64,000 nucleotides of DNA from Terriglobia bacterium (lineage in GTDB: Bacteria > Acidobacteriota > Terriglobia > Acidiferrales > UBA7541), in contig JAIMAG010000005.1 in assembly GCA_023512135.1 (NCBI GenBank), positions 87,001-151,000 of the forward strand, written 5' to 3'. The position numbers and the translations under genes are program-made. Every line of letters begins with the position of its first letter. Position 1 is the stretch's first letter. Below, piece after piece: positions 1 through 64,000 of the stretch. A model generated the notes under the pieces. That model had not been told where the DNA came from and ran no database searches. It saw only the letters and a program-made list of their open reading frames with translations.

Positions 1-92
1 GGGCGTGCCAGCGCGGCCGGTTGCGGGTCTGCCGCGGCCAGCAGGGTCACCAGAGCCAGCAGCAGGGCAGAAAAAGATCGGCGGCGGGGCAT
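1..92 (-). CDS. N-terminus of a secreted protein, cut by the window edge
   Basis: Read on the minus strand, ATG at 92 opens MPRRRSFSALLLALVTLLAA, then AADPQPAALAR. This is a positively charged start, a leucine-rich core and a small-residue cleavage region, so it looks like a signal peptide. A GAGGAG Shine-Dalgarno sequence lies about eight bases upstream of this ATG; another in-frame ATG at 98 is too close to it. The rest of the protein lies beyond the left edge, so no function can be given. It diverges from pyrR. Confidence 0.6.
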   Translation of the reverse strand, partial: MPRRRSFSALLLALVTLLAAADPQPAALAR

Positions 93-236
93 CCGCATGA
101 CTCCTCGAAGCCAGCACAGTCTAGCACAGGGAACGCCATCCGGGCTGCGCGGCAGGCTGCCAGAACCGCAGCCGGTATGGTACGATGCTGCGCCGCTGAC
201 CGGTGTCAGGAGCCGCGCAGCGAGGCAGCCTATCCC

Positions 237-785
237 ATGCGGGTCGTAGAAAAATCGCAGTTGATGTCGGCCGCGGAGATTGATCGGACCATCCATCGGC
301 TGGCTCACGAAATCGTCGAGAAAAGCGGCGGGGCCGCCAACATTGCCCTGATCGGCATCCGCCGGCGCGGTGTTCCGCTGGCCCAGCGACTGGCGCAGGC
401 GATCAAGAGCTTCGAGGGCACCGACGTGCCGGTGGGCACGCTGGACATCACCTTGTACCGCGACGATCTCTCTCTGGTCGCGCCGCAGCCGGTTGTGCAG
501 GCCAGCGAGATCCCGTTTGACGTCAACGGCAAAGACCTGATTCTGGTGGACGACGTGCTCTACACCGGACGCACCGTGCGCGCGGCCATGAACGGGCTGT
601 TCGATCTCGGCCGGCCCAAACGCATCCGGCTCTGTGTGCTGATCGACCGCGGCCATCGCGAGCTGCCCATCGAGGCCACCTTCGTGGGACGCTACGTGCA
701 GACCAGCGAAAACGAAATTATCGAAGTCCGGCTCAACGAGGTGGACCAACAGGAGCGCGTGATGCTGGTCGAACGCGTGGACTGA
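237..785 (+). CDS. pyrR: PyrR, pyrimidine operon regulator / uracil phosphoribosyltransferase
   Basis: 182 aa from ATG 237. In PyrR the phosphoribosyltransferase fold binds UMP and pyr mRNA to attenuate transcription, and many members also make UMP from uracil and PRPP. The PRPP loop VDDVLYTGRT sits at residues 104-113, and IRRRGVPLA near 41-49 is also typical. The frame is open upstream to base 21, but only the segment from ATG 237 matches the family in sequence and length. It is followed after 52 bases by pyrB and pyrC, the expected pyrimidine operon. I did not find a clear PyrR-binding attenuator in the leader, so its regulatory target here is inferred. Confidence 0.93.
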   Translation: MRVVEKSQLMSAAEIDRTIHRLAHEIVEKSGGAANIALIGIRRRGVPLAQRLAQAIKSFEGTDVPVGTLDITLYRDDLSLVAPQPVVQASEIPFDVNGKDLILVDDVLYTGRTVRAAMNGLFDLGRPKRIRLCVLIDRGHRELPIEATFVGRYVQTSENEIIEVRLNEVDQQERVMLVERVD

Positions 786-837
786 CCGCACGGGCGACCA
801 CCGGCCGCTCCTGCGGCTTCGGCTCGAGCCGGTCCAA

Positions 838-1809
838 ATGAGAGTTTCTGTGCCGGAACGCATCCGCCACCTGCTGGACATCGAATCGCTCAGTGCCGAG
901 CAAATCGCAGCTCTGCTCGATCAGTCCAAGCCGTTTCAGGAAATCCAGCGCATGCCCCTGAAGAAGCTGGCCACCCTGCGCGGCAAAAGCGTGGCGATAG
1001 CTTTCTTTGAGCCTTCCACGCGCACGCGAATCAGTTTCACGACGGCCGCAGCCCGGCTGGGCGCGGATACGATGCAGTTGCAGGCAGAGGCCTCGAGTTT
1101 GAAAAAAGGAGAATCGCTGCTCGACACCGTCTACACGCTGGAAGCGATGAAGCCCGACTGCATCGTCATCCGCCACAGCGCCTCCGGTGCGCCACACTTT
1201 GTGGCCGAACGGCTGCCCGTGCCGGTGATCAACGCCGGCGACGGCACTCACGAACACCCGACCCAGGCGCTGCTCGATGCGCTGACCATCCGCGACCGCA
1301 AAGGCCGCCTGGAAGGTCTCCACGTGACCATTCTGGGCGATGTCCTGCACAGCCGTGTGGCGCGCTCGAACATCCATCTGTTCACCAAATTCGGTGCCCA
1401 CATCCGCCTCTGCGGACCGCCGATGTGGGTGCCGCGCGAGCTGGAATGCCTGGCCCCGAACCTGACCCGGGTGCCGCACCTCGAGCAGGCGCTGGAAGAC
1501 GCCGATGTGGTGATCGTGCTGCGGGTGCAACTGGAACGCATCCACGAACCTTCCCTGCCTCTCGAAGAATACGTCTTGCAATACCAGCTTACCGAAGCGC
1601 GCCTGCGCCGGGCGCGTCCCGACGCCATCGTTCTGCATCCGGGACCGATGAACCGCGGCATCGAAATCGAACCGGCGGTCGCCGACGGCCCGCAGTCCTG
1701 CGTGCGCGAACAGGTGACCAACGGGCTGGCCGTGCGCATGTATCTGCTCTACCTGCTGATCGGTGGCGCGCCGATCGACTCCCCGGGAGCTGCACATGCT
1801 GCTGATTAA
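838..1809 (+). CDS. pyrB: Aspartate carbamoyltransferase catalytic chain
   Basis: 323 aa. It joins carbamoyl phosphate and aspartate to give N-carbamoyl-aspartate, the first committed step of pyrimidine synthesis, in the cytoplasm. Visible signatures are FFEPSTRTR (residues 56-64, carbamoyl-phosphate loop), HPTQALLD (140-147) and HPGPMNRG (267-274). Length fits the class B/C catalytic chain, and no regulatory chain (pyrI) is present. Its 3' end overlaps the pyrC start by 14 bases, so the two are probably translationally coupled. Confidence 0.95.
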   Translation: MRVSVPERIRHLLDIESLSAEQIAALLDQSKPFQEIQRMPLKKLATLRGKSVAIAFFEPSTRTRISFTTAAARLGADTMQLQAEASSLKKGESLLDTVYTLEAMKPDCIVIRHSASGAPHFVAERLPVPVINAGDGTHEHPTQALLDALTIRDRKGRLEGLHVTILGDVLHSRVARSNIHLFTKFGAHIRLCGPPMWVPRELECLAPNLTRVPHLEQALEDADVVIVLRVQLERIHEPSLPLEEYVLQYQLTEARLRRARPDAIVLHPGPMNRGIEIEPAVADGPQSCVREQVTNGLAVRMYLLYLLIGGAPIDSPGAAHAAD

Positions 1810-3061
1810 AAACGGACGCGTGGTGGACCCGGCATCGGGCACCGACGCCACACTCGATGTCCTGATCGTCGAGGAGCGCATCGAGCGGGTTGGCCCGGCA
1901 CTGGCCGCTCCCGGGACCGAAGTCTTCGACGCCGCCGGCCTGGTGGTGGCACCCGGGTTCATCGACCTCCACTGCCATCTGCGGGAGCCGGGCGGAGAAT
2001 CTTCGGAAACGATCGAGACCGGAACACGGGCCGCGGCGCGCGGCGGGTTCACCGCGGTCTGTCCGATGCCCAATACGCGCCCGGTGAACGACAACGCTGC
2101 GGTGACGCGCTTTATCCTGGACCGCGCCGCTGCCGTCGCCAGCGTTCGGGTCTGGCCGATCGGAGCCGTCTCGAAAAACAGCGGCGGGGAAACCCTGGCT
2201 GAAATCGCCGCCATGCAGCAGGCTGGCATTGTGGCCGTCAGCGACGATGGCCGGCCGGTGGCTACGGCCCGGTTGCTGCGACAGGCGATGGAGTACTGCC
2301 TGCCGCTCGGCCTGCCCGTCGTGGATCACTGCGAAGATCCTTCGCTGGCGGCCGGCGCCGTGATGCGGGAAGGCCCGCGCTCGATCCGCCTGGGCCTGCG
2401 CGGCATGCCCGCCGCCACCGAGGCCATCTGCGTGGCGCGCGACATCCAGATTGCCGAGCTGACCGGCGGCCGGCTGCACATCGCGCACCTTTCCACGCGC
2501 GCTTCGCTCGAACTGGTGCGCGCGGCCAAGCGGGCCGGGCTGGCCGTCACCTGCGAGGTCACGCCGCACCACTTCACCCTCACCGACGAAGACGTGACCT
2601 ACGATGCCCGCTACAAAATGAATCCCCCGCTCGGCTCGCGCGCAGACCGCGAAGCGCTTCTCGCCGGCCTGGCCGACGGCACCGTGGACGCCATCGCCAC
2701 CGACCACGCCCCGCATGAGCCGGCGCTCAAAGAAGTGGAATTCGACCGCGCTCCGTTCGGCATCACCGGCTTCGAAACAGCCCTGGCTCTGGCGCTCGAA
2801 CAACTGCTGCACACCGGGCGCATTTCCCTGCTCCGCCTGGTCGAGCTGTTCACGACCGGGCCGGCCCGCGTGCTGGGCCGCCACCGCCGAATTGCTCCGG
2901 GTGAGCCCGCTGACCTCACCATTTTTTCTACAGAACTGGAGTGGACCTTCCGCGCCGACCAGTCCGCCAGCAAGTCGCGCAACACTCCGTTTGATGGCCG
3001 CAGCTTCCGTGGCGGCCCCGTGGCCACCATCGTGGCCGGTCGCTTCGTCTGGCAACGCTGA
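1796..3061 (+). CDS. pyrC: Dihydroorotase, type I
   Basis: 421 aa from ATG 1796, chosen because GGGAG lies eight bases upstream and the family begins with MLLIKNGRVVDP. It cyclises carbamoyl-aspartate to dihydroorotate. The metal motif DLHCHLREPG gives His59 and His61, and MPNTRPVND and ATDHAPHE are further class I signatures. All expected metal ligands appear present, so it should be active, unlike the inactive PyrC-like paralogues that scaffold some PyrB enzymes. It is the last gene of the pyr operon seen here; the next gene converges on it. Confidence 0.94.
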   Translation: MLLIKNGRVVDPASGTDATLDVLIVEERIERVGPALAAPGTEVFDAAGLVVAPGFIDLHCHLREPGGESSETIETGTRAAARGGFTAVCPMPNTRPVNDNAAVTRFILDRAAAVASVRVWPIGAVSKNSGGETLAEIAAMQQAGIVAVSDDGRPVATARLLRQAMEYCLPLGLPVVDHCEDPSLAAGAVMREGPRSIRLGLRGMPAATEAICVARDIQIAELTGGRLHIAHLSTRASLELVRAAKRAGLAVTCEVTPHHFTLTDEDVTYDARYKMNPPLGSRADREALLAGLADGTVDAIATDHAPHEPALKEVEFDRAPFGITGFETALALALEQLLHTGRISLLRLVELFTTGPARVLGRHRRIAPGEPADLTIFSTELEWTFRADQSASKSRNTPFDGRSFRGGPVATIVAGRFVWQR

Positions 3062-3118
3062 TCGTCCCGTCGCTGCCGGTGTGCGCGAGCCGGGCGAGCC
3101 GTTGCCGATTCCCTCGGT

Positions 3119-4000
3119 TCAGTGGCTGGAAGGTTCTGCGGCCGGATGCAGGCTGTGCTGCGGCGGTGTGTGGGTGCCCCGTGGCGCCGGCTCCATCTGG
3201 AAGCGGAAGAAATGATTCAGCGGGCCGGGCCCTTTGCCGATCGCGTAGCTTTTCTCGATGGCTTTGACCACGTACGCTTTGGCCAGCATCACGGCATCAG
3301 GGAGCTGCTTGCCCAGGGCCAGTTGCGCGGCAATCGCGGAGGCGAAGGTGCAGCCGGAGCCGTGCGTGTTTTCGCTCTTGACGCGTTCGCCGCCGAAGGT
3401 CTGCAGCTCCTGGCCGTCGTAGAAAACGTCGATCGCTTTGTCCATGTGCCCGCCCTTGACGACCACGGCCGGCGCGCCCTGTGCGACCAGCCGCTTCGCG
3501 GCTTCCTTCATGCCTTCGAGATCATGAATCTTCAGGCCGGTGAGCAGTTCCGCTTCGGCAATGTTGGGCGTCACCACGGTGGCACGCCGCAGCAGTTCTT
3601 CGGCGATGAACCTCATTCCTGCCGCGTCAATCAGGTCGGCTCCGCCGGACTGCGCCCGGGCGACCGGGTCGAGCACGATGCAGGCGAATCGGCCCCGGTC
3701 GAGAAATTCGGCCACAACGGCAGCGTTCGCGCGATTGCCCAGCATGCCGATTTTCACGGCGCTGATCGGGGAATCTTCGAACAGGCAGTCGAGCTGGGCG
3801 CGGAGCGTGGCCGCCGGTGTGATGTGCGTGCTCCGGACTCCCTGCGTATTCTGCACAGTGAGCGCCGTGACCGCGGCAAGGCCGTAGCAGTTGTGTGCGG
3901 CAAACGTCTTCAAATCCGCCGCAATCCCCGCCCCACAGGAAGGATCAAATCCCGCAATCGTCAGAATCAGTGGCGGTGTGTTCCCCGAGTGGTTCGTCAA
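3119..4000 (-). CDS. thiD: Hydroxymethylpyrimidine (phosphomethylpyrimidine) kinase
   Basis: ThiD phosphorylates HMP and HMP-P to HMP-PP for thiamin synthesis. The ribokinase-fold signatures are AGFDPSCGAGIAAD near the N-terminus, VVKGGHMD in the middle and the anion-hole motif NTHGSGCTFASAIAA. No ATG lies near the conserved start. I chose TTG 4000, which has GGAGG about ten bases upstream and gives 293 aa. About 25 residues rich in proline and histidine follow the usual C-terminus. The reading frame stays open upstream to 4438, so the start is the uncertain part. Bases 4001-4242 hold no other gene I can support. Confidence 0.88.
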   Translation of the reverse strand: MTNHSGNTPPLILTIAGFDPSCGAGIAADLKTFAAHNCYGLAAVTALTVQNTQGVRSTHITPAATLRAQLDCLFEDSPISAVKIGMLGNRANAAVVAEFLDRGRFACIVLDPVARAQSGGADLIDAAGMRFIAEELLRRATVVTPNIAEAELLTGLKIHDLEGMKEAAKRLVAQGAPAVVVKGGHMDKAIDVFYDGQELQTFGGERVKSENTHGSGCTFASAIAAQLALGKQLPDAVMLAKAYVVKAIEKSYAIGKGPGPLNHFFRFQMEPAPRGTHTPPQHSLHPAAEPSSH

Positions 4001-4242
4001 GTCCTGCGCCCTCCATCCCGGTGCCGGACCCAGGCCCGGCACGCCGACCGTGCTGCTCGCCACGCAGCGGCGAAAGAAATTTTTCTGCCGGCAACGCCAA
4101 TCTACGCGCCTGGTTCGTGCAAATGCAAGTCCAAATTTGACGGGGGAGATGTACGGAAGTCGCCGCGGCCACTCCGACGCGGGCGAAAAACAAGGAGCGC
4201 CACTCTCTTGCTCCGCCCGGCGCCGCCGATGCGGAAGCGCGC

Positions 4243-5544
4243 TTACGGGAACAGGCCGCGAACGGTGGTGGCTTCGGCCACCCGCCCGACGGCCAGGATG
4301 TAGGCAGCGGTGCGGAAAGGCACGTGGTATTTGCGCGCCATCTGATAGACGTCGTTGAACGCGCGCTTCATGACGAACTCCAGACGCCGGTTCACTTCGT
4401 CTTCCTGCCAGAAATATCCCTGCAGGTTCTGCGCCCATTCGAAGTAGCTCACCGTCACGCCACCCGCGTTGGCCAGGATGTCCGGGAGCACGAGAATGTT
4501 TTTGCGGGCCAGGATTTCATCGGCGCGCGGGGTGGTGGGGCCGTTGGCCGCTTCCGCGATGATCTTGGCTCGAACCAGATCGGCGTTATCCAGCGTGATG
4601 CAGTTCTCCAGAGCCGCCGGGATCAGGATGTCGCATTTCAGCGTCAGCAGCTCATCGTTCGAAATGCGCGAAGTGCCGGGCATGCCCACGACCGTGCCCG
4701 CGCGCTCCTTGTACCGCAGGGCCCGCGCGGGATCGATGCCCCGGGGATTGTAGACCCCGCCACGGGAATCGCTGATGGCTATGACCTTGGCGCGTCGGGC
4801 CGCGAGCAACTGTGCGGCAATCGAGCCGGCGTTGCCAAAACCCTGGATCGCCACCGTCGCACCCCGCAGCGAAATCTTTTTCAGCTTGCAGGCCTCTTCG
4901 ATCACATACAGACAGCCGCGTGCGGTGGCTTCGTTGCGTCCTTCCGAGCCGCCCAGCGAGACCGGCTTGCCAGTCACCACGCCCAGAGCCGAATAGCCCA
5001 CCGTCATCGAATACGTATCCATGATCCAGGCCATCGTCTGCGCGTCGGTGTAGACATCGGGCGCCGGGATGTCGCGGTCGGGGCCGATGATGGGCAGAAT
5101 TTCGGAAACGTACCGGCGGGTCAGCCGCTCCAGTTCCGCCTTGCTCATTCGTTTGGGATCGCAAACCACCCCGCCTTTGCCGCCACCGAACGGCACGTTC
5201 ACCGTTGCGGTCTTCCAGGTCATCCAGGCGGCCAGCGCCTTGACTTCGTCCAGCGTGACGTTGGGGTGATACCGGATGCCGCCCTTCGCCGGCCCGCGCG
5301 CAATGTTGTGCTGGACCCGGTAGCCGGTAAACACTTTCACCTGCCCGTTATCCATCTTCACCGGAATGGAAACTTCCATGACCCGCTTCGGGGCACGCAA
5401 CACCTGGCGCAGGCCAGCATCCAGCTTCAGATATTCTGCGGCGACATCGAACTGATACTGGGCGATCCGGAACGGGTTGAGGTCTTCACGCGGCGGAGCC
5501 ATCCGCGGCAGAGGTGCAGGGGCCGCTTTCGCTGCTATGGCCAT
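4243..5544 (-). CDS. gdhA: Glutamate dehydrogenase (Glu/Leu/Phe/Val dehydrogenase family)
   Basis: 433 aa from ATG 5544, preceded by AAAGGAG. It interconverts glutamate with 2-oxoglutarate and ammonia. The catalytic-lysine motif GPAKGGIRYHP, the glycine-rich PFGGGKGGVVCDP and the nucleotide-binding IQGFGNAGSIAAQLL are all present, followed by the AANGPTTP segment. The length is that of the hexameric type. NAD versus NADP preference cannot be read safely from the sequence. It lies 89 bases downstream of the YHS-like gene on the same strand. Confidence 0.93.
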   Translation of the reverse strand: MAIAAKAAPAPLPRMAPPREDLNPFRIAQYQFDVAAEYLKLDAGLRQVLRAPKRVMEVSIPVKMDNGQVKVFTGYRVQHNIARGPAKGGIRYHPNVTLDEVKALAAWMTWKTATVNVPFGGGKGGVVCDPKRMSKAELERLTRRYVSEILPIIGPDRDIPAPDVYTDAQTMAWIMDTYSMTVGYSALGVVTGKPVSLGGSEGRNEATARGCLYVIEEACKLKKISLRGATVAIQGFGNAGSIAAQLLAARRAKVIAISDSRGGVYNPRGIDPARALRYKERAGTVVGMPGTSRISNDELLTLKCDILIPAALENCITLDNADLVRAKIIAEAANGPTTPRADEILARKNILVLPDILANAGGVTVSYFEWAQNLQGYFWQEDEVNRRLEFVMKRAFNDVYQMARKYHVPFRTAAYILAVGRVAEATTVRGLFP

Positions 5545-5633
5545 AGCGCTCTCCTTTGTGTTGGACTCTACAGGTACCGCTCTCGATCCACGCTCCCGAG
5601 CCCTATGCATTCCAGGGTGGCCGGTGCGGGGCT

Positions 5634-5936
5634 TCACTCGACGGCCACCTGGCGCATGGCTCGAAATCTATCTCGGCACCCGGCTGAACAAAAACGATGC
5701 ACCTGCCCGCCTTGCTCCCAGACAAAGGCGATCTCTGGAGCTACCCACGTACCACAGACGGGATCGCGATAGAGGGGTTTCGGGGGCAACGAACCGTCTG
5801 GTGCAACGTTCGTCTCCCTCCCACTGCGAAACCACCGGTGCACGATAAAATGCCATAGCCAAACGAAAAGAACGACCCAGAATAGAAACCGCAGAACCCT
5901 GAGCAAGAGGTCCTCGTTCGAGTCTTTCTCAGTCAA
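5634..5936 (-). CDS. Small YHS-like metal-binding membrane protein
   Basis: 100 aa from a TTG start at 5936, the only plausible start in frame. A hydrophobic helix at about residues 12-32 is followed by a soluble tail with DPVCGTWV and, about 25 residues later, FCSAGCRDRF. That spacing of cysteines resembles YHS or PP0621-type zinc/heavy-metal domains. It is probably anchored to the inner membrane. No partner is clear from the neighbours, gdhA downstream and serS upstream. Confidence 0.72.
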   Translation of the reverse strand: MTEKDSNEDLLLRVLRFLFWVVLFVWLWHFIVHRWFRSGRETNVAPDGSLPPKPLYRDPVCGTWVAPEIAFVWEQGGQVHRFCSAGCRDRFRAMRQVAVE

Positions 5937-6148
5937 AGCCTCGCCGCGGGGGAAGATGCGAGGGACTCAGACTGTCTGTGCTGCTTTTTGCGCCTCGGTA
6001 ACTGCCACGAACAGCGGAGTTTAGTCAACTGCAAAGAGCACTGTCAATGCAAACCAAAGGGCCCGCTGAAGCCCAGCTGGCGGACTTTCGTCAAGCCGCC
6101 CGACACACTTGTAAGTTATTGACAAAAATAAAGTTAAAGAAATTCCGT

Positions 6149-7618
<1,470 letters not shown>

Positions 7619-7741
7619 TCAGGATCTGCCGGTTTTTTCTTCCGGGTCAGCCGGCTTTTTTTCTTGCGCCTGCTTTTTGAGCTGCTTTCGACCGATGTGC
7701 CGTGCGCCTGCGGGCCCGAGGCTGCTCTGCTTCGGAAATCT

Positions 7742-7770
7742 TTGACAGGCGTCGAGGGCTCGGCTACAGT
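7742..7770 (+). promoter_or_regulatory. Sigma-70-type promoter for the lipoprotein gene
   Basis: TTGACA at 7742-7747, a 17-base spacer, and TACAGT at 7765-7770. The ATG codons at 7777 and 7780 begin only 6 and 9 bases after the -10 box, so the transcript should start at or within a base or two of the start codon. Confidence 0.7.
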
Positions 7771-7776
7771 GGCTCC

Positions 7777-8211
7777 ATGATGAAGACCTTTCTCACCTTC
7801 GGCCTCCTTCTCGTGATGGGCCTGGGCAGCGGCTGCAGCCGGTCTGCTTCTCGAGGCGCGCCAGAAACCGAAGAAGCACGCAAGCAGGAGCTAAAAGCAG
7901 CGCTCGAAAAATATCTGGCCGAGCGCGGCTCGATCAACGTGGCCGCGATGGACATCGAAATCCTGCAGGCCACGTTCGCGGAGAACACGGCTCAGGCGCA
8001 GGTCGAATTTCGCACCAAGCAGGGCCAGGGCTCCATGCAGATGAGCTACACCTTCGAGCGACAGGGTGGCGCGTGGATTGTGAAAAGCTCCAGCGGAGGC
8101 GGCATGGGGCATCCGGAGACAGGAATGCAACAGCCCGGTGGGACGCCCGGGCAGTTGCCGCCCGGCCATCCGCCCATCTCCCCACCGCCGAAAACCCCAC
8201 CACAGCACTAG
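7777..8211 (+). CDS. Putative lipoprotein of unknown function
   Basis: 144 aa from ATG 7777, or 143 aa from the adjacent ATG 7780. The N-terminus is a signal peptide ending GLGSGC, an imperfect lipobox whose cysteine would be lipidated. The middle (residues about 30-110) is a small alpha/beta domain with an acidic helix and STMQMSYTF-like strands that recalls DUF4878/NTF2-type folds. The last 35 residues are rich in glycine and proline. I do not recognise a named family. It is probably transcribed alone from the promoter just upstream and converges on the P1 peptidase gene. Confidence 0.75.
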   Translation: MMKTFLTFGLLLVMGLGSGCSRSASRGAPETEEARKQELKAALEKYLAERGSINVAAMDIEILQATFAENTAQAQVEFRTKQGQGSMQMSYTFERQGGAWIVKSSSGGGMGHPETGMQQPGGTPGQLPPGHPPISPPPKTPPQH

Positions 8212-8291
8212 CCATCGAAAAGCCCAACCCGGAGCTGACAAGGCCGGCAACCGTGTCGGTCTCGGCCGCCAAAATGCCTTTACTGCCCACG

Positions 8292-9293
8292 CTAGACTTT
8301 CAGTCCCGGCAATCCGGCTGCGGAGCGGGCCTCGGTCACGCCGCGCACGATGGCCCGTGCGGCAGCTTCGGCTGCCGCCGCGCCCACGGCAGTCACATCG
8401 GCGCGCAGCCGGCCGGTGGAAAGAACGAAAATCACGTCGCCATCGAACGGGGAAAACGCCGGCGAAACCGCGCGGGCGATGCCCGCTGCAGCCATCCTGG
8501 CCACGCGCTGGGCCTGCAGTTTGTCCAGCCGGGCATCGGTGGCAATGGCCAGCAACACGGTGTTGGGGTCCGCGAAACCAGTCCGCCAGACGCCGCGGCG
8601 CAACGCTGCAGCCGTATCAACGAACTCATCGGCTTCTGCCGCCGTGCGTGCACCCGCCAGGATTCGTCCTGAGACGGGGTCGCGCACATCACCGAACGCG
8701 TTGACCACCGCCAGCGCAGCCACCCGCACCCCCGCTGTGGTTGCACCGACCAGCTCTTCGGTCCAGCAACCGAGCCCGGCTTTCATGGCGCGCTCCAGGC
8801 CGAACAGTTTGCCGACCGTCGCGCCGGTACCCGCGCCCACGTTGCCTTCGGCCACGGCGGAGCCCTCGCTTTCTGCAGCTGCACGGGCCGCCGCGTAGCC
8901 CATATCGGCGTCGGGATGCCTGGGCCGCTGCTGGGCTCCGAACCGCTGCCGCTCGCCGAGACGCAGATCGAAAATCACCGCCGCGGGAACAATAGGCACG
9001 TGCGCGATGCCGGTGTCAAATCCGAAACCGTGCTCCTCACACCAGCGCATGACTCCAGCGGCGGCCTCGAGTCCGAACGCGCTGCCGCCGGTGAGCAGCA
9101 CGGCGTGCACCTGCTCGACGATGTGTCCGGTTCGCAGCGGTTCCAGTTCTCGTTCCCCGGCTGCGCCACCCAGCACTTCGCAGGCGGCCACGGCGCCCGC
9201 TCCGGCCAGCAGCACGGTGCAGCCCGTCCAGGCGCGTTCATCGGTGGCATGCCCGACCTGAATTCCGGGGATGGGTCCAAAACCGGCCGGCAT
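8292..9293 (-). CDS. P1 (S58/DmpA-NylC type) self-processing peptidase
   Basis: 333 aa from ATG 9293. Members are made as one chain that cuts itself, exposing an N-terminal Ser or Thr nucleophile; they act as aminopeptidases or amide hydrolases. Visible signatures are PGIQVGHATD near the start, LLTGGSAFGLEAA at 67-79, the glycine loop EGNVGAGTGATVGKL at 149-163, and PNTVLLAIATD at 243-253. The Asn244-Thr245 pair is in the place where NylC-like members cleave, so Thr245 is the likely nucleophile. No signal peptide is visible, so it should be cytoplasmic. The substrate is unknown. Confidence 0.87.
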   Translation of the reverse strand: MPAGFGPIPGIQVGHATDERAWTGCTVLLAGAGAVAACEVLGGAAGERELEPLRTGHIVEQVHAVLLTGGSAFGLEAAAGVMRWCEEHGFGFDTGIAHVPIVPAAVIFDLRLGERQRFGAQQRPRHPDADMGYAAARAAAESEGSAVAEGNVGAGTGATVGKLFGLERAMKAGLGCWTEELVGATTAGVRVAALAVVNAFGDVRDPVSGRILAGARTAAEADEFVDTAAALRRGVWRTGFADPNTVLLAIATDARLDKLQAQRVARMAAAGIARAVSPAFSPFDGDVIFVLSTGRLRADVTAVGAAAAEAAARAIVRGVTEARSAAGLPGLKV

Positions 9294-9384
9294 CGCCGCC
9301 GATGATAGCAGTTTTTCTGTCCGGGCCGCTCTGCCGGATGGGCAGCTCCTTTGGTCTTTCTGCGACAGCCGGTGCGGAGCCACG

Positions 9385-9412
9385 TTGCGAGCCGCCCGAG
9401 CTGTGCTAGCAT
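9385..9412 (+). promoter_or_regulatory. Candidate promoter for the thiolase operon
   Basis: TTGCGA at 9385-9390, a 16-base spacer, and TAGCAT at 9407-9412. The start codon follows after 12 bases and no Shine-Dalgarno sequence is visible. Confidence 0.5.
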
Positions 9413-9424
9413 CGCTCTGTACGC

Positions 9425-10690
9425 ATGGCAAGAGCGGTTTACATCCTCAGCGCTGCGCGCACGCCGGTCGGAAAATTCGGCGGCTGCCTGGCGGAGCTGA
9501 CCGCGGCGGATCTGGGCGTGATTGCGGTTCGCGCCGCACTGGCACGGGCCTTCGGGGAAGCGCCTGCGGAACGGGAATTCGGCCACTTCGCTGCGCCCGC
9601 CGACGCCCGAGCCGCCGCGCGCGCCCACCTCGAAAAACAGAACCGGTGGCGCGTGGACGCGGTGATCTTCGGCAACGCGCGTCCTGCCGGCACCGGACCG
9701 AATGTGTCGCGCCAGATTGCCTGGCGCAGCGGGTTGAGCGAGCAGGTGCCCGCCTTCACGGTGAACATGGCCTGTGCCTCCGGTCTGCAGGCCATTTTGC
9801 TCGGCTGGCGGCAGATTCGAGACGGAGATGCCGACGTGGTCGTGGTCGGCGGCACCGAAGCGATGAGTCGCGTGCCCTACCTGGTGGAGGCACGCTGGGG
9901 CCTGCGCCTGGGACACCAGCCGCTGGTGGACGCCATGTATCGGGACGGCTTCCTCTGCCCGATGTCGCAGATGCTGATGGGTGAGACCGCCGAATTGCTC
10001 GCCGAACAGTACGGCATCGGGCGCGAAGAACAGGATCGCTACGCGCTGCAAAGCCACCAGCGCGCGGCCCGGGCCCAGCGCGAATGCCGGTTCCAGCAGG
10101 AACTCATCGCCATCGAGCGCACCGACCGCAAGGGCAATCTGGTTCGCATCACTGCGGACGAGCACGTGCGCGCCGATGCTTCCCTGGAAGCTTTGGCCAA
10201 GCTGCCACCGGTCTTCTCCCGCAACGGAACCATCACGGCGGGCAACGCGAGCGGGCTGACCGATGCCGCGGCCGCGCTGGTGCTGGCCAGCGAAACGGCT
10301 TTGCGCGAGCGCCAGCTCCTGCCGCTGGCGCGCATCGTGGATGCCACCGTGGCCGCGGTCGACCCGCGGGTGATGGGCATCGCACCGGTGCCCGCCGTGC
10401 GCCGGCTCGAACAGCGCACTGGCTGGAAGCTCGCCGAATACGACGTGGTCGAGCTGAACGAAGCCTTCGCGGCCCAGGTGCTCGCCTGCGATCGCGAGCT
10501 CGGCTTCGATCACGAGCGGTTGAATCCGAACGGCGGCGCCATCGCCCTTGGCCATCCGATCGGTTGCACTGGCGCGCGCATCACCACGACGCTGGTCCAC
10601 GAACTGCGTCGGCGCGGTGGCCGCCGCGGGCTGGCCACTCTGTGTGTTTCTGGCGGGATGGGCCTGGCGCTGGCCGTCGAAGCAGTCTGA
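9425..10690 (+). CDS. Acetyl-CoA acetyltransferase / 3-ketoacyl-CoA thiolase
   Basis: 421 aa. It cleaves 3-ketoacyl-CoA with CoA, or condenses two acetyl-CoA. The acylated cysteine lies in [10 protein letters not shown], the histidine loop is NEAFAAQ, and the C-terminus has [16 protein letters not shown] and CVSGGMG, so all catalytic residues are present. It is about 28 residues longer than usual, mostly from a segment at residues 38-72 rich in Ala and Arg. It is followed by an enoyl-CoA hydratase gene, which suggests a short acyl-CoA degradation or hydroxybutyrate unit. The direction of the reaction cannot be inferred. Confidence 0.92.
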
Positions 10691-10710
10691 ACAACACAAA
10701 GGAGGCCGCT

Positions 10711-11535
10711 GTGTCTGAAGAGCTGCACGCCGAAGAGCTGGCCGGTGCCTCCGCATCACTCCGACCAGAGCAGTTCCAGTTCGTCCGCTACCGGTTGGAG
10801 GGCAGCGTCTGCCGGATGACCCTGAACCGCCCGGAACACAATCTGCTGAACGAAGCCCTGCTGAAGGAACTGGCGACCGGATTCGAATCTCTCCATGGAA
10901 AAGAGGACGTCAAGCTGGTGGTGGTGGATTCAGCCTGCAAGGTGTTCTCGGCAGGCATCGACATCGGCGAGTACACCACGCATCGCGTCTTCCAGATGCT
11001 GGACGCCTTCCACAACCTGTTCGCGACCATGCTGGACGTGGGCAAGCCCGTGCTCACCGTAGTCAGCGGGCCGGCCATCGGCGGCGGGTTGGAGCTGGCC
11101 GCCTTCGGCGACCTGGTGATAGCCACCCCGAAAGCCAGATTCGCCCTGCCTGAAATCACCATCGGCGTCTTCCCGCCGCTGGCAACTACCATCTTTCCGT
11201 CCATTGTCGGTCCGAAACTGGCGCTGGAGCTGGTGTTGACCGGCGAACCCATCACCGCCGAACGCGCCAAGCAGCTGGGACTGGTCAATCGTCTGGTTCC
11301 AGAGGCACAGCTCGAACAAACCGTGAACGAACTGATTGCCCGCATCAGTACGCTTTCCGCCCCCGTGCTGACCATGGCGAAGAAAGCGGTCTGGGAAGGT
11401 CTGGGGCTTCCCCTGCGCGACGCGCTGCGTCAGTCCATGAACATTTTCCTGCACGAACTCTACCGGCTGGAAGATGCGCAGGAGGGGCTGCGGGCGCTGA
11501 TTGAAAAACGCAAGCCACAGTGGAAGAATCGCTAG
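10711..11535 (+). CDS. Enoyl-CoA hydratase/isomerase family protein
   Basis: 274 aa from GTG 10711, with AAAGGAGG 5 bases upstream. A crotonase fold is shown by TLNRPEHN, the oxyanion-hole segment SAGIDIGEY, and GPAIGGGLELAAFGDLVIA. The pattern MLDAFHNLFATML followed by GVFPPLATTIFPSIVG recalls the cyclohexa-1,5-diene-1-carbonyl-CoA hydratase branch, but that is only a resemblance. It lies 20 bases after the thiolase gene and is probably cotranscribed with it. Confidence 0.87.
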   Translation: MSEELHAEELAGASASLRPEQFQFVRYRLEGSVCRMTLNRPEHNLLNEALLKELATGFESLHGKEDVKLVVVDSACKVFSAGIDIGEYTTHRVFQMLDAFHNLFATMLDVGKPVLTVVSGPAIGGGLELAAFGDLVIATPKARFALPEITIGVFPPLATTIFPSIVGPKLALELVLTGEPITAERAKQLGLVNRLVPEAQLEQTVNELIARISTLSAPVLTMAKKAVWEGLGLPLRDALRQSMNIFLHELYRLEDAQEGLRALIEKRKPQWKNR

Positions 11536-11546
11536 GGTCGAGATTC

Positions 11547-12080
11547 ATGGACGAGCTTTTCCAAATCCCACCGTCTGCAGCCGAGGCGGGCACCGCACCG
11601 CACGCCGAACCGGAACCGGAGCTGGTGCGCCGCCGCCTGCTGCTCCGTCGGCTGGCGATTCTGCTGGTGGTCGCCGTGGCCACGTTTTCCGTGACCACCT
11701 GGCTGCTGCTGCGCACGGATACCGCGCGGCTCGCGCAGGCTGAACCCGCCCAGGTCGTCCGGCAGCACCTGGACGCACTGAATCGCGGCGATTTTCGCGC
11801 CGCCTACGCGCTGTTTTCCGAATCCTACCGAGAACGCATTGCCTTTGAAGCGTACCACGCCATGGTCGCCGAACACCGCGCGGTGTTCACCACGCGCCGC
11901 GTCGAATTCGAAGCGCAACGACAATCCGGCGCGCGCGCCCTGCTGACCACGCGCGTGCTTGCTGCCGATGGCGAGCGCTACCTGGCCCGCTTCTCCCTGG
12001 TTCGCGAAAGTGGCCGCTGGTGGATCGATGACATCCGCTGGAGCGCGGAACCGCGACGCCGGCGCAGCGTCCGCATCTGA
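11547..12080 (+). CDS. Single-pass membrane protein with NTF2-like (DUF4878-type) domain
   Basis: 177 aa from ATG 11547; a start at 11520 inside the previous gene would add nine residues. A 30-residue acidic, alanine-rich head is followed by one membrane helix (LAILLVVAVATFSVTTWLLL, about residues 42-61). The domain after it begins VVRQHLDALNRGDFRAAYAL and ends RESGRWWIDDIRW. That layout matches extracytoplasmic NTF2-like domains of unknown role. It may belong to the thiolase operon by position only. Confidence 0.72.
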   Translation: MDELFQIPPSAAEAGTAPHAEPEPELVRRRLLLRRLAILLVVAVATFSVTTWLLLRTDTARLAQAEPAQVVRQHLDALNRGDFRAAYALFSESYRERIAFEAYHAMVAEHRAVFTTRRVEFEAQRQSGARALLTTRVLAADGERYLARFSLVRESGRWWIDDIRWSAEPRRRRSVRI

Positions 12081-12157
12081 ACGGCGCCCGGTGTGCAGCT
12101 CGCCGGTTGACAGGACCACAGCTCGACCATAAACTGAACTGGAAAATTGAACCGGCT

Positions 12158-12412
12158 CGGGTGGCCGGCAGGGGACGGACGCGGATCGCGAAGCCCGTCC
12201 GCACCACCTGCAGGTAAGAGGGAAGGCCGTGCAAATCGGCCGCGGTCCCGCCACTGTGATCGGCCGGCGCTGTGGTTGAAGAAAACACCCACTGCTCCCA
12301 TGCCGGGAGCGGGAAGGGTCGCTTCGAAGATTCAGTTTCGGAGGCACAGCGCCCGCGTCCCGCGCAGCACGCCGCGGGAGGCCGTCAGCCAGGAAACCTG
12401 CCCGGCCGGAGC
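12158..12412 (+). promoter_or_regulatory. Cobalamin riboswitch upstream of btuFCD
   Basis: The conserved core is easy to see: AGGGAA at 12219-12224 leading into GCGGTCCCGCCACTGT at 12242-12257, and the B12 box AGCCAGGAAACCTGCC at about 12387-12402. GGCCGGCAGG at 12164-12173 can pair, with one bulge, with CCTGCCCGGCC near 12397-12407 to close the aptamer. The RNA should bind adenosyl- or aquocobalamin and lower expression of the uptake genes behind it. The 441 bases between the NTF2-like gene and btuF hold this element and the terminator and no other gene. Confidence 0.92.
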
Positions 12413-12446
12413 AGCGATCACTCTTCGCGAGAAAGGGTGTGGCGCA

Positions 12447-12476
12447 AAGCCCCATTCCGACTCGTGGGGCTTTTTT
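12447..12476 (+). terminator. Rho-independent terminator of the riboswitch expression platform
   Basis: AAGCCCC at 12447-12453 pairs with GGGGCTT at 12466-12472, and a run of six T follows the stem. It lies between the aptamer and btuF, so cobalamin binding most likely stops transcription here. Confidence 0.85.
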
Positions 12477-12521
12477 GTTGCCCGCGCGGTCTTGTCTCTG
12501 CGTCGAACGCTTTGCCTGCGG

Positions 12522-13589
12522 ATGCTCAGCCGGCTGCGGCCAGCCGCCCTGTGCCTGTTTGTGGCGACGCTGGCCGCTGAAGCACAACCGGCACCGGCGG
12601 CCACAAAAGCGTCCGGGCCCGCACGCAGCGTGACCGACGACACGGGACGCACCGTGTTCGTGCCCGCCCAGGTGCGGCGCATCGTCTCGCTGGCCCCGAG
12701 CCTCACGGAAACTCTGTTTGCGCTGGGCGTGGGCGATCGTGTGGTCGGCGTTAGCGACTACTGCAACTATCCTGCTGCGGCGCGCACGCGGCCGAGCGTG
12801 GGCGCGCCGCTGAATCCGAGCCTGGAATCCATTGCCGCGTTGCGGCCGGATTTGGTCGTCGCAGCAAAATCCGCCAACCGGCGCGAAACCGTAGACGAAC
12901 TGGCTCGGCTCGGCATCGCCACCTATGCCACCGACGCCCATTCGGTGGAGCAAATCCTGACCTCGATCGAACATCTGGCCGATGCCCTCGGCATCGCCGA
13001 AACCGGCCAACAGTTGACGGGAGCACTGCGCGCGCGCCTGGCGCACCTGCAGCAACAACTGGCCGGCCGCACTCCCAGAAGTGTGCTGCTGGTCGTCTGG
13101 CATGAGCCGCTGATCTCCATCGGCAGAAATACCTTCATCGCCGATGCCCTGCGGTATGCTGGCGCCAGCCATGTGATCGAAACGGAACAGGACTGGCCCC
13201 GGCTGAGCCTGGAAGAGGTGGTGCGCCTGCAGCCTGAATATCTGCTTTTCGCCGGCGATCATGCCGCGGCAATGGCTTCGCTGCTCGCTGCGCTCCCCCA
13301 ACGGCCGGGATGGCGCAAACTGGCTGCCGTCCAGCAACACCGGACGCTTCTGCTCGATGAGTCCATCAACCGCCCGTCGCCGCGACTGCTGGACGCCATC
13401 GAAACCATCGCCCGCCAGCTCCATCCGGAAGCATTCCGGCAAAATGCCGCACCTTCCCCGCCGGCGGCGCCGGGCTTCGCCGCTCTGTGTTCTCAAGCGC
13501 CGGCCGAAAACTGGACTCAACCTGGCCTCGCGGGCTGGCCGGTTGCAGCGGACGCTGAAGCGGATCGGTCACGGAGGACACAGCGATGA
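12522..13589 (+). CDS. btuF: Cobalamin-binding periplasmic protein BtuF
   Basis: 355 aa from ATG 12522. A signal peptide (LRPAALCLFVATLAAEA) precedes a class III solute-binding domain with RIVSLAPSLTETLFALG near residue 51, GVSDYCNYP, and SLESIAALRPDLVVAA. It should deliver cobalamin from the outer-membrane receptor to BtuCD. The frame is open through the riboswitch, but a start there is excluded by the terminator. The C-terminal 40 residues beyond the family domain are low in complexity. The ATG of btuC overlaps the stop by four bases. Confidence 0.9.
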   Translation: MLSRLRPAALCLFVATLAAEAQPAPAATKASGPARSVTDDTGRTVFVPAQVRRIVSLAPSLTETLFALGVGDRVVGVSDYCNYPAAARTRPSVGAPLNPSLESIAALRPDLVVAAKSANRRETVDELARLGIATYATDAHSVEQILTSIEHLADALGIAETGQQLTGALRARLAHLQQQLAGRTPRSVLLVVWHEPLISIGRNTFIADALRYAGASHVIETEQDWPRLSLEEVVRLQPEYLLFAGDHAAAMASLLAALPQRPGWRKLAAVQQHRTLLLDESINRPSPRLLDAIETIARQLHPEAFRQNAAPSPPAAPGFAALCSQAPAENWTQPGLAGWPVAADAEADRSRRTQR

Positions 13590-14596
13590 AACCGCTCACC
13601 GCCAGACGCGTCCTGCTGATCTGCGGCGGCATGCTGGCGGCGTTGCTGGTTTCTGTGCTGATTGCGCTGAAGCTGGGCGCCGTCCCGATCCCGGCAACCG
13701 ATCTGGCCCTGAGTCTGGCGCGCGCGCTGGTGGGAGCCGAAATCCCGGCCGATCACCAGCTCATCATTTTTGAAATGCGCCTGCCGCGCATCCTGCTGGC
13801 GATTCTGGTGGGGGCCTCGCTGGCGGTGGCCGGTGCGGGATTCCAGGCGCTGCTGCGGAATCCGCTGGCGGACCCCTATGTGCTGGGCGTGTCGAGCGGC
13901 GCGGCGCTGGGCGCGATTGTTTCGCTGGTGCTTTTGCCGCGGGTGGCGCTGGCATCGCCCGTGGCTGCTTTCCTCGGCGCCGTGCTGGCCACCACCACCG
14001 TGTACTTTCTGGGGCGGCGCGGGGGGCAGCTCGACAGCCACACGCTGCTGCTGGCTGGAATCATCACCGCGTCGTTTCTTTCTGCCGTGATCATGTTTCT
14101 GATGACCACGTTGCCGAGCTCGCATCTGCGCGGGATGGCCTTCTGGCTGATGGGGGACCTCTCGGTGGCGCCGCCGGTTTCGCTCAGTGTGCTGTTCGTG
14201 CTGGTGGCCGCGGGGGCCGGAGCCATCTACACCACAGCCGCCGACCTGAACCTGCTGCTGGCCGGCGAGCTGGAGGCCCTGCACCTGGGCGTGGAAGTGA
14301 ACCGCGTGAAACTGGTGGTGTATCTGGCCGCTTCGCTGCTGACCGGAGTGGCGGTTTCGGTCAGTGGAGCGGTGGGCTACGTGGGTTTGATCGTGCCGCA
14401 CCTGCTGCGCCTGGTTTTCGGACACGACTACCGGCTGCTGATTCCGACGGCGGCGGTAGGCGGTGCCATCGCGCTGGTGCTGGCCGATGCGCTGGCGCGC
14501 ACCATCGTCGCGCCGACGGAACTGCCCGTCGGGGCCATGACGGCTCTGGCCGGCGCGCCCATGTTCATCTACCTGCTGCGCCGGAGAATGCACTGA
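13586..14596 (+). CDS. btuC: Cobalamin ABC transporter permease BtuC
   Basis: 336 aa with about ten hydrophobic helices, as in BtuC/FecCD permeases. The family motifs RLPRILLAILVGASLAVAG, NPLADPYVLGVSSGAALGA and GAVGYVGLIVPHLLRL (coupling region) are present. It forms the inner-membrane channel with BtuD. The gene sits between btuF (ATGA overlap) and btuD (start two bases after its stop), under the cobalamin riboswitch. Confidence 0.93.
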   Translation: MKPLTARRVLLICGGMLAALLVSVLIALKLGAVPIPATDLALSLARALVGAEIPADHQLIIFEMRLPRILLAILVGASLAVAGAGFQALLRNPLADPYVLGVSSGAALGAIVSLVLLPRVALASPVAAFLGAVLATTTVYFLGRRGGQLDSHTLLLAGIITASFLSAVIMFLMTTLPSSHLRGMAFWLMGDLSVAPPVSLSVLFVLVAAGAGAIYTTAADLNLLLAGELEALHLGVEVNRVKLVVYLAASLLTGVAVSVSGAVGYVGLIVPHLLRLVFGHDYRLLIPTAAVGGAIALVLADALARTIVAPTELPVGAMTALAGAPMFIYLLRRRMH

Positions 14597-14597
14597 G

Positions 14598-15461
14598 ATG
14601 GGCATCCCGCAGACCAACAGCGTGCCTGATGCCGGCTCCACCCGGGTGCTCGCGGCGCCTGACGAGGTGCGCCTGTCTGTGGAGCAGGCCAGCTATGCAT
14701 ACGGCGCCGGCCGCCGCGAAGCCCCGCCGTTTGCACTCGCTCCCGTCAGCTTCCAGGTGCGTCCGCGAGAACTGCTGGCCATCGTGGGTCCCAACGCCAG
14801 CGGGAAATCCACGCTGCTGCGGCTGCTGGCCGGCACGCTCGCACCGCTCTCGGGCCGGGTGCAACTGGATGGACACGAAGTCAGCCGGCTGCCGGCGCGC
14901 CTCCGTGCCCGGCGCATCGCTCTGGTGGCGCAGGAGAGCGCACTGCTGTTTCCCCTGCGCGTCTGGGAGTACGTCCTGCAGGGACGCCGCCCCTATGGCC
15001 GCTGGCCCGGCTTTGAAACTCCAGACGACTGGGCCATTGCCGCCGAGGCACTGGCCCAGGTCGCGGCCGACCATCTGCGGGATCGCTGGATGGGAGAACT
15101 TTCGGGCGGAGAAAAACAGCGCGTGGTGCTGGCGCGGGCTCTGGCGCAGCAACCGCTGCTGTTGCTGCTCGATGAGCCGACGTTGCATCTCGACCTCGGC
15201 GCTCAGGTCAGCCTGCTGCGCCGCCTGCGCCGGCTGGCCCGAACGAATCGCTATGCCGTCGTTGTCGTGACGCACGAGCTGAACCTGGCCGGTGCGTTTG
15301 CCGATCAGGTCGTGCTGCTCCAGCAGGGCAAATGTCTGCGCGTCGGCACCCCCGGAGAAGTGTTCGAGCGCGAACTGCTCGAACAAGTGTTCGGCGCTCC
15401 GCTGGAAATCGAGGTCACTCCGGCGGGGCGGCCGCGCGTGCATCTCCGCGCCGAGCCGTAA
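14598..15461 (+). CDS. btuD: Cobalamin ABC transporter ATPase BtuD
   Basis: 287 aa. Walker A is GPNASGKST, the ABC signature is LSGGEKQRV and Walker B is LLLLDEPTLHLD followed by the switch histidine in VVTHELNLA. About 25 residues precede the usual N-terminus. It hydrolyses ATP to drive BtuC. It is translationally linked to btuC and ends the first cobalamin-controlled operon. Confidence 0.93.
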   Translation: MGIPQTNSVPDAGSTRVLAAPDEVRLSVEQASYAYGAGRREAPPFALAPVSFQVRPRELLAIVGPNASGKSTLLRLLAGTLAPLSGRVQLDGHEVSRLPARLRARRIALVAQESALLFPLRVWEYVLQGRRPYGRWPGFETPDDWAIAAEALAQVAADHLRDRWMGELSGGEKQRVVLARALAQQPLLLLLDEPTLHLDLGAQVSLLRRLRRLARTNRYAVVVVTHELNLAGAFADQVVLLQQGKCLRVGTPGEVFERELLEQVFGAPLEIEVTPAGRPRVHLRAEP

Positions 15462-15539
15462 TCGGCGCTTTCCTGCGGCAGCGGGCAACAGCCGGCTGCC
15501 GTACAACCACAACCGCGGACCTCGCGCATGAGCGCCGGC

Positions 15540-15712
15540 AACGGCCGGTGCTCGGGGAAGACGGTGGGAATCCGTCGCCGCCGCGCGACTGTGAAGCGGC
15601 CTGTCCGCGCAAGAACCGGACAGAAAGCCCGGCACAGTCACTGCCCCGCCACGCCGGGGTGGGAAGGCTGGGCCGACCGGGGCGAGCCGCTAAGCCAGGA
15701 GACCGGCGAGGT
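15540..15712 (+). promoter_or_regulatory. Second cobalamin riboswitch, upstream of the TonB receptor
   Basis: GACGGTGGGAATCCGTCGCC (15560-15579) and GCGACTGT (15585-15592) form the core, and AAGCCAGGAGACCGGC at 15692-15707 is a near-perfect B12 box. GCCGGT at 15544-15549 pairs exactly with ACCGGC at 15702-15707 to close P1. No T-rich terminator follows, so control is more likely translational than in the first copy. The 347 bases between btuD and the receptor contain only this element and the hairpin described next. Confidence 0.9.
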
Positions 15713-15773
15713 CCTGCCCGCAGCAACCGGAGGCCGGCTTCGGGCTGGCCCCGAGGGCTGCGGGAACACTTTC

Positions 15774-15792
15774 ATCCCTCGCGTCGAGGGAT
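15774..15792 (+). promoter_or_regulatory. Hairpin just before the receptor ribosome-binding site
   Basis: ATCCCTCG and CGAGGGAT form eight perfect pairs around a CGT loop. The Shine-Dalgarno AAAGGA begins two bases later (15795-15800) and the GTG start is at 15809. It is probably part of the riboswitch expression platform, although the hairpin itself leaves the ribosome site free. Confidence 0.55.
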
Positions 15793-15808
15793 AGAAAGGA
15801 TTGTCGCT

Positions 15809-18049
15809 GTGACTCGTCGTCTGTTGCATTCTGTTCTCTGCGTGTTGTGTTTGATTCCCGCTTCTCAGGCCGCCCAACAACCAGCACAACTCGCCGGCAC
15901 GGTGCGCGATCCGAGCGGTGCCGCGATTGCCGGTGCCGAGGTCACTGCCGAACTGCGCGATGGCGCGCAGGCTGCCCGCACCACCACCGACTCCGCCGGC
16001 GGCTTTCATCTGCACCTGCCGCCGGGCAGCTATCGAGTCCGGATTGTCCACCCGAATTTCACCCCCCGGGTGCGCCCGGTGGTCCTTGCAGCCGGCGAAG
16101 CCCAGCACTGGGACGTGCGGCTGGAGCTCGAACGCTTGTCTGCGGCGGTCGTGGTCACGGCGCAGGCCGAGCCCGTGACTGTCGAGAACAGTACCGCTCC
16201 CGTCCAGCAGATCACGGCAGAGGAAATCGAGCACCGGCAGGCCGTGACGCTGATCTCTCTGCTGGCCACCACGCCCGGCATCAGCTTCTCACGCCTGGGC
16301 AACGAAGGGGGCCTGACCACGCTGTTTCTGAACGGGGGCAACTCCAACTTCACGAAATTCCTGGTCGACGGCACGCCGCTGAACGAACCCGGCGGCAACC
16401 TGGACCTGAGCAACTTCACCACGGACAACATCAGCAAGATCGAAGTGGTGCGTGGCGCCGCCAGCGCGCTCTACGGCAGCGATGCCCTGACCGGCGTCGT
16501 GCAGGTGTTTACACACCGCGGCACCACCGCCAGGCCCGCACTCGACCTGCTCGCCGAAGGCGGCAAGTTCGGCACCGGCCACGGCCGCGCACGGCTGAGC
16601 GGTGCCCACGACGTGCTCGACTATTCCGTCGCGGTGGCGCACCTGTTCACCGACGGGGAACTGCCGAACGACTACTTCCGCAATACCACTTTCAGTGGCA
16701 ACTGGGGCTTTCGGCTCCCCGCCGGCCACACGCTGCGGCTCGTGCTGCGCCAGAACACCAGCGACGCCGGCGCCCCGGGACAGACGCTCTACACACCGGT
16801 CAACCGAGACCAGCACACCCGCCTGAAACACTTCACCGCGAATCTGAGCTGGGAATTTTTCACCGGCACTCGCTGGCGCCATCGCCTGGCCGGCAGTGAA
16901 ACGAATCTCCGGCAACGATTCGAAAATCCGACCAGCGATTTTTGTTTCCCGGACCCGCCGTTTCTCTGCGACTTCCCGTTTTCCTCGCGCAACGAAATCA
17001 ACCGCGCCGGTTTCTCCCAGCAATCCAGCTACCTGTTCCCGCAGGGAGCGATCAGTTTCGGCTACCAGTTCGAGGTCGAAAACGGCTTCCTGAACCGTCT
17101 GCACGCCCGGCGGAACAATCACGGCGGCTATCTGGACGCGCGCGTGGAACCGGTGCGCCGCGTGGTGTTGACGGCAGGCTTCCGGGTCGAAGGCAACGAC
17201 AGCTTCGGCATCGAGGCCGTTCCTCGCATCGGGGCCAGCTTCACCGCGCGCTTCGGCAGTGGCTTCTGGGGCGCCACGCGACTGCGCGCTTCCTTCGGAC
17301 AGGGCATCAAGGAGCCGACCCTGACGCAGTCCTTCAGCGGCGACCCCTGCTTCCCCGGCAACCCGGCACTGCGGCCCGAGCGCAGCCGCACGGTCAGTGC
17401 GGGCGTCGAGCAGACGCTGGCCGCAGACCGTGCCCGTGTCGCCCTCGACTGGTTCGACCATCTGTTCCGCGATATCGCCAGCTTCACCTTCTGCCTGGCG
17501 GGCGGACCCTGCCCGGTGCCGCCTCCGCCCGGGTGCGGTTCAGGTTTCTACGGGACTTTTTTCAACACGGACCGCGCCCGCGCTCGCGGATTGAACTTTT
17601 CCGCCGAAGCCGAACCGGTGCGGTGGCTGCGCCTCACCGGCCATTACAGCTACGTGGACAGTCTGGTGCTGGAATCGCCCAACGCTTCTGATCCTTCCCT
17701 GATTCCGGGCAACCGGCTGTTCCGCCGGCCGGTACATTCGGGCAGTCTGGTGGTGGGTGTGGCCGCCGGGCGCAGTTACTGGAGCCTGACCGGAACCTTT
17801 GTCGGCCGAAGAACCGATAGTGACTTCCTCAGCCTGCGCATCGGAGACGACTGCTTTGGTCCGTGCCAGAGCTCGAATCCCGGCTATGCCCGCGTAGACC
17901 TGGCCGTGAGCTACACTCTGGGACGCGGCGCAACGCTGTTTGGACGCGTTGAAAACCTGTTCGACAAGCAATACCAGGATGCGCTCGGCTTCCCCGCCTA
18001 CGGGCTGAACGCCCATGGCGGCATCCGCTTCCGATTCGGCGGCGAGTAA
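15809..18049 (+). CDS. TonB-dependent outer-membrane receptor, probably for cobalamin
   Basis: 746 aa from GTG 15809 (AAAGGA upstream). After a signal peptide (to about residue 22) comes a carboxypeptidase-regulatory beta-sandwich (QLAGTVRDPSGAAIAGAEVT), then the plug domain (VVVTAQ, TPGISF, IEVVRGAASALYGSDALTGVVQVFTH), then a 22-strand type barrel ending RVENLFDKQYQDALGFP and a terminal aromatic-rich strand. The regulatory domain at the N-terminus is common in Acidobacteriota and Bacteroidota. Cobalamin as the substrate is inferred from the riboswitch and the adjoining btu operon, and a BtuB-like role fits the length. Confidence 0.9.
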   Translation: MTRRLLHSVLCVLCLIPASQAAQQPAQLAGTVRDPSGAAIAGAEVTAELRDGAQAARTTTDSAGGFHLHLPPGSYRVRIVHPNFTPRVRPVVLAAGEAQHWDVRLELERLSAAVVVTAQAEPVTVENSTAPVQQITAEEIEHRQAVTLISLLATTPGISFSRLGNEGGLTTLFLNGGNSNFTKFLVDGTPLNEPGGNLDLSNFTTDNISKIEVVRGAASALYGSDALTGVVQVFTHRGTTARPALDLLAEGGKFGTGHGRARLSGAHDVLDYSVAVAHLFTDGELPNDYFRNTTFSGNWGFRLPAGHTLRLVLRQNTSDAGAPGQTLYTPVNRDQHTRLKHFTANLSWEFFTGTRWRHRLAGSETNLRQRFENPTSDFCFPDPPFLCDFPFSSRNEINRAGFSQQSSYLFPQGAISFGYQFEVENGFLNRLHARRNNHGGYLDARVEPVRRVVLTAGFRVEGNDSFGIEAVPRIGASFTARFGSGFWGATRLRASFGQGIKEPTLTQSFSGDPCFPGNPALRPERSRTVSAGVEQTLAADRARVALDWFDHLFRDIASFTFCLAGGPCPVPPPPGCGSGFYGTFFNTDRARARGLNFSAEAEPVRWLRLTGHYSYVDSLVLESPNASDPSLIPGNRLFRRPVHSGSLVVGVAAGRSYWSLTGTFVGRRTDSDFLSLRIGDDCFGPCQSSNPGYARVDLAVSYTLGRGATLFGRVENLFDKQYQDALGFPAYGLNAHGGIRFRFGGE

Positions 18050-18068
18050 CGCTGCCTGCCTGCGCAGG

Positions 18069-18101
18069 GCCGGCCCCGTTCGGATACACCGCGGGGCCGG
18101 C
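18069..18101 (+). terminator. Terminator-like hairpin after the TonB receptor
   Basis: GCCGGCCCCG (18069-18078) pairs perfectly with CGGGGCCGGC (18092-18101) around a 13-base loop. No T-run follows, so intrinsic termination is unproven, but its position 20 bases after the stop fits. Confidence 0.5.
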
Positions 18102-18132
18102 ATCCTGACGCAAGGGCCCCGGAATCGGATGC

Positions 18133-18138
18133 TATAAT
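18133..18138 (+). promoter_or_regulatory. -10 element of the gatB promoter
   Basis: A perfect TATAAT ends ten bases before the ATG at 18149. No convincing -35 lies at normal distance and no Shine-Dalgarno sequence is present. The expected transcription start is at or next to the start codon. Confidence 0.6.
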
Positions 18139-18148
18139 CTGGGTGCTC

Positions 18149-19636
18149 ATGAGCCGTGCCGCCGAAGAAACGCGTCTGCCTGCCAGCGTGCTTTCCCAGT
18201 ACGAAGCCGTGATCGGCCTGGAAGTGCACGCGCAACTGAAGACGCAGACGAAAATTTTCTGTGCCTGTTCGACGCGCTTCGGCGACCCGCCGAACCAGAA
18301 TACCTGTCCGGTCTGCCTCGGACTGCCCGGCACGCTGCCGGTGCTGAACCGGCGCGCGCTCGAGCTGGCCCTTCGGGCGGCGCTGGCCTTGCACTGCACC
18401 GTGCACGAACGGGCGCGCTTTGCGCGGAAGAACTACTTCTACCCGGACCTGCCCAAGGGCTATCAGATCTCGATGTACGAGCTGCCGCTGGCTACCGGCG
18501 GCTGGCTGGAGATCGAACACGACGGCACAACGAAACGCATCGGCATCACCCGCCTCCATCTTGAAGAGGATGCCGGCAAAAGCCTGCACGAAGGCTTTCC
18601 GGATTCCGACCGCTACACCTACCTCGACTTCAACCGCTGCGGCGTGCCGCTGATTGAAATCGTTTCGGAGCCGGATCTGCGCTCTCCGGCGGAAGCCTAC
18701 GCCTACCTGACCGCGCTCAAACAGGTGCTCGAATACACCGAAGTCAGCGACTGCAACATGGAGGAAGGCTCGCTGCGCTGCGATGCCAACGTCAGCGTGC
18801 GCCGGCGCGGCGCCAGCCGGTTCGGCACGAAAACCGAAGTCAAGAATCTGAACTCCTTTCGCTACCTGCAGCGTGCACTGGAATACGAGATCGAGCGCCA
18901 GATCGCCGTTCTGGAGTCCGGCGGGCAGATCGAGCAGGAAACCCGTCTGTGGAATCTGGCTGCGGCGCGAACCGAACCGATGCGCTCGAAGGAATTCGCC
19001 CACGACTATCGTTACTTCCCCGAACCCGACCTGCTGCCGGTTCGCGTGCCCGCCGCCCTGCAGGCGGAAATCCTGGCCGCGATGCCGGAACTGCCGGCCG
19101 CGCGACGGCAGCGGTTCCAGCGGGACTACGGCCTGAGCGCGTACGATGCCAGCGTGCTCACCGACACGCGAGCCCGCGCGGATTACTTCGAGGCAGTGGT
19201 GCGCGCCGGCGCGGCTCCGAAAGCCGCCTCGAGCTGGATCCAGACCGAACTGCTGCGCCGCCTGAACGACGCCGGCGACGACATCCAGAATTCACCGGTC
19301 GCACCCGAAGCGCTTGCCGAGCTGATTGCCCTGGTCGAGGCGGGAACCATCACCGCGGCCAGCGGGAAAAAAGTGTTCGCCCAGATGTTCGAAACCGGAA
19401 AGCGGGCGGCCGCGATCGTGGCTGCCGAGGGACTTTCCCAGATCAACGATGTGGCGGAGCTCGAGCGGCTCTGTCGGGAGGTCATCGCCCAGCATCCCGA
19501 AAACGCGGCCAAGTACAGAGCCGGCAACGAAGGCGTGTTCAAGTTTTTTGTCGGCCAGGTGATGCGGGCCACCCGCGGGCAGGCCAATCCGCAACTGGTC
19601 AACGAAATTCTGCAGCGACTGCTCCGCCAGGAGTGA
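18149..19636 (+). CDS. gatB: Asp-tRNA(Asn)/Glu-tRNA(Gln) amidotransferase subunit B
   Basis: 495 aa from ATG 18149 (GTG 18143 would add two residues but would lie upstream of the likely transcription start). GatB activates the tRNA-bound Asp or Glu so that GatA can amidate it. Family signatures are [37 protein letters not shown] with its zinc cysteines, [15 protein letters not shown] and the [14 protein letters not shown] stretch. The C-terminal YqeY-like tail ends [16 protein letters not shown]. gatA and gatC are not in the window. The 60 bases after it lead to the UGA-containing peroxiredoxin gene. Confidence 0.95.
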
Positions 19637-19696
19637 GCGGTCGATCGCACCTGGACGGATTTTGGCGGGCGTACCGCTCCGCCGGTGAGGAGTACG

Positions 19697-20170
19697 ATGG
19701 CTACATTGCAGGTGGGCCAGAAAGCCCCGCTGTTCTGCCTGCCGAATGACGACGGTACGCAGGTTTGCCTGAAAGACTTCGCAGGCCGGCGCGTGCTGCT
19801 GTTTTTCTTTGTCAAGGCGAACACGCCGGGTTGAAACCACGAAGCGTCCGAGTTTCGCGACGCCAAAAAGGAATTCGACGCCCTGAACACCGTCATCCTG
19901 GCCTGCAGCGCAGACCCGCCCGCCGCCCTGCGCAAATTCCGGGAAAAACTGAAGCTGAACTTTCCCCTGCTGAGCGACCCGGACTTTCGGGTCATCGAAG
20001 CCTACGGGGCCCGGCGCATGAAAAGTTTTCTGGGAAAATCGTTCCTGGGTATCGTGCGCAGCAGCGTGCTGATCGGTCCGGATGGGCGGATCGAGCACGT
20101 CTGGGAGAAGGCTCCGGCGAAAGGCCACGCCAGCCAGGTGTTCGAACGACTCCGGCAACGGAACTCGTAG
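19697..20170 (+). CDS. Probable selenocysteine-containing peroxiredoxin (BCP/Prx family)
   Basis: 157 aa if the TGA at 19832-19834 is read as selenocysteine (residue 46). The frame is the same before and after it. The start is ATG 19697 with GGTGAGGAG upstream. The sequence before the TGA, KAPLFCLPNDDG...VLLFFFVKANTPG, and after it, NHEASEFRDAKKEFDALN, align with the peroxiredoxin pattern TPGCxxE, where the missing cysteine is the peroxidatic residue. Position 51, where BCP-type enzymes place a resolving cysteine, is Ser, so this would be a 1-Sec enzyme that relies on an outside thiol. It should reduce hydrogen or organic peroxides in the cytoplasm. A hairpin suited to SelB follows the UGA. 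It converges on panC. Confidence 0.85.
19844..19863 (+). promoter_or_regulatory. bSECIS-like hairpin inside the peroxiredoxin gene
   Basis: GCGTC (19844-19848) pairs with GACGC (19859-19863). Inside, CGA (19849-19851) pairs with TCG (19855-19857), leaving a GTT loop (19852-19854) and one bulged C. The loop begins 17 bases after the UGA. A short loop opening with G at that distance is the described form of a bacterial selenocysteine insertion element. Confidence 0.7.
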
Positions 20171-20180
20171 CGGCATCCCG

Positions 20181-21053
20181 CTACAGCGTTACCCGAAATC
20201 CCTCGTCGGTTTCCTCGAGCAGCATATTGTCGATCAGCCGCGTCGAGCCGACAAACGCAGCCACCAGCGCCAGGCAGGTGCGGCGAAGACGCACGACCGG
20301 CTCGAACGTCTCGGCGTCCACAATTTCCGCGTAGTCGGTACTCACCAGCGGTTCCCGATCCAGGACGGCACGCATCGCGGCGACCAGGCGGAGCGCGTCG
20401 CGTTCGCCCGCTTCGACTTCGCGCCGGGCGGCAGCGAGCGCGCGGAACAGCGCGGTCGCCGCCTGCCGTTCCGCTCCCTGCAGGTACGCGTTCCGGGAAG
20501 ACATCGCCAGTCCGTCCGGCTCGCGCACAATCGGGCAAACCTGGATCTGTGTGTCCAGATTCAGGTCTGCCACCATCTGCTGAATGATGCGGGCCTGCTG
20601 GGCGTCTTTCCGACCAAAGTAGGCAAAGGTCGGCTGCACGATCTCGAGCAGCTTCAGCACCACGGTGGCCACGCCGCGAAAATGTCCCGGGCGCGAGCGT
20701 CCCTCCAGCCGTTCGCTCAGGCCCTCGACCTGCACGTAGGTGCGGAAGCCGGCCGGATAGAGCTCGCTCGCTTCGGGTGCGAACAGGTAGTCCACCGCGA
20801 GCGGCTCGAGCAACGCACAGTCGCGCTCGAATTGCCGCGGATATCTCTCAAAGTCCTCCCCGGGGCCGAACTGGGTCGGGTTGACAAAAATCGAGACCAC
20901 GACCGGCCGGCACTGCAGCAGCGCCGCGCGCACCAGCGACAGGTGCCCTTCGTGCAACGCGCCCATCGTGGGAACGAACCCGACGATGCGGCCATCGCTG
21001 CGAGCCGCACGGGCCACCTGTTTCATCCATTCCACGGTGCGAATGATTTCCAT
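20181..21053 (-). CDS. panC: Pantothenate synthetase
   Basis: 290 aa. It condenses pantoate with beta-alanine using ATP. The adenylate-forming signatures are VPTMGALHEGHLSLV (residues 27-41), FVNPTQFGPGEDF, FGRKDAQQ and the KMSKS-like MSSRN. It follows panB by 50 bases on the same strand, and the two give consecutive steps of pantothenate synthesis. Confidence 0.96.
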   Translation of the reverse strand: MEIIRTVEWMKQVARAARSDGRIVGFVPTMGALHEGHLSLVRAALLQCRPVVVSIFVNPTQFGPGEDFERYPRQFERDCALLEPLAVDYLFAPEASELYPAGFRTYVQVEGLSERLEGRSRPGHFRGVATVVLKLLEIVQPTFAYFGRKDAQQARIIQQMVADLNLDTQIQVCPIVREPDGLAMSSRNAYLQGAERQAATALFRALAAARREVEAGERDALRLVAAMRAVLDREPLVSTDYAEIVDAETFEPVVRLRRTCLALVAAFVGSTRLIDNMLLEETDEGFRVTL

Positions 21054-21103
21054 CGCTTCGTTGCTGGCCGGCCGAGGTGGCTGGCGAATCGCCGGGGAAC
21101 CCT

Positions 21104-21997
21104 CTAGCTCTGCCGGCGCGCCAGCAGGGCTTCGCGCAGCTCCGCCGGCAGGTGGTAGGATTCCGCATCGCCGGGGAAGCGCCCGCGGCGAACATCCTCG
21201 CAGTACTCCGCAATCGCCTGCCGGATTGCTCCGGCCACTTCCGCATAGCGGCGCACAAACTTCGGCGGTGCGCCGAACACCAAACCAATCAGATCGTGCA
21301 GCACCAGCACCTGTCCGTCGCAGTCCGGGCCGGCGCCGATGCCGATGGTTGGAATGCGCAGCTCGGCCGTGATGCGCGCCGCCAGCTCGCGCGGCACGCC
21401 TTCCAGCACAAGAGAAAACGCCCCGGCAGCCTGCACGGCGTGGGCATCGCGCAGCAGGCGTTCGGCGGCGTCCAGCGTTTTGCCCTGCACCCGGTAGCCC
21501 CCGAAGGCGTGCACCGACTGCGGCGTCAGACCCACGTGGCCCATCACCGGAATTTCGGCTTCGACCAGCCGCGCGATCAGCTCCAGCCGGCGTTCACCGC
21601 CTTCCACTTTGACGGCTTCCGCGCCGCCCTCTTTGAGAAACCGCACGGCGTTGGCGACTCCTTCGGCCACCGAGCTGTGGTAGCTGCCATAGGGCATATC
21701 GGCCACCAGCAGCGCACGTCGTGTGGCCCGGCGCACAGCGCGGACATGATGCAACATCTCGTCCATGGTGACCGGCAAGGTGCTGTCGTAGCCGAGCACC
21801 ACGTTGGCCAGCGAATCGCCGACCAGCAGAATGTCCACGCCGGCCTCATCCACCAATCGCGCGGTCGGATAGTCGTAGGCGGTGAGCGCAGTGATTTTTG
21901 TGGCTGTGGAATAGGAACCGTCTGGGGTGCGGGTCTTGCGCTGCAGGATGTCGGGCACGGTCACTTTTCCGCTGCCCGCACGTGGCGCGACGCTCAT
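21104..21997 (-). CDS. panB: 3-methyl-2-oxobutanoate hydroxymethyltransferase
   Basis: 297 aa from ATG 21997, chosen because GGAGGACAAG precedes it; the frame stays open to 22045. It makes ketopantoate from 2-oxoisovalerate and methylene-THF. Family motifs are KITALTAYDYPTARLVDEAG, VDILLVGDSLANVVLG, MGHVGLTPQSVHAFGGYRVQG and GIGAGPDCDGQVLVLHDLIG. It is the first gene of panBC. Confidence 0.95.
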   Translation of the reverse strand: MSVAPRAGSGKVTVPDILQRKTRTPDGSYSTATKITALTAYDYPTARLVDEAGVDILLVGDSLANVVLGYDSTLPVTMDEMLHHVRAVRRATRRALLVADMPYGSYHSSVAEGVANAVRFLKEGGAEAVKVEGGERRLELIARLVEAEIPVMGHVGLTPQSVHAFGGYRVQGKTLDAAERLLRDAHAVQAAGAFSLVLEGVPRELAARITAELRIPTIGIGAGPDCDGQVLVLHDLIGLVFGAPPKFVRRYAEVAGAIRQAIAEYCEDVRRGRFPGDAESYHLPAELREALLARRQS

Positions 21998-22143
21998 CTT
22001 GTCCTCCGGTGCCGCCCCCGACTCCGGGGTGCAGCCCTTGCCCACCTATCCTAGCAGAAACCCTCGGGCGTGAACAGGTGAGCTTCGCCATTGCCTCCCG
22101 CCGGGGTGCTGCGCGCCCTGCAGCCGGCTTCGTTTTGTCGTCC

Positions 22144-23553
22144 TCACCCTTCCCCGACCGGTTCGGGATGAATGGTCAGGCGGAACACCTGCGGGAATTT
22201 TTCTTTGACGCGGTCTTCGATGGCGGCGGTGACATCGTGCATCTGCCCGACCGGCAGTTCCGGTTGCATCACGCAGTGGCAGGTGACCACGATGCGATGC
22301 TCCACCTGCCGCACGCGCACCTCGTGACAATCGACCAGCTCATCGTATTCCGAGCGCAGGCTATTGATGTGGTGCTGGATTTTTGCAGCCAGTTCGCGCA
22401 GTTCAGCGGCAGCGGGGATGGCAGTGCCGCGCGGCTCGATGTGGATCACCACTTCGCTGACCCCCGCGGTTCCGCGGAGAATTTCCTCTTCGAGTTCCGT
22501 AGCGCGCCGGTGCGCTTCCACCAGCGGCAATTGTTCGTCCACCTCCAGGTGCAGCTCGACCACCACGTGGCCGTCGGTCTGGTGTGCAGAGAGTTCGTGG
22601 ATATCGAGCCCGCGGCGCTGGGCCAGCGCGCGGATATGGTCGAACAGGTGCTCTCCGACCGGCGCCTGCGGCTCCATGTGCACCATGACATCGGCCGGCA
22701 GAATCTGGCGGACTTGCTCTTCGACCGCTTCGCTGGTGGCGTGAACCTGCTCGAAGCTGTTCGTGCGCGGCACCCGGATCGTGACGTCCACAAAGTAGCG
22801 GCTGCCGGCACGGCGCAGGCGCACGCGGCTGACGTCCAGCACTCCCTGGACGCCGTGCACCGCCGCGGCGATGCGTTGCGGGAGTCCCAGGGGCGCGGCG
22901 TCGAGCAGCGCCTCGAGGGTTCGCTTGCCCAGCCGCGAGCCGATCCAGATGATCACACCGGCCACGACCAGCGCCGCGATGGGATCGGCATATCGCAGCC
23001 AGACGAGTCCGGTGCGCTCGCCCACCCACACTGCCGCAATGCCCACCAAAACCACCAGCGTGCTCCACAGATCCGTGGAAAAGTGCAGTGCGTCGGCTTC
23101 GAGGGCTTCGCTTTGATATTTTTCCGCCACCCGCCGCAGCGCGCGGGACCGTACCACGTCTACCACGACGGTCAGCCCGAGCACCCCGATGGCCACTAAA
23201 CTCGGCTCAATGTGCACGCCAGCAAACAGCAACCGGTGAAAGGCCTCATAGATGATATAGAGCGATGCGAGGATCAACAGACCGGTCTGCAGGAACGCCG
23301 AGAAATTCTCGACTTTGCCGTGACCGTAGGTGTGATCCGCGTCAGCCGGTTTATCGGCCACACGCACAGAAAGGTAGGTGATGATCGTCGTGATCAGATC
23401 CAGGCCGGAATGCAGGGCCTCCGAGAGAATCCCCAGACTGCCCGTCACCACCGCCAGAAAGGCCTTCAGCGATAACAGCAGCAGCGCCGAACCCACCGAA
23501 GCCAGCGCGGCCAGCCGCTTTTCCCGCACAGCGTCTTCGGCTACTGTGGTCAT
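22144..23553 (-). CDS. Cation diffusion facilitator transporter with three tandem cytoplasmic dimerisation domains
   Basis: 469 aa from ATG 23553. The N-terminal 200 residues hold about six membrane helices with the metal-site pairs ALHSGLD and ALHFSTD (HxxxD each), as in zinc/iron/manganese exporters. The cytoplasmic part is unusually long. Most CDFs have one ZT-dimer domain; here three related units of about 80 residues can be seen, each ending in a VHMEPQA, IHIEPRG or IHPEPVG strand. This suggests duplication of the regulatory metal-binding fold. Metal specificity cannot be read. It diverges from the AHSA1-like gene. Confidence 0.9.
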   Translation of the reverse strand: MTTVAEDAVREKRLAALASVGSALLLLSLKAFLAVVTGSLGILSEALHSGLDLITTIITYLSVRVADKPADADHTYGHGKVENFSAFLQTGLLILASLYIIYEAFHRLLFAGVHIEPSLVAIGVLGLTVVVDVVRSRALRRVAEKYQSEALEADALHFSTDLWSTLVVLVGIAAVWVGERTGLVWLRYADPIAALVVAGVIIWIGSRLGKRTLEALLDAAPLGLPQRIAAAVHGVQGVLDVSRVRLRRAGSRYFVDVTIRVPRTNSFEQVHATSEAVEEQVRQILPADVMVHMEPQAPVGEHLFDHIRALAQRRGLDIHELSAHQTDGHVVVELHLEVDEQLPLVEAHRRATELEEEILRGTAGVSEVVIHIEPRGTAIPAAAELRELAAKIQHHINSLRSEYDELVDCHEVRVRQVEHRIVVTCHCVMQPELPVGQMHDVTAAIEDRVKEKFPQVFRLTIHPEPVGEG

Positions 23554-23651
23554 ACCCCTCAAAATCAATAGCCTAACATGGGCGCTGCTGCGGCCGTTAT
23601 ATAATGCCGGCGGAATCGCTGCGGGCCGCGCCGCCGCAGCCGGTCTCCACG

Positions 23652-24524
23652 ATGCCCACCAGACGCCAGCCTGTGCGCGAACCGATTGTCGAGCAACTGG
23701 CTATTGCTGTCTCCGTCGAGCGCGCCTGGCAGGCGCTCACCCATCCCCGAACGATCGGCGATATCGTCCTCGGCCATGTGGAAATGGACTGCCGGCCCGG
23801 ACGCCCGTTTGTGTGGCACTGGGGGGTGTGGGAAAAGTCGGCGCCGAGAAAAGTGGATGGTTGCTGGCGCGGGACGGTACTCGACGTCGTGCCCGGAGCC
23901 GTGCTCGTGCTCGGCGGGACAGGCCAGCCCACAGTCACGCTGACCATCAAAGGGCAGGGGACGGCATGCCTGGTGACCGTGGTGCAGGGCCCAGGACCCG
24001 CGGGCGCTGACCTGGAAAGCTCCCGCTATCGCTGGGCCGATTTCCTGCTGAAGCTGAAAACTCTGCTCGAGCCGCCTGCCCTGTTCGATGCACTCTACCT
24101 GCGCACGCTGGTGCGGGCTGCGCCGGGCGACATCCTGAAGGCTTTCCTGAGTGGCGCCACCCTGGGCAAGCTGCTGCCCGGACGCGCGCGCGTGCAGGCC
24201 AGACCGCAGGGAAGATTCGAGTGGCAGTGGAAAGATTCCGCAGCCCGCGCCGCCGGCACCCTGCTGGAATTCGAGAAGAACCATCGTCTGGCCCTGGCCT
24301 GGGAGGCCACCGCACCGGTCAGCGAAGTCCGCATCGAAGCCACCCGGGCTCCGTATGGCACCATCGTCTCGCTCGCGCATCTGAACCTGGGACACGGAAA
24401 TCTGAGCGTGGCTGCATCTTCGCCGGCGCGCGACCGGGAAGGCTACCGGCGGCTCTGGGCACGACTGCTGGAGCGGCTGCGCTGCTACTTCTTTTACGGA
24501 AGAAAAATTCGAACCGCATACTGA
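23652..24524 (+). CDS. SRPBCC / AHSA1-like protein with two lobes
   Basis: 290 aa from ATG 23652. The frame opens at 23604, but that ATG overlaps a TATATAAT box (23597-23604) that looks like the promoter. The N-terminal half starts IVEQLAIAVSVERAWQALTHPRTIG, the classic START/AHSA1 opening, and the second half has a weaker repeat with LLEFEKNHRLALAWE. These folds bind hydrophobic ligands or act as co-chaperones; the role here is unknown. The acyl-CoA synthetase gene follows by 23 bases. Confidence 0.72.
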   Translation: MPTRRQPVREPIVEQLAIAVSVERAWQALTHPRTIGDIVLGHVEMDCRPGRPFVWHWGVWEKSAPRKVDGCWRGTVLDVVPGAVLVLGGTGQPTVTLTIKGQGTACLVTVVQGPGPAGADLESSRYRWADFLLKLKTLLEPPALFDALYLRTLVRAAPGDILKAFLSGATLGKLLPGRARVQARPQGRFEWQWKDSAARAAGTLLEFEKNHRLALAWEATAPVSEVRIEATRAPYGTIVSLAHLNLGHGNLSVAASSPARDREGYRRLWARLLERLRCYFFYGRKIRTAY

Positions 24525-24547
24525 AACATCACAACGAGATCCGACCC

Positions 24548-26644
24548 ATGCCTCATTCCCTCGACCCTATCTTTCGTCCTCGCTCGGTGGCAGTAATCGG
24601 CGCCTCGACAGCTCCGAAGGCACTCGGACGGCAAATCCTGGAAAACATTTTGAACTACCGCTTCTGCGGGCCGGTCTATCCGGTGAATCCGAAAACGAGC
24701 GAGCTGCTCGGCCTGCGCTGTTTCCCTTCGGTGCAGGCCATCCCCGACGCGGTGGATCTGGCCGTGGTCGTAGTGCCGCGGCCGGCGGTGCCCGGTGTGA
24801 TTGCCGAATGTGGCACGAAAGGCGTCCGGGGCGTGATCGTCATCACAGCCGGCTTCCGCGAGACCGGCGAGGAAGGCCGCCAGCTCGAAGAGGCGGTCGC
24901 CGCAGAGGCGGCTCGATACGGCATGCGTCTGGTGGGACCGAACTGCATGGGCGTGATCAACACCGATCCGCACGTGCGGCTGAACGCAACCTTTGCCCCC
25001 ACCATGCCGCTGGCGGGCAATGTCGCGTTTCTTTCCCAGTCGGGAGCGCTGGGCGTGGCCATCCTGAGCATTGCCGAGGAGCGCAACCTGGGACTGTCTT
25101 CGTTTGCCAGCCTGGGCAACAAGGCCGACGTTGCCGATGACGACGTGCTCGCCTACTGGGCCGACGACCCGGCCACTTCGGTGGTGCTGATGTATCTGGA
25201 GTCGTTCAGCCATCCCGCTGAATTTGCGCGGGTGGCGCGACAGATCAGCCGGAAGAAACCCCTGCTCGTGGTGAAGTCCGGCAAGACGCAGGCGGGCGCG
25301 CGCGCCGCCATCTCGCACACCGGCGCACTGGCCGCCACGAGCGACCTGGCGCTGGACGCCTTTCTGGCGCACTGCGGCGTGCAGCGCGTGGGCACCGTCG
25401 AAGAGCTGTTCGACCTGGGCCTGGCCTTCGCGCGCAATCCGCTTCCCCCGGGCCCGCGGGTGGCCATCATCAGCAATGCCGGCGGACCGGCCATCCTGGC
25501 CACCGACGCCGTCATTGGACACGGCCTCGAGATGGCCCGGCTGTCCGAAGCCACGCTGGCCGCGCTGCGACCGCGCATGCCCGAACACGCCAGCGTGTCC
25601 AACCCGCTCGACATGCTGCCCGATGCCGATGCACCGCTCTACGGTTTCGCGCTCGAACGCATCCTGGCCGACCCGGGCGTGGACATGGCCCTGGTGATTT
25701 TCGTGCCGCCCCTGATGGTCGACCCGGTCGAAGTAATCGGTGCGCTGGAAACCGCACGGCGGACTGCGGCCAAGCCCGTCGTCGGTGTGCTGATGGCTCC
25801 CGAGGAGTCCCGTGCGCTGCTGCACGAAACCTTTCCAGATCATCTGGCCCTGTGCCAGTTTCCGGAATCGGCTGCGCGGGCCCTGGCCGGACTCGAACGG
25901 CAGCGGCGCTGGTGTGCCCGCGGCCCCGGCCAGGAACCGAAGCTGCAGGTTCACCGGGCTGCAGTCGAGCAGATTCTCGAACAGGCGCAGCGCGAAGGGC
26001 GCTGCGAGCTGCATCTGCACGAATGCTTTCAGGTGCTGGAAGCGTATGGCATCCCCGTGGCACGCTACGCGCTGGTGCGTTCGGCGGAAGCTGCGGAGGA
26101 AGCCGCGCGCAGCCTCGGCTTCCCGGTCGCCATGAAACTTCCCTGGGCCGGCATCGCGCACAAAACCGAAGCCCGGGCCCTCGCCCTGAACATCCGCTCG
26201 ACCGACCAGGCCTTCCACACCTACCACGGCCTGACGCACGGCGGCGCGCTGGGCGATACCGTACTTGTCCAGGAAATGCTCTCCGGCAGGGAAACCATCC
26301 TGGGGATGCTGCGGGACCCGAATCTCGGTCCGCTGGTGCTGTTCGGGCTGGGCGGCCTGTTCGTCGAAACGCTCCGCGATGTGGCTTTTCGTCCCGTGCC
26401 GCTCACCGATCTTGACGCACAGGAACTGATCGCTGCGATCCGCGGCTATCCCATTCTGGCCGGCGTACGCGGACAGAAGCCCGTTGCGTTCGCTTCGCTC
26501 GAGGAAGCGATTCTGCGCCTGTCGCGGCTCGTGCAGGATTTCGACGTGCTGGAAGAGATGGATATCAACCCCTTTTTCGCTTCGGAACGCCCGGAAGAAT
26601 GTCGCGCGGCCGATGCCCGCATCCGCCTGCGGCCGAAGCCCTGA
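24548..26644 (+). CDS. ADP/NDP-forming acyl-CoA synthetase, fused alpha-beta form
   Basis: 698 aa from ATG 24548. The family converts acyl-CoA, ADP and phosphate to acid, CoA and ATP (or the reverse). The N-terminal CoA-binding domain starts [14 protein letters not shown]. The succinyl-CoA-ligase-like domains carry [26 protein letters not shown] and [12 protein letters not shown], where the His is the phosphorylated residue. The C-terminal third is an ATP-grasp domain ([26 protein letters not shown]). Single-chain fusion is common in anaerobes, archaea and some Acidobacteriota. The substrate may be acetate or another short acid. Confidence 0.9.
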
Positions 26645-26722
26645 GTCCGCAGCAGCCGCACCGTCGAAGAGCGAACCGGCCGCGCGACACCGGTGGTGCC
26701 AGCGCGGGATGCGGAAACGGTT

Positions 26723-28543
26723 TTACTGGAACGGGGGCGGAGGCAGCAGCGGGGGACGGCGCGGCTCGCCGCGTGCGCCGCGCACCTCGACTTCCTCCAG
26801 CAGCAGCGAGGGCGCCACCACCGAAGTGGGTAGCCCGTTCTGCACCGAACCAAACGCATTCAGTGCCGTTCCGGCAAACCCGGGAGCGGGATTCTGGAAG
26901 TAGTGGAATACCGCGGGATCGTTCCCGATGCCGACGATGTTCCGCAGCGCACGCAGGTTCAGCCCGGTCAGCCGGGCCCCGCGAATCAGCTCTTCGCGGC
27001 CGTCTTCGACCCACACGCGATAGACCAGCAGCGGCAGGCGGTCGCCACTGGCTGCACCGGCGGCGACTTCGCTCAGCAGTTGAAACGAATCCTCCTGAGA
27101 GAAAGCGGCCAGCATCGGATTGTCCATCGCCCGCACCAGGATGCACCACCGCCGGCCCTCGGCGCGGCAGAGCTCGAGAAATTGTGCCTTCAGCTCCTCC
27201 GGAGACTTCGCTTCCGTGGACTCGAAAAACAGATTGCTCATCACCGGCTGCGGGTCCTGCAGGAAAACCGAACGGGCATGCCCGTTGGAACGCTGGCTGT
27301 GCTGGCCGGGCCGGCGCGACATGAGCAGGTCCCGCAGCACGCCCCCATCAACGAGGGTAACGCGCTGCGCTCGAACACCCTGGTCATCCACTTCGTAGTG
27401 ACCAAGCAGTTTTTCGCCGCGAAACTCCGCGGCGGTCGGATCGTCGATCAGCGAAACGCTGGCCGGGAGCACCCGCGTGTTCATGCGCGCGAGCCATTCG
27501 CTGCGGCCGCCGAAGCGTTCCAGCAACTGCTCGACAAAGTTGCCCTGCGAAAGCGGTGAGCGCGCACCCGAGACCGAAGGCGCCAGCAACTGGGCCAGCA
27601 GTGCGCCGGCGGCCTGCGGGGCGAACAGCACCGGCCCGAGGTAATCCTCGGCCAGCGGGCTCGAGCGCAGGGCTACCAGCTCCAGCGCCATTCGCTCCAC
27701 TGCACGCTGCACCTGTTCCACCGGAGGCAGGTCAGCCGGCCGGAGCGCATAGGCGGTGTAGAGATGGTGCAGCGGCATGCCGTTGTCCGGCGACTGGGTG
27801 CTCGCCGCCGCTTCGATCCCCGCCACACTGCGGGAGACGCGGATCTGTGTCCCCTCGCTGTTCATCAGGTAGTAGGTGAAATGAATCAGGTGGTAGGTGA
27901 CGCGCGCGTCGTGCAGCTGGGGATAGTTGCGCAGCACCGCGGAGACGCGCCGGGCTTCTGCTTCCCAGTCGCGACTCGTCCAGTCGGGCTCGACGAGCGG
28001 GTTCAGCAGCACCAGCGGACGCTCACGGGAAAAATCGGGGATGTCCGGTGTGCGAGCCAGGTTGCGGATGTAGGCCCGCTTGCGCGCCAGCCGGTCGAGC
28101 GCCTGCTTGTAGGCCTGATCGGTGGCCAGCCACAGATCCTGCCGCAGCGAATCATAGTCGCGATCGATCCCCACCGAACCCGTCGAGCCGACGAATCCCT
28201 GAAAGGATTCGGCGCCGAGGAAGTTGGAACTGTCGAGCTGATAATCGCCCACGCGCACGTCGACCGCCATCAACCGGTTCCGCGTTGTGTTCGACGTGAT
28301 CAGGGCCCCGAACGACGCGGTCACGCTGCGGATGTCCACATCGAGCAGACGGTATTCGATGTAATAGGGCGGCTCGAGCCCTTCGATGCGCAGCCGTTCC
28401 ACCGAACGCTGCAGTTCGTCGCGCATGGCCCGCAGCGTCTGATCGGTATCGCCGGGCACCGCTCGGGCCACCTGGGCGCCGGTGGCCAGTGGCGCGCAGG
28501 CGAACAGCAGCAAACAGCACATGCCGGCGCGCAGGCGCATCAT
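26723..28543 (-). CDS. Exported TldD/PmbA-family protein lacking the metal site (TldE-like)
   Basis: 606 aa with a signal peptide (CCLLLFACAPLATGA). It is a TldD/PmbA-fold protein: DFSRERPLVL, YLMNSEGTQIRVSRS and LLVYRVWVEDGREELIRGARL match its neighbour segment for segment. Where the neighbour has HEVFGH, this protein reads APQAAGALLAQ, and the C-terminal Cys-Gly ligand is replaced by QNGLPTS. So the zinc site is lost, as in TldE of the cytoplasmic TldD/TldE heterodimer. Its ATG overlaps the upstream stop (ATGA), which favours equal production. It is probably the partner subunit of the neighbour. Confidence 0.82.
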   Translation of the reverse strand: MMRLRAGMCCLLLFACAPLATGAQVARAVPGDTDQTLRAMRDELQRSVERLRIEGLEPPYYIEYRLLDVDIRSVTASFGALITSNTTRNRLMAVDVRVGDYQLDSSNFLGAESFQGFVGSTGSVGIDRDYDSLRQDLWLATDQAYKQALDRLARKRAYIRNLARTPDIPDFSRERPLVLLNPLVEPDWTSRDWEAEARRVSAVLRNYPQLHDARVTYHLIHFTYYLMNSEGTQIRVSRSVAGIEAAASTQSPDNGMPLHHLYTAYALRPADLPPVEQVQRAVERMALELVALRSSPLAEDYLGPVLFAPQAAGALLAQLLAPSVSGARSPLSQGNFVEQLLERFGGRSEWLARMNTRVLPASVSLIDDPTAAEFRGEKLLGHYEVDDQGVRAQRVTLVDGGVLRDLLMSRRPGQHSQRSNGHARSVFLQDPQPVMSNLFFESTEAKSPEELKAQFLELCRAEGRRWCILVRAMDNPMLAAFSQEDSFQLLSEVAAGAASGDRLPLLVYRVWVEDGREELIRGARLTGLNLRALRNIVGIGNDPAVFHYFQNPAPGFAGTALNAFGSVQNGLPTSVVAPSLLLEEVEVRGARGEPRRPPLLPPPPFQ

Positions 28544-30288
28544 TTTCTCCCTCCGCGGGCCAGCGGATCGTGATGCGGGGGCGGAAGGATGGGCGGCTTG
28601 TCGCTGGACGTTTCCTTCTTCTGCACTTCCAGTTCGGAAACGAGCAGCGCGGGTGCCACCGCCGCGACGGGCACCGAACCGGACTCGGCGCCGCAGTAGC
28701 CGTTGAAGACCTCCGGCTGGTTGTCCGTGGCCAGAATCTTGGTCAGCGAGACCAGCGGTGTGCCCACGATGTCCACGCCCCGCACCAGTTCGTCCGGGCG
28801 GCCGTCGGCATAGACGCGATAGACGATCAGCGGAATCACCTGAAACGCCTGCGGCAGGCCGCGGCCCGTAAACGTAAATCCACCGGCGATATCGTCGATC
28901 AGCAGCCCGAACGGTTTGCCCTGCCGCCGCACTTCTTCCAGAAACATCCGCCGCAGCTCCGCCGGGCTGACCGCACGCCGGCTTTCCACGATCAGATTGC
29001 CCTGCCGGGAAATGGGCGCGTAACCGATCTGGCGCCGCCCGTGGCCATTCGACCGGGGGAAGCCGGGCAGCGGGGAACGGGAGAGCAGAAAGTTTCTGAG
29101 CACGCCGTGCTCCACCAGAGTGACCCGCTGGGCCGGCACGCCCTCGTCGTCGTAGGGGTATTGCCCGAGGAGCACCGTGTCGTGCAGCCGCGCCAGCGTC
29201 GGGTCGTCATAGACAGAGATGAACTCGGGCATGACTGGCTCGCCCACCTTGCCGGTGAAGGTTTGTCCTTCGGTGATGTCTTTCTGCCGGTGGCCTTCCA
29301 CGCGATGGCCGAACACTTCGTGGAAGAAAACGGCCGCGGCCCGGCCCGTCAGCAGCGCCGGCCCGGCGTATGGCTCGACCAGGGGCGCGGCCACCAGCGC
29401 CTCGGCTTCCTGAATCATCTTCCGCACGCGTTCGAGCACGACCGCGTCGCTGGGCGCCTCGCGCGGGTCGGTCCAGTCAAAGTTGAAATAGCGGTTGATG
29501 TCCATGCCGTCCGGCGCCTTGCTCTGGGTGAACAGCTCGAGCCGGTAGCGGACGTTGCCGAACTGGACCCGGGTCCCTTCGCTGTTGACCAGATACTGGT
29601 TGGTGGCCTGCCCGCTGAACGTCACAATGCAGTTCAGAATCGCCGGCGAAGTGCGGAACGCGGCCGTATACCGCCGGACCTTTTCTTCCCACGGGCTGCG
29701 GTCGAGCCGGATCTCGGCCGTAGGCAGATAGGCCTGGTGCGGCTCTTCGCGCGAAAAATCGGGCGCCTCACTGGTGGCGCCTTCGACTTTCACTTCGCGG
29801 TCGGTTTGCAGCTTCAGGAACGCCTGAGCGGCCGAACGGTACTGCCGGTCCGTCTCCAGCCAGATGGCGCGCCGAATCACGCCCAGGTCGTCTTCGATGG
29901 GAATCTGTGTGCCCGGACTCTGGAACATGCCGGGGTCGCGGTCGCCGACCTTGCGCGTGTTGTCGAACTCGTAGCTGCCCACGCGCAGGCGGGCTTCGAA
30001 CCAGCGCGCGCGATTCTCCTGGCTGGAGAGCAGCGCCGCGTTCGATCCCACCACCTCGACGCGGTGCTGCTCGGTGATGGTGTACTGGATGAAGTAGAGG
30101 GGCGGATCGAGCCGCCCGAACGCTTCGATCGAGCGTGCCAGCTCCTGCTCCATCGCCGCGATGAGCGGGGATTTCACCGCGCGGCCCTGCGGCACGGCCA
30201 CCGGCAGTCCCGCACACGCCATCCCCAGCAACACAATGGCGCCACGGAGCAGAATCGGCCTTCGCACGGCACGCTCAAACAAGGACAT
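28540..30288 (-). CDS. Exported TldD-family metalloprotease with intact HExxxH
   Basis: 582 aa. A basic N-terminus and hydrophobic stretch (ILLRGAIVLLGMACAGLPV, residues 12-30) indicate export. The zinc motif HEVFGH is at residues 323-328 and the third ligand lies in GYCGAESGSVPV near the C-terminus, so it should be an active TldD-type peptidase. Known TldD proteins are cytoplasmic and open peptide chains in modified-peptide maturation or protein quality control; an exported version is less studied. The start has no Shine-Dalgarno sequence but TAGACT ends ten bases upstream. It is cotranscribed with the metal-less paralogue. Confidence 0.86.
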   Translation of the reverse strand: MSLFERAVRRPILLRGAIVLLGMACAGLPVAVPQGRAVKSPLIAAMEQELARSIEAFGRLDPPLYFIQYTITEQHRVEVVGSNAALLSSQENRARWFEARLRVGSYEFDNTRKVGDRDPGMFQSPGTQIPIEDDLGVIRRAIWLETDRQYRSAAQAFLKLQTDREVKVEGATSEAPDFSREEPHQAYLPTAEIRLDRSPWEEKVRRYTAAFRTSPAILNCIVTFSGQATNQYLVNSEGTRVQFGNVRYRLELFTQSKAPDGMDINRYFNFDWTDPREAPSDAVVLERVRKMIQEAEALVAAPLVEPYAGPALLTGRAAAVFFHEVFGHRVEGHRQKDITEGQTFTGKVGEPVMPEFISVYDDPTLARLHDTVLLGQYPYDDEGVPAQRVTLVEHGVLRNFLLSRSPLPGFPRSNGHGRRQIGYAPISRQGNLIVESRRAVSPAELRRMFLEEVRRQGKPFGLLIDDIAGGFTFTGRGLPQAFQVIPLIVYRVYADGRPDELVRGVDIVGTPLVSLTKILATDNQPEVFNGYCGAESGSVPVAAVAPALLVSELEVQKKETSSDKPPILPPPHHDPLARGGRK

Positions 30289-30420
30289 AGAAATTGTTAG
30301 TCTAAACCACTTTGTCGGAAATGCCTAATCTGTGGTTTCTGCAGCGTAGGCAAAATGAATGCAGTGAATTCGGCCCGGCTCTGCGGTTGCGGGCGTGTGG
30401 CCGGCATCCTCGCGCGCAGC

Positions 30421-31221
30421 TCAGGGGACTTGTTGACCTGGCCGCTGACCCTGCTGTTGCGGGCGAGTGGCCAGCACAATGGCCGCCACACCGATGGCGG
30501 CAAACCCGAGCATGCCCACCCACCAGCCCGGACCTTTTCCGCCACCCGCTGCGGGGGCGAGCTCGACCTGCGTGCTTTCCACCGCCTGCCTGGACTCCGC
30601 AGGAGTAACTGCCTGAGGCGGCTCGGGCGAGGGCCCGGCCGTCTCTGCGGATCGCAGGGTGGAAGTCTGTCCGCGCTCGACCCGGATGCAGCTTCCGGCC
30701 AGATTGCACAACTCGACGACACCTTCGAAAACGATCAGCTTCAGTATGCCGTCCTCAAAGGCCAGGAAGAAATCGGTGCCGATTACACCCGCCGTTCCCA
30801 CCGGCGTGCGGACGCGGAATTCTGCTCCCGGCTGCGCCAGCCGCACCACTTGACTGCGGATGCGACCGTACTGCAGCTCGATCTGCGTTCGCTGTCCGGC
30901 GGCGTCGTGCTGGACGATGCGCAAGCTCGACCCGGAGCCCACATTCAGCGCCGAGCCATCGTCCAGCCGCACCCGCGCCCGGGCCCGGTCGGCCGTGTGC
31001 AACGTATCCAGCCAGAAAACCGGGGTTCGCGACTCGGCAACCAATTGCTCCGGGCGGGTACCCACCTGGCGCTCGATCCGCACGTCCGGAATCACACGCT
31101 CCACTTCTCCGGCACGGGCTGCAGTCTGCGAGCTTGCCTGCGAAGAAAGCGTCGTCGGTGCGGCCAGACACACAACCAGCCACAACGCCAGGGCTCTGTG
31201 CATGCGAGGGCGCGAGCGCAT
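30421..31221 (-). CDS. FecR-domain secreted protein
   Basis: 266 aa from ATG 31221, with AAAAGGAG upstream. A signal peptide (LALWLVVCLAAPTTLSSQ) is followed by a FecR beta-domain: RARVRLDDGSALNVGSGSSL, QLRYGRIRS-like strands, and the hallmark TPVGTAGVIGTDFFLAFED. A Pro/Glu-rich linker leads to a C-terminal membrane helix (WWVGMLGFAAIGVAAIVLA) and a short tail. Such proteins act as structural or signalling domains on the periplasmic side. No FecI-type sigma factor adjoins it; the ECF sigma gene is 3 kb away. Confidence 0.82.
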   Translation of the reverse strand: MRSRPRMHRALALWLVVCLAAPTTLSSQASSQTAARAGEVERVIPDVRIERQVGTRPEQLVAESRTPVFWLDTLHTADRARARVRLDDGSALNVGSGSSLRIVQHDAAGQRTQIELQYGRIRSQVVRLAQPGAEFRVRTPVGTAGVIGTDFFLAFEDGILKLIVFEGVVELCNLAGSCIRVERGQTSTLRSAETAGPSPEPPQAVTPAESRQAVESTQVELAPAAGGGKGPGWWVGMLGFAAIGVAAIVLATRPQQQGQRPGQQVP

Positions 31222-31434
31222 CGTTTCTCCTTTTGCAAATTCTGGCGAGAGATTCGGTCGCATTCTTGATGAATAGAAAGCAGGCGTCAAGCGGCGCCAC
31301 CGCAGCCGTTACGCAAACAGCACCCTTTTCTTTGCATCAGCGTTCGAACCGAAGGGGGCGCAAAATCTGAAGAAGCCGTGAAACCTTTTGCTTGGAGATG
31401 CATCTACTGGGGAAACAGAGCCCGGGAGGTTGTG

Positions 31435-32118
31435 ATGCCGTTCGGGAACAAGTACACCGGGATGGCCGTTACGGTTCTGCTGGGCGTGCTCGTCGCGGTC
31501 GCTGCGGCACAGCAGCTCCCACCCTCCACGAACGCGCCGAGGGTTGGCGACAAGGCCCCGGACTTTACCCTGCCCGATACCAACGGACATCTGGTCAAAC
31601 TGTCCGACCTGCTGAAGACCGCGGATGGAAAAGGCCAGTGGGTACTGCTGGTGTTCTACCGGGGCTACTGGTGACCGTACTGCAACTCCGAGTTGCGGAG
31701 TATCGAAGAACACAGGCAGCAGATCGAATCCCGGGGCGTAAAAATCGTGGCCATCAGCGTGGATCCACCGCAGGTCACAAAAGAACACGCGGCCAGGCGC
31801 GGCTACAGCTTCCTGTTTCTCGCGGACGAAACGCTGGAGGTCATCGGCCGCTACGACCTGGTGCACAAAGGGGGATCGGGCAGCTCCGACATTGCCCGCC
31901 CGGCCGAATTTCTGCTCAACCCGCAGGGCGTCGTCCGCTGGCGGAACTTGACGGAAAGCTACCGCGTCCGTGCGAAAGGCGAACAAATTCTGGAAGCCCT
32001 TGACCGTGCTGGTGTCCCTGCTGCCGGCCCGACCGAACCGAACGAGAGCAGGGGAGATCGAAACGCTGCTCCGAATCGCTCTCCGGTTGCGCCACCAGTT
32101 CCCGTGCCAGCAAGGTGA
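31435..32118 (+). CDS. Probable exported selenoprotein, peroxiredoxin-like with a UxxC motif
   Basis: 227 aa if the TGA at 31672-31674 is selenocysteine (residue 80). The start is ATG 31435, five bases after GGGAGG. A signal peptide (MAVTVLLGVLVAVAAAQQ) precedes a thioredoxin-fold domain: GDKAPDFTLPDTNGHLVKL, then LVFYRGYW-U-PYCNSELRSIEEH. In relatives this reads FYRGxWCPYC, so the UGA replaces the first, redox-active cysteine of a CxxC pair and Cys83 remains. After it, the frame continues with VKIVAISVDPP and FLLNPQGVVRW, as in AhpC/TSA proteins. It should reduce peroxides or disulfides outside the cytoplasm. The 25 C-terminal residues are not conserved. A DUF442 gene follows by 73 bases. 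Confidence 0.87.
31680..31698 (+). promoter_or_regulatory. bSECIS-like hairpin inside the exported selenoprotein gene
   Basis: CTGCAACT (31680-31687) pairs with AGTTGCGG (31691-31698) in eight pairs, one of them U-G, around a CCG loop. The stem starts five bases after the UGA and the loop 13 bases after it. This is slightly nearer than the usual range and the loop G is last, so the fit is good but not perfect. Confidence 0.6.
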
Positions 32119-32191
32119 GGCAACGACGATTTCCGCCGGGGCGTCTATACGTACGCAGGAAACGTCTTGCGGCAAACGCCGGGAGGGGAAG

Positions 32192-32710
32192 ATGAAACAA
32201 CAGTTTCTCCGACTGTTCGGAGCCGTGCTGCTGCTGGCAGGAATCGCAGTCGCACAGCAGCCCAGTTCGATCCGCAATTTCTTGCGGGTGAACGAAAAGG
32301 TCTGCACCGGCGGGCAGCCCACCATGGAAGAGCTGGCCGCGCTCAAAGCGCAGGGTATCCGCGCCATCATCAACCTGCGACAACCGACGGAATACAACGC
32401 GGCCGAGGAAGAAGCAAAAGTGCGCGAGCTCGGCCTGCGCTACATCCATATTCCCGTCAACACCGCCGACCCGAAGCCCGAGCAGGTGGACGAATTCCTG
32501 CGCGTGACCGACGACCCGGCCAACCAGCCGGCCTTCATCCACTGCGGCTCGGCCAACCGGGTCGGCGCCTTCTGGATGATCCGGCGCGTGCTGCGCGACG
32601 GCTGGAGTCTCGAAGAGGCCGAAAAAGAAGCGCGCAAAATCGGTCTGCGCAGTCCGAACCTGTACGAGTTTGCGCTGGACTACATCCGCCGCCACCAGAA
32701 GGCGCCCTGA
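32192..32710 (+). CDS. Secreted DUF442-type phosphatase-like protein
   Basis: 172 aa from ATG 32192 with GGGAGGGGAAG upstream. A signal peptide (LFGAVLLLAGIAVAQQ) leads into NEKVCTGGQPTMEELAALK, typical of DUF442/tyrosine-phosphatase-like proteins, then INLRQPTEY and the P-loop IHCGSANRVGAFW. The catalytic Cys and Arg are both present. The substrate is unknown. Its position behind the exported selenoprotein suggests a shared transcript; both proteins act outside the cytoplasm. Confidence 0.82.
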   Translation: MKQQFLRLFGAVLLLAGIAVAQQPSSIRNFLRVNEKVCTGGQPTMEELAALKAQGIRAIINLRQPTEYNAAEEEAKVRELGLRYIHIPVNTADPKPEQVDEFLRVTDDPANQPAFIHCGSANRVGAFWMIRRVLRDGWSLEEAEKEARKIGLRSPNLYEFALDYIRRHQKAP

Positions 32711-32725
32711 GCCGGACCCCGTCCG

Positions 32726-32923
32726 CTACGGTGCCCGCTTCTGCTCCGCAACCGTGATCCCGCCTTCCGCGTAATCGGTCGGCGGCAGGTCCACGAAGGT
32801 CACGTGGATGTTTTCCCGCTTCGCGCGGCCCTCTTCGACCAGCGCCGCGGTCACGCGCTCGACAATTTTCTTTTTCTGTTCCGGCGACCGCCCGGCCACC
32901 CAGGTAATCTGCACGTAAGGCAT
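32726..32923 (-). CDS. 4-oxalocrotonate tautomerase-family protein
   Basis: 65 aa from ATG 32923, with GAGGAGGAG upstream. Removal of Met1 would expose the catalytic Pro1 of PYVQITWVAGRSPEQKKKIV, the family opening. The C-terminal half has NIHVTFVDLPPTDYAEGG. These small hexameric enzymes move double bonds in keto acids; the substrate is unknown. The gene is convergent with the DUF442 gene. Confidence 0.85.
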   Translation of the reverse strand: MPYVQITWVAGRSPEQKKKIVERVTAALVEEGRAKRENIHVTFVDLPPTDYAEGGITVAEQKRAP

Positions 32924-33004
32924 GCTCCTCCTCCTCGAAACCGGCGGGGCGCATTCTATCGCGTGAAGCCGGTTTTTCTGCAGACTCACCGGCCGGCGAG
33001 GTTT

Positions 33005-33487
33005 TTATGTGGTGGGCAGGCTGGTGCCGCAGTAGCCACAGTAGGTCCACTTCGCTTCCACGCCGCGTCCGCAACTCGGGCATCGCGGCGCCAGCGCAAA
33101 GCCACAACTCGGGCAGAAGGCGAACCCTTTGCCGGTCATCATCCCGCAGTTCGGGCAGGGCGTCGGGGCCGGGTCGCGCAGGATGAAATAGAGGATGATG
33201 CCGAGCCCATTCGGGATGAATATGGCCAGCAGGGTCCAGAGGACGTGGTTCATCCGGCGTCGTTTCGCGTCCGCGTACACGTAACCAATCAGGAGAACGA
33301 ACATAAACAGCGGCAGCGGAACGACAATCGCCAGAGCAGCCTTGGCCACCAGCGGCCACCCGGCTGGCTCCGGCTCCTGCCGCAACACAAACATCGCAAG
33401 GAACAAAAACAGCCCCGCGTACAGCAGGAACCCGATCACCCAGGCGAGGTTAGGAATAATCTTGATCTCTTCGCGAAAACGGCTCAT
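33005..33487 (-). CDS. Membrane protein with C-terminal double zinc ribbon
   Basis: 160 aa from ATG 33487. Two or three hydrophobic helices (VIGFLLYAGLFLFLAMFVL; IVVPLPLFMFVLLIGYVY; a third near residue 90) are followed by CPNCGMMTGKGFAFCPSCG and CPSCGRGVEAKWTYCGYCG, two C4 ribbons. The helix DAKRRRMNHVLWTLLAIFIPNGLGIILYF resembles the phospholipase D nuclease N-terminal type. Its start overlaps the anti-sigma stop by four bases, so it belongs to the sigma operon and may act in the same response. Confidence 0.78.
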   Translation of the reverse strand: MSRFREEIKIIPNLAWVIGFLLYAGLFLFLAMFVLRQEPEPAGWPLVAKAALAIVVPLPLFMFVLLIGYVYADAKRRRMNHVLWTLLAIFIPNGLGIILYFILRDPAPTPCPNCGMMTGKGFAFCPSCGFALAPRCPSCGRGVEAKWTYCGYCGTSLPTT

Positions 33488-33963
33488 GCCAGCCCCCTCG
33501 AGGTGCGATACCGCCGCCCCAGCACCGCGCTGGCCACGGCGGCCAGAAACCATCCCGCCGTCGTATAAGCGGCCACCCACAGCCAGCCGTTTCCGGTGAA
33601 CAGCTCCGCTGCCGCAGCGATGCCTCTGGTGAGTACAAGCACCACTACCCCGCTGCCCAGAGTCAGCGTCCAGGCCACGAGCACGGCGAGCAAGATGCCG
33701 ACCTGCGTCGAGCGCTCATCGGACGTTTCCAGCAGCCGCGCCACGGCGCGCGCCCGTGCGCGTTCCACCACCAGCGGCGAAGGCTGCGGCGTCGGCAATC
33801 GCTTCAGCAGTAGCCCGCACAGCCGCCACCGCTCCCATTCGGCGGCGCAGGCTGCGCAGCCGGCCAGGTGGCGCTCGATTTGCTCGCGTTCACCGGCTTC
33901 CAGCGCCCCGGCCGCAGCCAGCGGCAGCCGTGCCCGGGTCTCTTCATGTTCATTCACGGCCAT
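33484..33963 (-). CDS. Anti-sigma factor with zinc-finger HC2 domain
   Basis: 159 aa. The N-terminal ZAS motif is IERHLAGCAACAAEWERW (HxxxCxxC), which binds the ECF sigma factor. Two membrane helices follow (VGILLAVLVAWTLTLGSGVVVLVL and WLWVAAYTTAGWFLAAVAS). It overlaps the sigma gene by ten bases and the next gene by four. It should hold the sigma factor at the membrane until a signal arrives. Confidence 0.85.
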   Translation of the reverse strand: MAVNEHEETRARLPLAAAGALEAGEREQIERHLAGCAACAAEWERWRLCGLLLKRLPTPQPSPLVVERARARAVARLLETSDERSTQVGILLAVLVAWTLTLGSGVVVLVLTRGIAAAAELFTGNGWLWVAAYTTAGWFLAAVASAVLGRRYRTSRGLA

Positions 33964-34565
33964 GACGATTCTCCCGCAAGGTTTTCCAGCCGATGGCGCA
34001 TCATCTCCAGCCCGCGACGCAGCCGGGTTTTCACCGTGGAGAGCGGCACGGCAAGCAGCGCAGCGATTTCCTCCAGTTTCATTTCCTCTTCGAAGCGGAG
34101 CGTCAGTGTCTCGCGGTAGATAAGGGGCAGCTCCGCGAGCACCTGCGCCACCAGCTCGGCGCGTTCGCGCGCCAGCAGGCCAGCCAGCACACCCGGCTCC
34201 GCCGACGCGACCCGCGCCGCCGGCGTCTCCGCGGCCCCGGCAGGCCCTGCGTCGTCCAGACTTTCCGGGGCGCGCCGACGCAGGTGGTCAATCGCCAGGT
34301 TGCGCGCCACGGCAAACAGCCAGGCTTCGAAGCTCCGCCTCGGATCGTAGCGGCGGATCTTTTCCACCACGCGCACCCAGGTCTGTTGAAACAGGTCCTC
34401 GGCGATTGCCGGATCGCGCACCAGCCGCAGCAGGTAGCGGTACAGCCGGTTCTGGTACCGGGCGAGCAGAGCCGCCAGCGCGTCGAGATCCCCACGCTGC
34501 AGCCGTGCCGCGTCCGTATCCCGGCTCAACAGAGCCTCCCAGTCCGCTGCCGCGTCGGCCATCAT
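33954..34565 (-). CDS. ECF-family RNA polymerase sigma factor
   Basis: 203 aa from ATG 34565 (34562 also possible). Region 2 is seen in NRLYRYLLRLVRDPAIAEDLFQQ with FEAWLFAVARNLAIDHLRRR, and region 4 in LPLIYRETLTLRFEEEMK, EEIAALLAVPLSTVKTRLRRG. A 45-residue Ala/Glu-rich linker lies between them. The cognate anti-sigma factor is the next gene. The intergenic region to the divergent zinc-ribbon gene is about 100 bases. Its target promoter is unknown. Confidence 0.92.
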   Translation of the reverse strand: MMADAAADWEALLSRDTDAARLQRGDLDALAALLARYQNRLYRYLLRLVRDPAIAEDLFQQTWVRVVEKIRRYDPRRSFEAWLFAVARNLAIDHLRRRAPESLDDAGPAGAAETPAARVASAEPGVLAGLLARERAELVAQVLAELPLIYRETLTLRFEEEMKLEEIAALLAVPLSTVKTRLRRGLEMMRHRLENLAGESSWP

Positions 34566-34668
34566 ACCCACTCTGTATACGACCAAAGCCGAAAAAGGAT
34601 GCATCCAGAGGGTGAGCGACAGGCTGCCTCCCTGCCATCTGGTGCGACTGTGTTAGAATTTCGGGTTG

Positions 34669-35415
34669 ATGCACCCCAGCCTGAAGCACCTGATTGCATT
34701 GCAGGGCGTGGATCTGCGGGTTGCGGAGCTGCGCCAGCAGCTTTCGTCGTTTCCGGCGCGCTTCGCGGAGCTGGATCGGCAACTCGTTGCGGCGCGGCAG
34801 CGGCTGGACGATTCCAGGGCCGCTCTGACCAAAAGCCTGACCGAACGCAAAACGCTCGAACTCGACGTCGAACAGTGGAAACAGCGCATCCGCAAGTACA
34901 AAGACCAGACCGCCGAAGTCAAAAGCAATGAAGCCTACCGGGCCCTGCAGCACGAAATCGCACAGGCGGAAACGGAGCTGGCCCGCGCGGAAGACCGCCT
35001 GCTGGAACGCATGGTGGCGGCCGAAGAGCTCGAGCAGCAGCTCCGCGAAGCGGAACGCGCCCTGCGCGCGGCCGAAGCTGCTGTAGCTGCCGAGCGCAAC
35101 CGGTTGGAATCCGAGCAGGCCAACCTCGAACAGGAGCTCGCCGCGCTTGCTGCCGAACGCGAGCGCGTCGTGCAGGCATTACCCGCCGACCTGCTGAACC
35201 TCTATCAGAAAATAGCCCGCAAGCACGGCGGTGTGGCGCTGGCCGAAGTCCGCGAGGAAACCTGTTCGGTCTGCCGCGTGCGCATTCGTCCCCAGGTGTA
35301 TCAGGAGTTGCGCCGACCCGAAAACGACCAGATTTTCCACTGTGAATCCTGCACGCGCATCCTCTACTGCGCCGAGCACGACGCGGCCGGCGTCGCGCAC
35401 TCCCCCACTCCATGA
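34669..35415 (+). CDS. Coiled-coil protein with C4 zinc ribbon
   Basis: 248 aa from ATG 34669, with TAGAAT ending nine bases upstream (34654-34659). Residues about 20-165 form a long charged coiled coil. The C-terminal ribbon is CSVCRVRIRPQVYQEL and FHCESCTRILYC. This is the CsdZ/zf-RING_7 architecture (COG1579), probably nucleic-acid binding. The stop overlaps the RNase HI start (ATGA), and that pairing is common in bacteria, so the two may act together on RNA or RNA-DNA hybrids. Confidence 0.85.
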   Translation: MHPSLKHLIALQGVDLRVAELRQQLSSFPARFAELDRQLVAARQRLDDSRAALTKSLTERKTLELDVEQWKQRIRKYKDQTAEVKSNEAYRALQHEIAQAETELARAEDRLLERMVAAEELEQQLREAERALRAAEAAVAAERNRLESEQANLEQELAALAAERERVVQALPADLLNLYQKIARKHGGVALAEVREETCSVCRVRIRPQVYQELRRPENDQIFHCESCTRILYCAEHDAAGVAHSPTP

Positions 35416-36068
35416 GCGCCGCGAAGAAGTCCGCACCGCCGCGCACAGCCGGCCGCTTGTTTCGCGAACCTGAACCGCCCACCGGGCTTCACCGTGCGTA
35501 CCTGGATGGCGCTTCCCGCGGCAATCCGGGCCCTGCCGCCTACGCGGTAATTTTTTACCGGCCTGACGGCAGCGAGTGGAACAAGCTCGCCAAGCCCATC
35601 GGCATCCGGACGAACAACGAAGCGGAATACTACGCGCTGATTGCTGCTCTCGATTTCGCACTGGCTCACGGAATCCGGCGACTGGCTGTGCGCAGCGACT
35701 CGGAACTGCTCGTGCGGCAGATGCAGCGGCGCTACAAAGTGAAACAGCCCAGGCTTCGTCTGCTGTTCGAACAGGCCCAGCGGCTCGCCCGGCAACTGGA
35801 ATACTTTTCCATCGAGCACATCCCCCGCGAGCAAAACTCTGCTGCCGACGCACTGGCCAACCAGGCGCTCGACCGGCATGAGGCACCGCCGCCGAGCGCA
35901 AGCCGCAAGCTGCAACCTGCAGCGCTGGCCGGAGCGGCGCGAGGCGGCTCGACCGTTCCGCGGCGCATCTCGGCACGCTGGGCCAACGGAGCGCTGCATC
36001 CTGTCGAACCGCTGGACCTTGCCGAAGGCACCGAGGTCGAAATTTCCATCCACCCGCCCAGGCGCTGA
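35412..36068 (+). CDS. RNase HI-family protein with a C-terminal AF2212-like domain
   Basis: 218 aa. The RNase H fold covers residues 28-155: YLDGASRGNPGPAAYAV (first Asp), NNEAEYYALIAAL (Glu), VRSDSELLVRQM (Asp) and HIPREQNSAADALANQAL (last Asp), so the four acidic catalytic residues are present. After an Ala/Pro linker, residues about 185-215 read ISARWANGALHPVEPLDLAEGTEVEISI, which matches the short AF2212/DUF104 beta-unit. It is translationally coupled to the zinc-ribbon gene. It should cut RNA in RNA-DNA hybrids. Confidence 0.85.
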   Translation: MSAAKKSAPPRTAGRLFREPEPPTGLHRAYLDGASRGNPGPAAYAVIFYRPDGSEWNKLAKPIGIRTNNEAEYYALIAALDFALAHGIRRLAVRSDSELLVRQMQRRYKVKQPRLRLLFEQAQRLARQLEYFSIEHIPREQNSAADALANQALDRHEAPPPSASRKLQPAALAGAARGGSTVPRRISARWANGALHPVEPLDLAEGTEVEISIHPPRR

Positions 36069-36175
36069 ACCACGCGCCCGCAGGTGGCCCGCGCGCCGCC
36101 TCCGCAGGCAAACCGCGGCCTGGGCAGCCGCTGCGGCTGCCGAGCGATCGCACACGCCGGTGCCGGGGGAAAACT

Positions 36176-36898
36176 TCAGCGAGATGACAGCTCCGCCAGG
36201 ATCAGCGCTTCCACTCGTTCCCACACCACAGGGTCGTACTCCATGCGCGTGTGCGCGTGGCGGAAAACTTTCTTGAAAAAACCGACGTGGGAAATATCGA
36301 TCTGCTTCTGCCGGTAATCGAATTCCCAGTTGCCGAGGATTTCCGTCCGTGAGGGGTCCCGGGCGCGGATCGGGGCCTCACCCTGAATGAACCAGCCGTT
36401 GCGCTGGTAGAGGTTGGCGGCGCGGCGAACGTTCGGCGGAATTTCCGCATCGCCCCAGCCGACCGAATCAATCTGCACGGTCAGGCGGATGGGCACTCCA
36501 AGCGCATCGAGCTGCCTGGCGAACTTCACCACGGCCGCGCCGCCGAAGCTGTGTCCGTAAACGATCAGGCTCGCCGCACGTTTTTCTTCCTCGTCGAGCA
36601 CACCGTTCCGGTCGCGGTCGAAGGCTTGCTGCACGAGCTGGAGCGCGATGTTCCGCCGCCTGTTTTCGATGGTTTCGACGTGCACGCCGGCAATCTGCCG
36701 TTCGCGCAGCCGCACGGCCAGCCGGCGCACGGCCGTCTGGTTGTCCCATTCCTCGCGGCCGCCCTGAAAACCGAGGATCAGCGTGTGGCCTTCCGGCAGC
36801 GGCCGCGGGGTGACGAAATCCGCCATCTGCTGCGCGGCCGCGGCAGTCCCAAGCCACACGGCAGCAAGCATCACCGAAAACAGTTTCCGGTCGCCCAT
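36176..36898 (-). CDS. Secreted alpha/beta-hydrolase-like protein with an EF-hand loop
   Basis: 240 aa with GGAGAATC upstream of ATG 36898. After a signal peptide (VMLAAVWLGTAAAAQQ) the fold shows the strand TLILGFQGGREEW and the nucleophile elbow IVYGHSFGGAAVVKFA (Ser in GHSFGG). Between them DRDRNGVLDEEE matches a calcium-binding EF-hand loop, which is unusual in this fold. A late His in DISHVGFFKKVFRHAHT could complete the triad. Its substrate may be a lipid or ester. Confidence 0.75.
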   Translation of the reverse strand: MGDRKLFSVMLAAVWLGTAAAAQQMADFVTPRPLPEGHTLILGFQGGREEWDNQTAVRRLAVRLRERQIAGVHVETIENRRRNIALQLVQQAFDRDRNGVLDEEEKRAASLIVYGHSFGGAAVVKFARQLDALGVPIRLTVQIDSVGWGDAEIPPNVRRAANLYQRNGWFIQGEAPIRARDPSRTEILGNWEFDYRQKQIDISHVGFFKKVFRHAHTRMEYDPVVWERVEALILAELSSR

Positions 36899-36976
36899 CG
36901 CGATTCTCCACGCGCCGAAGTGCGATGCCTGGGGAAGCGGTGCTGCCGGGCCGGCCTCGGTCGCAACGTGCCGTGG

Positions 36977-38011
36977 CTACTTCAAGAAATAGGTTCGGTA
37001 GAGGGTGTCGCGCTGCACCGGGATGAATCCGGCATCGAAGATAATCCGGCGGAGCTCAGCTTCGTTGGTGCGGTTGCGCACGCCGGCCGCGTACACCACG
37101 TTCTCTTCGATCAGGATGCTGCCCACGTCATCGGCACCGAACTGCAGGCCAATCTGGCAGACCTTGATGCCCGGCGTGAGCCAGGACGACTGAATGTGAT
37201 CAATGTTGTCGAGATACAGGCGGCTGATGGCCAGCGTTTTCAGGTAGTCCACCGCCGTCGTTTCCGGCACACGGCGCCCCAGCGCGGTATTTTCCGGAGC
37301 AAACATCCAGGGAATGAAGGCGGTAAAGCCGCCGGTATCTTCCTGGATGCGGCGCAGTCGCTCGAAGTGATTCACGCGGTGCCGGTATTCTTCGCCGCAG
37401 CCGAACATCATCGTGGCCGTGGTGCGCAGGCCGAGCGCGTGCGCGGTGCGGTGCACGAGCTCCCATTCCTCGGCGGTGCATTTCAACCGAGAAATACGCC
37501 GCCGCACTTCGTCGTCGAGAATTTCTGCCCCGCCGCCGGGAATGGAGTCCAGGCCGGCGTCCCGCAGCCGCAGCAGCGTTTCGCGCACGCTCAGCCCGGC
37601 CACCTCGGCGATGCAGAGAATCTCCGGTGCCGAAAAGCAGTGCAGATGGATCTGCGGGAAGCGCCGCTTGATCGCCCGCAGCAAATCTTCGTAGAAGGAA
37701 AGCGGCAACTCGGGATTCAGGCCGCCCTGCAGCAGGATACCGGTACCGCCGAGCGCGATCGTCTCCTCGATCTTGCGAAAGATCTCCTCCTGCGAGAGCA
37801 CGTAGCCTTCCGGCGAGCCCATCGGCCGGTAGAAGGCGCAGAACGAACAGTACTCGGTGCAGAAGTTGGTGTAGTTAATGTTGCGGTCGATCTGGTAGGT
37901 GACGATGCGCGGGTCGTTCTTCTTCAGCCGCACCTGATGCGCGGCCATCCCGAGACCGATCAGGTCGTCCGAGGCGAACAGATCGAGTGCTTCCGCGGCG
38001 GAGATGCCCAT
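36977..38011 (-). CDS. mqnC: Cyclic dehypoxanthine futalosine synthase (radical SAM)
   Basis: 344 aa from ATG 38011. The radical SAM cluster is CTEYCSFC (CxxxCxxC) in NYTNFCTEYCSFCAFYRP, and GGTGILLQGGLNPELPL and SIPGGGAEIL are family segments. It makes the cyclic intermediate of the futalosine route to menaquinone. The start lies 11 bases after mqnA on the same strand. The frame extends further upstream but that part is antisense to mqnA. Confidence 0.93.
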   Translation of the reverse strand: MGISAAEALDLFASDDLIGLGMAAHQVRLKKNDPRIVTYQIDRNINYTNFCTEYCSFCAFYRPMGSPEGYVLSQEEIFRKIEETIALGGTGILLQGGLNPELPLSFYEDLLRAIKRRFPQIHLHCFSAPEILCIAEVAGLSVRETLLRLRDAGLDSIPGGGAEILDDEVRRRISRLKCTAEEWELVHRTAHALGLRTTATMMFGCGEEYRHRVNHFERLRRIQEDTGGFTAFIPWMFAPENTALGRRVPETTAVDYLKTLAISRLYLDNIDHIQSSWLTPGIKVCQIGLQFGADDVGSILIEENVVYAAGVRNRTNEAELRRIIFDAGFIPVQRDTLYRTYFLK

Positions 38012-38022
38012 CCCCCTGGCTC

Positions 38023-38922
38023 CTACGCAAAGGCTCGCGCCGGCAGCGGCGCAAATTCCAGCGGCCGCACGGCTGGAATCAGCCCGGCTTCGGCGCACAT
38101 TCGGAAGTAGAGTTCCAGCCCGGCGCAGTGTTCCGCATCGAGCGAATAGTCGATGTTCTGCCGCAAATAGGTTTCCAGGGCCGGCGCGGGCAGGTCGAGC
38201 TTCAGAGAAGCCCCTTCGGCGATCTCGCGCAGCCGCGCCAGCCCGTAGGCTCGGGAGGCAAGAAAATCCGCCACCAGCTCCGGGGTCACGACCGCGCGTC
38301 GGGCTGCCCACACCGCCAGCACGCAGGGTTTGCCGGTCATCTCGACCCACTCGTGCGCCACATCGTAGAGGAAAAACGACTGCAAACCCGGAATCGGCCA
38401 CTGCTCGGGATCGCCGCTGCAGCACTCCTCGCCGGACGGCTGCTTTTCACCCAGAGCATCCATCTTCACAGAGATCCGCAGGGCCGGATCACCAATGATC
38501 AGCGCCGCATCACACGACTGCAGCATGGCGGCCGGGTCGGGCGGTGCATCCACGAACTCCGGCGTCGTCTTCCAGCGACTCCGGCACAACAAACGTACCA
38601 GCGCACGGGAGCTGCGCGAACTGGTATCCAGAGCCACGCGCTGCGCACGTTCCATGGGCCGTCGGCTCACCAGCAGGATGCTGCGCACCGGACCGCGGGC
38701 CGCGACCGCCATGGCTGGCAGCAGCACGGTGTCCGGAATGGTTTGATACTCGATGGCAGGAATGATGGCGACATCAGCTGCGCCGCTGCGAAGCTGCTCG
38801 GCACACTCCGCCGGAAACGTGAAGCTCAGCTCGTATTTCCCCTTCCACGGACCATCGGTGAATCCCCAAACAAGCGGAGCTGTGTTCAGGTACTCGACCA
38901 CCGAAATGCGCAGGCGAGCCAT
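38023..38922 (-). CDS. mqnA: Chorismate dehydratase
   Basis: 299 aa, with AAAGAG upstream of ATG 38922. MqnA turns chorismate into 3-enolpyruvylbenzoate, the first step of the futalosine pathway. Signatures: RISVVEYLNTAPLVWGF, ADVAIIPAIEY, ALDTSSRSSRALVRLL, ALIIGDPAL and YDVAHEWVEMTGKPCVLAVW. Together with mqnC it shows that menaquinone is made by the futalosine route rather than the Men pathway. Other mqn genes are outside the window. Confidence 0.94.
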   Translation of the reverse strand: MARLRISVVEYLNTAPLVWGFTDGPWKGKYELSFTFPAECAEQLRSGAADVAIIPAIEYQTIPDTVLLPAMAVAARGPVRSILLVSRRPMERAQRVALDTSSRSSRALVRLLCRSRWKTTPEFVDAPPDPAAMLQSCDAALIIGDPALRISVKMDALGEKQPSGEECCSGDPEQWPIPGLQSFFLYDVAHEWVEMTGKPCVLAVWAARRAVVTPELVADFLASRAYGLARLREIAEGASLKLDLPAPALETYLRQNIDYSLDAEHCAGLELYFRMCAEAGLIPAVRPLEFAPLPARAFA

Positions 38923-39074
38923 GGTTCTCTTTGTCGCGCGGACGGTTCAATATAGCACAGGAAGCGCACCCCTGCTTGCTGCCGGAGTTGGCGTGGATTT
39001 CGCCGGGCCACGTTGCGTGGCGGCCTCACGCTGCCGTTCTGCGACCCGCAAAACACCCGTGCGGGATTCCCTGC

Positions 39075-39080
39075 TAGACT
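39075..39080 (+). promoter_or_regulatory. -10 element for the VOC gene
   Basis: TAGACT ends nine bases before the ATG at 39090. No Shine-Dalgarno sequence is seen, and no clear -35 is visible. Confidence 0.45.
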
Positions 39081-39089
39081 GTCTCCGTT

Positions 39090-39488
39090 ATGCCGCGGAT
39101 TGAAAATGTTCTGGAAAGTTCGCTCTATGTCGAAGATGTGCCGCGTGCGGTCCGGTTCTACTGCGACGTGCTCGGCTTGCGGCTGCTGGAGACCTTCGAC
39201 GGCGGGGCAGGCGCTGCGCTGGCCGCGGGGCGGTCCGTGCTGCTGCTGTTCCGCGCTGCACGAACGCGCCAGCAGACCGAACCGCCCCCGCACGGCGCCG
39301 AAGGCCCGTCTCATCTGGCCTTCCGCGTGAAACCCGAAGAGATGGCCGCCTGGAAGCAGCATCTTGTCCGCCACGGCGTGCCGATCGAAATGGAACACGC
39401 CTTCGGGGACAACATCCCTTCGATCTATTTCCGCGACCCGGATGGCAATTCGCTCGAGCTGGCCGTCGAAACCATCTGGCCGCTGTAG
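39090..39488 (+). CDS. VOC-superfamily (glyoxalase/bleomycin-resistance fold) protein
   Basis: 132 aa made of two beta-alpha-beta-beta-beta units: LESSLYVEDVPRAVRFYCDVLGL and HLAFRVKPEEM..., ending YFRDPDGNSLELA. The metal-ligand positions look like His in SHLAFRV and Glu in SLELA, so it is probably a metal-dependent dioxygenase, lyase or isomerase. The substrate cannot be told. Confidence 0.85.
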   Translation: MPRIENVLESSLYVEDVPRAVRFYCDVLGLRLLETFDGGAGAALAAGRSVLLLFRAARTRQQTEPPPHGAEGPSHLAFRVKPEEMAAWKQHLVRHGVPIEMEHAFGDNIPSIYFRDPDGNSLELAVETIWPL

Positions 39489-39570
39489 CGCGACCGCGCG
39501 CAAGAGTTTTTCTGCCGGCCCTGCAGCGCCTCGACCGGTGCGCGCCGCGTAACCCGCCAGTCCGGTGCGC

Positions 39571-40254
39571 CTACCGCGAAACGGTGAGCGGCTGCTCGAG
39601 CCGGAAACGCAGCACCGTCTCCGACGGAAACTCGATGTCCCGCTTGCCGGTCAGCATGGCGCCAGCGGTTCCCGCGGCGGCACCGATGGCCGCTCCGATC
39701 GCAGCGCCCTTGCCCCCGCCGGCGGCACCGCCGATGGCCGCGCCTGCACCGGCTCCACCGCCGATGAAGACGATGTCTCGGGTGGCCTTGCTCCCCTCTT
39801 TGTGTCCGGTCGTGGAGGTGGTGACCTCATAGGTCTTGCCGCCAAACGTGATGCTCGACAGCGTCACCCACAGCTCGGCGCGTTCCTTCAACCGCCCGGA
39901 GGGCACCGCGCGGGTGACCCGACCGGTGACGTCGGCACCCTTGGGAATCACCGTCTTGCCGTCGACAACGACCGGGGCTTCGATGGTGCCCTCGAACGTG
40001 TCGCCGGCCTTGTTGGTTTTCGAGCTCAGGCTGGAAATCAGGCGCACCTCCAGCTCCGTGTTGGCAGGAATCACGATGGGCTCCGGGGCCGGTTGCGGAC
40101 GCGGCTGCGAGCGGGGCCGTTCCGAGGCCGTGCTGCCGCGGGCCGTTTCCCCGGAGGTTTCACCGGTGGCGGATTCTTCGGCAGGCTTCGCACACCCGGC
40201 AAACCCGACCGCCAGGGCCAGCAGCAGATACAGTGCAGCGCGATGCTTTCTCAT
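39571..40254 (-). CDS. Lipoprotein with glycine-zipper region
   Basis: 227 aa, GAGGAGCAATCC upstream of ATG 40254. The signal peptide ends AVGFAGC, an acceptable lipobox, and a 40-residue Pro/Arg/Ser linker follows. The core domain PANTELEVRLISSLSSKTNKAGDTFEGT, then VIPKGADVTGRVTR, occurs in many acidobacterial envelope proteins. Residues about 165-205 are a GGGAGAGAAIGGAAGGGKGA-type glycine zipper that can insert in membranes. The function is unknown. Confidence 0.8.
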   Translation of the reverse strand: MRKHRAALYLLLALAVGFAGCAKPAEESATGETSGETARGSTASERPRSQPRPQPAPEPIVIPANTELEVRLISSLSSKTNKAGDTFEGTIEAPVVVDGKTVIPKGADVTGRVTRAVPSGRLKERAELWVTLSSITFGGKTYEVTTSTTGHKEGSKATRDIVFIGGGAGAGAAIGGAAGGGKGAAIGAAIGAAAGTAGAMLTGKRDIEFPSETVLRFRLEQPLTVSR

Positions 40255-40468
40255 GGATTGCTCCTCAAGCAGAATTCACGGCTGGGAAACCCAGTCTAGC
40301 ACAGTGTGCAGTGTCCGCCGGCCGTCTTTGTGGATTCCGTTTCAAAAGTGCCACCACGACCCATCGCGGCTGGACACCGCAGCTCCCCTGGTTTCGTCCC
40401 GGCAGAACCGTCAGGCAGGAAGGAAGACGACGCAGCCGACCGCACTCTCCGAAAGCCAACTCGTGGAC

Positions 40469-40498
40469 TTGACATTTCGAGAAATCTCTGCGTAGGCT
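40469..40498 (+). promoter_or_regulatory. dprA promoter
   Basis: TTGACA at 40469-40474, an 18-base spacer, and TAGGCT at 40493-40498. ATG 40508 follows after nine bases, so the message should be leaderless or nearly so. Confidence 0.7.
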
Positions 40499-40507
40499 CG
40501 GCGCGCG

Positions 40508-41638
40508 ATGGCCGAACGCAGCGACGACCTCTACTGGGTGGGCCTGGCCGTCACCCGGGGACTGGGCCCCCGCCTGGCCGCGCGGCTCTTGCAGGAGTAT
40601 GGAACGCCGGAAGCTGTCTTTCGCGCCTCGCCGGCGGAGCTGGGAGCGTTCCGGTTGCCGGCTCCCACGGTGCACGCGCTCGCCTCTGGAGCAGCGCTGA
40701 AAGAAGCGGAAGCGGAAATGAAGCGGGCCCGCGCGCTCGGTGCTGCGTTCCTCCGCTGGGACGACGACCGCTACCCGAAGCTGCTCCGCGAGATCTACGA
40801 TCCGCCGCCGCTGCTCTACGTGCGGGGCGAGGTGAGCGTGCTGGCTCGCCACGGGGTGGCCATCGTGGGCACGCGGCGGCCGACTCCCTACGGCAACCAG
40901 ATGGCGGAGCGGCTGGCGCGCGACCTGGCCGACCGCGGCCTGGTGGTGGTGAGCGGGCTGGCCCGTGGCATCGATAGCTCGGCGCATCGCGGCGCGCTGG
41001 AATCGGCTCGCGGCACGACCCTCGCCGTGCTGGGCAACGGCGTCGACGTCGTCTATCCGAAAGAGAGCCGCAAGCTGTTTGACCGCATCGCCGAGCGGGG
41101 TGCCCTCGTCAGCGAATTTCCTCTGGGCACGAAGCCCACCCCGGAGAAGTTTCCGGTGCGCAATCGCATCATCGCCGGCATGGCGCTCGGCGTGGTGGTG
41201 GTCGAGGGCGCCCAGTACTCCGGTTCGTTCATCACCGCGCGGCTGGCCATGGAGTTTGGACGGGAAGTGTACGGCGTCCCCGGGCCGGTGACGCAACCGA
41301 TGAGCTTCGCTCCGAATCAACTCATCAAGCAGGGCGCGAAACTGGTCACCGGCTGGCAGGACGTGGTCGAAGAGCTTCCCACCCCTGTCCGCACGGAACT
41401 GTTTCCTGTCGAAGAAGCCCAACCAGCGGAACGCACGGCGCTGCTCGTCGATGCCCTGCCGGCCCCCGAGCGCCGGCTCTACGAGCTGCTGGCTACCGAC
41501 GAAGCCCGCCACGTGGACGAGCTGGTCGAACAATCCGCGATGAGCTCCTCGGAAGTGCTGGCAACGCTGTTCGAGCTGGAAATGAAAGGGGTGGTGCGAC
41601 AGCTCCCGGGCAAGCAATTCGTCCGGGTGCTGTTGTGA
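40508..41638 (+). CDS. dprA: DNA-processing protein DprA
   Basis: 376 aa. DprA protects incoming single-stranded DNA during transformation and loads RecA. The N-terminal helical part is followed by the Rossmann core: VAIVGTRRPTPYGNQMAERL, VVVSGLARGIDSSAHRGAL, TLAVLGNGVDVVYPKES and FPVRNRIIAGMALGVVVVEG. The C-terminal 60 residues form a winged helix (VDELVEQSAMSSSEVLATL). topA follows after 175 bases; dprA-topA-xer is a common bacterial order. Confidence 0.94.
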   Translation: MAERSDDLYWVGLAVTRGLGPRLAARLLQEYGTPEAVFRASPAELGAFRLPAPTVHALASGAALKEAEAEMKRARALGAAFLRWDDDRYPKLLREIYDPPPLLYVRGEVSVLARHGVAIVGTRRPTPYGNQMAERLARDLADRGLVVVSGLARGIDSSAHRGALESARGTTLAVLGNGVDVVYPKESRKLFDRIAERGALVSEFPLGTKPTPEKFPVRNRIIAGMALGVVVVEGAQYSGSFITARLAMEFGREVYGVPGPVTQPMSFAPNQLIKQGAKLVTGWQDVVEELPTPVRTELFPVEEAQPAERTALLVDALPAPERRLYELLATDEARHVDELVEQSAMSSSEVLATLFELEMKGVVRQLPGKQFVRVLL

Positions 41639-41670
41639 ACGGCACCGCATCCAATCTAGGGCTTGCGCGA

Positions 41671-41687
41671 GCGGGCTGCTTGCCCGC
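41671..41687 (+). terminator. Short GC hairpin between dprA and topA
   Basis: GCGGGC (41671-41676) and GCCCGC (41682-41687) pair around TGCTT. A CATAATAG sequence follows at once and may be the topA -10 region, so the hairpin could be a weak terminator for dprA. The rest of 41639-41813 shows nothing else. Confidence 0.35.
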
Positions 41688-41813
41688 CATAATAGTCTGG
41701 GTTTTGGGTGTGGGCCCCGCGGACAGCTCCGCTGAGCCAAGAACCAGACCGGCGGCGGGGAAGCTCTCTGCGCATCCAGCGCGCCGCGCAGCCGTCGGGG
41801 GACCGTTCGTTCT

Positions 41814-44318
41814 ATGGCACGAGCACTGGTAATCGTCGAATCGCCGGCCAAGGCGAAAACCATCAACAAGTACCTGGGACGGGACTATACCGTCAAAGCT
41901 TCCCTGGGCCACGTGAAAGACCTGCCAAAGAAAGAACTCGGCGTGGTGCTGCCCGACGACGACAAGCGAAACGCCAGCCGCGTCTTCGAGCCGACCTACG
42001 AAATCATTCCCGGCAAGATGAAGGTGATTCACGATCTGGAAAAATCGGCCCGCGAAGCCGAGGCCATCTACCTGGCCACCGACCCCGACCGGGAAGGCGA
42101 AGCGATTGCCGCGCACCTGGCCGAAGTGCTCACCGGCAACGGCACGCGGCGGAACCGAAAACCGAAATCCGGCGCGCGGGCCAAGCCGGTCTACCGCGTT
42201 CTGTTCCACGAAATCACACCCAAAGCCGTTCAGGCCGCGTTTGCGCGACCCGGAAACATCAACCAGAACCTGGTGGATGCCCAGCAGGCGCGGCGAGTGC
42301 TCGATCGCCTGGTGGGATATCAGATCTCTCCGTTGCTGTGGGAAAAGGTTCGTCGCGGACTTTCCGCCGGCCGGGTGCAGACCGTGGCGCTGCGGTTGAT
42401 CGTCGAGCGCGAGCGGGAAATCCGCGCCTTCGTCCCCAGAGAATACTGGACGATCCACGCGCGCCTGGCCGCCGCCGAGCCGCCCGTCTTCGAGGCCAAG
42501 CTGGTCCGGTACAGGGGCGAAGAGATCGAAATCTCCAGCGAAGCGGAAGCCCAGCGCATCCTGCAGGCGCTCGAGCCGGCAGTCTGGCAGGTGGCAACGG
42601 TCCAGCAGAAAGAGAAACGGCGCTATCCGCCGCCTCCGTTCACCACCTCGAAACTGCAGCAGGAGGCCTACAACAAGCTCCGGTTCACCGCCAAGCGCAC
42701 CATGGCGCTGGCACAGCGACTCTACGAAGGCGTCGAGCTGGGCGCGGAAGGCTCGGTCGGCCTGATCACCTACATGCGCACCGATTCGGTGCGCGTGGCC
42801 GACGACGCGCTGGCTGCCGTCCGCAGCCAGATCGCCGCCAGCTACGGCCCCGGCTACCTGCCGGAAAAGCCGAATTTCTACAAATCGAAAAAGAGCGCAC
42901 AGGAAGCCCACGAAGCGATCCGTCCCACCGATGTGACGCGCACACCCGACGCGGTGAAGCCTTACCTGGACGAAGACCTCTGGAAACTCTACCGGCTGAT
43001 CTGGCAGCGCTTCGTTGCCTCGCAGATGGTTCCCGCGGTCTTCGACCAGACCACGATCGACGTGGCTGCGGGCGACTACCTGTTTCGTGCGACCGGCTCG
43101 GTGTTGCGATTCGACGGCTTCCTGACCGTCTACCAGGAAACCCGCGACGAAACGGAAACCGAAGACGACGAAGAAGGCCGCGCGCTGCCCCGGGTTTCGG
43201 CGGGCGAGCGGCTGCGGTTGGAATCGCTGCAACCGCAACAGCACTTCACCGAACCGCCGCCCCGCTACACCGAAGCCACGCTGGTGAAGACGCTGGAAGA
43301 AAAAGGCATCGGCCGGCCTTCCACGTACGCCACCATCATCTCCACCATTGTCGAGCGCGAATACGTCACCCGCGAACAGGGACGCTTCAAACCCACCCTG
43401 CTCGGCGAAAAAGTCAGCGACCTGCTCGTGAAAAGCTTCGAAGATATCTTCGACGTCACCTTCACCGCCCGCATGGAGGAAGAACTGGACGAAATCGAAG
43501 AAGGCAAGCTGCCCTGGAAGGAGTCGGTGCGGGAATTCTATGACCGCTTCGAAAAAGACCTGGAAAAAGCGGCCGACCAGATGGCCTCCTACAAGATCGG
43601 CGTCTCCACCGGCATCCCGTGCGAGAAATGCGGCCAGGGCGAGCTGCTCGAACGCATCAGCCGGCACGGATTCTTCCTCGGCTGCTCCCGCTACCCCGAA
43701 TGCGACTTCACCCGCGACCTGACCGCCGAGGTCGCCGGCGAGGAAGTTGAATCCGAATCCGGCCCGGAATACTGCGAAAACTGTGGCCGCGAGATGACCA
43801 TCAAACGCGGACGCTTCGGCCCCTTTCTGGCCTGCACCGGCTACCCGGAATGCAAGACGACGCGGCGACTGGTGGCCGGCACGCAACGCGCCCGCAAGCC
43901 CGATGAGCCGCTCGGGGAGAACTGCCCGGAATGCGGCGCGCAGCTCGTCAAGCGCCACGGCCGCTACGGCGAGTTCATCGGCTGCTCGGCCTATCCGAAG
44001 TGCAAATACATCCGCGCCCAGACGCTCGGTATCCGCTGCCCGAAATGCAAGTCGGGCGAGCTCGTCCAGCGCACGGCCCGCAAAGGCCGCCGCCGCATCT
44101 TCTACGGCTGCAACCGCTACCCCGAATGCGACTTCACCACACCCTACAAACCTGTCGCCCAGCCCTGCCCGAAATGCGGCGCCGAATTCGTGGTCGAAAA
44201 GAAACGCAAAGAAACGGTGGTACTCGCCTGCCTCCAGGAAGGCTGCGGCTGGGAAGCTCCGGCTGAGGTTCGACAGCCTCCTGCGGAGACGACCGAGCCG
44301 GCCCCGGCACGCTCCTGA
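41814..44318 (+). CDS. topA: DNA topoisomerase I with five C-terminal zinc ribbons
   Basis: 834 aa. Type IA topoisomerase relaxes negative supercoils. The TOPRIM domain opens ALVIVESPAKAKTINKYLG and has ATDPDREGEAIA. The catalytic tyrosine is in GLITYMRTDSVRV, and ARRVLDRLVGYQISPLLW and VQTVALRLIVERERE are also conserved. From residue about 600 five Cys4 ribbons follow: CEKCGQ, CENCGR, CPECGA, CPKCKS and CPKCGA units. E. coli has three of this kind, so the single-strand-binding tail is longer here. Confidence 0.96.
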   Translation: MARALVIVESPAKAKTINKYLGRDYTVKASLGHVKDLPKKELGVVLPDDDKRNASRVFEPTYEIIPGKMKVIHDLEKSAREAEAIYLATDPDREGEAIAAHLAEVLTGNGTRRNRKPKSGARAKPVYRVLFHEITPKAVQAAFARPGNINQNLVDAQQARRVLDRLVGYQISPLLWEKVRRGLSAGRVQTVALRLIVEREREIRAFVPREYWTIHARLAAAEPPVFEAKLVRYRGEEIEISSEAEAQRILQALEPAVWQVATVQQKEKRRYPPPPFTTSKLQQEAYNKLRFTAKRTMALAQRLYEGVELGAEGSVGLITYMRTDSVRVADDALAAVRSQIAASYGPGYLPEKPNFYKSKKSAQEAHEAIRPTDVTRTPDAVKPYLDEDLWKLYRLIWQRFVASQMVPAVFDQTTIDVAAGDYLFRATGSVLRFDGFLTVYQETRDETETEDDEEGRALPRVSAGERLRLESLQPQQHFTEPPPRYTEATLVKTLEEKGIGRPSTYATIISTIVEREYVTREQGRFKPTLLGEKVSDLLVKSFEDIFDVTFTARMEEELDEIEEGKLPWKESVREFYDRFEKDLEKAADQMASYKIGVSTGIPCEKCGQGELLERISRHGFFLGCSRYPECDFTRDLTAEVAGEEVESESGPEYCENCGREMTIKRGRFGPFLACTGYPECKTTRRLVAGTQRARKPDEPLGENCPECGAQLVKRHGRYGEFIGCSAYPKCKYIRAQTLGIRCPKCKSGELVQRTARKGRRRIFYGCNRYPECDFTTPYKPVAQPCPKCGAEFVVEKKRKETVVLACLQEGCGWEAPAEVRQPPAETTEPAPARS

Positions 44319-44370
44319 CTCTCCGGCAGCCAGCCGCGGCGCGGGGATGTACCCGCACCCGCCGCGCGCA

Positions 44371-44376
44371 TATAAT
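44371..44376 (+). promoter_or_regulatory. -10 element for the Xer recombinase gene
   Basis: A perfect TATAAT ends 11 bases before ATG 44388, with no Shine-Dalgarno sequence between and no clear -35. Confidence 0.5.
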
Positions 44377-44387
44377 CAGAGCGGGCG

Positions 44388-45362
44388 ATGCGCGAAGCGA
44401 TCGAAAAATTCCTGCGCTACCTGCGCGACGAACGAAACGCTTCGCCGCACACCCTGCGCAATTACCGCGGCGACCTCGAACAATTCCTCGACTACCTCGC
44501 ACCGCCCACCGCCACGCCGCCGTCGCTGACCCAGATGGATCACCGGCTGATCCGCGAATATCTGGCGCATCTGCACGACCAGCGCCTGGAGAAAACCTCG
44601 GTGGCGCGCAAGCTGGCGGCGCTGCGTTCGTTCTTCAAATTCTGCGTGCGCGAAGGCTGGCTGCCGCAGAATCCGGCACGGCTGGTGGCCACGCCCAGGC
44701 TGCCCAAGCGCATCCCGGCGGTGCTCAGCGCCGAGCAGATCAACGCGTTTCTGGACTCTCTGCTTCAGCTGGAGACGGCCAGCGACGCTGCCGCCGAAGG
44801 CACGCGCCGGCACCGCCGGCCCGGCGCCGATGAAGAAGAATCCCGGCTCCTGCTGCGCCGCGACCGCGCCATCCTCGAGCTGCTCTACGCCGCCGGCCTG
44901 CGGGTGAGCGAACTGGTCGGGCTGAACCTCGAAGATGTGGACCGAAACGAGCAGATGCTCCGCGTGCGCGGCAAGGGACGCAAGGAACGCGTCGTCCCTT
45001 ATGGTGCCAAGGCGCAGCAGGCGCTCGAACGATACTGGCCCGTGCGCGCCGAGCTGCTTTGCAAAGCACGCCGCTCCGGCGAAGAAAAAGCCGTGTTCGT
45101 GAACTACCAGGGCCGGCGGTTGACCACGCGTTCGGTGGGACGGATTGTCAAGAAGTACGTGCGGCTGGTGAACAGGAACTGGGACCTGCACCCGCATGCG
45201 CTGCGGCACGCGTTTGCCACGCACCTGCTCGCCGATGGCGCCGACCTGCGGGCCATCCAGGAGCTGCTCGGCCATCGCTCGCTTTCCACCACGCAGAAGT
45301 ACACCCACGCCTCCATTCGCCATCTGCTGGAGGTCTATGACAAAGCTCATCCCCGCGCCTGA
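44388..45362 (+). CDS. xerC: Tyrosine recombinase XerC/XerD
   Basis: 324 aa. It should resolve chromosome dimers at dif. The N-terminal SAM-like domain starts EAIEKFLRYLRDERNASPHTL. The catalytic residues are Arg in LLYAAGLRVSEL, His-x-x-Arg in HPHALRHAFATHLL, His in LLGHRSLSTTQKYTH, and Tyr in the same segment. A charged insert of about 30 residues (ASDAAAEGTRRHRRPGADEE) lies before the first Arg. XerC versus XerD cannot be settled, so the symbol is provisional; many bacteria have one such gene beside topA. Confidence 0.9.
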   Translation: MREAIEKFLRYLRDERNASPHTLRNYRGDLEQFLDYLAPPTATPPSLTQMDHRLIREYLAHLHDQRLEKTSVARKLAALRSFFKFCVREGWLPQNPARLVATPRLPKRIPAVLSAEQINAFLDSLLQLETASDAAAEGTRRHRRPGADEEESRLLLRRDRAILELLYAAGLRVSELVGLNLEDVDRNEQMLRVRGKGRKERVVPYGAKAQQALERYWPVRAELLCKARRSGEEKAVFVNYQGRRLTTRSVGRIVKKYVRLVNRNWDLHPHALRHAFATHLLADGADLRAIQELLGHRSLSTTQKYTHASIRHLLEVYDKAHPRA

Positions 45363-45368
45363 AAAGTT

Positions 45369-46469
45369 TCAACGGGCCAGCAGCTCGTCCAGGATCGCGT
45401 GCAATCGGGCGGCAAACTGCGGGAATAGGTAGTGCTGCGCGACGCGCTCACGGGCGCGACGGCCAACTTCTGCGCACAACGCCGGGTCGGTGAGCAGGCG
45501 CAGGAGCGTGGCCGTCAGTGGCTCGACATCCCCGTGCGGCACCAGAAACCCGCTGGTGCCGTGCTCGATGATGTCGGGCGTGCCCCCGTGCGCCCCGCCC
45601 ACCACCGGCTTGCCAAACGCCATCGCTTCCAGGAACACCAGACCGAATCCTTCCCCCTTGCTCGGCAGAGCAAAAATGTCGCAGTGCTGGTAGCAGGCCA
45701 CCAGTTCCTCCCGCTCCAGTGCACCCAGAAAATGCACCCGATGCGCCACTCCCTGCGCGCGGGCCAGAGCTTGCAGGCGCGGTCGGTCATCGCCGTCCCC
45801 GACCACCACCAGATGCGTATCGTCCGGGAGCCGAGCCAGCGCCTGAATCAGCAGGTCCACACCTTTGTAGGCATCCACCGCCGCCAGCCGCGTCACCGTG
45901 AGCACCACCCGCCCACCAGGAAACCCCGCCGGCCGTCGTTGTATCATCGGTTTTTGCGTTCTCTCCCAAAAGACAGGCTCCAGCGCCAACGGAAACAGAC
46001 GTACACGACATGGATTGATTTTCTGAACCACAATCAGCTGTTCTGCGGTATAGCTGGAAATAGCCAACAAAGCGTCCAGCCGTCGCATCGCCCAGCGTCG
46101 ATACCACAACAGCGGCTCCCAGACGTCGACTCCCCATCCTACTGCAATGACGGGCGCGCTGGTGAGTACCTGCACGACGCGTGCCAGTGGTGTAAGGTTT
46201 GGATGATTGACAAAGACAAGCTTGGGACCCACACAGGTCGCACTTAGTGTCGCGCGCAGGAAACTACCTTTCCTGCGTGCAAATCCCTCGAAGTGACATC
46301 GCCGGCCAGCAATTTCTATCCGGTGGATTCCGCAAATGTCGTTCAAACTCAACAGTCGGTATGTCCAAGATCTCCGGTCGGCCCATTCGGAAAGCACAGC
46401 CGCCAGATGGCGGCTGGCTCGCTGAACACCTCCCGGACCCTCGAGCTGTGTAAAAAGCCCAAGCAACAT
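45369..46469 (-). CDS. GT4-family glycosyltransferase
   Basis: 366 aa from ATG 46469, nine bases after the epimerase stop. The N-terminal lobe starts LLGLFTQLEGPGGVQRASRHL and the C-terminal GT-B lobe has VLTVTRLAAVDAYKGVDLLI, GDGDDRPRLQ and the EX7E segment GEGFGLVFLEAMAFGKPVV. It transfers sugar from a nucleotide donor to a growing glycan. Last gene of the minus-strand polysaccharide cluster; it converges on xer with a 6-base gap. Confidence 0.88.
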   Translation of the reverse strand: MLLGLFTQLEGPGGVQRASRHLAAVLSEWADRRSWTYRLLSLNDICGIHRIEIAGRRCHFEGFARRKGSFLRATLSATCVGPKLVFVNHPNLTPLARVVQVLTSAPVIAVGWGVDVWEPLLWYRRWAMRRLDALLAISSYTAEQLIVVQKINPCRVRLFPLALEPVFWERTQKPMIQRRPAGFPGGRVVLTVTRLAAVDAYKGVDLLIQALARLPDDTHLVVVGDGDDRPRLQALARAQGVAHRVHFLGALEREELVACYQHCDIFALPSKGEGFGLVFLEAMAFGKPVVGGAHGGTPDIIEHGTSGFLVPHGDVEPLTATLLRLLTDPALCAEVGRRARERVAQHYLFPQFAARLHAILDELLAR

Positions 46470-46477
46470 ATTCGGTG

Positions 46478-47503
46478 CTAGGAAGCAGAGGAAAGCAATC
46501 TCACGGCCTCCTGCCCCCACGCCAAAAGCCTGCGGATACCTTCCGTAGGGGAGACCCTGGGCTGCCATCCAAACTCCCGGTATGCCCTCCGAACATCGCT
46601 GATGTAGACGCGCTGGTCCCCCGGGCGCCAGTCATGAAAGGTGACCTCCGGCAATTGCCCGAGAGCGTCTTCCAGATACCGTCGGAACTCGTGCCACACA
46701 GAGAGGGAATTGGCCGGACCGCCACCGATGTTATAGACGCGCCCTGCCGTTGTGCGAATGGCCGCAACGGCCCGGAGCATAGCTTCTGTTAGGTCATCCA
46801 CGTAGAGCACATCACGCACTTGCTTACCGTCGCCATAAATTGCCAGTGGAGCACCGCGCAGCGCAGCCAGCACGAAATGCGCCAGCCAGCCCTGGTCTTC
46901 GTTGCCGAACTGGCGCGGTCCATAAATACAGGACATACGGAAGACAATGGTCGGCAAACCATAGATCCGGTAGTAGTCCCGCACGTATTGGTCTGCTGCG
47001 CCTTTCGAGCAACCGTATGGCGAGTGAAAATCTAGGGGCCAAGTCTCCGGAACGCCTTCCGGAAAGTCAGGGGCGGCGTAGCGAGTTTCTCCTTCGACCA
47101 CCCGCGCGGATTCCAAAGCGCCGTACACTTTGTTCGTCGAGGTGTACAGAACAATGGGCCAGTGTTTTTGTTGACGTGCGGCTTCGAGCACGTTCAACGT
47201 GCCCAGAGCATTGATTTCGAAATCTTCTCGAGGATTGGCCACCGAAGACGTCACGGCCACCTGCGCAGCAAGGTGGAATACACAATCAACGCCGTGCACA
47301 GCTTGCCCCACAGCACTCGCATCACGAACATCCCCGGTCAAGAACGTCAGCCGCGCATGCCGACGGCGCAGCCAGTCTAGATTATTTTGTACACCGGCAC
47401 GGCTCAGGTTATCGAAAAGCACCACGTCGTGGCCTTCGCGAAGCAAGCGATCGGCCAAATTGCTACCCACAAATCCCAACCCCCCTGTGATCAATACGCG
47501 CAT
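46478..47503 (-). CDS. NAD-dependent epimerase resembling CDP-paratose 2-epimerase
   Basis: 341 aa from ATG 47503. An extended SDR: LITGGLGFVGSNLADRLL (NAD loop), STNKVYG, and HSPYGCSKGAADQYVRDYYR with the catalytic Tyr and Lys. FRMSCIYGPRQFGNEDQGW and DWRPGDQRVYISD are strongly reminiscent of CDP-paratose 2-epimerase (RfbE/Tyv), which makes CDP-tyvelose. The other CDP-dideoxyhexose genes are not in the window, so the actual substrate may be different. Cluster context: LPS or exopolysaccharide. Confidence 0.82.
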   Translation of the reverse strand: MRVLITGGLGFVGSNLADRLLREGHDVVLFDNLSRAGVQNNLDWLRRRHARLTFLTGDVRDASAVGQAVHGVDCVFHLAAQVAVTSSVANPREDFEINALGTLNVLEAARQQKHWPIVLYTSTNKVYGALESARVVEGETRYAAPDFPEGVPETWPLDFHSPYGCSKGAADQYVRDYYRIYGLPTIVFRMSCIYGPRQFGNEDQGWLAHFVLAALRGAPLAIYGDGKQVRDVLYVDDLTEAMLRAVAAIRTTAGRVYNIGGGPANSLSVWHEFRRYLEDALGQLPEVTFHDWRPGDQRVYISDVRRAYREFGWQPRVSPTEGIRRLLAWGQEAVRLLSSAS

Positions 47504-47558
47504 CGAACTGGCTTCCTCCTCAAGACGGATACCCATTCTGCCGAGCCGCCACTGCTGG

Positions 47559-48743
47559 TCAACTCACTGCTGCCGGTTTCAGCGCGTCGTGGAACAGCTC
47601 GCGCAGGGCGGCGGCGTTGGCTTCCCAGGTGAGCTGTGCGGCTCGCTGCGCGGCGCGCTCCCCCAGGCGGCGTGCAAACTCCGGGTCGGCCAGCAGCCGG
47701 CGCAGCAGTCCGGCGAGCTCTTCGGCGTCGCGCGGGTCCTGCAAGATCAGACCGTCTTCGCCGTGCGTGACGATTTCGCTCACGCCGGCCAGACTGCTGA
47801 CGATCACCGGTAACCCGCAGGCCATCGCTTCGGCGGGCGGCAGTGCAAATGCGTCCTCGAGCGACGGCCCGGCGTAGGCATCCGCCGCCGCGTAGTAAAA
47901 CTCCACATCGGGCCGCGGCGGCAGGAACCGCACGCGTCGCTGCAGCCGATGCCGCGCGATGACTTCACGGCACAGCTCCGGATCATCGGTGCCGACAGCA
48001 AGCACACAAACCTGCTCCGCGCCCAGCCGGCCCACCGCCTCCAGCAGCACCGGCAAGCCTTTGTTCCGCCAGTCGTTGCCAATCAGCAGCACGGCGAACT
48101 CTTCAGCGGCAAGCTGCAGTTCACGGCGTGCTGCTGTACGCAGAGTTCGCCGACGTATCGGATGGAACTGGGTCGCATCCACGCCGCTGTAGATCACGCG
48201 GGGTATCTCAACGAGCCGAACCCGCTGCGCTACGTCCGCAGCCGTTCGGCGCGACACCGCGGCCAGCTGCGTTCTCCGGTTGCCGAACGCGCACCGCTCC
48301 AAAAACGAAAGCAAAAGGTAATATGCGCGACGATGGAGCAGCCGCGGCCAAGCGCGCAGCGGATGCTGCTGCAACCGATCGCTCCCAGCTAGCGCTTCCC
48401 GCACCCTGGTGAACAACACATGGATGGTAGCCACATCGGCATCCAGGCAGTTCACGCCCGGGGAGAACACCAGCTCGCACCGCTGTCCGCGGACCCAGCG
48501 GTCCCACCAGCGCCAGAGGTGGTTGGCCAGAAACCACCACAGATACTTGACGAGCTGCGGCCCGGGCACATCGGGAATGCGGTGCCAGACCACCCGCGCC
48601 AGGTCCACGTCTTCGACGCGCTGGCTGTAGAGATGGAATTCGAACTCGTCCGCCAGCCGCTCCACCTGTTCGCACGTGCAGCGCTCGGTGCCGTGACGTT
48701 TATCGAGAAACGGTGAAACCACTGCAATCCGAGGCCGGACCAT
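47559..48743 (-). CDS. GT4-family glycosyltransferase
   Basis: 394 aa, GT-B fold. The acceptor lobe starts PRIAVVSPFLDKRHGTERC and the donor lobe holds VIYSGVDATQFHP, VLLIGNDWRNKGLPVLLEAV and SLEDAFALPPAEAMACGLPV (EX7E type). It lies in the minus-strand cluster between the epimerase and the transglutaminase-like gene. Confidence 0.87.
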   Translation of the reverse strand: MVRPRIAVVSPFLDKRHGTERCTCEQVERLADEFEFHLYSQRVEDVDLARVVWHRIPDVPGPQLVKYLWWFLANHLWRWWDRWVRGQRCELVFSPGVNCLDADVATIHVLFTRVREALAGSDRLQQHPLRAWPRLLHRRAYYLLLSFLERCAFGNRRTQLAAVSRRTAADVAQRVRLVEIPRVIYSGVDATQFHPIRRRTLRTAARRELQLAAEEFAVLLIGNDWRNKGLPVLLEAVGRLGAEQVCVLAVGTDDPELCREVIARHRLQRRVRFLPPRPDVEFYYAAADAYAGPSLEDAFALPPAEAMACGLPVIVSSLAGVSEIVTHGEDGLILQDPRDAEELAGLLRRLLADPEFARRLGERAAQRAAQLTWEANAAALRELFHDALKPAAVS

Positions 48744-48750
48744 GATGTTC

Positions 48751-49548
48751 CTATTCGGCCGGAGCCGGTTTCACCTGATACATCGCGCGGGCATGCCGCT
48801 GCAAACGCCACGTGATCGCACCCCGCGCGGCAGCAGCCAGCAAAAACAGCAGAACTGCAAAGGCGGCAAACTTTCTGGATGGTCGATCCAGCAACAGGGT
48901 TTCGGCCAGCGCGCCTTCCCAGCCGGGAACGACGCGATCCAGCACCCGGCGCAGCACGCTCCCCAGCAGCGGAATCTTTTCCACGCGGACGTTGGCTGTT
49001 CGTTCGAAGGTGTAATCCGGGTTGTACGAAGGCAACCGGGAAACGGCCTGCTGAAAGATTTCCGGGTCGGCCAGCTCTTCGCGCGTCAGCGCGCGGCCGC
49101 TCGCATCGCGAAGCACGCCGTGATTCAGGCCATCCACAACCACCCACCGCTCTCCCAGCAGAACTTCAGCAGCCACATGTTTCGTTTTTCTTTCCGGATT
49201 GAGCAATAGCAGCCGGCGGGCACGCAACCCGGAAGCCGCCGCCAGGTTCACGATTACGTTTTTCGCTGCCCCGCAATCAGAAGGGTACTGCAATCCGCAA
49301 AACCGCATCACAGCGTCCTGGGGCAGAGCGGATGCGGTTGTCGCACCGGTGCGTGCCGGCCAGTTGCTCATCCACGTCAGAATGGCTTCCACTTTTTCTT
49401 CCGGGGTGGCTTCCACAGGCACGATGGCATGGGCCAAGCCGCGCCAGTACTGCACGGCTCCGTATTCCCAGAGCAGCCCCAACCCTGCCAGAAAAGCTGT
49501 GAAGGCCAGCAGCCAGTTCCCTAGGCGCAGAAGGTTTCGGTTCGCCAT
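48751..49548 (-). CDS. Membrane-anchored transglutaminase-like protein
   Basis: 265 aa from ATG 49548 (ATG 49551 is too close to AAGGAG). A membrane helix at about residues 10-28 and another near 230 flank a transglutaminase-like domain. Its putative triad is Cys in YPSDCGAAKNVIVN, His in KTKHVAAEVLL and Asp in WVVVDGLNH. Such domains may act on peptides or in polysaccharide-linked envelope work. It lies between two sugar-polymer genes. Confidence 0.75.
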   Translation of the reverse strand: MANRNLLRLGNWLLAFTAFLAGLGLLWEYGAVQYWRGLAHAIVPVEATPEEKVEAILTWMSNWPARTGATTASALPQDAVMRFCGLQYPSDCGAAKNVIVNLAAASGLRARRLLLLNPERKTKHVAAEVLLGERWVVVDGLNHGVLRDASGRALTREELADPEIFQQAVSRLPSYNPDYTFERTANVRVEKIPLLGSVLRRVLDRVVPGWEGALAETLLLDRPSRKFAAFAVLLFLLAAAARGAITWRLQRHARAMYQVKPAPAE

Positions 49549-49569
49549 CATGCTCCTTGGTTCGGGGCG

Positions 49570-51216
49570 TCAAGCTTCTTCGCCGCCCGCCTGCCCCAGC
49601 CGCACGCGGCGTGCGCTTCCGGCCGCCGGAGCGACGGCTGCAGGTGCGACGTGCGTCGTGCGGAAATTGGCTGCCGCCCATGCCCGATAGTGCGCCTCCG
49701 CCACCAGCCCGGGCAGGCGGAACAGCACTCCCAGCAGCAACCAGAAATGCGCGTTCAGAATGAAGTTCTGGTAGGGCTGCATCCCGCCGTAGGTGAACGG
49801 GAACAGCAGCAAGAACACGAACCAGAAAATCGCCGCGGCGACCGGAAACAGGTGCGTACCCCGCAGCCGGCGCACCACGCGCCAGGCTGCCACCGTCGCC
49901 GCGATGGTCCACAACAGCCAGGCGAGCAGGCCGGGCACGCCCATCTCCACCAGCAGGACTCCGTAGCCGTTCTCCACGCCAATCGGCAGCCGGGGCACGC
50001 CCAGGTAGCGGCTCACATACTGGGTGCCGAGGGAAGCGGTGCCGGTCCCGTTTCCGGTTTCCCAGTTGGGCTGCTGGAAGGCTTTGACCAGGTTCTGCCA
50101 CGGATAGTCGCGGACCCGGTGGGCGAGCTCGTAGCCCGGGCTGGTGGGTGAGAGTGTTTCCCAGTAAAACGCCCACCGTGCGCCCAGCGCATCGGGGAAC
50201 AGCACCAGAGCGACCAGCAAGCCCACCGCCAGAGCCAGCAGCATGCCGTGAATGGCCCGGCGAATTCGCTCCCGCACGCGCCAGCGCACCGGCGCGCCCC
50301 ACAGCGCCGCCGTGCTCAGACCCAGCACGGTGACCACCGCATAGACGGCTGCCCCGCGCGAGCCGGTCATCACGGCGGCCACAAACAATGTGCCGACGCC
50401 CAGCGCCGCGAACCAGCGCCGGCGGCCGTGCACGATGAACTCGTACGTGGCCAGCCCCAGCGCCAGAATCATCGTCAGCAGCACGTAGGTGGCAAATCGT
50501 CCATCGCTGACGAACACGGCTGAGGGCCGGGCCACCACCTCTTTGGAAACCGGAGCGACGCGCGTCAGCCGGCCCAACCGTTCCAGCTCCGGCGCCATCT
50601 TCTCCGGGTTCAAAAAATCCGGGCCGATCACTCCCTGAGTCACCCCGAGCACGGCGATCACGATGGCCAGGCCCACGCTGAAGCGTAGCAGCCGCTGCAA
50701 ATCCTGTTCGGTCTCCAGCAGCGCATATCCCACGAACAGCAGCGGTGCGTAGTACAGATACAGCTTCATTCCCAGCAGGCCGTAGAACACGCTCGGCGAA
50801 TGCGGATTGAACATCTGCACCAGCACCACGCCGGCAAACAGCAACAGCGGCACCAGAAACGGCGGACGGAAACTGCGCGCCTGCCCCTTCATCCAAGAAA
50901 AAAACAGGGCCAGATAGATGATGCCGACCAGCACGTCCTTGCCGAAGTAAACCGCCATGCTGTTGCCCAGCCATTTCCGCGGCAGGTCCTCCACGACGAC
51001 CCACAGAAGAAACAGGTACAGGCCATGGCGCCAGTTGGCGAGCACGACCAGGGCAATTACCATGGCGAGGACAGTTAGGAATCGAAACGCCAGGTCCGGC
51101 CCGGTGTCATACAAAATCCATTCGGCCACCAGGTAGGCCAGCAACAGCCCGCCCAGAGCCAGCAGCGGCGTCTTGACCCGCTGGGTGTTCATCGCGCGCA
51201 TGCGTTCAGCAATCAC
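49570..51216 (-). CDS. O-antigen ligase/polymerase-like membrane protein
   Basis: 548 aa from GTG 51216, though ATG 51201 or 51192 could serve. About 11-12 hydrophobic helices are seen, with the large periplasmic loop (ETLSPTSPGYELAHRVRDYP, then RYLGVPRLPIGVENGYGVLL) near residue 390-440. The MTGSRGA segment and the loop histidines/arginines resemble the Wzy_C/WaaL superfamily, which polymerises or attaches glycan. It probably acts in the inner membrane on the product of this cluster. Confidence 0.82.
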   Translation of the reverse strand: MIAERMRAMNTQRVKTPLLALGGLLLAYLVAEWILYDTGPDLAFRFLTVLAMVIALVVLANWRHGLYLFLLWVVVEDLPRKWLGNSMAVYFGKDVLVGIIYLALFFSWMKGQARSFRPPFLVPLLLFAGVVLVQMFNPHSPSVFYGLLGMKLYLYYAPLLFVGYALLETEQDLQRLLRFSVGLAIVIAVLGVTQGVIGPDFLNPEKMAPELERLGRLTRVAPVSKEVVARPSAVFVSDGRFATYVLLTMILALGLATYEFIVHGRRRWFAALGVGTLFVAAVMTGSRGAAVYAVVTVLGLSTAALWGAPVRWRVRERIRRAIHGMLLALAVGLLVALVLFPDALGARWAFYWETLSPTSPGYELAHRVRDYPWQNLVKAFQQPNWETGNGTGTASLGTQYVSRYLGVPRLPIGVENGYGVLLVEMGVPGLLAWLLWTIAATVAAWRVVRRLRGTHLFPVAAAIFWFVFLLLFPFTYGGMQPYQNFILNAHFWLLLGVLFRLPGLVAEAHYRAWAAANFRTTHVAPAAVAPAAGSARRVRLGQAGGEEA

Positions 51217-51354
51217 TGCCTCTGTCCCTGATTCGCGGATGGCCGTAGTCTAGCCTCGGCATGCGGGTGATCCAAAATAATTTCCATGGCCCGTGCCAGA
51301 GCAGCAAGGTTGCCTCGCAAGCTCCACCAAGGCGAAAATGGCGGCGGAACACTC

Positions 51355-52542
51355 CTACCAAGCGCTGCGGGAGCTCTCTGCCAGGCAGTTGCGGTATAGC
51401 TTGATATAGTCTGCCACCATGCGTTCCTGCCGGTAGCGTTCCAGCGCAACGGCACGGGCCCGGCGGCCGATCTCAGTTCGTCGCGAAGGGTCCTTCAGGA
51501 GTTGTTCCAGGCAATCGGCCAGGGCGGACGCATCACCTGGTGGAAACTTGATCCCGCCGCCCTCCGCCACCTCGCCGAGCCCGCCGATAGCCGAGGCTAC
51601 CACCACGCGCCCGCGCATCATCTGTTCGATGGCCGCCAAGCCTGCGGTTTCCTCACAAACGCTTGGCATCACAACGATGTCTATTGCACGGACAACGTTC
51701 TGCAGCTCATGGTCTCGCAAAAAGCCGGTAATCTGTGTGCGGTTGGAAAGGCCGGCCTGCGCAATCGCAGCTTCGAGCGAAGCTCGCTCCGGACCGTCAC
51801 CCACCAGGCAAAGCTGAAACGTACAGCCACGGGCAGCCAGGCGTCTGGCCGCCTCCACCAAGACAGGAATGCCTTTCTCCGACACCAGGCGGCCCACATA
51901 ACCAATCACAGGCCAACCGTTCATAGGGCTCGTGTCCGCGCACTCGCTCTCGGCCGGGGCGGGGATCCCGTAATGAATCACTCGAGAGCGGGGCAAGGCC
52001 AGCCGCGTCTGCACATGATGCGAGATCGGCACATTGCAGGTGGCGCGCTTGCACAGCCAGCGCCGCGGAAAAGTGAGCAGCAGCAGCCTGGCGCTGCCCA
52101 GCCATCCAACGGAAGCAGCATTGCAGCGCAGACAGAGGTCATATCGCCGGGCCTGGAAATGGCCCGGGCAGCAGGTTTTTGTCGGCTCGTAGAACAGCAA
52201 CCCGTTCGGACAGCGCGCCTGATAGCCGTGATGTTCCACGACGGTGACTTTTCCCCGCAGTAGCGCCAGGGCCAGCGGCAGAAACGCCGGGCCGGCGAGC
52301 TGGACGATATCGGCCGCGCCAATCAGTCTCCACAACTCCGCAATCCTGGGCTGCCTTACCACCGTGAACGGGAGCTGGCTATCGTCGAATTCTCCGGCTG
52401 GCGTCGGCGTCGCAACGGTAACGCGAATTTTCTCTCCGGAAGGTGCAGGTGTTTCGCTCAAGCCCTGCGCGAGCAGCATCACGAATGTTTCCACTCCGCC
52501 GACCCGCGGTGCAAACGCGTGCGTGTAGATGAGCACCTTCAT
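51355..52542 (-). CDS. GT4-family glycosyltransferase
   Basis: 395 aa. The N-terminus MKVLIYTHAFAPRVGGVETF is a classic GT4 opening. The donor lobe has VIGYVGRLVSEKGIPVLVEA, GDGPERASLEA and SVCEETAGLAAIEQMMRGRV. A cysteine-rich stretch at residues about 105-140 (ARCPNGLLFYEPTKTCCPGH, CLRCNA) is unusual and may bind metal. Its ATG overlaps the double-GT stop by four bases. Confidence 0.87.
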   Translation of the reverse strand: MKVLIYTHAFAPRVGGVETFVMLLAQGLSETPAPSGEKIRVTVATPTPAGEFDDSQLPFTVVRQPRIAELWRLIGAADIVQLAGPAFLPLALALLRGKVTVVEHHGYQARCPNGLLFYEPTKTCCPGHFQARRYDLCLRCNAASVGWLGSARLLLLTFPRRWLCKRATCNVPISHHVQTRLALPRSRVIHYGIPAPAESECADTSPMNGWPVIGYVGRLVSEKGIPVLVEAARRLAARGCTFQLCLVGDGPERASLEAAIAQAGLSNRTQITGFLRDHELQNVVRAIDIVVMPSVCEETAGLAAIEQMMRGRVVVASAIGGLGEVAEGGGIKFPPGDASALADCLEQLLKDPSRRTEIGRRARAVALERYRQERMVADYIKLYRNCLAESSRSAW

Positions 52543-54971
52543 GGCTGTGCCCTTCTCTCTGCCAGATTCCCGTGTCGGTCGAGGGCAGCGACGACGGCGT
52601 CGGTATTTTCTGCAAGCGACCAGCTACGCATGCGCTCGCGCGCCGCAGCGCCCAGCCGCCGGAGCAGTTCCCGGTTCGCCAGCACGCGGCGCAGGATACC
52701 GGCCAGTGCGTCCACGTCGCCAGCCGGAAAAACGAACCCGGTTTCTCCCTCGCGCACCAGGTCGAAGCGCGCACCGACGCGGTCGCTGACCACCACGCCG
52801 CAGCCGCACAGCATCGCTTCGTTCACCACCACGCCGAACGGTTCATAGCCCGATGGCAGCACGAGCAGGTCGGCCGCGGTGTACACCGCAGGAAGCTGCG
52901 ACTGATTCACGAAGCCGAGAAAGTGCGTGCGCGCGGCAACGCCCAGGGCGCGGGCTTCGGCTTCCAGCGCGCCGCGCAGCGGGCCCTCGCCGGCAAACAC
53001 CAGGTGCGCGGACTCCACACCGCAGGCGGCAAACGCACGCAGCAGGTCGGCCGGGCGCTTCCACGGCTGCAGCTTCGCACTGAAAACCACGACGGGAGCC
53101 TCCAGCGGCACACCCCAGGCCGCGCGCACCGCTGCACGGTCTGCGCGGGCCGATTGCGCAAGCCACCAGGCATTGTCCACAGCATAGGGCGTGAGCGCGA
53201 TTTTCTCCTCCGGGATGCCCAGCGCGCGCATCAGCGCCACGCCGCCACTGGAAGGAACAATCACGACGTCCGCCAGGCAGAACAGCCGCGGCCACAGCCA
53301 GCGCTTGACCGGAACTTTCCAGCGTCCGCCGACCCGCGGTTCCAGCGTGTGCGCATCGGTGCCGAACAGCACTGCCGCGCGGCTCCGCTTGGCCGCAGCT
53401 AAAGCCACCCAGAATGCCGCCACACGATAGCCGGTGTAGACGGCAACCGCATCCCAGCTCCCGTGACGAACCAGCTGCCACAGCCGCTGCAGACTCCGCA
53501 GGCGACCGTACTGTCCCAGATGGATCCAGCGATAGCCTTCCAGCAGCGGCACATCCCACTGCACGTCGCGGCCGAATTCCGGGTCGTGCGCAGCTTCGGC
53601 ACCTCGCAGGCTCAGATAGGCCACGGTGAGCTCCAGCCGCGGATGTGCGGTCATCCAACGATAACCGGGAGCGCCGTATTGGGTCGGATGGGTAGCCAGC
53701 GCCAGCAAACGATAACGGCGCTGCCCGGCTGCGGTGATCTCGTTGAGCGCCTGGCGAATCTTGCGTGCCACCGCCGGCCAGGAAAAATGCGCTTCCCAGG
53801 CAACGCGATGCTTCTGCCGGAGCCCTTCCCGCAGGCCGGGGTCGGTCAGCACGCGGGCCAGTTCGCTCGCCAGAGCGGTTTCGTCGCCCCGCGGCACCAG
53901 CAGGATGCCGGCTTCGGTCATCGGCGGTGCGGTCTCTTCGCTCGCGTAGGCCACGACGGGCACTCCGCAGGCAATGCCCGCGATGGCGCTGCCGCGCCGC
54001 GAAGAAACCCCGCCGCGCACGAACAGGAGTGCGTGGCTGCTGGCAATCAAATCCGCAATCTGTTCGGCGGGCAGCAGCCCGTGCAGCTCCAACACCACCG
54101 GTGCACCGGCAAGGGCTTCTCGCAGCGCCGGCTCGGCCTGCTGCGCTCCGCGTCCGAACACCCGCAGGCGGAGCTGACCGACTTTTTCAGCGGCGGCGCA
54201 CACCACGCGGGCCAGCGCACCGGCTTCTTCCCGGTGGCCTTCGGTGACCCCGAACACGCAGACGGTCGCCAGCGAATCGTCCGACGCACTCGCCGGCGGC
54301 CAGCGGGCCGGCACGTTGCTGCCCACCGGAACCAGCGTGGTCTTGGCCAGCAGCTCGGGAGCGGCAACAAGCCAGTCGATTTTCTCGGGTGCAACCGTCA
54401 CCAGCACCCGATCCGCGCGACGGGCTGCACGCCGCAGCGCACTGCGAATCACAGCGCGGCGCAGGCGCTGGACCGGCGCGTCGCCACCTGCAGCCGAAGG
54501 ATCATGCAGCAGCACGGCCACCCTGGCTCCTGCCCGTTGCAGCGTGCGCACCACGCCGGGGAATCGCAGCGGAAAGCCCCGTCGGCTCCACGCCAGCATG
54601 GTGTACTGAACCAGCACCCAGCAGCCGCGCCAATCACGGGCTTGCACGCGAAGCTGGGCGAGCGCGCGTGACCAGCCCAGCCCGGCCCAATCCACCCGGG
54701 CGAGCACCAGCTCGCAGCCCTGTTCCGCCATGGCGGCGCGAAGCTGCGCGCAGTAGTCAGCCACTCCGTCGGTCGGCTGGTCGGGCCGCCCGAGCAGGGC
54801 CACATAGGTGATCTTCGTTTCTGCAGTGGAGTCCGCGGCTGCTTCAGCAGCAGCGGCAGTCCCGGCCGGAGCCCTTGCGGAGGAGATGTGCGGCAGCAGC
54901 TCCGCAGTGCGGCGGTGCGAGGCGAGCGGCTCGGCGCCACTGCTGTGTGGAGCGCGTGGGCGATGGGTCAT
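52539..54971 (-). CDS. Double glycosyltransferase: two GT-B enzymes in one chain
   Basis: 810 aa from ATG 54971. A low-complexity 50-residue head is followed by a first GT-B unit (VALLGRPDQPTDGVADYCAQL, VSSRRGSAIAGIACGVPVVA) to about residue 410. A second unit starts RYRLLALATHPTQYGAPGYRW and has VVFSAKLQPWKRPADLLRA, FAGEGPLRGALE, and SGYEPFGVVVNEAMLCGCGV. Only the second shows the full EX7E donor motif; the first lacks a clear match. The chain may add two sugars in turn, or the first half may only bind the acceptor. Translationally coupled to the next GT. Confidence 0.85.
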   Translation of the reverse strand: MTHRPRAPHSSGAEPLASHRRTAELLPHISSARAPAGTAAAAEAAADSTAETKITYVALLGRPDQPTDGVADYCAQLRAAMAEQGCELVLARVDWAGLGWSRALAQLRVQARDWRGCWVLVQYTMLAWSRRGFPLRFPGVVRTLQRAGARVAVLLHDPSAAGGDAPVQRLRRAVIRSALRRAARRADRVLVTVAPEKIDWLVAAPELLAKTTLVPVGSNVPARWPPASASDDSLATVCVFGVTEGHREEAGALARVVCAAAEKVGQLRLRVFGRGAQQAEPALREALAGAPVVLELHGLLPAEQIADLIASSHALLFVRGGVSSRRGSAIAGIACGVPVVAYASEETAPPMTEAGILLVPRGDETALASELARVLTDPGLREGLRQKHRVAWEAHFSWPAVARKIRQALNEITAAGQRRYRLLALATHPTQYGAPGYRWMTAHPRLELTVAYLSLRGAEAAHDPEFGRDVQWDVPLLEGYRWIHLGQYGRLRSLQRLWQLVRHGSWDAVAVYTGYRVAAFWVALAAAKRSRAAVLFGTDAHTLEPRVGGRWKVPVKRWLWPRLFCLADVVIVPSSGGVALMRALGIPEEKIALTPYAVDNAWWLAQSARADRAAVRAAWGVPLEAPVVVFSAKLQPWKRPADLLRAFAACGVESAHLVFAGEGPLRGALEAEARALGVAARTHFLGFVNQSQLPAVYTAADLLVLPSGYEPFGVVVNEAMLCGCGVVVSDRVGARFDLVREGETGFVFPAGDVDALAGILRRVLANRELLRRLGAAARERMRSWSLAENTDAVVAALDRHGNLAERRAQP

Positions 54972-55074
54972 GCCTGTCCGCGTCCGAGAGGGAAACTGTC
55001 CCGGTGCTCCGGAACCCTGGCCGGCCTCATGATACCGCAACCGCCGCGAAGTCCAGCCGCGAATTGCGGCGCCG

Positions 55075-55260
55075 TCAGCGAGGATGCAATGCACCGCGCC
55101 AGGCGAGCACCCAGAACAGGGAAAGCACAATCAGCACAATCCGGAGCAGCAGCAACGGCAGCGGTGCGATGCTCCAGACAAACCGGAAGTGTGCGATCCA
55201 GGCGCCGAACAGCAGCAACCCGAAGCCAAGCAGCCGGATGGTTCGCTTTTCGAGGGTCAA
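55075..55260 (-). CDS. Small two-helix membrane protein
   Basis: 61 aa from TTG 55260, six bases after the thiI stop. MTLEKRTIRLLGFGLLLFG opens it, and two hydrophobic helices of about 18 residues follow, then a short basic tail. I do not recognise a family. Its tight position between thiI and the double glycosyltransferase favours a real gene. Confidence 0.55.
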   Translation of the reverse strand: MTLEKRTIRLLGFGLLLFGAWIAHFRFVWSIAPLPLLLLRIVLIVLSLFWVLAWRGALHPR

Positions 55261-55266
55261 GGCTGC

Positions 55267-56520
55267 CTACGCAGACGGGCTGTGGCCGGCAGAGGTGGCG
55301 CGAACCGCTTCGACCGGCACCACGCGGCCGGCCGACCAGCGATAGCGCTCGAGCTGCGTGGCCGCTACCGCGCGGCGCACCAGCTCTTCCACTTCGAGGG
55401 TGGCTTCGGCGGCGTCCAGCTCCTCGACCGAACAGTGCAGCGCCGGCACGCGCGGCAAAAACAGCGGGCAGCAGTCGTGGAACGGTTCCGCGGAGATGGC
55501 ATACGTGCCGATCTGCCGCGCCACGCCCAGAATGTCCTGCTTGTCTTCGCCCAGCAGCGGACGAAACAGCGGCATCCGTGCCGCTGCGCCCACGGCCACC
55601 AGGTTGTGCAGCGTCTGGGAAGCCACCTGCGCCAGGCTGTCGCCGGTGACTAGGGCCAGGGCGCGGTCGCGCCGCGCCAGCCGCTCGGCGATCCGCAGCA
55701 TCAGCCGGCGGTAGAGCAGCACCCGGTACCGCTCCGGCGCCGAACGCACGATTTCGCGCTGGACCGGCTCGAACGGCACCAGATAGAGCCGCGACGTGAA
55801 TTGATACGGCGTCAGGTGCCGCACCAGCTCCCGCGCCACATGCAGCGAGGATTCCCCCGGGCGCGCCCCGGCACCGTAGAAGTGCACGAACGAAACATGC
55901 GCCCCCCGCTTCATCATTTTGTATGCCGCCACGGCGGAATCGAATCCTCCGGAAAGCAAACACAGGACGCGGCCGGCGGTATTCGCCGGCAGTCCGCCGG
56001 CGCCGGGAAGTTTCCGGGCATAGACCAGGGCCGCATCGGAAGTGATTTCGATCCGGCAGGTCAACTCCGGCTCATCCAGATGGACGCGGACACTGCGACC
56101 GGACTCGGCGAGCCGGTCGAGCAGGTAGCGGCCGACGCGCCGTTCCACTTCGTTGGCGCGCATCGGGAAGGACTTGTCACTGCGCTTGGCACGCACGGCG
56201 AAGGTAGCGAACGGCAGGTCGCACACTTCTTCCCAGGCTGCGCGGCAGATGGCCTCCAGGTCGCGGTCGGTGCTCCGCGCCAGCGCATAGTTGGCTACGC
56301 CGAAGACACGTGCCAGCCGCACCAGCGCCTGGTCGAGCGGCGCACCCTCTCCGAACTCGAGCAAGATGCGGTCGCTGGGCTGTCCGATCCGCCGGACTGG
56401 AATTCCTTCCAGTGCCTTGCGCAGCGCCACGATCAGCTTGCCGAGAAAAAACCGGCGGTTTCCGCCCTTCAACCACAGCTCGTGATAGTGCACCACGATG
56501 ACCTGCCGGTTCGCAGGCAT
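55267..56520 (-). CDS. thiI: tRNA 4-thiouridine synthase ThiI
   Basis: 417 aa from ATG 56520. An N-terminal THUMP domain (ARSTDRDLEAICRAAWEE, FPMRANEVERRVG) is followed by a PP-loop ATPase domain with LLSGGFDSAVAAYKMMKRG. Late in the chain EPFHDCCPLFLP supplies cysteines near the expected sulfur-transfer site. The C-terminal rhodanese domain of the E. coli protein is absent, so sulfur must come from another protein. It adds 4-thiouridine to tRNA and may feed thiazole synthesis with thiD. It probably leads the minus-strand operon. Confidence 0.92.
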   Translation of the reverse strand: MPANRQVIVVHYHELWLKGGNRRFFLGKLIVALRKALEGIPVRRIGQPSDRILLEFGEGAPLDQALVRLARVFGVANYALARSTDRDLEAICRAAWEEVCDLPFATFAVRAKRSDKSFPMRANEVERRVGRYLLDRLAESGRSVRVHLDEPELTCRIEITSDAALVYARKLPGAGGLPANTAGRVLCLLSGGFDSAVAAYKMMKRGAHVSFVHFYGAGARPGESSLHVARELVRHLTPYQFTSRLYLVPFEPVQREIVRSAPERYRVLLYRRLMLRIAERLARRDRALALVTGDSLAQVASQTLHNLVAVGAAARMPLFRPLLGEDKQDILGVARQIGTYAISAEPFHDCCPLFLPRVPALHCSVEELDAAEATLEVEELVRRAVAATQLERYRWSAGRVVPVEAVRATSAGHSPSA

Positions 56521-56636
56521 GGGAATCCCTCGACGCAAGAGTCAATTCAGTATAGCACCCCGACTGCAAGACCGCTGCCCGCTGGACGCCTCCGCCCGTG
56601 CTGCGAAAAGGGCATTAACCTTTGCGCACATCGAGC

Positions 56637-56664
56637 TTGCGCCGCCGCCCGCCGGGGTTAGAAT
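56637..56664 (+). promoter_or_regulatory. Candidate promoter for the eL13-like gene
   Basis: TTGCGC at 56637-56642, a 16-base spacer, and TAGAAT at 56659-56664. Transcription from here would give a leader of roughly 70 bases before GTG 56744. Confidence 0.45.
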
Positions 56665-56715
56665 CCGCCCGAATTCCACAGAGCGCGCTCTCTCAGGCGA
56701 CTCTGGGGGCTGAAC

Positions 56716-56741
56716 CCGCATCCGATGAAATGAGGATGCGG
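56716..56741 (+). promoter_or_regulatory. Hairpin in the leader of the eL13-like gene
   Basis: CCGCATCC (56716-56723) pairs perfectly with GGATGCGG (56734-56741) around a ten-base loop GATGAAATGA. GTG 56744 follows after two bases. The 3' arm takes up part of the only ribosome-site-like sequence (GAGG), so the hairpin could limit translation. Confidence 0.55.
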
Positions 56742-56743
56742 AC

Positions 56744-57031
56744 GTGAGTCGAAACACAACCATGTGGACCCGGCGCGAATGGCGGGAATATTTCGAGCGC
56801 ATCCAGCGCGCTTCAGAACCTTTCCGTCCGCTGCGGCCGATGGCGCGGCTGGGCGGCGGACGCGTGGAGCCCGCGGCCGGGTTCAGTGTCCGCGAACTAG
56901 ATGAGGCCGGCCTGAGCCTCGAGCAGGCTCAACTGCTCGACCTGCCCGTCGACGTCGGACGCGTCAGTGCCTACACCCCGAACGTCATTGCCCTGCGCGA
57001 GTTCGTTCGTCTGTCCCGCGGCCGTCCCTGA
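56744..57031 (+). CDS. Small protein resembling the ribosomal protein eL13 C-terminal domain
   Basis: 95 aa from GTG 56744 (ATG 56762 is an alternative). The second half reads GFSVRELDEAGLSLEQAQLL, DLPVDVGRVSAYTPNVIALREF, which resembles the archaeal/eukaryotic pattern GFxLxELKxAGI...GIxVDxRRxNxSxExLQxNVxxLKEY. The basic, Arg-rich head (TRREWREYFERIQRASEP) may bind RNA. A few bacteria do have eL13-like annotations. The identification is from the pattern only. Confidence 0.55.
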   Translation: MSRNTTMWTRREWREYFERIQRASEPFRPLRPMARLGGGRVEPAAGFSVRELDEAGLSLEQAQLLDLPVDVGRVSAYTPNVIALREFVRLSRGRP

Positions 57032-57165
57032 AACCATCGCTGCGCACCGCACAGCCAGCACACCCGGGGCGGCCCGACCGGCTCCGCCGACGAAAACTCT
57101 TGACAACCGCCGCTGGATTCGTTCCACCGTATCGCGAACCTGGAGACGCGCCGCGCCGGAAAATC

Positions 57166-57193
57166 TTGACGGGGCCGCCGGTTTCGGTACACT
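57166..57193 (+). promoter_or_regulatory. Promoter for the 96-residue hypothetical gene
   Basis: TTGACG at 57166-57171, a 16-base spacer and TACACT at 57188-57193. ATG 57212 lies 18 bases further, with CGGAG between. Confidence 0.6.
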
Positions 57194-57211
57194 GCGGTTT
57201 TCGGAGCCAAG

Positions 57212-57502
57212 ATGTCTACGCTCCCCATGACGAGCCCATTGCCGGATTCCGAGCGCGACCTGGAGTTCCCTCAGCGCGAGGCGGCGTTTTTCTACGGACT
57301 GTTCCTGCGCGGCTACTCGCTCGAACAGCTCCGGCGGGACATCGAAGTCCCCGCCGAAATCCTGGCCCGGTGGCACCGCGAAGCCGAACGCGAACCGGCC
57401 CAGCGTCCGGTGTTCGAGCGCATCGTCGACTACCGCCGGCGCGTGCTGGCCATTTTCGAAACCCTGGTCGGCAGCGACTCTCAACCGCAGCGACTGCAGT
57501 AA
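57212..57502 (+). CDS. Small hypothetical protein
   Basis: 96 aa, highly charged and predicted all-helical: EFPQREAAFFYGLFLRGYSL, EQLRRDIEVPAEILARWHRE and YRRRVLAIFETLVGSD. The middle resembles a helix-turn-helix (LEQLRRDIEVPAEILARW), so DNA binding is possible. I do not recognise the family. It has its own promoter. Confidence 0.7.
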   Translation: MSTLPMTSPLPDSERDLEFPQREAAFFYGLFLRGYSLEQLRRDIEVPAEILARWHREAEREPAQRPVFERIVDYRRRVLAIFETLVGSDSQPQRLQ

Positions 57503-57565
57503 GTACTTTCTCCCTTCTTCGGCTTCTGCTAGGTTTGTCCCTCCGCGTGGATACTGGAGGTGAAG

Positions 57566-57904
57566 ATGGCACCCCTTGTGGTGGGCAAATCGCTCGCGCT
57601 GTTCCTGCTGGCCGCAGTGTGCGAAATCGGCGGCGGCTACCTGGTCTGGCAGTGGCTGCGCGGCGGGCGGACGGCGTGGTTGGCGGCGGCCGGAGCGGCG
57701 GTGCTGTTCGGCTACGGCATTGTGCATACCTTCCAGCCGGCTCACTTCGGCCGCGTCTACGCATCCTACGGCATTCTGTTCGTCCCGGTGGCGCTGCTGT
57801 GGGGTTGGTGGATGGACGGCCACCGGCCGGACCGCTTCGACCTGGCCGGTGCGGGCCTGTGCCTTGTTGGCGTGGCGGTGATGATGTACGTCCCGCGCGG
57901 CTAG
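57566..57904 (+). CDS. YnfA/UPF0060-family membrane protein
   Basis: 112 aa from ATG 57566 (GGAGG five bases upstream). Four hydrophobic helices are seen, with the family segments [38 protein letters not shown] and [20 protein letters not shown]. Members are small inner-membrane proteins related to SMR-type exporters; the substrate is not established. It lies immediately before tRNA-Asn. Confidence 0.85.
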
Positions 57905-57995
57905 GCGCGGCCGGTCGCGTTGACAGTTTTTCGGCGCGCGACTAGACTCGATGAGTTCAGCACCGTGCCCCCGGTCAGCCGTGGGCGCCCGCAGC

Positions 57996-58070
57996 TCCCC
58001 GGTAGCTCAATGGTAGAGCATTCGGCTGTTAACCGAAGGGTTGCAGGTTCGAGTCCTGCCCGGGGAGCCA
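57996..58070 (+). tRNA. tRNA-Asn (GTT)
   Basis: TCCCCGG (57996-58002) pairs with CCGGGGA (58060-58066). The D stem GCTC/GAGC, the anticodon stem TTCGG/CCGAA with loop CTGTTAA (anticodon GTT), and the T stem GCAGG/CCTGC with TTCGAGT are all perfect. The discriminator is G58067 and CCA is encoded. A partial, altered copy lies exactly 1,900 bases downstream, so this is the left end of an accessory region. Confidence 0.96.
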
Positions 58071-58341
58071 GTTTCTTCCAAAACTTACCGCGCTGCTGGA
58101 TTGCTGCGTTTTTGCCATTGCTACCCCATTGCTACTCGCCTTGATAAACGTGGGTAAACCTCGATAGACATTTTCTCCCATTGCTACCCCCATTGCTACC
58201 GCCTTCGCATAGCGACGCCGGGTGCTGGCTGAGCCTGCCACTTGCGTCGCGCCGGGCTGTCCAGAGCGGTTGCGCACGGGCACGAAACCCTTCTCCTGCC
58301 TTTCCGGACGGTTTCTGCCGAATCCGCGTGGGGCGAGAAGC
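58071..58341 (-). other. Possible relic of an integrase 3' end next to the tRNA
   Basis: The 271 bases between the tRNA and the MFS gene have no intact gene. On the minus strand 58283-58071 reads RYAKAVAMGVAMGENVYRGL and then SSNGVAMAKTQQ before running into the antisense of the tRNA. Integrases that insert at a tRNA 3' end often finish this way. ATTGCTACC recurs four times at 58118-58200. I see no catalytic motif, so this is a weak inference. Confidence 0.3.
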
Positions 58342-59544
58342 CTAGGCGCGACGCAAACGCAGCATGAGGATTGTCCCTGCCAGAAAGAGAATGCCGGCTA
58401 CGGTGAAGGCCAGGCTCGCGGAGTAGCGGCTCCAGAGAAAACCCACAAACAGGCTGGAGGCGAAGTCGCCGACGGCGTTGACCGCGGCCAAGGTTCCGAA
58501 GGCCATGCCGTGCTGTTGCGGAGGAACCAGCTCAGCGGCGAGAGAATCTTCGAGGGCTTCTTCCACACCGACGACAATTCCCGCCAGAACAAAGACAATG
58601 GCCAGCAGCGGCAGACTGGCCGGCTGCCACGCGAGCAGAACTGCCATCACCACCGCCAGCGCATAACCCGCCGCCAGCACGATTTTGCGATGGCGGACCC
58701 GGTCGGAAAGCCAGCCGCCGAGATAGGCAAAAGCCGCGTAGAAGATGTTGTGCAACAGGTACAGTCCCACCGCGAAGCTCGCCGCCACTGCCGGCCCGTG
58801 AGCTGGAGTTAGGGCCTGTGTCGCAAACAGAATCAGCAGCGTATGCGAGAAGTCGCCGAGTCCGAAGATGCCCACCGCAACAAGAAAAGTGCGGAAAGAG
58901 GCGGGCAGTTGCCGAACGCTGAACCAGAAGGAGCCGGAAGCAGGCCGGTGGTTCGGTTTCTCGCGAACCAGGAAGCCGAAAGTCAGCACGGCGGCAATTC
59001 CCGGCACTAACGTCCAGGCGAGAACATGCGCGTAGTTGTGCGAGGACCACTCCAGCAGCCACAGGGCAGTGACCGGAGCGACGACGGCTCCCAGCGTGTC
59101 CAGCATTCGCTCGAAGCCGAAGGCGCGCCCGTACGCATCGGAGGAAACGCCCGCCGCCAGCAGGGCCTTGCGCCCCGGGGTCCGGATACCCCGGCCAAAC
59201 CAGGCCGTGACTCGCGCAAGCAACACATGGACGGCGCTTGTCGCCAATGCCAGGGCACCGGTGGCGACGGTTGTCAGGACGTAGCCACTCAGGACGAGCG
59301 GTTTTCTGTGCTTCAGGCGGTCGGTATAGTGCCCGGCGGCAAGCTTGGAAAAGCTCGATACTCCGTCCGCCGTACCCTCGATGATCCCGAGCCACGCCGG
59401 CCCTGCGCCCAGCGACACCAGGAAAGCCGGCAAAACTGTTGTCGCGATTTCGTGACTCCAATCACTGAACAGGCTGGTGAGCCCGACGCCCAGCGTGGTG
59501 CGGTTGAGCCAGGACGGCTTCCGAGCGGCAACTGTTTGGTTCAC
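58342..59544 (-). CDS. MFS transporter
   Basis: 400 aa from GTG 59544, chosen because AGGAG lies eight bases upstream and the stop of the preceding gene overlaps it (GTGA). Twelve hydrophobic helices are expected. The loop-2 MFS signature is seen in AAGHYTDRLKHRKPLVLSG, and its second-half copy in LGGWLSDRVRHRKIVLAAG. GRGIRTPGRKALLAAG is typical of a branch near sugar/drug exporters. The substrate is unknown. It lies inside the region bounded by the tRNA-Asn gene and its altered copy. Confidence 0.88.
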   Translation of the reverse strand: MNQTVAARKPSWLNRTTLGVGLTSLFSDWSHEIATTVLPAFLVSLGAGPAWLGIIEGTADGVSSFSKLAAGHYTDRLKHRKPLVLSGYVLTTVATGALALATSAVHVLLARVTAWFGRGIRTPGRKALLAAGVSSDAYGRAFGFERMLDTLGAVVAPVTALWLLEWSSHNYAHVLAWTLVPGIAAVLTFGFLVREKPNHRPASGSFWFSVRQLPASFRTFLVAVGIFGLGDFSHTLLILFATQALTPAHGPAVAASFAVGLYLLHNIFYAAFAYLGGWLSDRVRHRKIVLAAGYALAVVMAVLLAWQPASLPLLAIVFVLAGIVVGVEEALEDSLAAELVPPQQHGMAFGTLAAVNAVGDFASSLFVGFLWSRYSASLAFTVAGILFLAGTILMLRLRRA

Positions 59545-59846
59545 GATTCTCGCTCCTGCGAGGCCTTTTGCAGTTGCCTCGCCTGGATGCACTCAATGGC
59601 CACCTTGCTTGCCTGGCGCACGCGAACAGTTCCTTGCAGGGCGGCACGCGTACGAGCCGGAAGCGCCTGCGAGTCTCCAATCGTGCCGAGGGCACCCAGC
59701 TGGCAAAGAAGCTCCAAGTGACCTGGTTTACCATGCCAGCGGTCCGCTTCCTTCACGTAGATTGCCACACGCCGGATATTGCCTGAGCGCAGTTCACGCA
59801 CTCCGCGCGAGCCGGAGCCTAAAAATCCCACGGAATAGAGTAGCAC
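59541..59846 (-). CDS. Short DUF190-like protein, possibly degraded
   Basis: Up to 101 aa from GTG 59846; later GTG starts are possible. RRVAIYVKEADRWHGKP closely matches the DUF190 opening (hRIYhgExDRWHGKP). The rest (HLELLCQLGALGTIGDSQAL onward) does not follow the family until KVAIECI near the end, so an internal rearrangement is likely. Its stop overlaps the MFS start, so it may now serve mainly for coupling. DUF190 genes are often beside fluoride exporters, but none is seen. Confidence 0.5.
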   Translation of the reverse strand: MLLYSVGFLGSGSRGVRELRSGNIRRVAIYVKEADRWHGKPGHLELLCQLGALGTIGDSQALPARTRAALQGTVRVRQASKVAIECIQARQLQKASQERES

Positions 59847-59901
59847 CGGCAGAGCGAACGGGACTGGGTTTGGGGTATGCCGAGGCCGCCACGGCTGGCC
59901 A

Positions 59902-59971
59902 GTAGCTCAATGGTAGAGCATTCGGCTGTCATCCGAAGGGTTGCAGGTTCGAGTCCTGCCCGGGGAGCCAG
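59902..59971 (+). pseudogene. Displaced, altered copy of tRNA-Asn (anticodon position GTC)
   Basis: Bases 59902-59971 match 58002-58071 with two differences, T to C in the anticodon (GTT to GTC) and A to T at loop position 38. The 5' acceptor strand is TGGCCAG, which mismatches CCGGGGA at three of seven positions, so a working tRNA-Asp is unlikely. The layout is that of an attachment-site copy left by an element inserted at the tRNA gene. The 306 bases 59847-60152 hold this and the start of the direct repeat and no gene. Confidence 0.75.
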
Positions 59972-59988
59972 TCTCACATAGCCGCAGT

Positions 59989-60427
59989 CGAGGTGGCTGG
60001 TGCCGTGGCGTCTTCTGCCTCCCCCGGGTCTGTGCCTGCTCACACTCGTAGTTGACTTCAATTGACCAGCAGGGTTACGTTAGCGCCCAAATTTGAACCG
60101 CATAGCGTTACATCCCGAACTCCGAAGGGAATTCCATTCGAGGTGACGCCACGTGCTCAACGATGCCGAGAAGGAAAATCTCCGCAAGCAACTGGAGGGT
60201 GAACTGGTGACGCCCGGTGACGCTGCATATGACGAAGCGCGCCGCATCTTTAACGTGATGATTGACCGCCACCCGGCAGCGATTGTGCGCTGTGCCGCCG
60301 CAAGCGACGTGGTCGCTGCCGTCCAATTTGCCCGCGAACACGACCTGCGGGTTTCCATCAAAGGCGCAGGACACAACGTGTCGGGTAACGCCATCTGCGA
60401 CAACGGGGTGATGATCGACAACTCGCG
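59989..60427 (+). repeat. Left copy of a 439-bp direct repeat
   Basis: Matches 62894-63332 at a constant offset of 2,905 bases with no difference seen. The left boundary is CGAGGTGGCTGGTGCCG (the base before it differs) and the right boundary is GACAACTCGCG. It includes the promoter-proximal part of the FAD-linked oxidase gene. It begins 18 bases after the altered tRNA copy. Confidence 0.93.
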
Positions 60428-60449
60428 GCCGCCGAGCAAGCATCCCTGA
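60153..60449 (+). pseudogene. Truncated FAD-linked oxidase, 5' fragment
   Basis: From GTG 60153, 92 residues match the start of the longer gene at 63058 exactly (to VMIDNSR). The frame then runs into unrelated sequence (PPSKHP) and stops at 60449. The flavin-attachment segment GAGHNVSGNA is kept, but most of the FAD-binding and all of the substrate domain is gone, so it should be inactive. Confidence 0.88.
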
Positions 60450-60535
60450 CAACTTGGTCGACAACCGGTGGGCGCTGAACGACCGGCGACTCGCAGCGGA
60501 CGAAAGCACGATTTTCAACATGGGGAGGAAGGAAA

Positions 60536-61243
60536 ATGGAGGCCCCAAGATATGTGAAGCGGATCGCGTGCTTGGCGAACTCTAGAAAGCCTCCCTCTGG
60601 CCGCTGTGTGGCCGGACGTGAGATAATTTCAGAAGGGTTCGGCGCCTGGATTCGGCCGGTGAGTGCGCGTCCGACCCGTGAAGTTTCCGAAGAGGAGCGC
60701 TGCTATCAAAACGGGCAAGACGTCAAGATCCTCGACATCATCGACATCCCGTTTATGCGCCACGAGCCCGAGCGTCACCAGCAAGAGAATCACGTCATCG
60801 ACGCGAATTATTATTGGAAACTTGTTGGTCGTGTGACGTGGCGTGACATCCAGCGTGCGGTCGAAGATCCTGCTGGCCCGCTCTGGCTCAACGGGTACTC
60901 GAGTTCCAACGGGCTGAATGATCGAGTTCCAGAGGGCAACTTGAGTCGAATCGTTCGTTCCCTCTACCTCGTTCGGCCCCAAAATCTTCGCTTGCAGGTA
61001 ACGTGTGAGGGTGGAGGTTCCAGACCGCCGCGGCGTCGGGTGCGGGCTGAGTTTCAGCTCTCCGGCCATTTCTATCGTCTCGTGGTTACGGATCCATGGA
61101 TCGAGCAACGATTACTTTCTGATATTCAGGTGCAAGGGATCGGTGAGGCACTTGTGTGCGTCAGTCTCGGAGAGATATTCAACGACGGCTATGCCTACAA
61201 GCTCGTGGCCACCGTGATCACCCCTGACCGCGCAGATGCCTGA
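60536..61243 (+). CDS. Dual OB-domain-like protein of the DUF488 cassette
   Basis: 235 aa from ATG 60536 with GGGGAGGAAGG upstream. It starts [20 protein letters not shown] and has [19 protein letters not shown] and [20 protein letters not shown], then a second part with [20 protein letters not shown] and [11 protein letters not shown]. This matches what I know as the dual-OB (DuOB) family found beside DUF488 genes. OB folds bind nucleic acid or nucleotides, which suggests a sensor or adaptor. The base composition is visibly poorer in GC than the core window. The next gene starts four bases after its stop. Confidence 0.68.
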
Positions 61244-61246
61244 ATC

Positions 61247-61867
61247 ATGAGTGACGTGGTCTACACAATCGGACATTCGACGCACACTGTCGAAAAGTTC
61301 ATCGAGCTGCTGCGCCAGTACGGCGTCACCGCGGTGGCCGACGTGCGTTCGCGGCCGTACAGCCGGATGAACCCCCAGTTCAATCGGGAGGCGATCTGCT
61401 CGCGCTTGAAGGAAGCCGGGATCGCCTACGTGTTCCTCGGCCGTGCGCTTGGAGCGCGCCCCGAGGATCGATCCTGTTACGAGAGCGGAAAGGTCCAGTT
61501 CGACTGCTTGGCACGGACGCCCCAGTTTGCAGCTGGGCTGGAACGTATCCTTCGCGGCATGAAAAAGCACGTGATTGCGCTCATGTGTGCCGAAAAGGAC
61601 CCGCTGACCTGCCATCGCGCGATCCTGATATGCCGGCACTTGGCCAAGCGCGGAGTCAGGATCGCGCATATTCTTGAAGATGGGCGTCTTGAGAGTCATG
61701 ATGATGCGAGTTCGCGTCTTCTCCGAGAAGAGGGACTCTCGGAACACGACCTGTTTCGCACGCGCAAGGAACTGCTCGACGAGGCCTATATGCGACGGGG
61801 CCAGCAGATCGCGTATGTGGAAGTCGAAACGGCAGAGGAACAGAAGACCCGAGGAGTCGGACGGTGA
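61247..61867 (+). CDS. DUF488 protein, long form
   Basis: 206 aa. DUF488 signatures are VYTIGHSTHTVEKFIELLRQ, VADVRSRPYSRMNPQFN, VFLGRALGARPED and, near residue 118, CAEKDPLTCHRAILICRHL. The conserved His/Ser at the start, Asp-Val-Arg and the Cys...Cys-His-Arg pair look like a catalytic pocket. The biochemical function of the family is not established. It has a C-terminal tail of 60 charged residues. It overlaps the second DUF488 gene (GTGA). Confidence 0.85.
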   Translation: MSDVVYTIGHSTHTVEKFIELLRQYGVTAVADVRSRPYSRMNPQFNREAICSRLKEAGIAYVFLGRALGARPEDRSCYESGKVQFDCLARTPQFAAGLERILRGMKKHVIALMCAEKDPLTCHRAILICRHLAKRGVRIAHILEDGRLESHDDASSRLLREEGLSEHDLFRTRKELLDEAYMRRGQQIAYVEVETAEEQKTRGVGR

Positions 61868-62298
61868 AACTTTATACGATCGGGTTCACGAAGACAACCG
61901 CTGAGTCGTTTTTTACGCGGCTCGCGAAAGCCGGCGTGAAGAAGGTCATTGACGTGCGCCTGAACAACGTCTCTCAACTTTCGGGGTTCGCGAAGAAGGA
62001 GGATCTGCGGTACTTCCTCAAAGCAATCTGCAACATTGAATACGAGCACAGACCGGAGCTGGCTCCGACGCAGGAGATGCTCAATGAATATAAAAAGCGC
62101 CGGGGAAAATGGACTACCTACGAAAAACGGTTCCTCAAACTCATGGCCGAACGGAAGATCGAAAAAACTATAGAGCCTTCTGATTTGGATCAGACCTGCC
62201 TGCTATGCAGCGAGGCCAAGGCCGATCACTGCCACCGCCGGCTTGCGGCCGAATACCTCAAAAAAAAGTGGGGCGATTTAGAGATTGTTCATCTATAA
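61864..62298 (+). CDS. DUF488 protein, short form
   Basis: 144 aa from GTG 61864, overlapping the previous stop. LYTIGFTKTTAESFFTRLAK, VIDVRLNNVSQLSGFAK and LLCSEAKADHCHRRLAAEYL repeat the family layout. The first motif has Phe-Thr in place of His-Ser, and the tail CSEAKADHCHRR keeps both cysteines and the histidine. The pair may form a heterodimer, or each may act on a different ligand. Confidence 0.85.
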   Translation: MKLYTIGFTKTTAESFFTRLAKAGVKKVIDVRLNNVSQLSGFAKKEDLRYFLKAICNIEYEHRPELAPTQEMLNEYKKRRGKWTTYEKRFLKLMAERKIEKTIEPSDLDQTCLLCSEAKADHCHRRLAAEYLKKKWGDLEIVHL

Positions 62299-62332
62299 GA
62301 AATTGGGAGCTGCAGCATTTTGGTAGAGAGGA

Positions 62333-62640
62333 ATGCCCTTGAGCACACGCACCCTTCACCCATGGACTGATCTCGTAAGGCTGCATACCGATGTCGAGGG
62401 AGTTCGCTCACAAAGGCCGTCTTCACCATCGACCTCGGAACTATCGCAGCGGGCATCCCAACGTCCTCGTCGTGAACCGGAACCCGGAAGCCTTCTTCCG
62501 GGCAAAGTACCTGACAGCCGATCTGCAAAGCTCATCGAGGAGGTGCTGGCGGCGCGGGGTTTTCCTAGCTTTCGGGATTTGCTCGGAAGTTGATGGGAGG
62601 AGACCTCTTTACCATCGGGGAAGCCGGGGATTACGAATGC
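62333..62640 (+). pseudogene. Frameshifted remains of a DUF499-like ATPase gene
   Basis: No single frame is long, but three frames together give an ordered series: HPWTDLVRLHTDVEG, then SLTKAVFTIDLGTIAAGIP, then NRNPEAFFRAKYLTADLQ, then KLIEEVLAARGF. This series recalls the N-terminus of DUF499 proteins (VFAxDLGxVxxG, FFRxTYLT). At least three frameshifts are needed. DUF499 genes are known from phage-defence-associated loci. It lies right behind the DUF488 pair. Confidence 0.5.
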
Positions 62641-62893
62641 GGCGCAGATGAGCACCCTTTGCGGCCGGGCAGGTAGCGGGGGACGGTCTCGATGCAGTCG
62701 CCGGCGGCGCAAATATCCTGAATTGCCGCTTGCAGGTACTTGTTCACCGGGATCCGACTCTTCCGCCAAGTTTGACGTCAGTTTCTTCCAGACCAAAGTC
62801 TGCCGTGGTTGCGGGGAATCGACGTATCCGAAGGAGCCTTCAGTCTCGCGGGTCGCGGCGCAGCAATTCGCTGCGGCCTTCGAGCTTCCAGGG
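62641..62893. other. Cassette end with no identifiable gene
   Basis: These 253 bases have no open frame that I recognise. On the minus strand a short stretch reads VNKYLQAAIQDICAAGDCIETVPRYLPG over about 62680-62750, which has a protein-like pattern but no start and no long frame. On the plus strand FFQTKVCRGCGES near 62790 is another such piece. Both may be decayed gene ends. Confidence 0.3.
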
Positions 62894-63332
62894 CGAGGTG
62901 GCTGGTGCCGTGGCGTCTTCTGCCTCCCCCGGGTCTGTGCCTGCTCACACTCGTAGTTGACTTCAATTGACCAGCAGGGTTACGTTAGCGCCCAAATTTG
63001 AACCGCATAGCGTTACATCCCGAACTCCGAAGGGAATTCCATTCGAGGTGACGCCACGTGCTCAACGATGCCGAGAAGGAAAATCTCCGCAAGCAACTGG
63101 AGGGTGAACTGGTGACGCCCGGTGACGCTGCATATGACGAAGCGCGCCGCATCTTTAACGTGATGATTGACCGCCACCCGGCAGCGATTGTGCGCTGTGC
63201 CGCCGCAAGCGACGTGGTCGCTGCCGTCCAATTTGCCCGCGAACACGACCTGCGGGTTTCCATCAAAGGCGCAGGACACAACGTGTCGGGTAACGCCATC
63301 TGCGACAACGGGGTGATGATCGACAACTCGCG
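62894..63332 (+). repeat. Right copy of the 439-bp direct repeat
   Basis: Matches 59989-60427. The right boundary lies inside the FAD-linked oxidase gene at codon 92, where the truncated left copy departs. Upstream of the repeat the sequence has nothing in common with the left side. Confidence 0.93.
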
Positions 63333-64000
63333 ATTGAAGGGGATTCAAATTGACGCGAAGAGCCGCGTCGCCAAGGCCCAACCGGGGCTCACGCTCGGCG
63401 ACTTCGACAAAGCCACCACCGCGCAGGGCTTCTACACGACGATGGGCGTGGTTTCGAAGACCGGCATTGCCGGGCTCACACTCGGCGGCGGCCTCGGCTG
63501 GCTGATGGGCAAGTACGGCCTTGCGTGCGACAACCTGATTGGCGCCGAGGTGGTGACCAGCGAGGGCAAAGTGGTGCGCGCGAGCGAAACCGAAAATGCC
63601 GACCTGCTCTGGGGCCTTCGCGGAGGCGGCGGAAATTTTGGCGTCGTGACGCAATTCGAATATCGCCTCCACCCGGTCGAGCCGATGACCGGCGGATTGG
63701 TGCTGCACTCCGCAGAACGCGCAAGGGACGTGTTGCGCCTGTATCGCGAGAAAACCACGAAGTATCCCGACGAGTTGACGATGGTGGCGGCGATGCAGAA
63801 TCTGCCGGACGGAACGCCGGTCTGCGGCATCGCTCTCGGCTACAGCGGCGATCCTGTTGCGGGTGGAAAACATCTCCAGCCCATTCGCACCTTCGGTCCG
63901 CCCATAGCCGATCTGGTGGCGACGGTGCCTTATCTGCAACAGCAGAGCATGTTGGATGAAGCTTATCCTTCCGGGCTCTACTACTACTGGAAAGCGAGCA
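63058..64000 (+). CDS. FAD-linked oxidase (BBE/PCMH type), cut by the window edge
   Basis: At least 314 residues from GTG 63058. The PCMH FAD-binding domain shows IKGAGHNVSGNA (His74, possible covalent flavin link), VAKAQPGLTLGDFDKAT and VVSKTGIAGLTLGGGLGWLM, then LRGGGGNFGVVTQFEY. The second flavin-linked cysteine of some BBE enzymes is absent (SKTG in its place). The substrate domain begins near residue 210. It probably oxidises an alcohol or sugar. The first 92 codons are inside the repeat. Confidence 0.88.
   Translation, partial: MLNDAEKENLRKQLEGELVTPGDAAYDEARRIFNVMIDRHPAAIVRCAAASDVVAAVQFAREHDLRVSIKGAGHNVSGNAICDNGVMIDNSRLKGIQIDAKSRVAKAQPGLTLGDFDKATTAQGFYTTMGVVSKTGIAGLTLGGGLGWLMGKYGLACDNLIGAEVVTSEGKVVRASETENADLLWGLRGGGGNFGVVTQFEYRLHPVEPMTGGLVLHSAERARDVLRLYREKTTKYPDELTMVAAMQNLPDGTPVCGIALGYSGDPVAGGKHLQPIRTFGPPIADLVATVPYLQQQSMLDEAYPSGLYYYWKAS

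Follow-up and report, generated by a model that had tools for sequence, protein, structure and literature searches.

Does the in-frame TGA that interrupts this gene end its product or is it read as selenocysteine (Sec), and what would the complete protein do? The frame extends from an ATG at 31435 to a TGA at 32118 on the forward strand of the window (here, the whole 64-kb stretch of DNA analysed), comprising 228 codons, i.e., 227 residues plus the stop. Its sole in-frame break is the TGA at 31672-31674 (codon 80), within FYRGYW-U-PYC, and the sequence agrees in this with the first-pass annotation, which had described a 228-codon frame broken only by a TGA at the first Cys position of a CxxC-type motif. 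The features of the locus are as follows.

31424-31429, forward strand: GGGAGG, candidate Shine-Dalgarno sequence 5 nt before the ATG (from the sequence; a G-rich stretch also lies 5' of the ATG in a same-genus relative).
31435-32118, forward strand: selenoprotein gene encoding an exported-looking, peroxiredoxin (Prx)-like redoxin of 227 residues with Sec80 (from the sequence, a Pfam AhpC-TSA match of 109 bits and an AlphaFold model).
31435-31509, forward strand: putative signal peptide or N-terminal anchor, residues 1-25, with K6, a hydrophobic core and a cleavage-like site at A23-A24-A25 (read from the sequence by eye; helix 7-25 in the model).
31672-31674, forward strand: TGA codon 80, almost certainly read as Sec (the codon is TGA at 42 of 43 phylum loci and TGC at the remaining one; 17 Bacteroidota relatives have TGY).
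31672-31683, forward strand: UxxC active site, U80-P81-Y82-C83 (50 aligned sequences).
31685-31701, forward strand: SECIS-type apical hairpin, stem ACUCCG/CGGAGU and loop AGUUG (31691-31695), the loop 16 nt after the UGA (pair counts in 34 sequences; published bacterial SECIS model).
31897-31905, forward strand: R155-P156-A157, conserved Arg and Pro at the thioredoxin-type position (alignments).

Homologues were counted down to a limit of E <= 1e-30. Relatives appeared in 24 of the 95 genomes of the order and in 19 of the 396 sampled genomes of the phylum (the window's own genome is counted in both), for a total of 43 loci in 42 genomes. The TGA is found at exactly codon 80 in all of them except L033, from genome G003, which has TGC, and a codon kept at the same place in 42 of 43 loci is not there by chance. 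The homologue comparison proposed by the first-pass annotation has therefore turned up TGA at that codon rather than a different stop or an arbitrary residue. Relatives from Bacteroidota (n = 17), which are more distant, have TGT or TGC at codon 80, although the search that retrieved them was made with a pattern that had Cys at this position and is biased towards Cys forms. Over the 50 aligned sequences residue 80 is always Sec or Cys and residue 83 always Cys, so that Cys83 is kept as had been claimed. In a quick tree, for which the root was not inferred, the phylum sequences group together and the Cys sequence is nested among them, a topology that fits a single Sec-to-Cys change on the L033 lineage. 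The genome of this Cys form, 75% complete, has selA and gave no tRNA-Sec above the cut-off.

The least improbable alternative to Sec is that the TGA is a true stop, leaving a 79-residue product, or that the gene is degraded or a pseudogene, and we consider it very unlikely. The standard code does end the frame at 31672, and a standard gene caller closes the gene at codon 79, which makes mis-annotation likely both here and for the relatives in 40 other genomes. Against this, 41 genomes retain the TGA at this one codon, and comparison with the same-genus locus L065 gives a dN/dS of ~0.18 for the part before the TGA and of ~0.17 for the part beyond it. With a ratio this low past the TGA, the downstream part is read as protein, and purifying selection on the protein persists beyond the TGA. 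The Sec machinery and a covarying SECIS element (both below) also speak against a stop. A sequencing or assembly error turning TGC or TGT into TGA might be suspected from the Bacteroidota relatives with TGT or TGC at this place, but L065 comes from a separate same-genus MAG (genome G048, 82% identity) and carries the same TGA, as do 39 further genomes, which argues against an error to the point of refuting it. The conserved TGA in relatives and the dN/dS values together rule out the pseudogene, the true stop and the sequencing error. Genome-wide reading of UGA as another amino acid, e.g., Trp, has a negligible probability, with no point found in its favour and against it an anticodon-TCA tRNA that is a tRNA-Sec by covariance model, the alignment of the UGA with Cys and not Trp in homologues, and the presence of selA, selB, and selD.

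The source assembly (2.83 Mb, 97% complete) contains the Sec machinery that the first-pass annotation had wanted to see: tRNA-Sec (74 bits by covariance model, anticodon TCA), selA (572 bits), selB (395 bits, on the same contig as the gene and ~4 kb before the window) and selD (371 bits). This selD has an in-frame TGA of its own, in AAG-U-AAK, corresponding to a UxxK site, and is itself a gene with Sec. The selA gene is widespread in this bacterial order, being above the cut-off in 82 of 95 genomes. It is above the cut-off in 20 of the 23 order genomes that carry the TGA gene, and the remaining three, only 55-65% complete, have tRNA-Sec above the cut-off. Two separate observations concern the machinery genes. 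Four genomes (G067, G071, G086, and G091) show two-piece selA matches within a single open frame, which suggests an insertion in their SelA protein, and a redoxin gene without TGA is found ~0.8 kb from the tRNA-Sec gene (L001 and L093, G000:C13:16887-18080).

The conservation of the RNA around the TGA is best seen in the 34 sequences of the main group, which hardly vary over the first 29 nt counted from the TGA, even at most synonymous sites. A helix formed by nt 14-19 and 25-30 (31685-31690 with 31696-31701), with AGUUG or AGUUA as loop, is paired in 95% of cells of the 34-sequence alignment; three of its pairs have changed on both sides, with a covariation score matched by none of 500 shuffles. 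A change of Ser TCC to Leu CTC is always paired with one of Arg CGG to CGA (4 of 4 cases), and because all four sequences form one clade this compensatory change is probably a single event. All 34 sequences use TTG or TTA for the Leu codon of the loop, whereas these two codons make up 89 of 524 Leu codons in the rest of these genes. The published model of bacterial SECIS elements has a loop of 3-9 nt, a stem of 4-16 bp, a G in the first two loop positions, a distance of 16-37 nt from the UGA and an energy of -7.5 kcal/mol or lower (PMC13188914). The element described here agrees with it throughout (5-nt loop, 6-bp stem, G in second position, 16 nt from the UGA, -8.5 kcal/mol).

A different structure had been put forward in the first-pass annotation, an eight-pair hairpin that does exist (31680-31687 with 31691-31698, -9.4 kcal/mol, z about -1) and that, in the window sequence alone, is slightly more stable than the SECIS-type one (-9.4 vs. 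-8.5 kcal/mol). However, it is not the structure that evolution has conserved: some of the 34 sequences disrupt the pairing at five of its eight pairs, and its CCG loop, 13 nt from the UGA, is outside the published model, the SECIS-type helix being kept instead. The local fold at the TGA is unexceptional compared with shuffles. A SECIS model built from the family recovered with confidence only this gene in the genome, and is thus family-specific and cannot list other selenoproteins. The Rfam search of the 64-kb window found no family at the selenoprotein gene. The same search located two cobalamin riboswitches elsewhere in the window (12197-12401 and 15555-15704, forward strand).

Seven more distant relatives (L032, L058-L062, and L064) have CUGCAAGGUUUGCAG, with the SECIS-type loop 8 nt later, so that the position of the element seems to have shifted within the family relative to the main group, and L063 may represent a third arrangement. 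The Cys homologue L033 has two of its six stem pairs disrupted and C-C in place of the loop G-U, and the family SECIS model found nothing in it at E <= 10. An alternative hairpin (-10.6 kcal/mol) can fold ~8 nt further down, and the idea that this Cys variant lost its SECIS is therefore only partly true.

Taken with the conserved TGA and the selection past it, the Sec machinery and the SECIS covariation support what had first been an inference, translation of UGA80 as Sec, which we regard as almost certain. SelB with Sec-tRNA(Sec) would decode the codon by means of the SECIS hairpin inside the coding sequence, with its loop 16 nt downstream. Other candidate selenoprotein genes are present in the same genome. 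One is in the window itself (19697-20170, forward strand), a PrxQ/Bcp-type peroxiredoxin with a TGA at 19832-19834 and Sec as residue 46 in NTPGU (TxxU), in which GAGUUU follows the TGA with a spacing equal to that of the GAGUUG loop in the gene at 31435-32118. A third Sec peroxiredoxin candidate (L085, G000:C48:101038-101418) is exported-looking and has TGGU at the peroxidatic site.

The hydrophobic N-terminus reported by the first-pass annotation is present as described and, judged by eye, is signal-peptide-like, which suggests that the product is exported. Many relatives have three N-terminal hydrophobic segments with positive-inside charges that would place the domain outside. The product would be either exported or kept on the outside of the membrane by its N-terminal helix. 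The following gene (32192-32710, forward strand) encodes an exported-looking, phosphatase-like protein (Pfam PTP-NADK and BLH_phosphatase matches, HCGSANRVG), and the order of the two genes is kept in the same-genus L065. An operon link between them is weak, since the gap in this relative is a few hundred bases.

The protein has a fold of the peroxiredoxin type, matched by Pfam AhpC-TSA and also Redoxin (78 bits), and the AlphaFold model (mean pLDDT 89.7) places Sec80 immediately before helix 81-92. Best PDB neighbours in a fold search with this model were PrxQ/Bcp and AhpE peroxiredoxins, ResA coming further down, and by sequence the nearest PDB entry is likewise a PrxQ thiol peroxidase. When aligned with PrxQ proteins, Sec80 falls at the Thr/Ser place of T/SxxC and Cys83 at that of the peroxidatic Cys. 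The peroxiredoxin signature, PxxxT/SxxC plus a catalytic Arg, was looked for and only Cys83 fits it, with R76 standing for Pro, Sec80 for Thr and P156 for Arg. The "peroxiredoxin-like" of the first-pass annotation consequently stands for the domain and the model and falls for the peroxidase signature, and we have not filed the protein as a peroxiredoxin, the Pro, Thr and Arg being missing. Opposite P156 (38 of 39 sequences of the phylum set), two PrxQ proteins have Arg and ResA has Pro; the neighbouring R155 is invariant in the phylum set (39 of 39) and missing in the relatives from Bacteroidota. The protein has no chalcogen redox residues besides Sec80 and Cys83, as it contains no other Cys, so that an internal catalytic cycle needs a Sec-Cys bond.

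It is on this account that we favour a thiol:disulfide oxidoreductase over a peroxidase, a preference that we hold as likely without being firm. The best explanation overall, and probably the correct one, is an extracytoplasmic, Prx-like thiol:disulfide oxidoreductase with Sec80 in its active site. With export, redox direction, substrate and electron donor as we infer them, the Prx-type thioredoxin-fold domain would use Sec80 as attacking nucleophile and Cys83 as resolving residue: the Sec80 selenolate would attack a substrate disulfide, resolution by Cys83 would give a Sec80-Cys83 selenenylsulfide, and a reductant outside the cytoplasm, e.g., a relay of CcdA/TlpA type, would restore the reduced enzyme. 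A CcdA/DsbD-type membrane protein does adjoin a TlpA-like redoxin in the genome, and this pair is a possible electron source. The same selenoprotein could otherwise be mainly an exported peroxidase boosted by selenium, with Sec80 attacking peroxide and Cys83 resolving. This second function is unlikely, although it is the alternative that survives best, favoured by a predicted fold that ranks peroxiredoxins (PrxQ/AhpE) above ResA-type oxidoreductases, by the PrxQ enzyme as nearest PDB sequence and by the two further Sec peroxiredoxin genes in the genome. The replaced signature residues count against it, as does the location of Sec at the Thr position and not at that of the peroxidatic Cys.

Selenoproteins of this general kind are already known, and to call an exported UxxC protein rare, as was done at first, was overstated, since published lists already include the UxxC Prx-like selenoproteins as a family (PMC13188914, PMC2398784, PMC1794560). 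The Sec form of the Prx-like thiol:disulfide oxidoreductase (PF00578, UxxC/UxxU, example WP_010940744.1; PMC13188914 Table 1, PMC2398784, PMC1914089 Fig. 3), "Prx-like 1" of the GOS survey, resembles the window protein, by description, in the AhpC-TSA domain, in having Sec first in UxxC and in its predicted redox role, and the window protein does have a PF00578 domain with Sec in UxxC. However, Cys homologues outnumber Sec forms in the GOS set (2,740 to 225), whereas all but one of the 43 phylum hits in this analysis are Sec forms. The Redoxin family selenoprotein (PF08534, UxxC) and "Prx-like 3" of GOS, also likened by description, share the UxxC and the Redoxin match, but AhpC-TSA fits the window protein better. 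No NCBIfam model reaches its cut-off for this protein, which for that reason could be filed under none of them. The SelL-related redox protein NF040769 shows weak similarity over residues 40-142 (49.4 bits, cut-off 120). PrxU and other TxxU peroxiredoxins share the Prx-type fold and an active-site Sec, but their Sec is the peroxidatic residue, while in the window protein it comes three residues earlier with a Cys in that place (44 bits against the PrxU model, cut-off 270). ResA-type thiol-disulfide oxidoreductases, with ResA itself extracytoplasmic, have a CxxC-type site in the same place and a Pro at the matching position, but the score is low (NF002854, 60 bits, cut-off 170) and the fold model is closer to peroxiredoxins.

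The family is of interest on several counts: Sec dominates its distribution, distant relatives carry the SECIS at a shifted place, a Cys variant occurs naturally, and the active site is a hybrid. We tentatively propose, as a conceivable but doubtful reading, that these genes may constitute a subfamily of seleno-redoxins that belongs to this phylum and is separate from the UxxC Prx-like proteins already published. It would be outward-facing, with Sec nearly obligatory, the SECIS loop 8 nt further down in early-branching relatives, one lineage changed to Cys, and a Prx fold combined with thioredoxin-type catalysis. The family offers a natural test of Sec versus Cys within one redox scaffold, and likewise of the ways in which a SECIS hairpin may change its place within a coding sequence.
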